43,088 bases of DNA from an uncultured Opitutia bacterium (GTDB taxonomy: Bacteria; Verrucomicrobiota; Verrucomicrobiia; Opitutales; Opitutaceae), in assembly GCA_903900845.1 (NCBI GenBank), contig CAIUOU010000050.1:1-43088 (forward strand), read 5' to 3'. A program made the position numbers and the translations under genes. The stretch's first letter is position 1; each line of letters opens with the position of its first letter. The notes under the pieces are model-generated. The model was not told the origin of the DNA, made no database searches, and saw nothing but the letters and a program-made list of their open reading frames with translations. This document shows, in pieces, positions 1-43,088 of this stretch.

Positions 1-348
1 GGTGGCCGGGAGGCCCATGCCGAGCGAGGCGCCGGTGCTGCCTAGCGCGCGCTCCAGGCGAACCCGCTGCGGATAGCGGCCGCTGATGAGCGCGGCGCGG
101 GTTGGCGTGCATTGCGGCGACGCGTAGAAATCCGTCAGGCGTACGCCATCCCGCGCCAACCGATCGATGTTCGGCGTGCGAATGTCGGTGGCGCCGTAGC
201 AACCGAAGTCGGCGTAGCCGGCGTCGTCCGTGATGATCAGGACCACGTTGGGCCGGGGCGCTTCTCTGGCCCCGAGGGAAAGACACAGGACTAGGGCGAC
301 GCCGAGAAGACGGCTGACCGAATCACTGATAGGAAACCTGATTTTCAT
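1..348 (-). CDS. Sulfatase, N-terminal part, cut by window edge
   Basis: Only the first 116 codons lie in the window; the gene continues past base 1. Translating the minus strand from the ATG at 348 gives a signal peptide (hydrophobic LLGVALVLCLSLGA), then PNVVLIITDDAGYADFGCYG and TPNIDRLARDGVRLTDFYAS, the start of the alkaline-phosphatase-like sulfatase fold with its metal-binding Asp pair. The formylglycine signature CTPTRAALISGR follows, so this is a Cys-type sulfatase that needs a maturation enzyme. Such enzymes remove sulfate esters from polysaccharides or other sulfated compounds, here probably in the periplasm. Neighbours are a broken sialidase-like gene and a TonB receptor, which suits a glycan-use locus, but the substrate cannot be told from this fragment. 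The reading frame stays open upstream of the ATG, so the start rests on the signal peptide. Confidence 0.9.
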   Translation of the reverse strand, partial: MKIRFPISDSVSRLLGVALVLCLSLGAREAPRPNVVLIITDDAGYADFGCYGATDIRTPNIDRLARDGVRLTDFYASPQCTPTRAALISGRYPQRVRLERALGSTGASLGMGLPAT

Positions 349-791
349 GGGGATTGGCTCCGGGATGTCTTCCGCCCGTCTTGCTGATTCCTGCAACTCC
401 GGGAATCGCGTGTTCGCGTCGTCGAAGCGACAGGTTTTGATGCCTGTGGGTCCATCAGGGAGAGACAGGCTGCGGACTTTGCGGTTATCATCGCCGATGC
501 CAAGGTGATCGAAAATGCGTCGGTTCTCGAGCGTGCCGCCGCCATTGCCCGCCAGAGCGATGGGGTTGGAGGAGGGCGACGGCCTCTTAGGTGCGGCCGG
601 GAAGGAGTTGTGTGCGCGCGGTCCCGTCCTCGGCCTCACGACCGAAGAAGGGGTCGGCGCGGCGCTTCTCTCTGGACCACCGGGCAGTTCCGCGTCGGCT
701 TCGGAGGAGAGTCCGCGCTCGGTGGCAAACGACCGGGCGGCTGGCACGGGCGAAGGGCCTGCGGAAGTCTCCGCGGCGAGTAGCCGCCGAC
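349..791. other. Stretch without a recognised gene
   Basis: This segment of about 440 bases between the sulfatase start and the sialidase-like remnant holds only short overlapping open frames on both strands, none with a family I recognise. Its part nearest the sulfatase (about 350-540) is visibly less GC-rich than the surroundings. The minus-strand frame in line with the sulfatase stays open across it and includes a glycine-rich piece (LAGNGGGTLENRR), but without a credible start. It should contain the sulfatase promoter. It may be degraded coding sequence. Confidence 0.4.
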
Positions 792-1342
792 TCAGGGTCG
801 CTCAACCCGGGACTTTCCGAACTGGATGTGCGTGCGCGAACGTTCCTTGGTGCCGCTGTCCCACACCGCCCGGTACTCGCCTGGGATCACCTCGATCAGC
901 GTCGGGTACAGACCAGCTGCGAGTCCTCGCTGTGCCGGTAGTCCATCGGGCAACGCATCGCGAAGGCCCACAGCACCTCCTACTCCGGCACCGTGAAGAG
1001 GATCGCGTTGGCGTAGGCGAACCGCAGGGTCCCCTGCCGCTCCTGGTGGTTGAAGATGTGCACCGGGTCGACCCATTTGTCGCCGTCGTCGGTCGACACG
1101 CTCGCCATGATGTCGCCCATGTCGGTCTTTCCCGGGATCTTCACCCCGGACGCAGCGACGAGGTGCCGGCCCTTCCACTGGGCCAGGTGCGGTTCCCATA
1201 GCTCCGAGGAGCCGGGATTTTTGTCCATGTGCCGGAGTGCCCGCACCGCGGTCACCTCACCGCGGTGTTCGGCGGCGGGCAGGACGGACGCGAAGCCGGC
1301 AAGCAGCGCCAGCGGTAGGAACGGGAGTAGGCGAACTCTCAT
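792..1342 (-). pseudogene. Broken sialidase-like (BNR-repeat) gene
   Basis: The minus strand from the ATG at 1342 begins with a signal peptide (MRVRLLPFLPLALLAGFASV) and a normal start of a secreted sialidase-like protein: SELWEPHLAQWKGRHLVAA, then MASVSTDDGDKWVDPVHIFN, then RFAYANAILFTVPE. A TAG stop at 980-982 interrupts it, but the same frame continues sensibly with EVLWAFAMRCPMDYRHSEDSQL. The text then jumps to another frame reading LYPTLIEVIPGEYRAVWDSG and THIQFGKSRV, the usual C-terminal end of this family. The whole is about 180 codons where the family has roughly 350-400, so most of the propeller is missing. I infer one nonsense change plus an internal deletion with frameshift; the gene is almost certainly dead. 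The family likeness is from recognition of motifs, not a search. Confidence 0.75.
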
Positions 1343-1435
1343 CGGGTAAGGCGTTTCCGGGATCGAGAAACCGGCCTTGGGCTCCGATGCGTCCGTGGAA
1401 GACGGCGTCGTGGTCCGCGGGGAACCAGGTTGCGG

Positions 1436-2812
1436 TCAGCGGCTTGCCAAGGTGGTGGCCAAAGGCAAACCCGAGCAGAACTCCAGCGCCGCCTTGGAGA
1501 CCGAGGCGAGAGTCGCCGCCGTTTGCCGGGTCGGACCCGGAAGTGAACTCACCGCGATTCCGGCGACCCCCAGCGACCGCAGGTCGTTGATCTCGAGCAG
1601 CGCCACTCCGGTGCCGCCCGGGGCGGAGATGTGGGCCGTGTAGTTGCCCGGGGGCAGCACCACGACGAGCGCGGACTCCAGCGGATTGAGCGGCACCCCG
1701 GGAATCCGCGAGAGTTCCGAGCCCGCGGGGATCGCGCCCACGTCTTCATTGAACGCGATGAGACGCCCCGCGGAGTCGTACAGTTCAAGGCGGGGATTCG
1801 CCACGGCGCCGGTGACGCCGAAGGCCGTGAGCGATGGGCCCTTGGCTGTGATCAAGGTGCGCACCGGCTCCGTGCCGCTGATGCTGAGGCCGCCGATCAG
1901 GACCTGATCGCCGGCGCCCGCCAGCCCGCGGATGGAGAGATTGCCGTAGCGGGCACTCGGCAGCTCGTTCGAAACCTGGATTTGACCGCGCAGTTGCCCT
2001 CCGGTGAACGCCTGACTGTGGTAATTGAGATAGGTTCCACCCGTCAGCAGCGCCAGCGGGTCGCCGACGTAAGGAATGTCGTGGGATCCGGAGATATGTC
2101 CGTTCGACGAGTTGTAGGCGCCGGCCGTCGCGTTGGTGCCAAGTTGGGTCCGGGCCGGTCCGCCGGCGCCGGGCGCGCCCTCGTGGATGTGGGAGTTGGT
2201 GAAGACGCTCGAAAAGAGGAAGAGCGAGTGTCGGATGCTAATGGTGCCGGCTCCCGGATCGTAGGAGAGGATCGCAGCGCCGAAATTGTTCACGCCGGAG
2301 AAGTTCAACGCTGGGAAAGCTGCCGCCTCCTGCGCCACGTCGAGCTTGGCCACGAGGCGGACCGGACGGGCGATCAGCTGCCCGCGCACTTCCCCGCCCG
2401 GATACTGGGCCGAGTGAAAGTTCAAATAAGCTCCGCCTTGGAGCAGCTTCAGCTTGTCGCCCCCGTAGCTGAGGGCACGGAAATTACCGGTGAGGGAGTT
2501 GCCGCTTCGCGTGTAGGCTGTTTCCGCTCCGAGATTGGTGACCACGCCGCCGTTCGCGCCCGCCGCCGCTTCGTGGATGTGCGAAGCCGTGGCGGTGTTC
2601 GTCATTCCGTTGATCGAGACGATCAGGTCGAAGGTGTTTGCGCGGACATCATACAGCATGATTGCGGTTCCGGTCGCCGGGGAGGCGTTTGCGGGGACTT
2701 CCTGCGCGGCGTTGATCGTCGCGCGGAGTTCCACGATCTGAGCCCAGATGGTGCCGGGGAGGGCGCCGAGCGCGACCGAGATGACAAGGCGGATGAAAGG
2801 CGGGAGGTGCAT
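1436..2812 (-). CDS. Secreted protein with two CHRD domains
   Basis: The 458-residue product starts with a signal peptide (MHLPPFIRLVISVALGALPG, cleavage near IWA-Q). Two CHRD domains follow, at roughly residues 28-150 and 152-285. Each has the hallmark ASHIHEAAAGANGG or NSHIHEGAPGAGGP segment and ends with the G(G/Q)xRGQ strand (GGEVRGQL, GGQLRGQI). From about residue 290 to 420 there is a beta-rich module, NLSIRGLAGAGDQVLIGGL through LPPGNYTAHISAPGGTGVAL, that I associate with extracellular verrucomicrobial proteins. CHRD is a structural domain first seen in chordin; its bacterial role is unknown. The last 35 or so residues after LLEINDL look unlike the module's usual end and may come from a late frameshift. 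No Shine-Dalgarno sequence is visible. The protein is probably exported or surface-held; no function is claimed. Confidence 0.85.
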   Translation of the reverse strand: MHLPPFIRLVISVALGALPGTIWAQIVELRATINAAQEVPANASPATGTAIMLYDVRANTFDLIVSINGMTNTATASHIHEAAAGANGGVVTNLGAETAYTRSGNSLTGNFRALSYGGDKLKLLQGGAYLNFHSAQYPGGEVRGQLIARPVRLVAKLDVAQEAAAFPALNFSGVNNFGAAILSYDPGAGTISIRHSLFLFSSVFTNSHIHEGAPGAGGPARTQLGTNATAGAYNSSNGHISGSHDIPYVGDPLALLTGGTYLNYHSQAFTGGQLRGQIQVSNELPSARYGNLSIRGLAGAGDQVLIGGLSISGTEPVRTLITAKGPSLTAFGVTGAVANPRLELYDSAGRLIAFNEDVGAIPAGSELSRIPGVPLNPLESALVVVLPPGNYTAHISAPGGTGVALLEINDLRSLGVAGIAVSSLPGPTRQTAATLASVSKAALEFCSGLPLATTLASR

Positions 2813-2942
2813 CGTGATTTGGAATGATCGTGCGTTGGAGTGCGGATGGCGGCTGCAAGATCATGCTCCATCGCCGAGTGCTTGCAAGGTAGTGAGGCGA
2901 GATGGCGGCAGCGGGATCGTGGGCTGCTATTAAAAAGGCCTG

Positions 2943-3381
2943 CGTGATGCCGCTTCGCCCGCACCGGCGGCGGTGCTTTTCGCGGTGCCGTTGGAGACCC
3001 GGCCGATCCAGTTCGGTCAGGTCAGCGTCGAGTTGCCCCCTGCAACCCGCTGCCATGGAGCGTACCGGCACGGATACCGTGGCCGCGGAAGTCCAAGTGA
3101 TCGCCTGCGGCCCGCTGGCCTTCGTCACTCTGCCCGGGGGGGGGCTGACGGAACTTGGCGTGGCCGTCCGGGAGAAGTCCCCCTTCCCGCAGACCCTCGT
3201 GCTGGGCTACAGCAACGGCAACGGCCTCCGTTATAGGTGGAAGCTGGGCGAGAAGGCCCGGGGCGGCTACGAGATGGAGGTGGCGGTCGCGGGCACGAAT
3301 GAGTGCGGAGCGCTGCTGGTCGGAGCGGCGACGCGGCTCCTCCGCCCGATCTACGACGAGTCCGGCCGCCCCCGGCGCTGA
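2943..3381 (+). pseudogene. Ceramidase-like C-terminal fragment, frameshifted
   Basis: Two frames have to be joined to read this remnant. One gives VLFAVPLETRPIQFGQVSVE over about 2973-3045. The other, from about 3060 on, gives AAEVQVIACGPLAFVTLPGG, LTELGVAVREKSPFPQTLVL, GYSNGNGLRY and a GGYEMEVAV end. The second block resembles the C-terminal part of neutral/alkaline non-lysosomal ceramidase-like proteins, where a segment of the type 'E-V-Q-...-P-G-E-...-SPFP' is typical. The rest of the enzyme is absent, and there is no start that would yield a complete domain. It lies tail to tail with the TonB receptor at 3400. I take it as a decayed fragment. The alternative is a short functional protein starting near 3055, which seems unlikely. 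Confidence 0.6.
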
Positions 3382-3399
3382 CCGGAGGCGCGGCCGGGC

Positions 3400-6150
3400 T
3401 CAGAAGCGGACGGTGACGTTCAGTTCCGTCTGCAGGGGAACGACGTAGCTGAAGCGGTAGACGTTCCGGCCGTCGTTCATTGTCGTGAAGCTGGTCTTGC
3501 GCAGCTTACCGTTCTCCAAGTCGTTCAGGTTGCGGAAGCCGAGGCGCACGCGCACCTGCTGGTTCCAGACCTTCTGGTCGCGCATCACATAGCCGTGCAC
3601 GAGGTGAGTGGCGCCGCCGACCATCTCCTGCCCGTTTGGGATCCCGAAGAGATAGTCATCGCGCCAGCTGCCATTGAGCCCGATCCGCACGCCGCGCAGC
3701 GGGGCCCAGGTGTCCCGCTGGAAGGCATAATCGGCGACCCAGCTGGCGGACCACGGGGAGGCGCGGGGGCCGGCGGGCTTGGTGTCGATGTCCAGGGTAT
3801 CGAGGAGCAGCTTGGCCTCCGTGAGCAAGGTGGGGAGCTCATTGCCCCGTTTTACGGCCGCCTCGTAGTATCCGCGGAAGCGATCGAGGTCGGGCTGGCC
3901 CCTTACGTCGGTGCGGGCGAGGGTGAACCGGAGCTGGAGCCCGCGCACCGGTCGCAGGTTGAGGGTGAGGTCGGCGCCGCGCGAGTTCTCGGTCGACTTG
4001 TAATTGCGGGCGGCGCTGGCGGTGCCTTCCTCCCCGTACTTGTAGCGCGGGTCGCCGGGCAGGATGTCGTTCGGATTCATCAGGTCCTCGATCTCCGCGG
4101 TGTTAAAATCGACGACGTTGTTCCAGCTGAGGGCGACATTCTGGCGATCAATATTGAAGATCCCCAAATTCACGCTGGCCCGGTCCTGCCAGAAGCTGCC
4201 CTTGAGGCCCACTTCCTGATTCACGCCGGTGATGGGCGGGAAGCGCTCGCGATCGAAGGTACGGAGACCTTGGAAGCGGAAGGATTCTGAATAGACCCCG
4301 TACAGGTTCAGATCCCGCGTCAGCACCACGGTGAGGCCGCCGGTGAAGCTAGTGTTCTCCAGCCGCAGTTGGCGGTTTTCCACGTATTCCCCGGGCAGCG
4401 CCTTGGCGCGCACGGGAGGCTCAATGTCCTCGGCGTAGGGGCCGAACTTGCGTTTCCCCTCGTACTCATAGTTGCGGTTCCAGTCGTGGCGGGCGCCGAT
4501 CAGGGACTGGAGGCGACCATTCAGGTAGCGCCCGCTGGCGGAAAAGGCGACCGCGGAGGCCTGGCGCCACTGGGTGCCGTCGGTGGCGCTGGATCCGGAG
4601 GGGAAGAAGGCGAGGGATTTGGGGGTGATATCGGGCGTGGCCGGCAGGTTGGCCGGCTTCATCGCGTCGAATATGGCACGGGAATAGAAACGCGGGTCGT
4701 CGAAGAACAGGCGGAGGCGGACGCGGTCGAGGTTGGTGTTGAGACCGGCGGCGGTCCCGCGGTCGACGTTGCGGGTATTGAAGGTGTTAAAGCGCCAGTT
4801 AATCACCTGGTCCTCGCGGTACTCTGCGCTGGCGACGAAGAGCTGTTGCATCCATTTCCAGCGGTCGAACTTGTACACCGCGGTGCCACGGAATGAGTTC
4901 ACGATGTTGCCGAAGCGCTTCTCATCGAGCTCCGACTCGACGTAGGGCCGGCCGTCCACGTCGATGCTGATCGTGCTGGAGAAGAAGTTGTCGTTCCGGA
5001 TGGCCTTCTGCTTTTGGTGATTATAAGCGAGTTCGAGTCCGACCGGCCCGAGGCGCTGCTCGAGGGTGGCGGTGTAGGTTTGGAAGGGGCGATTCTGGCG
5101 GTCGAAAGAACCGCGCAGGTTGTAATGCTTCGGGTACCCGGCGTACCGCCGGGTACCGGTCACGGTGCCCGCGGCGTTGCGCATCGTCACATCGAAGTAG
5201 CCGCCCTCGACGAGGGACGGTGAGCCGCCGATCGGGCCATTGGAGCGATCGGCGGCGGGGAGGTTGGCGCGGACGATCCACTGCCCGTCGGAGGTGTAAT
5301 AGAGGCGATCCGAGGTGTAGGCGCGCGAGCGGGCGGAAATCTCGCGGATGGTCACCCCGCCGAAGCCGCGGACGTTTTCGAAGTCCCCCCGCTCGTACTC
5401 GAGGCGGATGAGGGTTTGCGGCAGCGGCTGCCAGGTGGTGGTGAGAGTTTCCCCCTCCAGTTGGTAGGTCGAGGCATCCTGGAATGTCCGCTCCTGGCGG
5501 CGCACGGCGTTCAGCCGAAGGGCGAGCCCGTCGCGCAGCTTCCGGTTGTAATCGAGCTGGAAGCGGTAGGCGCCGTCGCTGTTGTAGGCGGCGAAGAGCG
5601 TGCCGAACGTCTTCATAATGGCACGCTTGGTGAAGACCGAGGCCTGGCCACCGGGCTCGACATCACCGAAGATGAGCGAATTGGAGCCCTTGCCGAAGTC
5701 GATCCGCTCGACGTTGTAGGTGTCGCTGGGCACGTACCAGCGGAAGTAGTTGCGGGTGGCCGTGGAGCCAGAGAGACCGCGAAAGGCGATCGCGCCGCCC
5801 TGGTTGTCGTTCTCCAAGGTCGGCGGCGCGTAGGCGTTGGCGACAAAGTTCGCCACCTCGTCCGCCGTGTACAGGCCCAAGTCCTCGATGAAGTCGGCCG
5901 TGATCGCGTCGATGTTCACCGGAACATCCTTGAGCGCCTGTTTGGTGCGGGTGGCGGAGAGCGTCTCGTTGGCGGACCAGCCGGTCTCTCGCTCCGTCGC
6001 GATGATGAAAGGGGAGAGGGTGACAGTTTGATCCTGCGCGGGAGGGGTCGCCGGGGCGGCGGGAAGGGTCTGGGCGAGACCGGTCGCAGATTGCAGGACG
6101 AGGCCCGCGCAGAGCAGCGCAGGCAGGGGACGGAACGCGTCTAGGCGCAT
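3400..6150 (-). CDS. TonB-dependent outer-membrane receptor
   Basis: The 916-residue protein is a ligand-gated outer-membrane transporter powered by TonB. From the ATG at 6150 it begins with a signal peptide (PLPALLCAGLVLQSATGLAQ). A plug follows at about residues 40-200: QTVTLSPFIIATERETGW, PVNIDAITADFIEDLGLYTA, GAIAFRGLSGS, VERIDFGKGSNSLIFGDVEP. The rest is a 22-strand type barrel that ends in phenylalanine (LNVTVRF), as barrel-assembly requires. The frame stays open for 101 codons upstream to 6453, but that stretch is proline/arginine-rich without export features, so 6150 is preferred. No carboxypeptidase-like N-terminal extension is present, unlike the second receptor at 38447. No Shine-Dalgarno motif is seen. 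The substrate is not deducible; the neighbouring sulfatase and sialidase remnants hint at glycan or organic-matter uptake. Confidence 0.93.
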   Translation of the reverse strand: MRLDAFRPLPALLCAGLVLQSATGLAQTLPAAPATPPAQDQTVTLSPFIIATERETGWSANETLSATRTKQALKDVPVNIDAITADFIEDLGLYTADEVANFVANAYAPPTLENDNQGGAIAFRGLSGSTATRNYFRWYVPSDTYNVERIDFGKGSNSLIFGDVEPGGQASVFTKRAIMKTFGTLFAAYNSDGAYRFQLDYNRKLRDGLALRLNAVRRQERTFQDASTYQLEGETLTTTWQPLPQTLIRLEYERGDFENVRGFGGVTIREISARSRAYTSDRLYYTSDGQWIVRANLPAADRSNGPIGGSPSLVEGGYFDVTMRNAAGTVTGTRRYAGYPKHYNLRGSFDRQNRPFQTYTATLEQRLGPVGLELAYNHQKQKAIRNDNFFSSTISIDVDGRPYVESELDEKRFGNIVNSFRGTAVYKFDRWKWMQQLFVASAEYREDQVINWRFNTFNTRNVDRGTAAGLNTNLDRVRLRLFFDDPRFYSRAIFDAMKPANLPATPDITPKSLAFFPSGSSATDGTQWRQASAVAFSASGRYLNGRLQSLIGARHDWNRNYEYEGKRKFGPYAEDIEPPVRAKALPGEYVENRQLRLENTSFTGGLTVVLTRDLNLYGVYSESFRFQGLRTFDRERFPPITGVNQEVGLKGSFWQDRASVNLGIFNIDRQNVALSWNNVVDFNTAEIEDLMNPNDILPGDPRYKYGEEGTASAARNYKSTENSRGADLTLNLRPVRGLQLRFTLARTDVRGQPDLDRFRGYYEAAVKRGNELPTLLTEAKLLLDTLDIDTKPAGPRASPWSASWVADYAFQRDTWAPLRGVRIGLNGSWRDDYLFGIPNGQEMVGGATHLVHGYVMRDQKVWNQQVRVRLGFRNLNDLENGKLRKTSFTTMNDGRNVYRFSYVVPLQTELNVTVRF

Positions 6151-6471
6151 AGGGCGGGGTTCTGGGTCTCGGGGAGTCGGGTGCGGGAAAGACGAAGAAC
6201 TTATGATCCGGATTTGCAAAGCGCCATTCGCGGGCCGGACGGTCGGTGAGCACGGGATTGGAACACCGAGAGGAAACTGGATTTCCAGGGGGATCGGATC
6301 CGGGAGGGGCTTCAGGGGAGGGTGCTCGGTGGAAACGGAGTCGGCCCCCTGGAGTCCCCAACCCTCAAGTCCGACTGACCGACCGGCCGGTGGCGCTGCT
6401 GGCGGCGCTTGGTTCCTGAGCCGGGGTGTTTTTGTGCGCCATTTGTGCGGCATTCCGCTCCGGAGGGAAAT
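6151..6471. other. Intergenic region between receptor and tRNA
   Basis: This stretch of about 320 bases lies upstream of the receptor and downstream of the tRNA, all on the minus strand. It should hold the receptor promoter and leader, but I see no convincing -35/-10 pair. A short perfect palindrome, CTGGATTTCCAG at 6277-6288, is the only local structure noted. No gene is supported here. Confidence 0.5.
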
Positions 6472-6548
6472 TGGCGCACCCGTAGGGAGTCGAACCCCAA
6501 ACCTTCTGATCCGTAGTCAGATGCTCTATCCAATTGAGCTACGGGTGC
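6472..6548 (-). tRNA. tRNA-Arg (anticodon ACG)
   Basis: Read on the minus strand, the sequence folds as a full cloverleaf. The acceptor stem is GCACCCG with CGGGTGC, and the D arm is GCTC...GAGC. The anticodon stem TCTGA/TCAGA has loop CTACGGA, giving anticodon ACG (arginine, CGN codons after A34 deamination to inosine). The T arm is TGGGG-TTCGACT-CCCTA with one G-U pair. The discriminator is G, and CCA is encoded at 6472-6474. An A34 tRNA implies a TadA-type deaminase elsewhere in the genome. Confidence 0.97.
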
Positions 6549-6754
6549 GTAAAGGAGCGCAGAACAAGGAGTGATCCCGCGGTGGGCGCAAGCGAGAATT
6601 TGGAACCGTGTCTTCGCGGCTCATACTGGCGAGCCGGGCAGATTTCCCCCTTTCGCTTTGCGCGCGGATCGCGAGCACGACGCGATAGGCGGCCGGGGTG
6701 GCTCGCGCGGAGTTTCCGTTTGACGGTGCCGGCGGCGCTCGCGACGGTGGCCGA

Positions 6755-8161
6755 ATGGCTGAGAGCAACGAATACGATCTTGTGGTCATCGGCGGAGGTC
6801 CCGCGGGTTACGCGGGTGCGATCCGCGCCGGACAACTCGGCAAGAAGGTCGCCTGCATCGAGTTGGAGCGCGCCGGCGGCACTTGTCTGAACTGGGGTTG
6901 CATCCCGACCAAGGCCCTGCTGAAAAGCGCGGAGCTCTACCGCTCGTTCCAGAAAGCGGAGGCCTTCGGTCTCGAGGCTAAGGGGCTTGGGTTCGATTTC
7001 CGCAAGGTGATGGATCGCTCGCGCACGGTCGCGGGTCAGATGGCCAAGGGCGTTGAGTTCCTGTTCCGGAAGAACAAGGTCGATTACATCGTGGGCCGCG
7101 CGCAGGTCACGGTGCCGGGTATGGTCGAGATCACCGACGGTCCGCAGAAGGGAACGTTCCTGCGGACGAAGAACGTTCTTCTCGCCACCGGGTGCAAGCC
7201 GCGCCGCTTGCCCGAGGTTCCGGTCGACGGTGCGCGCGTGATGACGTCACGCGAGGCGCTTGAGCCGCGGGCCAGCGCGCCGAAATCGATCGTGATCATG
7301 GGCGCCGGCGCGATCGGCGTGGAGTTCGCCTACTTTTTCAACGCCTTCGGCTCGAAGGTCACGCTGGTGGAGATGCTGCCGCAGATCGTGCCGGTCGAGG
7401 ACGAGGAGGTCGCCAAGGCCCTGCAGCGTTCGTTTGAGAAGTCAGGCATCGCCGTGCACACCGGCACCAAGGTGGAGAACATCCGCGTCGGCAAAACCAA
7501 GGTTGAACTCAGCCTGGTCAGAACCGGCGAGGCCAACTCCACGGAGGTCGAGGCCGAGTGCCTGTTGCTCGCCATCGGCGTCACCCCCAACCTCGAGGGC
7601 GCGGTGTCCGCCAAGGTCCCGGTGGCGCTGGAGCGCGGCTACGTGAAGGTCGACGACAACTACCAGTCCAGCGTGAAGGGAATCTACGCGGCGGGAGACA
7701 TCATCGGTCCGCCGTGGCTCGCGCACGTCGCGACCTACGAGGCGGTGAACGCGGTCAACGCCATGTTCGGCCATGCCCACGGTGGCCGGGTGAAGATTTT
7801 CCCGGGCTGCACCTACTGCCAGCCGCAGATCGCGAGCACCGGGCTGACCGAGAAGGCCTGCCAGGAAAAGGGGCTGGCCTACAAGGTGGGCAAGTTCCCG
7901 TTCACCGCCTCCGGCAAGGCGGTCGCGGCGGGCGATTCGGAAGGTTTCGTGAAGGTCATCACCGACGCGAAGACCGGCGAGATCCTCGGGGTCCACATCC
8001 TCGGCAACGAGGCGCCCGAGTTGATCGCCGAGTACGTCCTGGCGATGAACATGGAGGGCACCGCCGAAGAGGTGCATCGGGCGATTCATGCGCACCCGAC
8101 GCTCAGCGAGGCCTTGATGGAGGCGGCGGCCGCGACCTCCGGCGAGGCGATCCACATCTGA
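6755..8161 (+). CDS. lpdA: Dihydrolipoyl dehydrogenase
   Basis: The 468-residue flavoprotein re-oxidises dihydrolipoamide of 2-oxoacid dehydrogenase or glycine-cleavage complexes, passing electrons through FAD to NAD+. The FAD site YDLVVIGGGPAGYAGAIRAG is at the N-terminus, followed by the redox disulfide GGTCLNWGCIPTKAL (Cys44 and Cys49). The NAD-binding IVIMGAGAIGVEF comes next, then the second FAD segment GIYAAGDIIG. The C-terminal dimer domain has the catalytic pair in HAHPTLSEA (His447, Glu452). Length is normal for the family. The frame is open 19 codons further upstream, but MAESNEYDL is the normal N-terminus. No partner E1/E2 genes are nearby. The gene is tail to tail with the pyrophosphatase, with only 19 bases between the stops. 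Confidence 0.96.
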   Translation: MAESNEYDLVVIGGGPAGYAGAIRAGQLGKKVACIELERAGGTCLNWGCIPTKALLKSAELYRSFQKAEAFGLEAKGLGFDFRKVMDRSRTVAGQMAKGVEFLFRKNKVDYIVGRAQVTVPGMVEITDGPQKGTFLRTKNVLLATGCKPRRLPEVPVDGARVMTSREALEPRASAPKSIVIMGAGAIGVEFAYFFNAFGSKVTLVEMLPQIVPVEDEEVAKALQRSFEKSGIAVHTGTKVENIRVGKTKVELSLVRTGEANSTEVEAECLLLAIGVTPNLEGAVSAKVPVALERGYVKVDDNYQSSVKGIYAAGDIIGPPWLAHVATYEAVNAVNAMFGHAHGGRVKIFPGCTYCQPQIASTGLTEKACQEKGLAYKVGKFPFTASGKAVAAGDSEGFVKVITDAKTGEILGVHILGNEAPELIAEYVLAMNMEGTAEEVHRAIHAHPTLSEALMEAAAATSGEAIHI

Positions 8162-8180
8162 CCGGCCCCGCCGGCCGGAC

Positions 8181-9947
8181 TCACTTCCGGCGCCGGCGGA
8201 ACGGGGCGGTGCTGCCGCCGGGACCGGTCAGGGCGCCTTCGGCCGCGAGTTCCTTGATCAGGGTGGTGAGAAACGGGATCAGCTGCTTCTTCCGGCTCAC
8301 GACGCCCGGCAGGTCGAAAATCTCGTCCTGCTCGACGTGCGGATAACTGATGCGGCTGATGAAGGTCGGATCGCCCTTCACCAACAGGAGCGAGTTTTGG
8401 GTGTTGATGTCGGTCACCAGCAGGCAGGCGAAGGCGAGTTTTTCCGAATCCCGCAGCTCCTCGACCGCGCGCGCGATGGGCTTCGCCTGAGCTTGGAAAT
8501 TGCCGAACCCCAGCTCCTCCACCTGGGAGACGGCGAAACGCACGCCCTCCTCTTCGTAGATCTTGAAATCCGACCGCACGATCCGCTCCGGCGGGTTGGC
8601 GAGGATCACCGAGCCCGAGTTGAAGATCTCATCGGCGAGGCGTTTCGAATCCACGCCGGCGATCTCCGCGAGCCACGCCAGCAGGATGGCATCCTTGCCC
8701 GTGGTGGTGGGGCCGTTGAGGTGCAACGTGTCGGAAATCAGTCCCGACATCAGGATGCCGGCGATCTCGGGCGCAGGCTGCAGGCTCTCCCGGCGGAAAA
8801 GGTCCGCCACGATGGTGCAGGTGGAGCCAACCGGCTCGTTGATGAAAAGGATCGGCTGGGCGGTGTTGAGCGCACCCAGGCGGTGGTGGTCGATGATCTC
8901 GCAGATCGTGACCTCGTCGGCGCCCGGCACGGCCTGCGTGAGCTCGTTGTGGTCCACCAGCACGAGGCGGGTCCGCACCGGCTTGAAGATGTCGCTCTTG
9001 CTGAGGATGCCGGTCAGCGCGCCGTCATCGTTCGTCACGAGCAAGGCGTGGGTTGAGACGCTGAACCGCTTGCGAGCTTCGGCGATGCGCGCGTCGCCGT
9101 CGACCGTCGCGAAATCGCGCGCGATCACGCGCTCGAGGTTCGAGGCGGTGCGGACGACCCATGCGGTCGTGGCGGAATCGTAGGGGCTGATGATGATGCT
9201 GACCTCGCGGGCGGCGGCCTCGGCGGCGATCTCGGGCGATACCTCGAGGCCGCTCGTGACCACGAGGGCGCGGATGCCGAGTTCAATGGCCCGGCGCTGC
9301 ACATCCCGCCGGTCGCCGACGATGATGATGGATTGCGCGGCTGGTATGTTCTCGCGCACTGAGATGCTCCAGAAGGAGCGGATGTCCATGGTGCCGAGGC
9401 GCACGAAGAGATCCTCGACCCGATCCTCGTGGAAGAGGGCGAGGGGACGCCCCTTGAGCGCGCGGGCGATGGCCGCGAGGGAAGTGTGGACCTGCCGCAT
9501 GAGCCGCGGTTCGGAAACGCGGGGAATGAAGACGCCCCCGAGATGGGCGATGGAGACGGTGCCGACGGGCTTGCGTCTCCGGGTGGTGACCGGCAGCAGG
9601 CGGACGCCGTGGCGATCGATCAATTCCAGCGCCTCGGCGCAGGTGGCGTCCTCCTGCACCGAAATGACGTCCGGGGTCATGAGATCGCGCACCCGGGGGG
9701 ACACGTCGCTGAGATAATGCGGGAGCGGTTGCCGGAAGCGCGCGAGGATGGTGTCGATGCGCGCGTTGGAGTTGCCGCAGCGGGCGGCGACGTAGCCTTT
9801 CTCGCCCCGGGCCTCCTTCAGGGCGGCGTAGCCGATGGCCGAGCAGATCGCGTCGGCGTCGGGGTTGCGGTGGCCTACCACGTAGGTCGGAGCCGGAGCG
9901 GCGGACGAGGGGACGCGGACGGATGCTTCCGGACGATCGGGAGTCAT
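8181..9947 (-). CDS. Manganese-dependent inorganic pyrophosphatase, CBS/DRTGG type
   Basis: The 588-residue enzyme hydrolyses pyrophosphate to phosphate (family II, DHH superfamily). The catalytic DHH part is split. The first metal motif, YVVGHRNPDADAICSAIGYA, is near residue 20; the DHH motif ICEIIDHHRLGALNT and then GLISDTLHLNGPTTTGKD follow in the second half. Between them lie a CBS motif (LMTPDVISVQEDATCAEALE), a DRTGG-like segment (IIIVGDRRDVQRRAIELG) and a second CBS motif (ARIAEARKRFSVSTHALLVT). CBS pairs bind adenine nucleotides and make the enzyme responsive to energy charge. The DHHA2 end carries SRKKQLIP, the substrate-binding lysine/arginine motif. The ATG at 9947 (MTPDRPEASV) is preferred over the open extension to 10070, which would run into the pilin gene's terminator. 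Confidence 0.95.
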   Translation of the reverse strand: MTPDRPEASVRVPSSAAPAPTYVVGHRNPDADAICSAIGYAALKEARGEKGYVAARCGNSNARIDTILARFRQPLPHYLSDVSPRVRDLMTPDVISVQEDATCAEALELIDRHGVRLLPVTTRRRKPVGTVSIAHLGGVFIPRVSEPRLMRQVHTSLAAIARALKGRPLALFHEDRVEDLFVRLGTMDIRSFWSISVRENIPAAQSIIIVGDRRDVQRRAIELGIRALVVTSGLEVSPEIAAEAAAREVSIIISPYDSATTAWVVRTASNLERVIARDFATVDGDARIAEARKRFSVSTHALLVTNDDGALTGILSKSDIFKPVRTRLVLVDHNELTQAVPGADEVTICEIIDHHRLGALNTAQPILFINEPVGSTCTIVADLFRRESLQPAPEIAGILMSGLISDTLHLNGPTTTGKDAILLAWLAEIAGVDSKRLADEIFNSGSVILANPPERIVRSDFKIYEEEGVRFAVSQVEELGFGNFQAQAKPIARAVEELRDSEKLAFACLLVTDINTQNSLLLVKGDPTFISRISYPHVEQDEIFDLPGVVSRKKQLIPFLTTLIKELAAEGALTGPGGSTAPFRRRRK

Positions 9948-9994
9948 GAAAAAGGGGCGGAACGTGGCCCTGAATCGCCTGTGGGGAAAGCGGG

Positions 9995-10029
9995 AAAACA
10001 AAAAACCCGGCCGGGAGCCGGCCGGGTTT
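9995..10029 (-). terminator. Intrinsic terminator after pilin-like gene
   Basis: A perfect 12-bp stem (AAACCCGGCCGG at 10003-10014 with its complement at 10018-10029) closes a 3-base loop. Read on the minus strand it is followed by a run of T residues (complement of 9995-10005). It stands about 20 bases past the stop of the pilin-like gene and just before the pyrophosphatase start, so it separates the two transcription units. Confidence 0.85.
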
Positions 10030-10050
10030 CGGGAAAAACCGGATGAACGC

Positions 10051-10860
10051 TCAGGGCCCGCGCTGGGCAAGGGTGCCGTTGGCGGTGCCGATCATGCCGC
10101 CCGCGCCGGAAGTCGGGGGCAACCCGTAGATACGGCCGCTGAGGTTGGTATTGGCAGTATTGAATGGAACCGCCTGAAGGATGTTCGTCGGGCGCGTCGT
10201 GCTCGTGCTGTTCGGATTGTTGGAGTAGAACGGCGAGTTGGTGCTGACGTTCGGGAAGAAAGCGACGGAACCGCCGAGGAAGGCGATGTATCCCCCGGTG
10301 TCCTTGTAGACGCCGGACGTCGCGCTCCACAGACCGTTGGTCTGCAGCCCGCGGGTGTAGATGACCGGGGTGGTGGGGGTGTCGCCCATTTTCACGCCAC
10401 CGACGAATTCCCACGACAGCGAGCGGCCGGTGGTGAAGCTGGTGTGCAGCGTGTTGCGCTGGGCGGACGGATTGATCAGGAATTGCGGATAAGTCCCGTT
10501 GAAGGCGGGATCATTTTTGGCGAAGTAGAAAGTGGGGTCCGAAAGGATGTTGTTCTTCGCGAGGATGCCCGCCCAAAGGAAGGCGCGCTGGGGCGCGTTG
10601 AGGACGTTCGTCGCGATGTTCTGCGGGTCCGGCAGGCGATCCTGGTTGTCGCCGGCGTAAATCTGCGCGGCCTTGAGGATCTCGCGGAGGTTGTTCGCGT
10701 CGACGGCCCGCTGGGCCTTCTCGCGGACGGTTCCTACCGTCGGGATCACGATCGCCGCGAGGATGCCGATGATCGCGATGACCGTGAGGAGCTCGATGAG
10801 CGTGAAGGCGCGGGCGGAGATTCGCGGAGCGCCGGAGCGGGGGTGAGGGCGGAGGAACAT
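10051..10860 (-). CDS. Prepilin-type N-terminal methylation domain protein
   Basis: The 269-residue protein is a type IV pilin-like or pseudopilin-like secreted protein. A basic leader (MFLRPHPRSGAPRISARA) precedes the prepilin-peptidase site and hydrophobic helix FTLIELLTVIAIIGILAAIV, with the conserved Glu at position 5 of the mature protein. The following NNLREILKAAQIYAGDNQDR is the usual amphipathic helix. The C-terminal part is rich in Gly, Asn, Ser and Thr and contains GGSVAFFPN, common in verrucomicrobial and planctomycete members of this large family. No secretion machinery is nearby, so it is probably one of many dispersed paralogues. The start at 10860 gives the expected short leader; the frame is open further upstream only by chance. 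The gene ends in a strong terminator and is divergent from ilvE. Confidence 0.9.
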   Translation of the reverse strand: MFLRPHPRSGAPRISARAFTLIELLTVIAIIGILAAIVIPTVGTVREKAQRAVDANNLREILKAAQIYAGDNQDRLPDPQNIATNVLNAPQRAFLWAGILAKNNILSDPTFYFAKNDPAFNGTYPQFLINPSAQRNTLHTSFTTGRSLSWEFVGGVKMGDTPTTPVIYTRGLQTNGLWSATSGVYKDTGGYIAFLGGSVAFFPNVSTNSPFYSNNPNSTSTTRPTNILQAVPFNTANTNLSGRIYGLPPTSGAGGMIGTANGTLAQRGP

Positions 10861-10983
10861 GTTTGGGAGCGGAGGGAAGACGCGCGGAAGGGGCGAACAG
10901 TTTCTTCGATCAATTTTGGGGACAAGCAGAATTTGCCCCGCCGTGCTGGACAACGCTTTCCGTGCCTTCCTACGCTGGAGACG

Positions 10984-11850
10984 ATGAAGATCTACCTCGA
11001 CGGGAAGTTCGTGGATAGCGCCGACGCCAAGGTCTCCGTGTTCGACCACGGTCTGCTCTATGGCGACGGGGTTTTCGAGGGGATCAGACTCTATTCCGGC
11101 AACGTTTTCCGCCTCGAGGAGCATCTCGAGCGGCTCGAGTATTCGGCGCGTGCGATCATGCTGAAGCTGCCGCTCACCCGCGCCGAACTGCGGGAGGCCA
11201 CGTGCGAGACTTGCCGGCAAAATGGCCTCGCGGACGGTTACATCCGCCTTGTGGTCACGCGCGGCGTGGGCGACCTCGGGCTCGCCCCTTGGCTCTGCCC
11301 CAAGCCCTCCATCTTCATCATCGCCAGCACCATCACGCTCTACCCGCGTGAGCACTACGAAAACGGCCTGTCGATCGTCACCGTGCCGACCCGCCGCATT
11401 AACCCGGCCGCGCTTCCCTCAACGGTGAAGTCGCTCAATTATCTCAACAACATCCTTGGCAAGATCGAGGCGCGGCAGTTCGGCGCGCTTGAGGCGATCA
11501 TGCTCAACGACCAGGGCTATGTGGCGGAGTGCACCGCCGACAACATCTTCATCGTGCACAAGGGCGAACTCATCACGCCGGCGGCCTCCCAGGGCGCGCT
11601 GAAGGGTGTCACGCGATCCACGATTTTCGACATTGCCCGCGAACTCGGGGTGCCGATCCGCGAGGCCGACCTCACGCGCTACGACGTCTGGGTCGCCGAC
11701 GAATGTTTTCTCACGGGGTCCGGGGCCGAGGTGGTGCCGGCGGTCAAACTGGACGGCCGCGAGATCGGCGACGGTCGCCCGGGCCCCATCACCAAGCGGG
11801 TGCTGGAGGCGTTCCGGAAGCGGGTTCTCGTGGAGGGAACCCGACTTTGA
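10984..11850 (+). CDS. ilvE: Branched-chain amino acid aminotransferase-like enzyme (class IV)
   Basis: The 288-residue fold-type IV PLP enzyme swaps amino groups between glutamate and branched-chain 2-oxo acids, or acts on D-amino acids. The N-terminus KIYLDGKFVDSADAKVSVFD HGLLYGDGVFEGIRLY is characteristic. The PLP lysine is Lys149 in STVKSLNYLNNILGKIEA, followed by GYVAECTADNIFIV and the phosphate-binding GALKGVTRSTIFDIA. FLTGSGAEVVPAVKLDGR near the end fits branched-chain transaminases better than D-alanine transaminases. The chosen ATG has GGAG six bases upstream; the frame is open far upstream (to 9946), but that part is antisense to the pilin gene. The gene is divergent from the pilin gene and lies 119 bases before mcsA, so it may be its own unit. 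Confidence 0.9.
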   Translation: MKIYLDGKFVDSADAKVSVFDHGLLYGDGVFEGIRLYSGNVFRLEEHLERLEYSARAIMLKLPLTRAELREATCETCRQNGLADGYIRLVVTRGVGDLGLAPWLCPKPSIFIIASTITLYPREHYENGLSIVTVPTRRINPAALPSTVKSLNYLNNILGKIEARQFGALEAIMLNDQGYVAECTADNIFIVHKGELITPAASQGALKGVTRSTIFDIARELGVPIREADLTRYDVWVADECFLTGSGAEVVPAVKLDGREIGDGRPGPITKRVLEAFRKRVLVEGTRL

Positions 11851-11969
11851 TCGGCGACACCGCTCCGGCCGGGGCGTTGCGGACCGGCGTTTCCGATCTC
11901 GTTTCGGCGGGCGCACTTGCCAGCGCCGGGCGGTGTGGCATGTTGGTTTAAGACACTCTCACGCGTTCC

Positions 11970-12479
11970 ATGTCCAACCCGCTCAAGTGCAGCGTCTGTT
12001 CCAAGCCGGCCACCGTGCATCTCACCCAGATTGTGAACAATCAGGTGCACAAGGTGGATCTGTGCGAGGCCTGCGCGCAGGCCAAGGGCGTGACCGATCC
12101 CGGAGGGTTTTCGCTGGCTGATCTGCTGCTCAAGGCCTCGCTTAATCCTGAGCCCGCGGCTTCCGGGAAGGCCCGGTGCGAGAAGTGCGGTTTCACCGCC
12201 GTGGACTTCAAGAAGCTCGGCCGCTTCGGCTGCCCGGCTTGCTACGACACGTTCCGCGGCATTGTTGATCCCATGCTGGAGAACATGCACAGCGGCGTGA
12301 CCCACACCGGCAAGGTGCCCACCCGCGCCCTCGAGCGGAAATCCCTCTACGACCGCCTCACCAAGCTGGAGCTCGACCTCAGCGAGGCGATCAAGTCGGA
12401 GCGCTACGAGGACGCCGCGCGGGCGCGCGACGAGATCTCGCAGGTGAAACAAAACTTCCTTCCGGATGCACCGCGCTAG
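11970..12479 (+). CDS. mcsA: McsA-like zinc-finger activator of protein arginine kinase
   Basis: The 169-residue protein has four CxxC pairs (Cys7/10, Cys32/35, Cys70/73, Cys88/91), forming two zinc ribbons. The C-terminal UVR motif (LYDRLTKLELDLSEAIKSER, YEDAARARDEISQVK) is the coiled interaction module also found in UvrB/UvrC. This is the exact layout of Bacillus McsA, which binds and activates the arginine kinase McsB and helps hand substrates to ClpC. The start of mcsB overlaps its end by 14 bases, so the two are translationally coupled. The long linker (residues 40-67) between the two zinc ribbons is the least conserved part. In isolation the gene would be called 'UvrB/UvrC motif-containing protein'; its position makes McsA the better name. 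No CtsR repressor gene is present in front of it. Confidence 0.9.
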   Translation: MSNPLKCSVCSKPATVHLTQIVNNQVHKVDLCEACAQAKGVTDPGGFSLADLLLKASLNPEPAASGKARCEKCGFTAVDFKKLGRFGCPACYDTFRGIVDPMLENMHSGVTHTGKVPTRALERKSLYDRLTKLELDLSEAIKSERYEDAARARDEISQVKQNFLPDAPR

Positions 12480-13575
12480 ATCCACCTCCATTTCCGCTCT
12501 CCTGGAGACGCCGTCGGAACTCACCGACGGCGGGGCGAGCAAGTCCGCCGTCGTCCTCATGACGCGCGTGCGGCTCGCGCGAAACCTCAGCGGCCACTCC
12601 TTCCCGGGGTGGGCCAAGCCCGCGGAGCGCGAGAAGACCCTGGAGCCATGCCGCGACGCAGTGCGGGCCGCCGCGCCGATGCGGCGCAGCTTCAGTTTCG
12701 ATATTGCCGAGCTCGGCGAACTCGAGCGTCAGATTCTCGTGGAGCGGCACCTGATCAGCCGGGAGCTCAGCTCCGCTAAATCCGGCGCCGGCGTGGTGAT
12801 CAGCCGCGACCAGGCCTTTTCCGTGATGCTGAACGAGGAGGATCACCTCCGCATCCAAGTGCTGCGGGCTGGTCTCAATCTGCGGAAAGCGTGGTCTGCG
12901 ATCAACGATCTGGATTCGGCGCTGGAGGAACGCCTCGACTTCGCCTTCTCGCCGACGCTCGGTTATCTCACCGCCTGCCCGACCAACCTCGGCACCGCGA
13001 TGCGTGCCTCGGCGATGATGCATCTGCCCGCGCTCGTGATCTCAAACCAGATGGAGAAGGTTGTGCGCGCCGTGAACCAGCTCGGCATGGTGGTGCGCGG
13101 ATTGTTCGGCGAGGGGTCGGACGCCAGCGGCAGCATCTTTCAGATTTCCAATCAGACCACGCTCGGGGAGTCGGAGGAGGAGATCATCAAGCGGCTCGGC
13201 AGCGTGCTCGACTCGATCATCGAGCATGAGCTCAACGCCCGGGCGCGCCTGCTCGAATCCGACGGGGCCAAGTTGTTCGACAAGATCGGCCGTGCCTACG
13301 GCATCCTGCAGAACAGCCACGTGCTTAACTCCGGCGAGGCGATGAATCTGCTTTCCCTCCTTCGTCTCGGCGTCGACCTCGGGCTCTTCCCCGACTCCTC
13401 GCGCTCGGCGATCGACCGGCTGCTGATCGAGGCGCAGCCGGGCCACCTGCAGTATGCCCAGAAGGGCGAACTGGAGCCCGGCCAGCGCGACGTGCTGCGC
13501 GCCGAGCGCCTCCGGTCCGAGTTCACCTCTTTCGCCCGTCCCGATTTCGGCGCCGCCGGCGCCGGCAAGAACTGA
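12466..13575 (+). CDS. mcsB: Protein arginine kinase McsB
   Basis: The 369-residue enzyme is a guanidino-phosphotransferase that phosphorylates arginines in proteins, marking them for ClpCP in Firmicutes. Visible hallmarks are the ATP-site segment VLMTRVRLARNLSG; the NEEDHLRIQ motif (residues 123-131); the catalytic Cys171 in LTACPTNLGTAMRAS; and the phosphate-contacting SNQTTLGESEEEI. Near the C-terminus RDVLRA (342-347) matches the RDxxRA phosphoarginine pocket that allows allosteric activation of Bacillus McsB. That pocket is missing from ordinary creatine/arginine kinases, so protein rather than metabolite phosphorylation is strongly favoured. Length is close to the Bacillus enzyme. The ATG overlaps the mcsA stop by 14 bases; clpC starts 16 bases after its stop. 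A matching phosphoarginine phosphatase (YwlE type) is not in the window. Confidence 0.94.
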   Translation: MHRARSTSISALLETPSELTDGGASKSAVVLMTRVRLARNLSGHSFPGWAKPAEREKTLEPCRDAVRAAAPMRRSFSFDIAELGELERQILVERHLISRELSSAKSGAGVVISRDQAFSVMLNEEDHLRIQVLRAGLNLRKAWSAINDLDSALEERLDFAFSPTLGYLTACPTNLGTAMRASAMMHLPALVISNQMEKVVRAVNQLGMVVRGLFGEGSDASGSIFQISNQTTLGESEEEIIKRLGSVLDSIIEHELNARARLLESDGAKLFDKIGRAYGILQNSHVLNSGEAMNLLSLLRLGVDLGLFPDSSRSAIDRLLIEAQPGHLQYAQKGELEPGQRDVLRAERLRSEFTSFARPDFGAAGAGKN

Positions 13576-13591
13576 AACCACTGCTCCCGCC

Positions 13592-16117
<2,526 letters not shown>

Positions 16118-16294
16118 GCCGCCCTTCGGTTCCGTTTGCCCCGGTCCTTCGCGACTTGTCCGGGCCGGCCGCGGTGGTCTGAGCGGGAGCTCCGCCGTGT
16201 ACCGGCGGGTTCATTTCCCTGCGCTCAACGACCCCCGGCCGCGGGGGAGTGGCGTTCGCTTTCTCCTCCCATCGGTCATGTTCCACAAACGGCA

Positions 16295-16322
16295 TTGACC
16301 GACCTTGGGGCCGCCGTACGGT
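16295..16322 (+). promoter_or_regulatory. Candidate sigma-70 promoter for tig-clpP
   Basis: TTGACC at 16295-16300 and TACGGT at 16317-16322 are separated by 16 bases, with the predicted start point about 30 bases before the GTG of tig. The 242-base gap between clpC and tig is the only sizeable gap in the cluster. A GC hairpin (CCCCC/GGGGG around 16231-16246) without a T-run lies upstream. This suggests that tig-clpP can be transcribed apart from mcsA-mcsB-clpC. Motif match only. Confidence 0.4.
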
Positions 16323-16359
16323 CACCGATTCCTTTCACAGAACCCTCCTCCGTACCGCC

Positions 16360-17682
16360 GTGAATGTTCAACTGACCGCCGTTTCCACCACCCGTAAGAA
16401 CCTCGTCGTGACCCTCGACGTGGCCGAAGTTGACGCCGGTCACCGCAAGGTGTGCGCAGGCGTGGCCGGGATGGTCCGTTTGCCTGGCTTCCGCCCCGGC
16501 AAGGCCCCGCTGGACATTGTGCGCAAGCGTTTCGCCAAGGAGATCTCCGATGAGTTCAAGCAGTCGCTTACCTCCGACGCCTACCGGGGCGCGCTGGAAA
16601 AGGAGAAGCTCGAGGTGCTTAACCTGGTCAAGGTCGACGGGGCCGACTTCGCCCCGGGCCAGCCCGCCACGGTCACCTTCGTGGTCGACGTGCGACCGGA
16701 GTTCAATCTGCCCGCTTACGTTGACCTGCCCACCGAGGTCGGCCCGGTCGAAGCGAACGACGCCGAGGTGGAGAAGGTCATTGAGGGGCTGCGGTCGGAT
16801 CGCGCGGATTTCAAGGCCGCCGACCGCGAATCGCGCAAGGGCGACTACGTGAAACTGAGTTACGAGGGTACGGTTGACGGCAAGCCGATCACCGAGCTCG
16901 CGCCCGACAAGGAGCTTTACGGCAAAGTCCCGCAGACGTGGGAAGAGGTGGAGGGGGCCAACGAGGGGGTGATCCCCGGGCTCGGCCAGCAGATCGCCGG
17001 GTTGAAGACCGGCCAGAAGCGCGAGGTGAAGATCACGTTCCCGGCGGACTTCGCCCCCGTGCCCGCCCTCGCCGGCAAGCTCGCGACCTACACGATCGAG
17101 GTGCAGGAGGTGCGCGAGCGCGTCCTGCCCCCGCTCGACGCCGAGTTCTTCAAGGCCAACCAAGTGGACGACCTCGCCGGTCTTCAGTCGCAGGTGAAGA
17201 CGAACCTGCGCATGCAGAAGGAGTACGAGAATCGCGCCGCGCAGCGGCGTCAGGTGACCGAGCGCCTCGGGGCGGCGGTCGACTTCGAGGTCCCGGAGTC
17301 CCTCGTCGAATCCGAGACGCAGTCCGTCTTGCGCCAATTCATCGAGGAGAACATGCGCCGCGGTGTTCCGGCGGAGCAGTTTGAGAAGGACAAGAAGGCG
17401 TTGTTCGAGGGGGCCCGGAAGGCCGCCGCGGGCCGGGTGAAACTGCAGCTCATCCTCGCGCAGATCGCGGAGCGCGAGAAGATCACGGTCACCAACGACG
17501 ACCTGAACGACTTCATCTACCGCGAGGCGATGCGGTCGCGCCAGAAGCCGGACAAGCTGGCCAAGTCGATCGCGGGCGACAACGCGCAGATCCGCGCGAT
17601 CCAGCAGAACATCATTTTCGACAAGGCGGTTGAATTCGTGGTTTCCAAGGCTAAGGTCACCCCGGCGACGACCAAGGTCTGA
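16360..17682 (+). CDS. tig: Trigger factor
   Basis: The 440-residue ribosome-bound chaperone and prolyl isomerase shields nascent chains at the exit tunnel. The ribosome-binding signature [16 protein letters not shown] starts at residue 43. The FKBP-like PPIase domain follows ([45 protein letters not shown]). The long helical C-terminal arms run from about residue 250. The GTG start gives [20 protein letters not shown], a normal N-terminus. The ATG of the longer frame at 16249 would add 37 residues without homology and would lie upstream of the promoter candidate. It ends 17 bases before clpP, the tig-clpP order seen in many bacteria. A proline-rich loop is shorter than in E. coli, but the overall length is usual. 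Confidence 0.95.
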
Positions 17683-17699
17683 GCCGCGCCGACCTCACC

Positions 17700-18317
17700 G
17701 TGAGCTACTACGTTCCCATCGTCCTTGAGAATACCGGCCGCGGAGAGCGGTCGATGGACATCTATTCCCGCCTGCTGAAGGATCGCATCATCTTCATCGG
17801 CACGCCGATTGATGACGTCGTCGCCAATCTGGTGATCGCGCAAATGCTGTTCCTCCAGATGGAGGACTCGAAGAAGGACATCCACCTCTACATCAACTCG
17901 CCCGGCGGAGTGGTGACCGGTGGCATGGCGATCTACGACACGATGAATTTCCTGCAGTGCGACATCGTCACGTATTGCGTGGGGATGGCGGCAAGCATGA
18001 GCACGGTGCTGCTGGCCGCGGGCACCAAGGGGAAGCGTTTCGCGCTGCCCAACAGCCGCGTGATGATCCACCAGCCGAGCGGCGGGGCCGGAGGCCAGAC
18101 GGCCGACATCGCCATCGCGGCCCGGGAGATCCTCCGCTGGCGCAAAACACTCAACGAGGCCATCTCCCGCCACACCGGTCGGCCTGTCGAGCAGATCGAG
18201 AAGGATTCCGACCGCGATTATTACATGAGCGCTACCGAGGCGAAGGACTACGGGATCGTCGATCACGTGGTAGCTTCCACCCGTGACGCCCAGGCGGCCG
18301 TCGGCAAGGTCGCCTGA
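17700..18317 (+). CDS. clpP: ATP-dependent Clp protease proteolytic subunit
   Basis: The 205-residue serine peptidase (family S14) forms the 14-subunit degradation chamber for ClpC or ClpX. The catalytic triad is visible: Ser99 in [17 protein letters not shown], His124 in [10 protein letters not shown] and Asp173 in [18 protein letters not shown]. The oligomer-forming handle and [18 protein letters not shown] are present. The usual GMAASMG is GMAASMS here, a mild change next to the nucleophile. The start is GTG ([20 protein letters not shown]), which leaves the expected short N-terminal loop and propeptide. The usual next gene clpX is absent; the preceding clpC-tig makes ClpC the likely local partner. 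Downstream, a weak hairpin before GGTTTTT around 18330-18356 may end transcription. Confidence 0.96.
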
Positions 18318-18446
18318 GTCGCGTCGGAGCCGCTGTTACGGGCTGGTTTTTCCGTGGGGCGTTCCCCACGCTCCGCGCACCCTCACGACGGTCCCGCGCC
18401 CGGAACTTCCCGTTCCCCGGCCATTCCGCCGGGAAGGCGATCCATC

Positions 18447-20939
18447 GTGCGCCGATACACCCCGCTTCTCCTCGCCGCCGCGACTCTCGCCGGTGCCGCG
18501 CCGGCCGATAACGCCCCGGCGGAAATCCTGCGTGAGCTCCGGAGCTTCGCCACCACCGGCACGCTGCTGCACGTCGCGGCGCATCCCGACGATGAGAACA
18601 CGCATCTCATCACCTATTTCGCGCGCGCGCGCGGCTACCGCACGGCGTACCTTTCACTGACGCGCGGGGATGGCGGGCAGAACGAAATCGGGCGGGAGTT
18701 TGACGAGAAGCTCGGCCTCGCGCGCACCCACGAGTTGCTGGTCGCGCGGCGCATCGACGGCGGCCGCCAGTTCTTCACCCGCGCGATCGACTTCGGTTAC
18801 TCCAAGTCCGTGGATGAGACGCTGCGCTTCTGGGACCGCCGTGAAGTGCTCGGCGACGTCGTTCGCGTCATCCGCATGTTCCGGCCCGATGTCGTCGTGA
18901 CGCGCTTTTCGCCCACGGGCGGCGGAACGCACGGCCACCACACGGCTTCCGGTCTGCTCGGCGTGGAGGCCGCTAAGCTGGCCGGAGATCCGGCCGCTTA
19001 TCCGGAACAGTTGCGCGAAGGCCTGGGTGTCTGGAGTCCGCGGCGCGTGCTCCTCAACGCCGGCGGGCCCGGCCGTGGCGGCGCGACGCCGTCGGGTGCG
19101 CTCAAAATGGATATCGGCGGGCGCGATTCCGCGAGCGGGGAGGGGCTTGGCGCGATCGCCAGCCGCAGCCGCGGTCAGCATATCACCCAGGGGTTCGGCG
19201 GCTTCGGCAGTCGAGGTCCGGGCGACGGCCCGAACGAGCAGGCGTTCCTTCTCCTGCACGGCGAGCCGGCGCAGCGGGATCTGTTTGACGGGGTGGAGAC
19301 CACGTGGGCGCGGTTCGGAACGAAGGGGAGCCGGGTGGCGAAGCTCACCGCGGAGGTGATTGATGGGTTCCAAAAGGACGACCCGGCGGCCAGCCTGCCC
19401 GCCCTGTTGCGCGTGCGTGCGGCGCTGGCTGAACTGCCGGCGGAGCCTCTGGTCGAGGACCGACGCGCGCAACTGGACCGGATCATCCAGGGAGCGGCGG
19501 GGATCTCGGTACGAAGCGAGTCCGCGCTCGCGGAGGTCGTCCCGGGCGAAACGTTGCGGGTCCGTTTCCAGGCGGGTTCCTCCGGCCGGGCGGCAGTACG
19601 ATGGACAGGCCTTCGCGCGTTCGGTGGCGATATTCCGCCGCCAGCTGCCGCGGTTGTTTCAGGGACTTCCGTTGCCGCGGTCGAGCATGTCGGCCGGATT
19701 CCCACCGACCTCGCGGTTTACCAGCCGTACTGGCTGCGTGAGGCGGGGCGCGACGGGATCGCGACGGTGCGGGATTCCTCGCTGATCGGACTCCCTGAGA
19801 ATCCCGTGGTTTTTCCGGTGGTGTACGAGTTTGAGGTGGCGGGGGAGAAGCTGCGCGTGGAAGACGAGCTGGCCGCTTTCGCCACGGCGGCCAAGGGCGG
19901 CGAACGGAGGCGCCGCGTGGATGTAATCGGGCCGGTTTCCCTGCGCCTGCCGTCCGAGGTCGTGCTTTTTGCGCCGGGAGCCAAACGTCGGGTCGAGGTT
20001 GATGTCGTGGCGGAACGGCCTTCCAGCGGCGGTGCCCGTCTGAGGGTGCCGGCGGGCTGGGTGGCGACGCCCGAAAAGGTGCCTTTCGATCTGGGGAAGC
20101 CCGGTGACTCCATCCGGGTGGCCTTTGATGTCACGGCACCCGCGGTGGTTGGAACCGCGACGCTTCTTGCGGAGGCGGAGGTCGGCGGCGTTTCCTGCAC
20201 GCGACAGCGGGTCGTGATTGATTACGCCCATCTGCCAGTGCTGCTGCTGCAGCCCGAGGCGCGCGTCAGGCTGATGGTCGCCGACGTGGCCTCGCGTCCG
20301 TCGCGTGTGGGGTATCTGCCGGGCGCCGGCGATGATGTGGCGCGCGCGCTTCTTCAGCTCGGTCACGAGGTGAAAACCCTGCGCGGAGCCGATTTGAACC
20401 CGGAGGGTTTGCGCGGCTTGTCGGCGGTGGTCATCGGCGTGCGGGCGTTCAACGAACGCGAGGATCTCGTGGAAACCCTGCCCGGCCTTTGGCGCTGGGT
20501 GGAGGCGGGCGGCACCGTGATCGCGCAGTACAACCGGCCCAACGGACTCGCGGCGCCCAAACTGGGGCCCTATGAGCTCTCGATCCAAGGGTCCGCGCCC
20601 CAGCTTCGTGTCACGGACGAGAAGGCTCCGGTGAGTTTTCTGCTGCCCGGCCATCGCGTGCTGAATCTTCCGAACCGGATCGATGAGGCGGACTTCGCGG
20701 GCTGGGTGCAGGAACGCGGAGCCTACTTTCCGAGCAGCTGGGACGAGTCGCGGCATGAGGCGGTGCTGGCGATGAGCGACCCGGGCGAGGCCGCGCTCCG
20801 CAGCTCGCTGCTGGTGGCCAGGCACGGCAAGGGAAAGTACGTCTACACGGGGCTGGCGTTCTTCCGTCAGTTGCCGGCCGGAGTTCCCGGCGCCTACCGG
20901 CTCTTCGCCAACCTGCTCGCTCTCGGGCCCGATTCATGA
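18447..20939 (+). CDS. Large secreted PIG-L family deacetylase
   Basis: The 830-residue protein has a signal peptide (RRYTPLLLAAATLAGAAPA) followed by a PIG-L/LmbE domain at about residues 35-260. The zinc motif is AAHPDDENTH (His46, Asp48-Asp49), and the third ligand is in GTHGHHTASGLL. Enzymes of this fold remove N-acetyl groups from GlcNAc-type sugars. The remaining 550 residues are beta-rich domains (LRVRFQAGSSGRAAVRWTGL, VGTATLLAEAEVGGV) and a ThuA/glutaminase-like region (LRGLSAVVIGVRAFNEREDL, GGTVIAQYNRPNG). The GTG at 18447 is preferred because it places the signal peptide first; the frame is open 31 codons further up with no export features. Its stop overlaps the next ATG, starting a chain of six coupled genes that ends in bacillithiol synthesis. 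It probably acts in the periplasm on a glycan; the substrate is unknown. Confidence 0.88.
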   Translation: MRRYTPLLLAAATLAGAAPADNAPAEILRELRSFATTGTLLHVAAHPDDENTHLITYFARARGYRTAYLSLTRGDGGQNEIGREFDEKLGLARTHELLVARRIDGGRQFFTRAIDFGYSKSVDETLRFWDRREVLGDVVRVIRMFRPDVVVTRFSPTGGGTHGHHTASGLLGVEAAKLAGDPAAYPEQLREGLGVWSPRRVLLNAGGPGRGGATPSGALKMDIGGRDSASGEGLGAIASRSRGQHITQGFGGFGSRGPGDGPNEQAFLLLHGEPAQRDLFDGVETTWARFGTKGSRVAKLTAEVIDGFQKDDPAASLPALLRVRAALAELPAEPLVEDRRAQLDRIIQGAAGISVRSESALAEVVPGETLRVRFQAGSSGRAAVRWTGLRAFGGDIPPPAAAVVSGTSVAAVEHVGRIPTDLAVYQPYWLREAGRDGIATVRDSSLIGLPENPVVFPVVYEFEVAGEKLRVEDELAAFATAAKGGERRRRVDVIGPVSLRLPSEVVLFAPGAKRRVEVDVVAERPSSGGARLRVPAGWVATPEKVPFDLGKPGDSIRVAFDVTAPAVVGTATLLAEAEVGGVSCTRQRVVIDYAHLPVLLLQPEARVRLMVADVASRPSRVGYLPGAGDDVARALLQLGHEVKTLRGADLNPEGLRGLSAVVIGVRAFNEREDLVETLPGLWRWVEAGGTVIAQYNRPNGLAAPKLGPYELSIQGSAPQLRVTDEKAPVSFLLPGHRVLNLPNRIDEADFAGWVQERGAYFPSSWDESRHEAVLAMSDPGEAALRSSLLVARHGKGKYVYTGLAFFRQLPAGVPGAYRLFANLLALGPDS

Positions 20940-21088
20940 ATGAGACGAAGAAAGCCTCCGCCTCCTTGGAGGACAAAGGTCCGCGGCTGCCGGGCTTCCG
21001 CACCTGGCGCGGTGTCTACCTGCTCGTGATCGGCACGTTTGTCGCGCTGGTGGTGGCGTTGACGATCTTCACCCGACTGCACGCATGA
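20936..21088 (+). CDS. 50-residue single-pass membrane protein
   Basis: This small gene fills the gap between the PIG-L deacetylase and the symporter exactly. Its ATG overlaps the deacetylase stop and its TGA overlaps the symporter ATG, both as ATGA. The product is a charged, soluble N-terminal stretch (MNETKKASASLEDKGPRLPG) followed by one transmembrane helix (YLLVIGTFVALVVALTIF) and the short end TRLHA. I do not recognise the family. The topology and place recall the small accessory subunits encoded just before some sodium/solute symporters (as with acetate and pantothenate permeases), so a symporter partner is the natural guess. It could also simply couple translation. Confidence 0.75.
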   Translation: MNETKKASASLEDKGPRLPGFRTWRGVYLLVIGTFVALVVALTIFTRLHA

Positions 21089-22779
21089 CCGCCCTCGATT
21101 GGATCGTGCTGCTGGGGACCATGCTGGGCATCGCGGCCTACGGCACGTGGCGCACCAGGCGCACGAACCAGCTCGATACCTACCTCAAGGGATCCAGCTC
21201 CAGCGGCTCGTTCACCATCGGGGTTTCCGTCGCGGCGACGCAGGCGAGTGCGATCACGTTTCTTTCGATCCCGGGGCAGGGCTTTGAAAGCGGGATCGGT
21301 TTCGTGCAGAATTATTTCGGGTTGCCGCTCGCCTTGATCCTGGTGTGCGCGGTCTTCCTGCCGATCTATCGGCGGCTCGGGGTTTACACCGCTTACGAGT
21401 ACCTGGGTAAACGCTTTGACACGAAGACGCGTCTGTTGGGCGCCGGTTTGTTCCTTCTGCAGCGCGGACTCGCGAGCGGGGTCACGATCTACGCGCCGGC
21501 GATCATTCTCTCGACCGTGCTGGGCTGGCGTGTCGACCACACGATCATCGGTACGGGGTTGCTCGTGATCATCTACACGGTCACGGGCGGAAGCGCCGCC
21601 GTGAGCCTGACGCAGAAGTGGCAGATGGGCGTGATCTTCGCCGGCATGGCGACGGCGTTCGTCGTGCTGCTCCTGCGCCTGCCGCCCGGGGCGCTCGAGG
21701 TGGCCGGAGCGATGGGTCGGTTGGAGGCGGTGGACTTCTCCCTGGACCCCGATCGGCGCTACACGCTGTGGAGTGGTTTGCTCGGGGGTTTCTTCCTGTC
21801 GCTGTCCTACTTCGGCACGGACCAGTCGCAGGTGCAGCGCTACATCGGCGGCGGCGGTCTGCGCGAGGGCCGCCTCGGGCTCGTCTTCAATGCCCTGCTG
21901 AAGATCCCGATGCAGTTCATGATCCTGCTCCTCGGCGCGCTGGTCTTCGTCTTCTACACCTTTGAGCGGGCCCCCGTCTTCTTCAACCAGGCGGAGTGGC
22001 GCCAGCGGGTTGCGGGGCCTGAAGGGGCGCGGTTTCGCGCCATCGAGGAGCGCCACGACGCGCTGCACGACGAACGCCGGAAGGCGGCCCGGGCGTGGCT
22101 CGAGGTCCGGGACGGTGGCGATCCGCGGTTGGCGGCCGACGCTCGCGCATCGTTGCTGGCGGCGCAGAGGAACGTGGATGCCGTGCGCAAGGAGGCCAAG
22201 TCGGCGCTGACGGCCGCGGATCCCCGGGTGAAGATCAAGGATTCGGACTATGTTTTCATCACCTTCATTGTGACGCAGCTGCCGCCCGGGGTGGTCGGCC
22301 TGCTGGTGGCGGTGATGTTCGCGGCCGCGCTTGGCTCGAAGGCCGGGGAACTCAACGCCCTCGGCACGACGACAACGATCGATCTCTGGCGGCGGTTCCG
22401 GCCCCTTGCGGCCGCCGATGAGGCGCGGAACGTCCGCACGGCAAAGTGGTTCACCGCGCTGTGGGGGCTTTTCGCGATCGCCTTTGCGCTTTTCGCGAGC
22501 TTCTCGGAGAATCTGATCGAGGCGATCAACATCCTGGGGTCGCTTTTCTACGGGGTAGTGCTCGGGATTTTTCTGGTGGCGTTCTTCGCGCGGCGGGTCG
22601 GCGGGACGGCGGTGTTCGCGGCCGCCTTGGTCGCGCAGGCGCTGGTCATCGTGCTCTATCGTTCCCTCTCGATCTCCTATCTCTGGTACAACCTGATCGG
22701 TTGCGCGTCCTGCGTGCTGCTTGCGCTCGTCTTGCAGGCGGTTCTCCCGCGCCAGGCTGGGGAGGGCGCGTCGGCGTGA
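21085..22779 (+). CDS. Sodium/solute symporter (SSS family)
   Basis: The 564-residue inner-membrane transporter couples solute uptake to sodium entry. Family hallmarks are the N-terminal helix ALDWIVLLGTMLGIAAYGTW, the segment SFTIGVSVAATQASAITFLS and the repeated long hydrophobic helices (about 12-13). The motif GLLVAVMFAAALGSKAGELNA precedes LGTTTTIDLWRRF, as in SGLT-like members. Between helices, at about residues 292-390, sits a charged coiled insert (FRAIEERHDALHDERRKAAR, ARASLLAAQRNVDAVRKEA) with a soluble character, longer than in typical members. Start and stop overlap both neighbours by 4 bases. With the PIG-L deacetylase it could form a deacetylate-then-import pair for an amino sugar; that is inference. 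Confidence 0.92.
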   Translation: MTALDWIVLLGTMLGIAAYGTWRTRRTNQLDTYLKGSSSSGSFTIGVSVAATQASAITFLSIPGQGFESGIGFVQNYFGLPLALILVCAVFLPIYRRLGVYTAYEYLGKRFDTKTRLLGAGLFLLQRGLASGVTIYAPAIILSTVLGWRVDHTIIGTGLLVIIYTVTGGSAAVSLTQKWQMGVIFAGMATAFVVLLLRLPPGALEVAGAMGRLEAVDFSLDPDRRYTLWSGLLGGFFLSLSYFGTDQSQVQRYIGGGGLREGRLGLVFNALLKIPMQFMILLLGALVFVFYTFERAPVFFNQAEWRQRVAGPEGARFRAIEERHDALHDERRKAARAWLEVRDGGDPRLAADARASLLAAQRNVDAVRKEAKSALTAADPRVKIKDSDYVFITFIVTQLPPGVVGLLVAVMFAAALGSKAGELNALGTTTTIDLWRRFRPLAAADEARNVRTAKWFTALWGLFAIAFALFASFSENLIEAINILGSLFYGVVLGIFLVAFFARRVGGTAVFAAALVAQALVIVLYRSLSISYLWYNLIGCASCVLLALVLQAVLPRQAGEGASA

Positions 22780-23540
22780 GTGCCGGACCGGTCATCTGCC
22801 TCGGCCAACAACCGTGTGGTTTCTTCCCGCGACGCTTCCTGTACGCCAAGCTCCAGACGGCGCGCCGGGTGCAGGCTGAGATCGGTGGTGAAATCGTGCT
22901 TTTCCTGCACGACAGCGATCACGATCCGCGCGAGACGCAGACCATCGTGCGGCACCGGCACACCGGCCAGCCCGCGACCTTGAATTTCACTTTCGAGAAC
23001 CGGCTGCAGCGCAAATGGTCGCCGCTCCACCTCAAGCGGGTTCCGGCGGGCTGGCAGGCCGGCATGGCGAGGCAGCTGGGAGCCTACGTTTCCCCCGAGC
23101 GGGTTGAGCAGTTCAAGTCGGTTGGTGCCGCCACCGTGGCGGACTTCTGCCTCGAGCTTTACCGCCGTATGGGGCTCCTCGAAGGGATCCGGGTCGTGCG
23201 ATCCAGCGACCCGGCGGTGCGGCGTGCGGGTGGAAGACCGGCGGATTTCTTCGTCGACGTGCCGCATGAAGGGGAGGTCGTGCGCGCCCGCTGGCGCGCC
23301 GGCGGGCTCCAGCTGCACGAAGGGGGAGACAGCTATGTCAGTTTGCCGGCGACGGATTTCACGGACGAGCAGGTGACGCCTGCCCGCGATACCCGCCTGC
23401 CGTGGATGCAGGCGGCGGTCCAATGCACTCACTACGTCGCCGGGGCTGGTGAACAAGCGTACTTGCGCCGCGAGGATGCGCCTGAAATCACGTTTGTGGA
23501 CCGAGACCCCATCGACCGTGCGGACGAAGCCTACCACTGA
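22776..23540 (+). CDS. Compact BshC-like protein, putative bacillithiol cysteine-adding enzyme
   Basis: The 254-residue protein starts at a GTG overlapping the symporter stop. Two blocks recall BshC. The N-terminal Rossmann part has ICLGQQPCGFF (residues 7-17) and VLFLHDSDHDPRET (41-54), like the GQQ and 'W-x-A-S-E-D-H-D' blocks of BshC. The C-terminal part has ARDTRLPWMQAAVQCTHYVA with GAGEQAYL (to residue 230), like the 'R-P-L-x-Q-D-x-x-L-P-x-x-x-Y-V-G-G-P-x-E-x-A-Y' block. Known BshC proteins have about 530-540 residues with a long coiled coil, which is missing here. The next two genes are clear bshB and bshA, so this one stands exactly where the third enzyme of the pathway is expected. 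It would join cysteine to GlcN-malate. The assignment rests on motif reading and position; the activity is unproven. Confidence 0.7.
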   Translation: MSAGPVICLGQQPCGFFPRRFLYAKLQTARRVQAEIGGEIVLFLHDSDHDPRETQTIVRHRHTGQPATLNFTFENRLQRKWSPLHLKRVPAGWQAGMARQLGAYVSPERVEQFKSVGAATVADFCLELYRRMGLLEGIRVVRSSDPAVRRAGGRPADFFVDVPHEGEVVRARWRAGGLQLHEGGDSYVSLPATDFTDEQVTPARDTRLPWMQAAVQCTHYVAGAGEQAYLRREDAPEITFVDRDPIDRADEAYH

Positions 23541-24246
23541 GCGTACCCTGCTTGTTTTCGGGGCCCACCCCGACGACATCGAGTTCGGGTGTGGAGGCGT
23601 GGTGGCCGGCGAAGTGCAGCGGGGGAGATCCGCGCGCTTGGTGGTCTGCTCACGCGGAGAGGCGGGGAGCAACGGCGCGCCGGCGGTTCGCGCGCGCGAG
23701 GCTCGCCGCGCCGCGCGGGAACTCGGAGCCGCGCTCGAGTTCGCCGATCTCGGGGGCGATGCCCACTTTTGCGCGACTCCCGCGCAGGCGATCAAGTTGG
23801 CGGCGGTCATCCGCCGGGTGCGTCCGGCTGTCGTGCTCGCCCCGACCGTGGAGGAAAACCAGCACCCCGACCATGTAGTGCTCGGGAGGTTGGTGCGCGA
23901 CGCCTGCCGTTTGGCGCGTTTCGGCGGTTTGCGCGAGCTGCGCGGCCGTCCTCCGCACGCCATCGGCCAGCTTTTCTTCTATGCGATCACCGCCGAGGCC
24001 GAGCCGGCGGGAATGGGCCGCGTTTTGGTGGACGTCTCGGAGGCGGATGTTCGCACCTCCTGGGTTTCGGCCATGAAGGCGCACGCGTCGCAGTTACGGA
24101 CACGTGACTACGTTGAGTTTCAGCTCACACGCGCGCGGCTGCACGGTCTGATGGCCGGCGTCGAGTACGCCCAGCCACTCTTCCCCGCTTCGCCGCTGCT
24201 GGTGGATTCACTGGGAAGTCTGGAGCGCTCGGCGCGGCGTTTCTGA
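23518..24246 (+). CDS. bshB: BshB-type GlcNAc-malate deacetylase (PIG-L family)
   Basis: The 242-residue zinc enzyme would remove the acetyl group from N-acetylglucosaminyl-malate, the second step of bacillithiol synthesis. The metal motif LVFGAHPDDIEFGCGG (His17, Asp19, Asp20) opens the protein. The conserved GEAGSNGAPAVRAREARRAA and the third-ligand block VEENQHPDHVVLGRL follow, as does the C-terminal VSAMKAHASQLR. The length and the 'GAHPDDIE' start match the BshB1 subgroup and not the larger deacetylase at 18447. The start is uncertain: GTG at 23518 gives a normal short N-terminus and overlaps the BshC-like gene by 23 bases; an ATG at 23476 and a GTG at 23449 lie further up. bshA begins 3 bases after the stop. 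Confidence 0.88.
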   Translation: MRTKPTTERTLLVFGAHPDDIEFGCGGVVAGEVQRGRSARLVVCSRGEAGSNGAPAVRAREARRAARELGAALEFADLGGDAHFCATPAQAIKLAAVIRRVRPAVVLAPTVEENQHPDHVVLGRLVRDACRLARFGGLRELRGRPPHAIGQLFFYAITAEAEPAGMGRVLVDVSEADVRTSWVSAMKAHASQLRTRDYVEFQLTRARLHGLMAGVEYAQPLFPASPLLVDSLGSLERSARRF

Positions 24247-24248
24247 CG

Positions 24249-25400
24249 ATGCCCGGCCGGAGCTTTCGCGTCGGTATCACGTGTTACCCCTCGGTGGGCG
24301 GCTCGGGCATTCTGGCTTCGGCCCTGGGGGAGGAACTGGCCCGCCGCGGGCACGACGTGCATTTCATCAGCTACGACCGGCCATTCCGGCTGCCGGCGGC
24401 GGCCCCTCGGATCCATTTCCATCCGGTCGAGATCAACGACTACGAGTTGTTCAAGTATCCGGACTATACGTTGCCGCTTTCCGTCAAGATGGCGGAGGTG
24501 GCGCGGGATCACGCTCTGGACCTGCTGCACGTGCATTATGCCGTGCCGCATGCCACCGCGGCGATCCTCGCGCGCGCCATGTCTCGGTCCGGCCAGGAGC
24601 CACGAGTCGTGACGACATTACACGGCACGGACACGACCTTGTTGGGACGTGATGCCGGTTACGGGCCGGCGATCAGCCATGCGCTGACGCGTTCGGATGC
24701 CGTCACCGCGGTCTCCGGTTGGCTACGGGATGAGACGGTACGTTTGCTGAAGGTTCGGCGCCCCATTGATGTGATCCCGAATTTTTTCACCCCTCGACCG
24801 CCCGGCCGGTCCCGCGCGGAGATCCGGGCGGAGCTCGGAGTGGGGGAGGCGCCTCTTGTGGTGCATGTTTCGAACCTCCGGCCGGTGAAGCGGATTGACC
24901 TGCTCCTGGAGACCATCGCGCGCACGTTGCCGGGGCGGGATTTCCGGCTGCTCGTGCTTGCGGGCGGGGATTTCCGTCCATTCGTCGCGCAGGCGGAGCG
25001 TTTGGGTGTCGCGAATCGCGTGGTGGTACGCGAGAATGTGTTCGAGGTGGAGGACTACGTCGCGGCGGCGGACGTCGGACTGTTCACCTCCGACTCCGAA
25101 AGTTTTTGTCTGGGAATTCTTGAGGCGATGTTCCTTGGCGTGCCGAGCGTTTCGACTGGGGTCGGTGGAGTGCCGGAGGTCGTGGAAGACGGCAGGACCG
25201 GCTTGCTCGCGGCAGCGGGGGACGGGGCCGGGCTTTCCGCCGCCCTCGCCGCCCTGCTGGATGACCCGGCCCGCCGCCTCGAGATGGGTAAGGCGGCGCG
25301 TCATCGCGCCCGCGCATGTTTTTCCGCCGAGGCGGTCGTCCCGTGCTATGAGGAACTCTACGCGCGCGTCATCGCCGCCCCGCCCACCCCCGCCTCCTAA
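24249..25400 (+). CDS. bshA: BshA-type glycosyltransferase (GT4), bacillithiol synthesis
   Basis: The 383-residue enzyme would join GlcNAc from UDP-GlcNAc to L-malate, the first step of bacillithiol synthesis. The N-terminal GT4 domain reads VGITCYPSVGGSGILASALG, GHDVHFISYDRPFRL, DYELFKYPDYTLPLSVKMAE, LLHVHYAVPHATAAILA and VVTTLHGTDTTLLG, all strongly BshA-like. The C-terminal domain has the UDP-sugar site VHVSNLRPVKRIDLL and the E-x7-E motif ESFCLGILEAMFLG. The C-terminal tail (IAAPPTPAS) and stop codon lie at the left arm of a 20-bp inverted repeat, which may have replaced the original end. Being in the same chain as bshB and the BshC-like gene, it gives a complete predicted pathway. It is last in the operon. 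Confidence 0.93.
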   Translation: MPGRSFRVGITCYPSVGGSGILASALGEELARRGHDVHFISYDRPFRLPAAAPRIHFHPVEINDYELFKYPDYTLPLSVKMAEVARDHALDLLHVHYAVPHATAAILARAMSRSGQEPRVVTTLHGTDTTLLGRDAGYGPAISHALTRSDAVTAVSGWLRDETVRLLKVRRPIDVIPNFFTPRPPGRSRAEIRAELGVGEAPLVVHVSNLRPVKRIDLLLETIARTLPGRDFRLLVLAGGDFRPFVAQAERLGVANRVVVRENVFEVEDYVAAADVGLFTSDSESFCLGILEAMFLGVPSVSTGVGGVPEVVEDGRTGLLAAAGDGAGLSAALAALLDDPARRLEMGKAARHRARACFSAEAVVPCYEELYARVIAAPPTPAS

Positions 25401-25470
25401 GGGGTCAGGGCGTTGAACGTTTAAACCGCGTTACCTTCTGGAAAAACGCCCAACGCCCTGACCCCTTAGG
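25396..25470. repeat. Perfect 20-bp inverted repeat, REP/BIME-like
   Basis: Left arm CCTAAGGGGTCAGGGCGTTG (25396-25415) and right arm at 25451-25470 are exact reverse complements around a 35-base spacer. The likeness extends inwards imperfectly (GAACGTTTAAA against GGGCGTTTTTC when the right side is reverse-complemented), so each side looks like a copy of one unit of about 30 bases in opposite orientation. The left arm includes the bshA stop codon. The GGGGTCAGG core resembles REP units mobilised by RAYT transposases. As RNA it could fold into a long hairpin and act as terminator for the bsh operon. Confidence 0.75.
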
Positions 25471-25531
25471 GGAGGGTCACTCCGCTCTCGCCAAGGGCGG
25501 CGGGCGTCGTCAAGGGTGTCGGTTTCTTATC

Positions 25532-25813
25532 ATGCCGACCTACGACTACGCGTGCCAGGCCTGTGACCACCAGTTCGAGCACTTCCAGTCGATCAAGGAC
25601 GCCCTTTTGGAGAAGTGCCCCAAATGCGGAAAAAAGAAGCTCAAGCGCCTGCTGGGCGCCGGCGCCGGTCTGATCTTCAAGGGCACCGGTTTTTACATCA
25701 CCGACTACAAGAAGAAGTCGGGTGGGGGCGGGGAATCCAAGTCCGGCGGCGAATCGAAGTCCTCCGGCGACAGCAAGTCTTCCGGTTCGTCGACCTCACC
25801 GACCAAGTCCTGA
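25532..25813 (+). CDS. FmdB-family zinc-ribbon protein
   Basis: The 93-residue protein begins MPTYDYACQACDHQFEHFQS and continues KCPKCGKKKLKRLLGAGAGL IFKGTGFYITDY, the standard FmdB zinc ribbon with two CxxC pairs and the family's GTGFY end. A low-complexity tail of Gly, Ser, Lys and Glu (residues 65-93) is disordered and typical of these proteins. The family name comes from a putative regulator of formamidase/amidase genes; its true role is unknown, and a nucleic-acid or metal-linked regulatory role is the common guess. It lies 62 bases past the inverted repeat and is closely followed by a membrane protein gene, two bases after its stop, so it leads the next transcription unit. Confidence 0.92.
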   Translation: MPTYDYACQACDHQFEHFQSIKDALLEKCPKCGKKKLKRLLGAGAGLIFKGTGFYITDYKKKSGGGGESKSGGESKSSGDSKSSGSSTSPTKS

Positions 25814-25815
25814 CC

Positions 25816-26490
25816 ATGCGCGCGAGCCGCCGAGGGCCGCAGGGTCCTAGTTGGGCCGAAGTCAGTACGGCGGCTTTGCTCAGTGTGATTTTGGGCGGCG
25901 TGGTCGGCGCCGCGATTCTCGCCTTTCAGCCGGTGCTGGTCGTCAAGGAACCGCCGGCGCCGAAGGATCGTTTGGCCGGAAGCGTTTACTTCACAGAGGG
26001 CCTGCGCGATTCAACAAAGTCCGCCGAAGCCGTGCGTAAGCGGCAGCTGTTCATGGGCGGGCAGTCCATCTCGCTCAGCGAGGAGGAGCTGAATCTGCTG
26101 TTCGCGGCCCCCGCCGCGGCGCCCGGCGAGAAGCCGAAGCCGGTCGAGGTTTCGGTGGCGGGAGTCTTCTCCGCGGGCGAGCCCAACGTGCGTCTCGCGG
26201 ACGGCCTGATCCAGCTGGCCGCCCCGGTGCGGCTCGCGGTGCCGGATCTCGGGCTCAGGTTCATCGCGCAGATCCGGGGTAGGATGGTGAGAAAGGCAGA
26301 GGGCTTTGTTTTCGAGCCAAGCGAGATGTACCTCGGTTCCTGTCCGCTCGGGGCGATTCCCTTCGTCTCCGGTTTGATTCGCTCGCGCCTGGGAACGCTG
26401 GATTTGGTCCCTGGCGAACTCCGCGCGAACTGGGCCCGACTGGTGGATGCTTCCGTCGAGGGCAGATTGCTCCGGCTGCGGTTGCCGTGA
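25816..26490 (+). CDS. Membrane-anchored protein of unknown function
   Basis: The 224-residue product has a basic start (MRASRRGPQGPSW), one transmembrane segment (VSTAALLSVILGGVVGAAIL AF) and a soluble domain most likely in the periplasm. Notable pieces are RQLFMGGQSISLSEEELNLL near residue 80, VRLADGLIQLAAPVRLAVPD, and a C-terminal GELRANWARLVDASVEGRLL. I recognise no named family; the layout recalls verrucomicrobial conserved hypothetical proteins with a lipid-binding-like beta fold. The ATG at 25816 follows the fmdB stop by two bases, and the frame's earlier opening inside fmdB is ignored. The next gene's GTG overlaps its stop by 4 bases. Confidence 0.8.
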   Translation: MRASRRGPQGPSWAEVSTAALLSVILGGVVGAAILAFQPVLVVKEPPAPKDRLAGSVYFTEGLRDSTKSAEAVRKRQLFMGGQSISLSEEELNLLFAAPAAAPGEKPKPVEVSVAGVFSAGEPNVRLADGLIQLAAPVRLAVPDLGLRFIAQIRGRMVRKAEGFVFEPSEMYLGSCPLGAIPFVSGLIRSRLGTLDLVPGELRANWARLVDASVEGRLLRLRLP

Positions 26491-27650
26491 AGCTCGCGGA
26501 CCGGCGCTTCTGGCTACTGGCGGGCGTAATGTTGCTGCCCGTGCAAGCGCGGGCGGAGGCCGCGACGCCGGTTCTGGTGCAAAGCTCGGCCGGTAGGTTT
26601 GAGTTCGCGACGATCGATCCGGCCGTGGGGCATGCCGTGGCGGCGCTGGCTGAGGAGATGTGGCGTCATCTGGAGAGGCCGCTCGGGTTGCCGGCGGGAT
26701 TTTCCTCCCCGGTCTTCGTGCGCCTGCTCCCGTCACCCGGCGTCGGACGCGCCGCCACCTTCGAGGTCAACATCGAGCCCGGAGGCGTGGTCTCCGTTTG
26801 GTGGCGCGGCAATCCGGATGAGAGCGCCCTGTTGCGCCGCGCCCTCGTTCGCGGGGTGCTCGCTCGCTTGGCGGTCGCGCAACGCGGAGCGGGTGCGACC
26901 GCCGCGCCCGCTCCCTGGCTGGAGCACGCGTGCGTGGCTTGGTGGCGGGGAAGGACCGACGGCGCTCAGATCGATCTCGCCCGGTTGCGAGCAGCCGGGA
27001 TGGAGCCGCCCGCACTCGCATCGCTGCTGGATTGGCCCGCCGACTCGGATCCCGAGCCGGCGGTCTCGTCGGCCATGTTTTGGCTTATAACGTTCCTGCA
27101 GGCGGAGTCCGGGGCGGCCGGGGAATGGAAGGCTTTGGTCGGTCGTTTGCTGGCGGGCATGGACCCGCAAGCTGCGCTGGCCGCTGCTTACCCCGGCCGT
27201 TTCAGAGGGGAGGCCTCGCGCGAGCTTTGGTGGCAGACCGGATGGCACCACCATCGTCGGGTCAACATACTGCCCGGGCTGGAGGCCGCGGACTCCCGCC
27301 GGATTCTCGAGATCATGGCCCGTTTCGTCTATGCTGCCCCGGAGGACGATGCGGATCGGGTGATTCCGCTCGCGGAAATTCTGACGCGCGGAATGGAGCC
27401 GGTCGTCGGCGCCGACCTGGTCCGCCGGCTGGAGGTGACGGGGCCGCTGCTTTCCGCTTTCCACCCGTTTTATCTGAACGCGGGGCTGTCTCTCATGGAC
27501 GCATTCCGGGCCTCGCTCGCTGGCGCGGCGGGGGCCGTTGTGGGAGCGGCGACTTTCGAGGCTGACCTCCGGGTGGGGGTGGAACTTGAGGAGGCCTCGC
27601 GCCGGGCCTTGGACGCGCTGGAGGCGGCTGCCGCGAAACGGCGGGGGTAA
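26487..27650 (+). CDS. Secreted protein of unknown function
   Basis: The 387-residue protein starts at a GTG overlapping the preceding stop. It has a signal peptide (FWLLAGVMLLPVQARAEA) and then a helical, alanine-rich body. The order of segments (VFVRLLPSPG near residue 70, a helix RRALVRGVLARLAVAQRG, then APWLEHACVAWWRGR) mirrors the layout of gluzincin 'peptidase MA-like' domains. There a HExxH helix is followed by a 'WLxEGxA' segment, but the HExxH zinc motif is replaced by RRALV, so no protease activity is expected. This likeness is an inference from layout alone. Co-transcription with the upstream membrane protein suggests a shared envelope role. Confidence 0.78.
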   Translation: MKLADRRFWLLAGVMLLPVQARAEAATPVLVQSSAGRFEFATIDPAVGHAVAALAEEMWRHLERPLGLPAGFSSPVFVRLLPSPGVGRAATFEVNIEPGGVVSVWWRGNPDESALLRRALVRGVLARLAVAQRGAGATAAPAPWLEHACVAWWRGRTDGAQIDLARLRAAGMEPPALASLLDWPADSDPEPAVSSAMFWLITFLQAESGAAGEWKALVGRLLAGMDPQAALAAAYPGRFRGEASRELWWQTGWHHHRRVNILPGLEAADSRRILEIMARFVYAAPEDDADRVIPLAEILTRGMEPVVGADLVRRLEVTGPLLSAFHPFYLNAGLSLMDAFRASLAGAAGAVVGAATFEADLRVGVELEEASRRALDALEAAAAKRRG

Positions 27651-27689
27651 GACTTGCCCGGGCCCGCGGCGGCGGGCGAGAGTCGGCCC

Positions 27690-29288
27690 GTGTCCCGGCA
27701 CTTCAAGAACATCAGCCTCGTCGCTTCGGCGACGATGGTTTCACGGGTGCTCGGGTTGGGGCGCGACGTGCTGGTGACCGCGGTGTTCGGGATCGAGGCG
27801 ATCGCGTCGGCGTTTTATACGGCCTTCACGCTGCCTAACCTTTTCCGGCGGCTGTTGGGCGAGGGGGCGCTGACCGCGGCGTTCGTGCCGACGCTGAACG
27901 AGGAGATTCAACGCCGCGGCCGGCAGGGCGCGTTCGCGCTGGTCAACCAGGTCGCGAGCTGGCTTCTGGTGGCGAGCGGCGCAGTGGTCGCCGTGGGCAT
28001 GGCGGGCCTCTGGATCCTCGGCCGCATCGGTCCCGCGCGAGTGCCGGCGGGAGTGGAGACGGACACCTGGGTCCGCTGGGTCGCGGCGGCTGATCTTGGC
28101 GTGGTGCTTTTCCCTTACCTCGTGTTCGTGAGTCTCGCCGCGGCGTTCAGCGCGACGCTGCAGACACTCAACCGCTTCCTTGAGCCGGCGCTCTCGCCGA
28201 TCTGGCTGAATCTCGCGATGATCGGGTTTCTTGCGGGCGGCGCGTACGGAGGTTGGGCCGGGGACCAGCGGGGAGCGATGCTGTGGCTATGCGCGGGCGC
28301 GCTGTTAGGCGGCTTCCTGCAAATGGCGGTGCCGGCCGCCGCGTTGATGCGCGAGGGCTGGCGGCCGCGGGCCGACTTCGGCCGGGGTGAGCCCCTGCGG
28401 CAGATTGCCCGCCTGATGGGGCCGACGGTGCTAGGATCCGCGGTCTACCTCATCAATATCTCGGTTTCCCGCTTCATCGGCCTGTCGCTCAACGACTCCG
28501 CGGTGGCGGCGCTAAACCTAGCTACGCGGCTGATGGAGTTGCCGATCGGCGTGTTCACCGTCGCGGTTTCCACGGTGGTTTTTCCTCTGATCTCGCGCCA
28601 TGCGGCGGCGGGGGATCGCGCGCAACTCGCCGCCGCTTACCACAAAGGCGTGCGGTTGATCCTCGCGGTGAACCTTCCCGCGGCGGCCGGCCTCGCGGTC
28701 CTGGCGGAGCCGATCGTCCGCGTACTCTTCCAGCGTGGTGCCTTCGACGGAGGCGACACCCTGGCTCTCGGTCCGGTGCTGCTCACTTACGCCCTCGGGC
28801 TGCCCTTTCTGGCGTGGACCAACATCGTGCTGCGGGCTTTTTACGCCCGGAAGGACACTGCGACGCCGGTGCGCGCCGCCGTCTTGAGCCTGCTGGTGAA
28901 CATCGTTGGGAGCTTTCTGCTGATGAAGCCCCTCGGGACCGTCGGGCTCGCCGCCGCGGGCAACCTGGCGACCGTGTTTCAACTGATCTACCTGCAGATG
29001 CGACTGCGGCGGCTGGACGACCGCCTCGGCGTGCGCCCGGTCGGGTCGGATCTGATTAAGGTGGGGATCGTTTCCCTGCTCATGGCAGCCCTGGTGTGGG
29101 CGCTCTGGCGGAGCGTTGCCGGCTGGGCGTCCCGGGGAGTCTGGGCGGAAGCGCTCCTTCTCGGGGGGGTGATCGGCGCGGGCGCGGTGTTCTGCGGCGG
29201 TGCTCTCTGGTTCCTGAGGATCGAGGGCCGGGAGGACCTGGTCGCGATGCTCCGCCGTCGCGGGTCGCGCCGGGGCGGGGTCGGATGA
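27690..29288 (+). CDS. murJ: Lipid II flippase MurJ (MviN family)
   Basis: The 532-residue inner-membrane protein of the MOP exporter superfamily moves the peptidoglycan precursor lipid II to the outer leaflet. The N-terminus SRHFKNISLVASATMVSRVL GLGRDVLV is the family signature, followed by AFYTAFTLPNLFRRLLGEGA LTAAFVPTL and about 14 hydrophobic helices. The conserved positively charged groove residues (the LFRRL and REGWRPRAD segments) are present, as is the VLFQRGAFD block. GTG at 27690 gives the normal MurJ start; a TTG at 27654 would add 12 proline/alanine-rich residues. The next gene's ATG overlaps its stop by 4 bases. Likely essential. Confidence 0.95.
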   Translation: MSRHFKNISLVASATMVSRVLGLGRDVLVTAVFGIEAIASAFYTAFTLPNLFRRLLGEGALTAAFVPTLNEEIQRRGRQGAFALVNQVASWLLVASGAVVAVGMAGLWILGRIGPARVPAGVETDTWVRWVAAADLGVVLFPYLVFVSLAAAFSATLQTLNRFLEPALSPIWLNLAMIGFLAGGAYGGWAGDQRGAMLWLCAGALLGGFLQMAVPAAALMREGWRPRADFGRGEPLRQIARLMGPTVLGSAVYLINISVSRFIGLSLNDSAVAALNLATRLMELPIGVFTVAVSTVVFPLISRHAAAGDRAQLAAAYHKGVRLILAVNLPAAAGLAVLAEPIVRVLFQRGAFDGGDTLALGPVLLTYALGLPFLAWTNIVLRAFYARKDTATPVRAAVLSLLVNIVGSFLLMKPLGTVGLAAAGNLATVFQLIYLQMRLRRLDDRLGVRPVGSDLIKVGIVSLLMAALVWALWRSVAGWASRGVWAEALLLGGVIGAGAVFCGGALWFLRIEGREDLVAMLRRRGSRRGGVG

Positions 29289-30247
29289 AGCCGCGTGTCG
29301 ACTGGTTTCAGGTGGGGCTGTTCGGCGCCATGGCGCTCGCGTGGCTGGCGCCGGCGCCGGGCGCGGCCGGGGGGTGGTTGCGGCCAGAGGTGCTGACCAA
29401 AGCCGCCGTTTCGCTCGTGTTTCTGCTTCACGGCCTACGGCTCCCTTTCGACACGCTTCGCTCGGGCGCCCTGAACTGGCGGCTGCACGCGATCGTCCAA
29501 GGCACCACCTTCCTGATTTTCCCGCTCATCGGAATTCTCCTTTTTGTGGCCCTCGATGGGAGCATGGCGCCGGAACTACGCGCCGGTCTCTTCTACCTGT
29601 GCGTAGTCCCCTCCACCGTTTCCTCTTCGATCTCCCTCACGGCCGTGGCACGCGGCAACGTGGGTGCGGCGGTCTTCAACGCCACGCTGTCCAATCTGGC
29701 GGGAGTGCTGCTCACTCCGCTTTGGATCGCGTTGTTCCTCGCCACCACCGGCGCGACGCGTCCCCTCGGTCCGGTGGTCATCGACCTCGCGCGTTGGTTG
29801 CTGCTGCCGCTCGCGCTCGGCCAGGCGCTGCGGCCTTGGTTTTCCGCCTGGGCCTCGCGCCAGCGGGTGCCGCTCGGCGTGGTGGATCGGGGCGCGGTGC
29901 TGCTGTTGGTCTACACCTCGTTCTGCGACTCCTTCGCCGGCGGAGTCTGGTCGCGGCAGGGGGCTCCGGCGCTGGCCGCGGTGATCCTCCTTAGCGTGGG
30001 GCTGATTGCGCTCCTGACTTGGTTCACCCGGTCGGCGGCGCGCCGCGCGGGCCTGGGGCATGAGGACCAGATGGCGGCCGTGTTCTGCGGATCGCAGAAG
30101 ACGATCGCGGCGGGTGTGCCGATGGCGAAGGTGATCTTCGGCTCGCATCCGGCGCTCGGCGTGATGCTGCTGCCGCTGATGGTGTACCACGGCCTGCAGT
30201 TGCTGGCCGGCGGGTGGCTGGCGCAGCGCTGGAGCCGGGCGGACTGA
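29285..30247 (+). CDS. Bile acid:sodium symporter-like transporter (SBF-like)
   Basis: The 320-residue membrane protein belongs to the SBF-like group related to bile-acid symporters, also called PSE family (YfeH type). About ten helices are visible. Typical segments are KAAVSLVFLLHGLRLPFDTL, LFYLCVVPSTVSSSISLTAV ARGNVGAAVFNATLSNLAGV LL and the C-terminal AVFCGSQKTIAAGVPMAKVI F, which carry the family's substrate/sodium motifs. The substrate is unknown; bile acids are not implied. The ATG overlaps the murJ stop by 4 bases, so it is the last gene of the fmdB-to-here unit. It is tail to tail with the ABC ATPase gene, 15 bases away. Confidence 0.9.
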   Translation: MKPRVDWFQVGLFGAMALAWLAPAPGAAGGWLRPEVLTKAAVSLVFLLHGLRLPFDTLRSGALNWRLHAIVQGTTFLIFPLIGILLFVALDGSMAPELRAGLFYLCVVPSTVSSSISLTAVARGNVGAAVFNATLSNLAGVLLTPLWIALFLATTGATRPLGPVVIDLARWLLLPLALGQALRPWFSAWASRQRVPLGVVDRGAVLLLVYTSFCDSFAGGVWSRQGAPALAAVILLSVGLIALLTWFTRSAARRAGLGHEDQMAAVFCGSQKTIAAGVPMAKVIFGSHPALGVMLLPLMVYHGLQLLAGGWLAQRWSRAD

Positions 30248-30262
30248 TTCGGCGCCGGAAAC

Positions 30263-31246
<984 letters not shown>

Positions 31247-31255
31247 ACGGGTGGA

Positions 31256-32242
31256 TCAGATTTCGCCGGCGTGAACACGCGCGCAGGCGTGCGCATGGTC
31301 CGGGGTGGCGGAACGAAGGACGGCCGGCGCGCCGGAGCAGGCGGAGACCGCGTGCTCGCAACGCGGGGCGAACGGGCAGCCCGGGATCGGGCGGGAAAGG
31401 TCGGGCGGCAGCCCCTCGATCGAGTACAGCGCCGCCCCCTTGCGCTGCAGCGCGGGGATGGAGCGTTGCAACGCGCGCGTGTAGGGGTGCCGCGGCGCGG
31501 CGAAGAGCGCCCGCGTCGGCGCGGACTCCACGATCCGGCCGGCGTACATCACCTGCACCCGGTCGCAGAGTCCCGCGACGACTCCGAGGTCGTGCGTGAT
31601 GAAGATGACCGCCATGCCCAGCTCACGCTGGCGTTGCCGGATCAGCTCGAGGATTTGCGCCTGCACGGTCACGTCCAAGGCCGTGGTCGGCTCGTCGGCG
31701 ATCAGCAGCTCGGGCCGGGTGATGAGCGCCATCGCGATCATCACACGCTGGCGCATGCCGCCGGAGAATTCGTGCGGGTAGAGCTGCATCCGCCGGCCGG
31801 CGTCGTTGATCCCGACGGCCTCCAGGGCCTCACCCGCCCGGAGCAGGGCGGCCGCCCGCGAGATACGCTCGTGGATCAGCAGGGGTTCGATGAGCTGGTC
31901 GGCGATCCGCAGGTAAGGATTCAACGACGTCATTGGATCCTGGAAGATCATGGCGATCCGCTTACCGCGGAGCCCGCGGGCCTGCGCGGGGGTGCATTTG
32001 AGAAGATCGACGCCGTCGAACACCGCGGAGCCTCCCTCGATCCGGCCGGGCGGCTGCGGGATCAACCCCATCAGCGAATAGCAGGTGACCGACTTGCCCG
32101 AGCCAGATTCACCGACAATGCCGAGGGTCTCCCCGCGATCGACGGCGAAACTCACCCCGTCGACCGCGCGGTAAACGCCGCTCCGGGTATGGAAGCTGGT
32201 GCGTAGGTCGGTGACGGTGAGAAGCGGCACGGCGGGCCTCAC
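31256..32242 (-). CDS. Peptide-type ABC transporter ATPase (OppD/DppD-like)
   Basis: The 328-residue ATPase carries Walker [19 protein letters not shown]-loop [13 protein letters not shown], signature [15 protein letters not shown], Walker [21 protein letters not shown] and H-loop [13 protein letters not shown]. The C-terminal cysteine-containing extension reads [15 protein letters not shown]. These are the marks of the OppD/DppD subunit. The GTG at 32242 overlaps the stop of the acyltransferase-heptosyltransferase gene by 4 bases; a second GTG at 32230 is an alternative start. The frame is open up to 32776, but that part lies antisense-free inside the upstream gene and has no ATPase features. 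It forms a unit with the following OppF-like gene. Confidence 0.92.
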
Positions 32243-34125
32243 GAAAGCAGGGGACGCACCGCTGCCAACACCGTTTCCGCCTTTAGTTCGGTCAAGCGGC
32301 CGCCTCCGGTTGGTGCCGAACCGGGGGCTTGGAGGATCGTGCGGGGCGCCGTGAAGACCGGTCCGGTGCGCACAGGGTTGGTGGGGCCGAAAAGCGCGAC
32401 CACGGGCACGCCAAGGGCGTTGGCCAGATGCATGCCGCCCGTGTCGTTGGTGACCAGGATCCGGCATTCGCGCAGGCGGGCGGCAAAAGTCTGCAAATCC
32501 GTCTTTCCCGCCAGGTCCGTCACTCGGCCGGCGTCGAAACCGGCGGCGATCTCCCGGGTGATCGCCGCGTCGTTGGCGGTGCCGAAAAGGGCGAAGCTGG
32601 CTCCGGGCAGCCCGGCGATGAGTTCCCGCCAGTGGGAGACCGGCCAGCGTTTTTCCGGGTTGTTCTCGGAGCCGGCGATCAAGCCGATGGGGCCGGCCGC
32701 GGTCGGCCCCACGGAGGTCAGTGGCGTGCAGTCCGGTTCCGCGTTGAGTCCGAAGTGCCGGAGGAACGCGCGCCAAAGTTCCAGCTGGTGAGTTTTCGCC
32801 TCGTCGAACCCGAGCGCGGGTCGGTGCACATGGGAGAGCAGGGGGCGCGGCCGTCCCGTCCGCGCGATGCCGAATCGTTGGCGTGAACCTGCCAGCCAGG
32901 CCTCGAGGTCACCGCGCAGGGAGTTCGTGAAAAGGAGGTGGCAGTCGGGATGCCCTTCACGCAACCGGCGGAAGAACCTCCAGTACCCGGGGCCGCGCGG
33001 CGGCAAAGGCAGGACGCGGTCCGCCACGGTCCAGGTTTCCAGCAGCGGAGCGAAAGGGGCCCGCGCGATGAGGATGATCTCGGCGTCGGGGCGGCCCGAG
33101 CGGATCGCGCGCAGCAGTGGTAACGCCATGACCACGTCGCCGAGCCAGTTGGGCAGGCGAACCAGAATCCGCGTGCGTCGCGGGAGGCGATGCACGCCAC
33201 GCGCGGTGAGATCGGCCGCTAGCAGGTCGCGTTTTGATTCCAGGCGGAGACGCCTTGAAGGCATGTCCTGATGCCGCCAGCGGTCGTGCGACCAGAGCCA
33301 GGAGGCGCACAGGTTGTCGTCCCCCGACAGGGTGCGCTCGAGCCAGCGGTTCAAGCCGAGGGTGACGGCGTCGCAGGTGCCGTCGTGCGGGATCTCCTCC
33401 ACGTCCACCTCGATGCGCCAGAAACCCAGCCGGCGCGGGAAAAGCGCGAGCACGCGCGCGTTGAACTTTTCCGCCATCAGGCCCGGCAGTTCCGTGGTGG
33501 AGCAAACCCGGCCGAACAGGGTCGTGAGGGCGCCCTGCAGACCGGCGTTTTGGTCGAAAAGCACGCCGACGAAACCCCGCCGGCGCAGGATCTTGAGCGC
33601 CTCGGCGAATCCGTCGCGGCGGGAAAGCAGCTTCATCCCGAAGCGCTCGCGGGCTGACTTCACGAAGGCGTCCGCCGCGGGGTTGTCCAAAGGGCGGTAG
33701 ATGATGCCGAACTCGGGGAACGGTGACGGCAGCACCAGCGGCTTGGCGGTCTGCGTCTCCCAGTAAGCCAGATGGGGTGAGCAGATGAGCGAGGGGACGG
33801 GATCGGTCGCGTGCCTGCGGTAGGCTTTCTCCAGGGCGGGCGAAGCGCGCAGGATGACGCGCAGCCGCTCGGGACCTAAGTAGGGTGTCGCCAGCGAAAG
33901 CAGCCCGGTCTCGAAGAGTCTCCGGCAACTCTCCCGGCCGATCCGGTCGCGCCAGCTCGCGTCGCGTTCGGGAAAAGCGTGGTGCAGGTTGGAGCGCACC
34001 AGGCGCCGACGCCGTCCTCCGAAATAAAAGACCACGTCGCCCATGGCCGCCGCCAGCGCCCGGAGCAGAGGCTCCGGGCTCCGCGCGGCCATCCAGCCGA
34101 GGGCCTTGAGCAGAAGGAGGAGCAA
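32239..34125 (-). CDS. Fused LpxL-like acyltransferase and GT9 heptosyltransferase
   Basis: The product of about 628 residues joins two lipopolysaccharide enzymes. The N-terminal half (to about residue 300) is a lipid A late acyltransferase-like domain: LVRSNLHHAFPERDASWRDR, the catalytic H-x4-E in SPHLAYWE (His118, Glu123), FGIIYRPLDNPAADAFV, GFVGVLFDQNAG and FGRVCSTTELPGLMAEK. The C-terminal half is a glycosyltransferase family 9 domain like WaaF: RILVRLPNWLGDVVMALPLL, IGLIAGSENNPEKRWPVSHW and VTNDTGGMHLANALGVPVVA LFGPTNPVRTGP. The two reactions, acylating lipid A and adding ADP-heptose to the core, normally belong to separate proteins. The start is uncertain: TTG at 34125 follows GGAA and lies just past the upstream stop; an ATG at 34188 would overlap the ankyrin gene by 50 bases with an arginine-rich start. 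Confidence 0.9.
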   Translation of the reverse strand: MLLLLLKALGWMAARSPEPLLRALAAAMGDVVFYFGGRRRRLVRSNLHHAFPERDASWRDRIGRESCRRLFETGLLSLATPYLGPERLRVILRASPALEKAYRRHATDPVPSLICSPHLAYWETQTAKPLVLPSPFPEFGIIYRPLDNPAADAFVKSARERFGMKLLSRRDGFAEALKILRRRGFVGVLFDQNAGLQGALTTLFGRVCSTTELPGLMAEKFNARVLALFPRRLGFWRIEVDVEEIPHDGTCDAVTLGLNRWLERTLSGDDNLCASWLWSHDRWRHQDMPSRRLRLESKRDLLAADLTARGVHRLPRRTRILVRLPNWLGDVVMALPLLRAIRSGRPDAEIILIARAPFAPLLETWTVADRVLPLPPRGPGYWRFFRRLREGHPDCHLLFTNSLRGDLEAWLAGSRQRFGIARTGRPRPLLSHVHRPALGFDEAKTHQLELWRAFLRHFGLNAEPDCTPLTSVGPTAAGPIGLIAGSENNPEKRWPVSHWRELIAGLPGASFALFGTANDAAITREIAAGFDAGRVTDLAGKTDLQTFAARLRECRILVTNDTGGMHLANALGVPVVALFGPTNPVRTGPVFTAPRTILQAPGSAPTGGGRLTELKAETVLAAVRPLLS

Positions 34126-34138
34126 GCGCTTCCGCGGA

Positions 34139-35554
34139 TTACTTTCGGGCCGGAGTGAGCGGCGCGAGGATCGGGAGCGCGGCCTCATTCTTGAACTCGC
34201 GCGCGATGTCGAGGGCGGTGACGCCGAGCTTCGAAACCACCTTGGGGTCGACGCCGGCGTCCAGAAACAGCTTCACCATTTCGGCGCCGCCGCTCGCGGC
34301 CGCCTCGTGCAAGGGCGTGCCGCCGCGCTCGCTCAACGCCTTGGCGTTGGCTCCGCCGGCCACGAGGGCCTTCGCGATCGCGAGTTTGTCCTTGGCGGCC
34401 GCGTGGTGCAGGGGCGTCCAGCCCATCTTGTCGAGCTCGTCGGGCTTCGCCTTGCGCTTCAGCAGCGCCTCGACGAGCGGGAGATTGGCGCGTTCCACGG
34501 CCAGATGGAGCGGAGTGCGGGAGCTGCGATCGGGGGTATCGGGACTCGCGCCGGCATCCAGCAGATGGAGCGCGATCTCGGTGCGATTACGCAGGATAGC
34601 CTGGTGAAGTGGCGCGAGGGAGGCGTCCTTGCCCTTTCGGGCCGCCTCCTGGTTCTGCTTCAGGTGGGTTTTGACGTCATCGAGATCGCCGCGCGCGATC
34701 GCCTCGTCGATGGTCGGGTACTTGGTGATCGCGGGGGTGACGCTGGCGATGCCCCGCGCCGGCACGATGATGCCCGCGCTCCAGGCGATGCCGTTCAACA
34801 CAAGGGTACGGAAGGAGTCGTCCCGCCAATTGCGGTGGAAGTGTCCCCCCGTGAAACCGAACGCCCGGGTGCCGGCGCCGGTGTAAACCCAGCCGAGCGT
34901 CTGGGCCTCTCCGCGCGTCAACGCCGCGCGTACCGCGGGGTTGCCGGAACGCGGCCCATCCTGCCCGAGGGTATCCAGTGGCGGGCGGGCTTGTAGCACG
35001 GGCGTGATGCCCGGCGCGAAACGCAGGTGGTAATACCACTCGTCCTCGAGCGCGAAAGACCCGACCCCGCGCGTGACCTCGTGCGGGGTGAGGATCGGCT
35101 CACGCGCGGTCCAGAGCGGGTTCACCGACCAATCGGTTTCGAAACGTCCGCCCAGCCGCTCCAAAAGGTGATCAGCCAGATCCCCGGGGGAGGGCTCGAC
35201 CGCGAAGTGTAGCACGGAGAGGCCCCGGCCCCGCTCGGCGTGGGCCTGTAATTCCGCCACCCTTCCTTTGGCGACATGGCGGTCGAGGCCATCGGAGTAG
35301 AGCACCAGCGAGGCGGCGTCGCGCAGCAAGGGTTCCCCGGGCCAGGAGGCGACGACCTCCGCGCGCAAAGGTAGCCCGCTCGCGTTCAAGGCATCGGCCA
35401 GAAGGCGGGCTCCGGCCGGGAACCGGTGCTCCCCGGGGCCATGGCTGGGCTCGCCGGCGGCGAAGACGATGAGTGCGGAGGCGGGAGTCGCGGCGAAAAG
35501 GGGCCAGGCGAACGCCAAGGCGGCGAGGGGAGTGAGAAGACGGGGGCGGATCAT
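34139..35554 (-). CDS. Secreted ThuA-like domain fused to ankyrin repeats
   Basis: The 471-residue protein has a signal peptide (RLLTPLAALAFAWPLFAATP). A ThuA-like glutaminase-fold domain follows at about residues 27-280: ALIVFAAGEPSHGPGEHRFP, RGLSVLHFAVEPSPGDLADH, GWVYTGAGTRAFGFTGGHFH, RNWRDDSFRTLVLNGIAWSA G. After it come about five ankyrin repeats, with APLHQAILRNRTEIALHLLD, TPLHLAVERANLPLVEALLK, TPLHHAAAKDKLAIAKALVA, TPLHEAAASGGAEMVKLFLD and a final partial ALDIAREFKNEAAL. ThuA proteins are linked to sugar handling in many bacteria; the ankyrins add a protein-binding arm. The joining is unusual. The start at 35554 places the signal peptide first. It is followed on the same strand by the LpxL-GT9 gene and is divergent from the EF-hand gene. 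Confidence 0.88.
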   Translation of the reverse strand: MIRPRLLTPLAALAFAWPLFAATPASALIVFAAGEPSHGPGEHRFPAGARLLADALNASGLPLRAEVVASWPGEPLLRDAASLVLYSDGLDRHVAKGRVAELQAHAERGRGLSVLHFAVEPSPGDLADHLLERLGGRFETDWSVNPLWTAREPILTPHEVTRGVGSFALEDEWYYHLRFAPGITPVLQARPPLDTLGQDGPRSGNPAVRAALTRGEAQTLGWVYTGAGTRAFGFTGGHFHRNWRDDSFRTLVLNGIAWSAGIIVPARGIASVTPAITKYPTIDEAIARGDLDDVKTHLKQNQEAARKGKDASLAPLHQAILRNRTEIALHLLDAGASPDTPDRSSRTPLHLAVERANLPLVEALLKRKAKPDELDKMGWTPLHHAAAKDKLAIAKALVAGGANAKALSERGGTPLHEAAASGGAEMVKLFLDAGVDPKVVSKLGVTALDIAREFKNEAALPILAPLTPARK

Positions 35555-35689
35555 GGGGAAGGTGAGGGCGGAGTGTGGGGAAAGGCGCGGAGGTGTCGAG
35601 GCGGGCGCCCGCGATTTTGAAACCAAGCGCCGGTCGCGTGCGTCATCCCCGATGTCGGTTTACCCGCTCCGTCATTCCCTGTACATCCC

Positions 35690-36013
35690 ATGAAAAACCC
35701 ATCCCGTATCATCCCGGTGGCCCTGGCTGCCGCGTTGCTCTGCCCGGTCGCCCTGGAGGCGGCGAAGGCCGAACGTCGTGACAAGAAGAAGCAGCCGGCC
35801 GAACAGCTGCCCGTAGCCTTCGCGGCCGCCGATGCCGACGGCAACGGTTCGGTTTCCAAGGAGGAGTTCCTCGCCGCGCTGAAGGAAAAGCTGGGTGAGG
35901 GCGGTGCGTCCTCGAAGTTCGCTTCGCTCGACAAGAGCGCCGATGGCAAACTCACCAAGGAGGAGTATTCCGGCGGTGAGACGGAGCGGAAGCGCCGCAA
36001 GAAGGATAAGTGA
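35690..36013 (+). CDS. Small secreted EF-hand protein
   Basis: The 107-residue product has a signal peptide (SRIIPVALAAALLCPVALEA) and two EF-hand motifs. The first, AADADGNGSVSKEEFLAAL, is a canonical 12-residue calcium loop (DADGNGSVSKEE). The second, SLDKSADGKLTKEEYSG, has loop DKSADGKLTKEE with all main ligand positions acceptable. The C-terminus is strongly basic (ERKRRKKDK). Short periplasmic EF-hand proteins are common in Verrucomicrobia and Planctomycetes and may buffer calcium or bind partners; the role here is unknown. It is monocistronic, with its own terminator at 36038. Confidence 0.88.
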   Translation: MKNPSRIIPVALAAALLCPVALEAAKAERRDKKKQPAEQLPVAFAAADADGNGSVSKEEFLAALKEKLGEGGASSKFASLDKSADGKLTKEEYSGGETERKRRKKDK

Positions 36014-36037
36014 CCCCGGGCGTCCGCCCTTCCCGCG

Positions 36038-36070
36038 CCAGCGGAGCCCCCGGGCTCCGCTGGTTCGTTT
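36038..36070 (+). terminator. Intrinsic terminator after EF-hand gene
   Basis: A perfect 11-bp stem (CCAGCGGAGCC at 36038-36048 and its complement at 36053-36063) closes a 4-base loop and is followed by TTCGTTT. It lies 25 bases after the EF-hand stop and before the TPR gene, so it separates the two. Confidence 0.75.
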
Positions 36071-36077
36071 CCACCGC

Positions 36078-36106
36078 TTGCGGACTCTGCCGTTGACCGC
36101 TAGTTC
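36078..36106 (+). promoter_or_regulatory. Possible promoter of TPR gene
   Basis: TTGCGG (36078-36083) and TAGTTC (36101-36106) stand 17 bases apart, just after the terminator and about 22 bases before the TPR start codon. The match to the sigma-70 consensus is moderate; this is a motif call only. Confidence 0.3.
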
Positions 36107-36127
36107 CCCGCCGTCTCTTTCTGCTCC

Positions 36128-37528
36128 ATGCCCGAGATCCCCGTCGCCCAGCTCGACCCCCGCCACCAGAAGCTAATCGAGAACGCGCGCATCGCCCTCG
36201 ATCGCGGCAATCTGGAGTACGTGCTCGAGGTGACCGCGCAGGTCCTGAAGATGCAGCCGGGCTGCCTGCCTGTGCGCAAATTGCAACGCGTCGCGCAGAT
36301 GCGCGGTCTCAAGGGCCGGCCGGGCGGCTTCATGGGAAAGGCGATCAGCGGTCTTTCCGCCGCTCCCTTCATGTTCGGTTCCGCGAAAAAGGACCCGGCG
36401 AAGCTGCTGGAGGGCGCCGAGGGCCTGCTGGCAAAGGACCCGACCAATATTCCCGCCCTCAAGATGCTGGCTGAAGCCGCGCAAGGCCTCGGATTGCTGG
36501 AGACGGTCGCGTTTTCGCTCGATGCCGTGCGTGAGCTTGAGCCGACCAACAAGGCCAACCTACTCGCCCTGGGCGAGGCCTGGCTCGCCGCCGGCAAGCC
36601 GACGGAAGCGCTCCGCACCGCCGACGAGATTCTCCGCGACCGGCCCACCGACGCCGACGCGCAGAACCTGATGCGCAAAGCATCGGTCGCCCAAACGGTC
36701 GACAAGCACAAGTGGGACAGTCAGGCCGGTTTCCGGGACAAGCTACGCGATGAGTCGCAGGCGCAGGCGCTGGAGCGTTCCGCGAAGATCGTCGCCGGCG
36801 ACTCCGCGACCTCGCGGGTGCTCGAGGAAGCGCTGGGCCGGGTCGCGAAGGAGCCGAACAACCTCAATCACTACCGCGGCGTCTCCCAGGCTTACCGCCA
36901 GCTCGGCAACCTCGAGGAGGCTCTTGCGTGGGTGCGCAAAGCCCGCGAGCAGCCCTCGGGCAAGGCGGACGCCGCGCTCGACAAGCAGGAGACCGAGTTG
37001 GCGACGGCGGTGATAGAGAAGCACATGAAGGACGCCGAAGCGGCCGTGGTCGCCGCGCCGGGCGACGCCGCGGCCGCCGCCAAGCTGGCCGCCGCACGCA
37101 AGGAACTCGCGGACTTCAAGCTCAACGAGGCGCGTCGCTACGTTGAGCGCTACCCGAACGACTTTCCGGCCCGGCTCAACCTCGGCCAACAGCTGGTGGA
37201 GGCCGGGCAGGTCGACGCCGCGATCGCCCAGTTCCAGCAGGCCCAGAAGGGGCCGCAGGTGCGCGTCGCCGCTCTTATGGGACTCGGCCGCTCCTTCAAG
37301 GTGAAGCGCCTCCACGACCTCGCGGTCGCCCAGTTCAATCTCGCGAAGACCGATCTTTCCACGATGGACGACACCAAGAAGGAGGTGTTGTACGAACTGG
37401 GTTCGTGCCTCGAGCAGATGGGTAAACCCGACGCCGCCATCGAGGAATTCAAGGCGATCTACAGCGAGGACATCGGCTTCCGCGACGTGGCCGACAAGAT
37501 CAACGCTTACTACACGTCCAAGGGCTGA
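36128..37528 (+). CDS. TPR-repeat protein of unknown function
   Basis: The 466-residue protein has no signal peptide and is built of helical tetratricopeptide-like repeats, for example ENARIALDRGNLEYVLEVTA, ALKMLAEAAQGLGLLETVAF, LLALGEAWLAAGKPTEALRT, YRGVSQAYRQLGNLEEALAW, ARLNLGQQLVEAGQVDAAIA and VLYELGSCLEQMGKPDAAIE. A glycine-rich, moderately hydrophobic stretch (GGFMGKAISGLSAAPFMFG) sits near residue 70 and could touch a membrane. A more charged alanine/lysine-rich helix (about 285-330) may form a coiled coil. TPR proteins hold protein complexes together; the partner is not known. The ATG at 36128 lies close behind a possible promoter. It is tail to tail with the DMT transporter gene. Confidence 0.88.
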   Translation: MPEIPVAQLDPRHQKLIENARIALDRGNLEYVLEVTAQVLKMQPGCLPVRKLQRVAQMRGLKGRPGGFMGKAISGLSAAPFMFGSAKKDPAKLLEGAEGLLAKDPTNIPALKMLAEAAQGLGLLETVAFSLDAVRELEPTNKANLLALGEAWLAAGKPTEALRTADEILRDRPTDADAQNLMRKASVAQTVDKHKWDSQAGFRDKLRDESQAQALERSAKIVAGDSATSRVLEEALGRVAKEPNNLNHYRGVSQAYRQLGNLEEALAWVRKAREQPSGKADAALDKQETELATAVIEKHMKDAEAAVVAAPGDAAAAAKLAAARKELADFKLNEARRYVERYPNDFPARLNLGQQLVEAGQVDAAIAQFQQAQKGPQVRVAALMGLGRSFKVKRLHDLAVAQFNLAKTDLSTMDDTKKEVLYELGSCLEQMGKPDAAIEEFKAIYSEDIGFRDVADKINAYYTSKG

Positions 37529-37543
37529 CCGGCTGCCCCACGC

Positions 37544-38389
37544 TCAGGCCGCCCGCTCCGCGCGTGCGGCTAGCCAAAGGGCGGTTCCCAAGAGCGCGAG
37601 GCTGGCGAGCAGCACCGCGGGATCGGCGGATTCGCCGAAAACGAGGATCGAGACCGCGACGCCGAGCGGGACCTTGGCGTTGTTCATCACCGCGAGCGTG
37701 GCCGGTGCGACCCGTGTCGCCCCGACGTTCCAAAGAAAGAAGCCGAGCCCGGATGCTCCCATGCCGAGGTAAAGGAGCGTGAGCCATTGCGGGGTGGTGA
37801 GTGTGAGGGCGGGTGACCGCCAGGCGAACGCCGCCCCGGCCACCAGGGCCGCTCCGGCGTAGAGGAGCGCGAACACGTCGCGATCCCGGAGCTCCGGATT
37901 TGTGACACGTAGGCGGCGGTAGAGTATCTGGCCGAGGGCGAAAGCGGCGTTCGAGAGCTGCACGAGCACGAGACCGGCGAGTGTCACCCGGACGTCGCTG
38001 GCGCGTACGACCACGACGGCTGTACCGGCGACCGCGACCAGCGCGGCCGCGAGCCCCCAGGGGCGCCAGCGGCGATCCAGCGCGTCGGCCAAAACCACGA
38101 CTAGGACGGGGGTCGTGATCGTGAAGAGCGCCGCCTCGTAGGCGCGGAGATGCCGGAAGCTCTCAATGTAGGCGAGGTACATCACGCCAAACTGGACGGC
38201 GCCGATTCCCGCCAAACGCCACGCCAGGCCCGCGGCCAATCCGCGCCAGCGGAAGAAGGGCAGGAACATCGCCAGCGAGAGACCGAGCCGCAGTGCGGCG
38301 ACCAACGTGGAGTCGACGTCCCCGAGGAAGCGCTTGATGAGCCCGAACGAGAAGGCCCAGAGAGTGGAAACGACGACCAGCAGCGCCAT
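37544..38389 (-). CDS. DMT-superfamily EamA transporter
   Basis: The 281-residue inner-membrane protein contains about ten helices arranged as two EamA repeats: ALLVVVSTLWAFSFGLIKRF at the N-terminus and, in the second half, TLLYLGMGASGLGFFLWNVG ATRVAPATLAVMNNAKVPLG VAVSILVFGE, which is the typical second-repeat signature. EamA proteins export or import amino acids and other small metabolites. The ATG follows GAGGGA by no gap. It lies 57 bases after the stop of the TonB receptor on the same strand, so nitrilase, receptor and this gene probably share a transcript. A role in moving the compound brought in by the receptor, or its product, is inference. Confidence 0.9.
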   Translation of the reverse strand: MALLVVVSTLWAFSFGLIKRFLGDVDSTLVAALRLGLSLAMFLPFFRWRGLAAGLAWRLAGIGAVQFGVMYLAYIESFRHLRAYEAALFTITTPVLVVVLADALDRRWRPWGLAAALVAVAGTAVVVVRASDVRVTLAGLVLVQLSNAAFALGQILYRRLRVTNPELRDRDVFALLYAGAALVAGAAFAWRSPALTLTTPQWLTLLYLGMGASGLGFFLWNVGATRVAPATLAVMNNAKVPLGVAVSILVFGESADPAVLLASLALLGTALWLAARAERAA

Positions 38390-38446
38390 TCCCTCAGGGC
38401 CTCACAACGCACCGCGCGACGCAAGCCGCGGCGCGGGACAGGCGGT

Positions 38447-41400
38447 TCAGAAAGTTCCCTTCACGCCCAGGGTGAGTTGCACGCCGTGGGTCATCTCCTG
38501 GTAGCGGCGGGCGTAGCCCGGGGTCTGGGAGCCGTAGCGCTCGAGAATCTCGGGGCGGTCGAAGATGTTCTGGCCGTTGAAGTACAGGAAGAGATTCGGG
38601 CGCAGCTGCACGTCGACGTTCAGGTCCACGGGGGTGCGACCACGCACGTACTCGTAAGCGTCGGCGCCCACCCCGGGCAGCGCGCTCCGCTGCTGGGTGC
38701 CGCGGTAGTTCCATTTCAGCATCACGGTGACCGGCTTCCGGGACCACGAGAATCCCCAGTTCGCGCTCTCCGGCACGAAGCTGCCGAACTCCGCGTCCTT
38801 GTCGCCATCAAGGTCGAGTTTGGTTCCGTTGGCGAAGACTTGCAGCGCGCGTCCCCAGGCGCCGAGGAACGCGAGGGAATGGCGCACGTTGAACTCCATG
38901 CCGGACACGCGAGCGATGCCGCCGAGGTTATAGGTGGTCGACAGACGCCAGCCCGCGTAGCGGGGATCAAGATCCAGCGCCTGCAGGTCCGCGGCGGTCG
39001 CAACCTTCACGACGTTGCCGAAGAAGTCGCTGATGTCCTTGCGGAAGAGGCCTGCGCTGAGAAGCCCGCCCTGTTCGGTGTAAAACTCGAGCGAGAGGTC
39101 GTAGTTGTCGGCGCTCCAAGGTTTCAGGCCGGTGTTCCGGACGGTGATGCGTCCCGGGATGTTGTCGGGGTCCGGGATGTTGTCGTCAAAGTCGGTCTCA
39201 TCGATCGTCGCGTTCGGGATGAGGTTGGTGAAATCGGGGCGGCCATAGGTGCGCGCGTATGCGGCGCGCAGAAGGAGGTTTTCCCGCAGGTTCCAGGTGA
39301 CGTGCACGCTCGGGTAGTAGCCGTCGTAGGAGCGGTTCGCGCGGAAACCACGGTCGGTGCGCGTGAGACGCACCTCCTCGAGGGATCCGGCGGCCCCGGC
39401 CTCGGGACGCCGGATGCGCGCCCCATTGGCCGCGTGGGCGAAAGCCCCGCTTGCGGTGCGCACCCAGACCGCGTTGGGGTCGTAGGCCACGCCTTCGCCC
39501 TTCGCGGTGGTGCGCTCAAAGCGCACGCCGGTGAGGATGCGCAGTCGGTTCTGGAGCAGGCCGAGCTCCGCCTGCGAGTACAGGGACATGACGCCCTCCT
39601 CGAGCCGCTCCGAGTTGTTGATGCGGAACTGCTCCTCCGTGGTGATCTGGGCGGGGGTTTTGGTCCAGTGGCCGGGATTGGCCTCGAATCCGTCCCAAGC
39701 GCGATAGAGTGAGACCCAGGGCAGGTTGCTCAGGCCGTAGAATTCCGGCTGGTTCACGTAATTGCGCATCCCGAAGGGCGCCGGGCTGTCGGGGGTGGTC
39801 GCGTTCCCATCGGGCCCCAGGTATGTCCAGTTGATGCTCTGGCGGCGGACGTCGCGGACCTTCACCCGCGATAGGCCGCCGACCTGGACGGCCGCGGGAA
39901 ACGGCAGGAATCCAAGCGACCGACGCACGTCGAGCTTGGCGTTGCGCAGTCCGTCGTTGATCGGCCGTGGGGTCGATTGAGCGGTGTTCAGCCGGTAATT
40001 GCCCAGATTCCGCCAGTCGACCTCGCGGTTGTTGTTGTCGAACACGCTGAGCTCGTAGGGGCGCAGGGTGTTGACGGCGCCAAGTGTCACCCGCGCCGGG
40101 TTGGTGAGGGCGATGCCCAGGGTGCGGAAACGACCCTCGTTGGTGTCGTAGTAACCACCCCAGGCGCTGGAGAGCCCGAGGCCGCCGATAACCCGCCAGG
40201 TGCCGTCGTCGAAGCGGTAACGAAGGCTCGCGGCCTGCGTGTCGAGGCGTTGCACCACCGAGGCTCCCGCGCCCATGAGCGCGACGCCTCCGCGGCCGGT
40301 GGCGCCGGCGCTGAAGTCAGGACCGAACGTCAGGCCCACGCCGGGGGTAACCGAGGGAGTAGCGGCGGTGCCGGTGGTGAAGTTGATGGAGGCGTTGGAG
40401 CGGTCCGCGATGAACCGGCTGCGTTCGACGTTCAGGGAGAGCACGCCGTTCGCGTGCGGGCGCCAGTCGGCCTTGACCGCGCCCGATTGGCGGGCGGTGA
40501 GCCGCGGGACGCTGATCACCTGATAGGAGTTCAGGAACGGCCGCTCGACGGTCGCTCCGGTGCCAGCGGCGTTGGTGTTGTAGCCCTTGGTGGAACGCTG
40601 CTGCTCCACGAACCGCGACTGCACCTGCCCGGTGATCACCAGGCCGAAGTCACGGTTGACCGGCAGGGTGTAGTCGAAGTTAAAGCTCGGGCGCACCTTG
40701 TAGATCATTTCGTCCGACACATGCGGCTCGCGGCCCAGGCTGAGCCGGTTGTGGATCCCGGCGAGGCTCACGCTGTAGCGGAGTTGGGCGGTTTTCCGCT
40801 CGAACGCGCTCTTGCTGACCATGTCGATCGAGCCCGACATCGAGTCGGCGGGGGTGGACGGCGTCGGGACCTTGGACACCTCGAGTCGTGAGATGTTGTT
40901 GATCGAGACTTCCTTGAATTGGAACACGCGCGAGGCGCCCTGCGGGTTGCCGGTGTTGGCCATCTCCATGCCGTCCGTGGACAACACCGCCATGCTGGTG
41001 GGGAAGCCGCGCACCGAGACTGAAGCCACCGACCCGCCGGACTCGGTGTCATACTCGGCCGTGATGCCGGGCAGGTATTTCAGGAACTCGCCGACGTTGC
41101 CGTCCATCACATCGCCGAGCGAGTCCGCCGCGACCACCGTCTTGATGTTGGGCGCGAAACGCTGCTCGTTGATCGCGATCGAGTCGTTGTCGGTCTCGCG
41201 GGCGGATGCTACCGTGAACGCGTCGAGCCGCACCACGTCCCCCTTGCCGAAGCGGGCGGCGCTCGAGAGTCCGAAATCCTGGGTGACGACGCCGCCGGCG
41301 CTGACGGCCACCGACGCGCGCTGGGTGTCGAGTCCGGTGTAAAACACCTCAAGCGTGGCGGTACCCGACGGTACGTTGGTCAGCCGGTAGGTGCCGTATT

Positions 41401-41584
41401 GGTCGGTGAACGCCACAAGCTCGGTGCCGGGTACGGAGACCCGGGCGTTGCTCAGGTAGAGGCCGCTCACGAGGTTCTGCACGCGGCCGGTGATCCCGCC
41501 GGTGGCGGGTTGGGCGGCTCGCGCCGGCGCAGAAAAAGCGGCGAGGAGGGAAAGCAGGGCGAGGAGGTTGCGCAGGAGTAGCAT
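38447..41584 (-). CDS. TonB-dependent receptor with carboxypeptidase-like N-terminal domain
   Basis: The 1045-residue outer-membrane transporter has a signal peptide (LLRNLLALLSLLAAFSAPAR AA). A carboxypeptidase regulatory-like beta domain follows (about residues 27-105: GGITGRVQNLVSGLYLSNAR, TDQYGTYRLTNVPSGTATLE VFYTG). A TonB-box-like linker and plug come next (VRLDAFTVASARETDNDSIA; GDVMDGNVGEFLKYLPGITA; SVSVRGFPTSMAVLSTDGME). The barrel contains LLRAAYARTYGRPDFTNLIP and ends in phenylalanine (LTLGVKGTF). This build is typical of large receptors for oligosaccharides or other polymers in Bacteroidetes and Verrucomicrobia. No SusD-like partner is present. The upstream gene is a secreted nitrilase-like hydrolase with its stop 39 bases before this start. 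Confidence 0.94.
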   Translation of the reverse strand: MLLLRNLLALLSLLAAFSAPARAAQPATGGITGRVQNLVSGLYLSNARVSVPGTELVAFTDQYGTYRLTNVPSGTATLEVFYTGLDTQRASVAVSAGGVVTQDFGLSSAARFGKGDVVRLDAFTVASARETDNDSIAINEQRFAPNIKTVVAADSLGDVMDGNVGEFLKYLPGITAEYDTESGGSVASVSVRGFPTSMAVLSTDGMEMANTGNPQGASRVFQFKEVSINNISRLEVSKVPTPSTPADSMSGSIDMVSKSAFERKTAQLRYSVSLAGIHNRLSLGREPHVSDEMIYKVRPSFNFDYTLPVNRDFGLVITGQVQSRFVEQQRSTKGYNTNAAGTGATVERPFLNSYQVISVPRLTARQSGAVKADWRPHANGVLSLNVERSRFIADRSNASINFTTGTAATPSVTPGVGLTFGPDFSAGATGRGGVALMGAGASVVQRLDTQAASLRYRFDDGTWRVIGGLGLSSAWGGYYDTNEGRFRTLGIALTNPARVTLGAVNTLRPYELSVFDNNNREVDWRNLGNYRLNTAQSTPRPINDGLRNAKLDVRRSLGFLPFPAAVQVGGLSRVKVRDVRRQSINWTYLGPDGNATTPDSPAPFGMRNYVNQPEFYGLSNLPWVSLYRAWDGFEANPGHWTKTPAQITTEEQFRINNSERLEEGVMSLYSQAELGLLQNRLRILTGVRFERTTAKGEGVAYDPNAVWVRTASGAFAHAANGARIRRPEAGAAGSLEEVRLTRTDRGFRANRSYDGYYPSVHVTWNLRENLLLRAAYARTYGRPDFTNLIPNATIDETDFDDNIPDPDNIPGRITVRNTGLKPWSADNYDLSLEFYTEQGGLLSAGLFRKDISDFFGNVVKVATAADLQALDLDPRYAGWRLSTTYNLGGIARVSGMEFNVRHSLAFLGAWGRALQVFANGTKLDLDGDKDAEFGSFVPESANWGFSWSRKPVTVMLKWNYRGTQQRSALPGVGADAYEYVRGRTPVDLNVDVQLRPNLFLYFNGQNIFDRPEILERYGSQTPGYARRYQEMTHGVQLTLGVKGTF

Positions 41585-41623
41585 GGCAGGGAGGGGTTTC
41601 GGAAAAGTGAATGCAGGGAATTG

Positions 41624-42940
41624 TCACGGACGATGGCGGGGCAACTCGGCCTTGAAGTCGCCTAGGCTGGACCAGTGGAGCCGTTTGTTGAGATCGACTT
41701 CGGCGACGACGACCGTGCCCCAGTCGCTGGCTTGCGCGAGCGGGCGGCCATCCTGGCCGTATACTCCTGAAATCATCCAATCCTGCTTCGCGTCGGTGTG
41801 GGTGCTGCTCACGACGTAGACGTGGTTTTCGCAGGCGCGGGCGGCGGCCAGGAGCGGGTTGCACCCCATGACCGGGAAGGCGATCACCTCCGCGCCGCGG
41901 TTGGCGAGTTCGCGGGCAATCTCGGGGAAGAAACCGTCGTAGCAGACCATGAGCCCCACCGTGCCAAAGGCCGTCCGAAAAACCGGGTATTCCGAACCCG
42001 GAGTAATGCCGCCCTCGATCTCGCCGCGGGGCAGGCAGATCTTCCGGTATTTTCCGAGGAAGCTGCCGTCGGGACCGATCAGGGCGGCGATATTGTAGAT
42101 CAGCGGGCCGTCGCGCTCGACAAGACCGACCACCAAGTGGAGCCGGTGCTCGCGCGCCAGCCGGCCGAAGTGTTCCGTCGAAGGACCGGGCACGGGTTCC
42201 GCCACGGCGGCGTAATTATTCCCGCCCCCGAAGGTGACGACTTCGGGCAGCACCACAAAGTCCGCCCGTTGCCGTGCGGCGTCGGCGATCAATGGCGTGA
42301 AGGCGGCGCGGCGGGCCTCCGGCGTGCGCGCCTCGCGCGGCACAAAGTGCACCGCCGCGAGGCGCACGATTCGCGACGGTGCGGCTGGAGCGGGCGCGAG
42401 GCCCACCTCCGCCCACTCGACTTGGGCGTTCGCGGCCCAACGGAACTCGAGCTCGACGAGCGCGCGGGTAGCGGCCGCGGGCGCGCGGTAAGCCCCGCGT
42501 ACCTCCGTCCAGCCGGTGCCGGCCTCTACGCCATCCTCGGGATACTCCGGCTCGGCGCGCGGCTTTCGACCCGGGTGATAGGCAGCCGGCGAAGGTTCAT
42601 CGCGCATCACGGGTTTACCCTGGGCGTCCTGCCAGAGGACCCGTGCGACGGCGGCGCGGCGTCCGTCGGCGTTCCGCATGCGTCGCAGCGCGGAGAAGAC
42701 ATAGTTCGCGCCGCCCTCGACGGGAAACAGGCGCTGCCAGCGTCCGATGCGGCCGGGTTGAGCGTCGGAGGAGATCATCAGGGCGCCGTTCCCATTGGGC
42801 CCCCCGGTCGGGTCGTACGTGAAGCGCGGGGCGATCTCCTCGCGCAGGATTGCGGCGGACCATCCGGGCGGGGCCTCGAGGGACGGTGCGGCCGCCGTCG
42901 CCAGCGCGGGTATCGCGATGAGCATAAGCAAGCGGTGCAT
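41624..42940 (-). CDS. Secreted carbon-nitrogen hydrolase with N-terminal beta-sandwich domain
   Basis: The 438-residue protein has a signal peptide ([20 protein letters not shown]). Residues 25-180 look like a carbohydrate-binding-type jelly roll ([58 protein letters not shown]). From about 190 to 430 there is a nitrilase-superfamily amidase with the full catalytic triad: Glu233 in [13 protein letters not shown], Lys300 in [12 protein letters not shown] and Cys333 in [12 protein letters not shown]. It would hydrolyse an amide, carbamoyl or nitrile bond outside the cytoplasm, which is uncommon because most nitrilases are cytosolic. It leads the putative nitrilase-receptor-DMT unit, so a nitrogen-containing glycan or amide is a fair guess for the substrate. 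The start fits the signal peptide. Confidence 0.9.
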
Positions 42941-42978
42941 GGAGGCGGGGTGAAGGCGGGGTTGGGGAGGGGGCGCGA

Positions 42979-43021
42979 TCAGGACATGGGTAACACTTTA
43001 GTGTCAGGACATAGGTAACAC
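42979..43021. repeat. Two near-identical 18-bp direct repeats at right edge
   Basis: TCAGGACATGGGTAACAC (42979-42996) recurs as TCAGGACATAGGTAACAC (43004-43021), a 25-base period with one mismatch. A small hairpin (ACACC/GGTGT) follows directly. The remaining bases to 43088 have lower GC than the genes and no recognisable protein. Such GGACAT-GGTAACAC repeats resemble the terminal or subterminal sequences beside transposase genes, so an insertion sequence may begin here and run off the window. Confidence 0.6.
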
Positions 43022-43088
43022 CTGGGTGTCAGTTTTTGGTTATGGGTTGGTAGGTTGTCCTGAGTGCTCGAGGAGTCACGCAGAGAGA

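Follow-up and report, generated by a model that had tools for sequence, protein, structure and literature searches.

The closest described counterpart of the protein considered here is BshC of the bacillithiol pathway (PF10079, the N-terminal Rossmann-like domain, together with PF24850, the C-terminal coiled coil; TIGR03998; structure 4wbd), a family whose reaction, in the relevant part of a 2015 review, is described as never demonstrated in vitro at that date and whose coiled coil is said to serve dimerization (PMC4360819). The same part of the review places MshC, the cysteine ligase of mycothiol synthesis, at the analogous step of its own pathway. As for taxonomic distribution, a 2018 survey presents the Verrucomicrobia, in the portion that deals with them, as having neither a documented nor a predicted low-molecular-weight thiol (PMC6282198). 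To count as orthologs in that survey (Hiras et al.), proteins had to be of similar length and share at least 30% of their residues; a 2025 survey of NmbA (PMC12719100), the main text of which does not name Verrucomicrobia, required similar length and more than 80% coverage. Under the length, identity, and coverage rules of PMC6282198 and PMC12719100, as worded in their accessible text, a protein as short as the one reported below was probably passed over.

Here, we describe a protein of 254 residues which is in all likelihood a variant of BshC that works like BshC, lies outside the present family models, and lacks one of the domains that define the family. No description of a short BshC was found in the accessible text of the open-licence literature on bacillithiol/BshC, Verrucomicrobia/Verrucomicrobiota, and Planctomycet (including PMC6282198, PMC12719100, PMC6336425, PMC4360819, and PMC10881302), and a search of the open-licence literature for bacillithiol in combination with Opitut returned nothing.

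The short gene, its neighbors, and its family

The window, that is, the whole stretch of 43,088 nucleotides analyzed here, comes from an uncultured bacterium of the Opitutaceae. The initial annotation had noted a 254-residue reading frame standing in the place of bshC ahead of bshB and bshA, and this arrangement is confirmed (table 1). Like the gene of full-length BshC, the short gene thus lies beside bshA and bshB. The BshA of the window scores 390.5 bits against TIGR03999, over the cut-off of 273.7, and its BshB resembles BshB1, with 135.5 bits against TIGR04001, under the equivalog cut-off of 182.5. The start of bshB is ambiguous (TTG at 23494 or GTG at 23518) and overlaps the end of the short gene, the GTG start of which itself overlaps the TGA of the preceding symporter gene (GTGA), so that the symporter and the short gene probably form a single transcription unit.

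Table 1. Coordinates of the features discussed in the text (window positions unless a locus is named).
Feature	Position	Strand	Evidence or remarks
Sodium:solute symporter gene	21085..22779	+	PF00474 9.4e-36; overlaps start of short gene
Short bshC-like gene (mini-bshC)	22776..23540	+	254 aa, GTG start, TGA stop; family alignments, AF2 model, Foldseek match to 4wbd
GQQ-x12-K block, residues 6-25	22791..22850	+	Ungapped versus BshC; G, Q, Q, K invariant in 105 loci and 6/6 BshCs
LFLHDSDHDPRETQ, residues 42-55	22899..22940	+	Corresponds to BshC EDHDxxE block; D, H, E invariant in both sets
R-x15-GxGExxY block, residues 207-230	23394..23465	+	Ungapped versus BshC; R, G, E, Y invariant in 105 loci and 6/6 BshCs
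Divergent bshB (PIG-L deacetylase)	23518..24246	+	PF02585 1.9e-23; TIGR04001 2.2e-39
bshA (N-acetyl-alpha-D-glucosaminyl L-malate synthase)	24249..25400	+	TIGR03999 7.2e-117
SAM methyltransferase-like ORF before f46 bshC, locus L136	2573-3316	-	By eye
SAM methyltransferase-like ORF before f46 bshC, locus L137	738-1496	+	By eye
SAM methyltransferase-like ORF before f46 bshC, locus L138	699-1496	+	By eye

Two further elements of the window flank this gene set. Upstream of the symporter, positions 18354-20939 encode an 861-residue protein with an N-terminal PIG-L deacetylase domain (PF02585, 3.8e-15), a match to which is present in 63 of 80 related loci. After bshA, positions 25399-25467 hold a perfect 16-base inverted repeat, AAGGGGTCAGGGCGTT, for which 0.02 matches are expected by chance; exact copies occur in one of 174 fetched loci, namely the window's own (L154), and the repeat is possibly a terminator or the scar of a mobile repeat.

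Six peptide patterns drawn from the window protein and run over one genome per species (84,980 species) retrieved 259 relatives, the best 80 of which were fetched with their surroundings; no relative was found on plasmids. Of these best 80 of 259, 79 have a bshB match adjoining the short gene, 75 a bshA match downstream on the same strand, and 73 a symporter match upstream. As to the five loci devoid of a bshA match, three (L059, L078, and L107) end at most 1.2 kb from the gene, and the two others (L084 and L103) show none within about 5 kb. Two records bear unexpected titles, Candidatus Obscuribacterales (L108) and Akkermansia muciniphila (L109), with bshB, bshA, and symporter matches placed around the short gene as in Opitutaceae; they are perhaps mislabeled or contaminated metagenome-assembled genomes.

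Across a set of 105 loci (L031-L135, comprising 100 distinct proteins, with some repeats and with the copy of the window counted), the short protein measures 253-282 residues, with starts chosen by script, and shares 51-87% identity with the window protein, own copy excluded. Between the window and L031, differences per codon amount to 0.114 for position 1, 0.063 for position 2, and 0.398 for position 3, and this concentration at position 3 indicates a protein under purifying selection and no chance reading frame. A pseudogene or a chance truncation is ruled out by this pattern together with the constancy of length. Reading upstream from the start, an in-frame stop is reached in no more than 72 codons in 72 of the 105 loci (the nearest at one codon), which excludes a hidden N-terminal half in those loci; the first such stop is farther than 72 codons in 32 others, and the contig ends first in the remaining one.

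Kinship with BshC in sequence, core residues, and predicted fold

At the level of sequence similarity alone, the link to BshC is faint. The window protein matched none of the BshC models of Pfam and NCBIfam (PF10079, PF24850, TIGR03998), its best Pfam match being AAA_28 at 0.065, and a phmmer search of PDB sequences gave a best E of 0.11 and no BshC chain. More divergent members of the family come closer: the protein of L133 matches PF10079 with E 8.6e-6 and 25.8 bits, just below the curated cut-off of 27, and TIGR03998 with E 2e-4 and 20.4 bits, far under a cut-off of 265.8 that applies to the whole length. Both matches cover a common stretch, residues 22-155, and since the two models describe one family, they do not count as independent evidence. 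In an alignment of 18 members (A3), each model is matched by three proteins, possibly close kin and including that of L133, and in a second alignment (A2), one of 56 members matches PF10079, weakly (0.056). The HMM comparison with BshC proposed in the initial annotation hence holds for divergent members, below curated cut-offs, but not for the window protein, which matches no model.

Profile methods gave results of the same order. An hhalign comparison of the A3 alignment with three BshCs was not significant (E 0.1, probability 0.6%) and aligned the block from GQQ to DHD only; a forced global profile alignment was low-scoring and collinear over BshC residues ~73-375. For reference, we used six BshCs of 521-554 residues, three from the phylum and three from plasmids (Bacillus, Paenibacillus, and Deinococcus). 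An HMM built on these six ranked the short family modestly higher than other proteins among 3112 ORFs of the fetched loci and window (best E 0.2, AUC 0.77, the latter for 150 short-family versus 2955 other ORFs, with seven BshCs set aside and some short-family fragments counted among the others). Conversely, the family profile found nothing significant in the six BshCs (best E 2.4), and in PDB sequences, it did not find 4wbd and returned two glutathione transferases at E ~2.

Twelve positions, aligned without gaps, are common to the 105 short-family loci and the six BshCs (G, Q, Q, K, D, H, D, E, R, G, E, and Y), the second D of the DHDxxE block being kept in 99% of the loci and in all six BshCs. 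The three motif blocks that had been picked out by eye as recalling BshC are thus all present; GQQ proves invariant in the family, as do D, H, and E in the remaining blocks. Further positions of these blocks that are invariant in the six BshCs are not kept in the short family (e.g. A92, G93, W128, and P335). Beyond the shared twelve, the short family has invariant residues of its own, namely C14, R20, H45, D46, R204, D205, C217, and H219.

Structure prediction and comparison with BshC, which had been put forward beforehand as a check, point to the same enzyme. An AlphaFold2 model built from 56 sequences (mean pLDDT 93.9, pTM 0.90) was searched with Foldseek against 350,542 PDB chains, and the first-ranked match was 4wbd, the BshC of B. 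subtilis, with E 2.5e-9 and a probability of 1.00 (TMq 0.67, TMt 0.34, rmsd 5.4, 14% identity). The Rossmann-like core fold of 4wbd is present in the predicted model of the short protein, which hence resembles BshC in both predicted core fold and ungapped core residues. In the Foldseek search, 4wbd was also the only match with E <= 1e-3. Class I aminoacyl-tRNA synthetases follow with a far weaker likeness of fold (TyrRS from 8e-3, GluRS from 1.4e-2), and they differ in that the short gene sits among bsh genes. MshC, despite its analogous pathway step, is absent from the best 50 structural matches of the model.

With regard to what is missing, the suggestion that about half the length of BshC is gone, coiled coil included, is borne out, and losses elsewhere can be added to it. 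Residue G10 of the short protein is equivalent to G89 of the 539-residue BshC of B. velezensis, which places the N-terminal loss at ~79 residues. The lost coiled-coil domain corresponds, as delimited by PF24850, to residues 380-539 of the same BshC; this domain is present in all six comparison BshCs and is not matched in the window protein. Taking the end of the short protein to fall close to residue 375 of BshC, as the forced alignment would have it, some 42 internal residues may be missing as well, a figure to be taken as an estimate.

Distribution of the short gene and of full-length bshC

To place the short gene within the phylum, 387 Verrucomicrobiota genomes sampled evenly, the window's own included, were searched for bshA at E <= 1e-60. 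The gene was present in 28 of them, 25 of which carry the short protein and no PF10079 match over the cut-off; the other three, all of one family (f46), carry a full-length BshC over the cut-off and lack the short protein. The two forms thus exclude each other among the 28 genomes with bshA, and the remaining 359 genomes have neither. In all 25 genomes with the short gene, it lies on the same contig and strand as bshA, 18-1042 bp apart. For two of these genomes, the short gene stands only 18-26 bp from the bshA match (L119/L164 in G322; L129/L163 in G305), a gap too small to accommodate bshB, which may be located at another place in these genomes or have a substitute.

A second sample, made of the window's genome and 56 relatives, gave a concordant picture, with bshA in 32 of 57 genomes, all 32 with the short protein. 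Short-protein matches were found in 33 genomes, one copy (G016) being split over two contigs, and the additional genome (G052, 50% complete) holding a 36-residue fragment with no bshA found. G027 carries the short gene on one contig and bshA on another. The second, full-length bshC that the initial annotation had advised looking for was encountered neither in the genome of the window itself (96% complete), where PF10079 has no match, nor in any of the 57 genomes, nor, over the cut-off, in any of 252 genomes of the family; the sole match under the cut-off in the latter, in G337 (6e-4) and also seen in the sample of 387, corresponds to the short protein. A second, full-length bshC is rejected on these counts. 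The co-occurrence figures come from samples of 387 and 57 genomes that overlap, from related genomes that are not independent, and from searches that score a limited number of first-look candidates. What the initial annotation had named as contrary to its reading, a full-length bshC elsewhere combined with a different fold, did not occur, given the fold match to 4wbd and the lack of PF10079 matches. Outside family f46, every genome of these samples in which bshA was found thus has the short protein in place of full BshC.

The results for YpdA and BrxA/B count against an ordinary bacillithiol economy. No YpdA (TIGR04018) over the cut-off of 339.9 was found in the 57 genomes; weaker matches occur in all 57, the best at 144 bits, and in all 14 controls. 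BrxA/B (PF06491) was found in none of the 57 either, by a model that also misses two of three BshC-bearing controls, since it matches B. subtilis only, whereas PF10079 matches three controls. GCS2 (PF04107), the only glutamate-cysteine ligase family searched, is present in three of the 57 genomes, none of them with the short protein.

Predicted role and alternative readings

The short protein is very probably a minimal BshC, predicted to ligate cysteine to GlcN-malate. Its predicted fold, the HMM matches below cut-off in divergent members, and the lack of a full-length bshC support the initial suggestion of a minimal or divergent cysteine-adding enzyme. Such an enzyme would consist of the Rossmann-like core of BshC, with its class I aminoacyl-tRNA synthetase-like fold, relieved of the N-terminal extension, of part of the interior, and of the dimerizing coiled-coil domain. 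In the proposed pathway, BshA would first join UDP-GlcNAc and malate into GlcNAc-malate, the neighboring BshB would then deacetylate this compound to GlcN-malate, and the short protein would join cysteine to the freed amino group, yielding bacillithiol or a close relative, with activation of the carboxyl group of cysteine as the most likely chemistry. The analysis itself shows the gene with its conservation and its operon, the exclusive replacement of full-length BshC in the sampled genomes with bshA, the match of the predicted fold, and the core residues in common; we infer that the amino acid is cysteine, that GlcN-malate accepts it, that ATP is used, and that bacillithiol is the product. 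In a wider formulation, it is reasonably likely that Opitutaceae and some neighboring Verrucomicrobiota have a half-size, coiled-coil-free BshC with a self-sufficient catalytic core and use it to make a low-molecular-weight thiol. This thiol would be either bacillithiol or a variant of it not yet described, with reductases distinct from YpdA and BrxA/B acting on it.

The alternative that survives best, though we regard it as unlikely, also starts from a ligase of BshC fold acting at the same step, but one which would add something other than plain cysteine or use a modified acceptor, and would thereby make a new thiol or a new GlcN-malate conjugate. The strong divergence of the core from BshC, as reflected in the 14% identity of the Foldseek alignment, and the extra residues invariant in the short family would fit such a change of substrate, as would the divergence of BshB. 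Since YpdA does not exceed its cut-off and BrxA/B was not found in the 57 genomes, the product may indeed differ from bacillithiol; another reductase, or a thiol other than bacillithiol, is possible. However, other reductases could stand in for YpdA and BrxA/B, the short family retains core residues that do not vary among the six BshCs, and BshA exceeds its equivalog cut-off, so that the GlcNAc-malate backbone is probably unchanged.

Much less probable is a split or partner-dependent BshC, in which the short protein would be the Rossmann half and a separate protein would supply the coiled coil or activate it. Such a scheme draws on the role of the coiled coil: because full-length BshC dimerizes through it, according to the passage of PMC4360819 that treats this domain, its loss calls for an explanation. 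Yet the predicted model is confident nearly throughout, and the operon leaves little room for a further gene, as in 79 of 80 loci the start of the bshB match falls between ~60 bp ahead of the end of the short gene and ~370 bp beyond it. A stand-alone coiled-coil partner is moreover rejected by the finding of PF24850 in none of the 57 genomes. Finally, that an unrelated nucleotide-binding protein merely happens to be placed in the operon, as the lack of any BshC match for the window protein itself and its best Pfam match to AAA_28 might suggest, is hardly credible against the predicted fold match, the shared core residues, and the exclusive association with bshA across the genomes sampled.

If the reading as a minimal BshC is true, the short protein shows how little of BshC is needed. 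As a natural enzyme devoid of the N-terminal part and of the coiled coil, it would mark the residues needed for the chemistry, and it would offer a smaller target for reconstitution of the BshC reaction. It would also point to a protective thiol in a group listed in 2018 as having none predicted. The three f46 genomes with classical bsh genes are a further exception within the phylum to the picture drawn in the portion of the 2018 survey on Verrucomicrobia. In these genomes, the ORF just before the full-length bshC resembles, by eye, a SAM methyltransferase (table 1).
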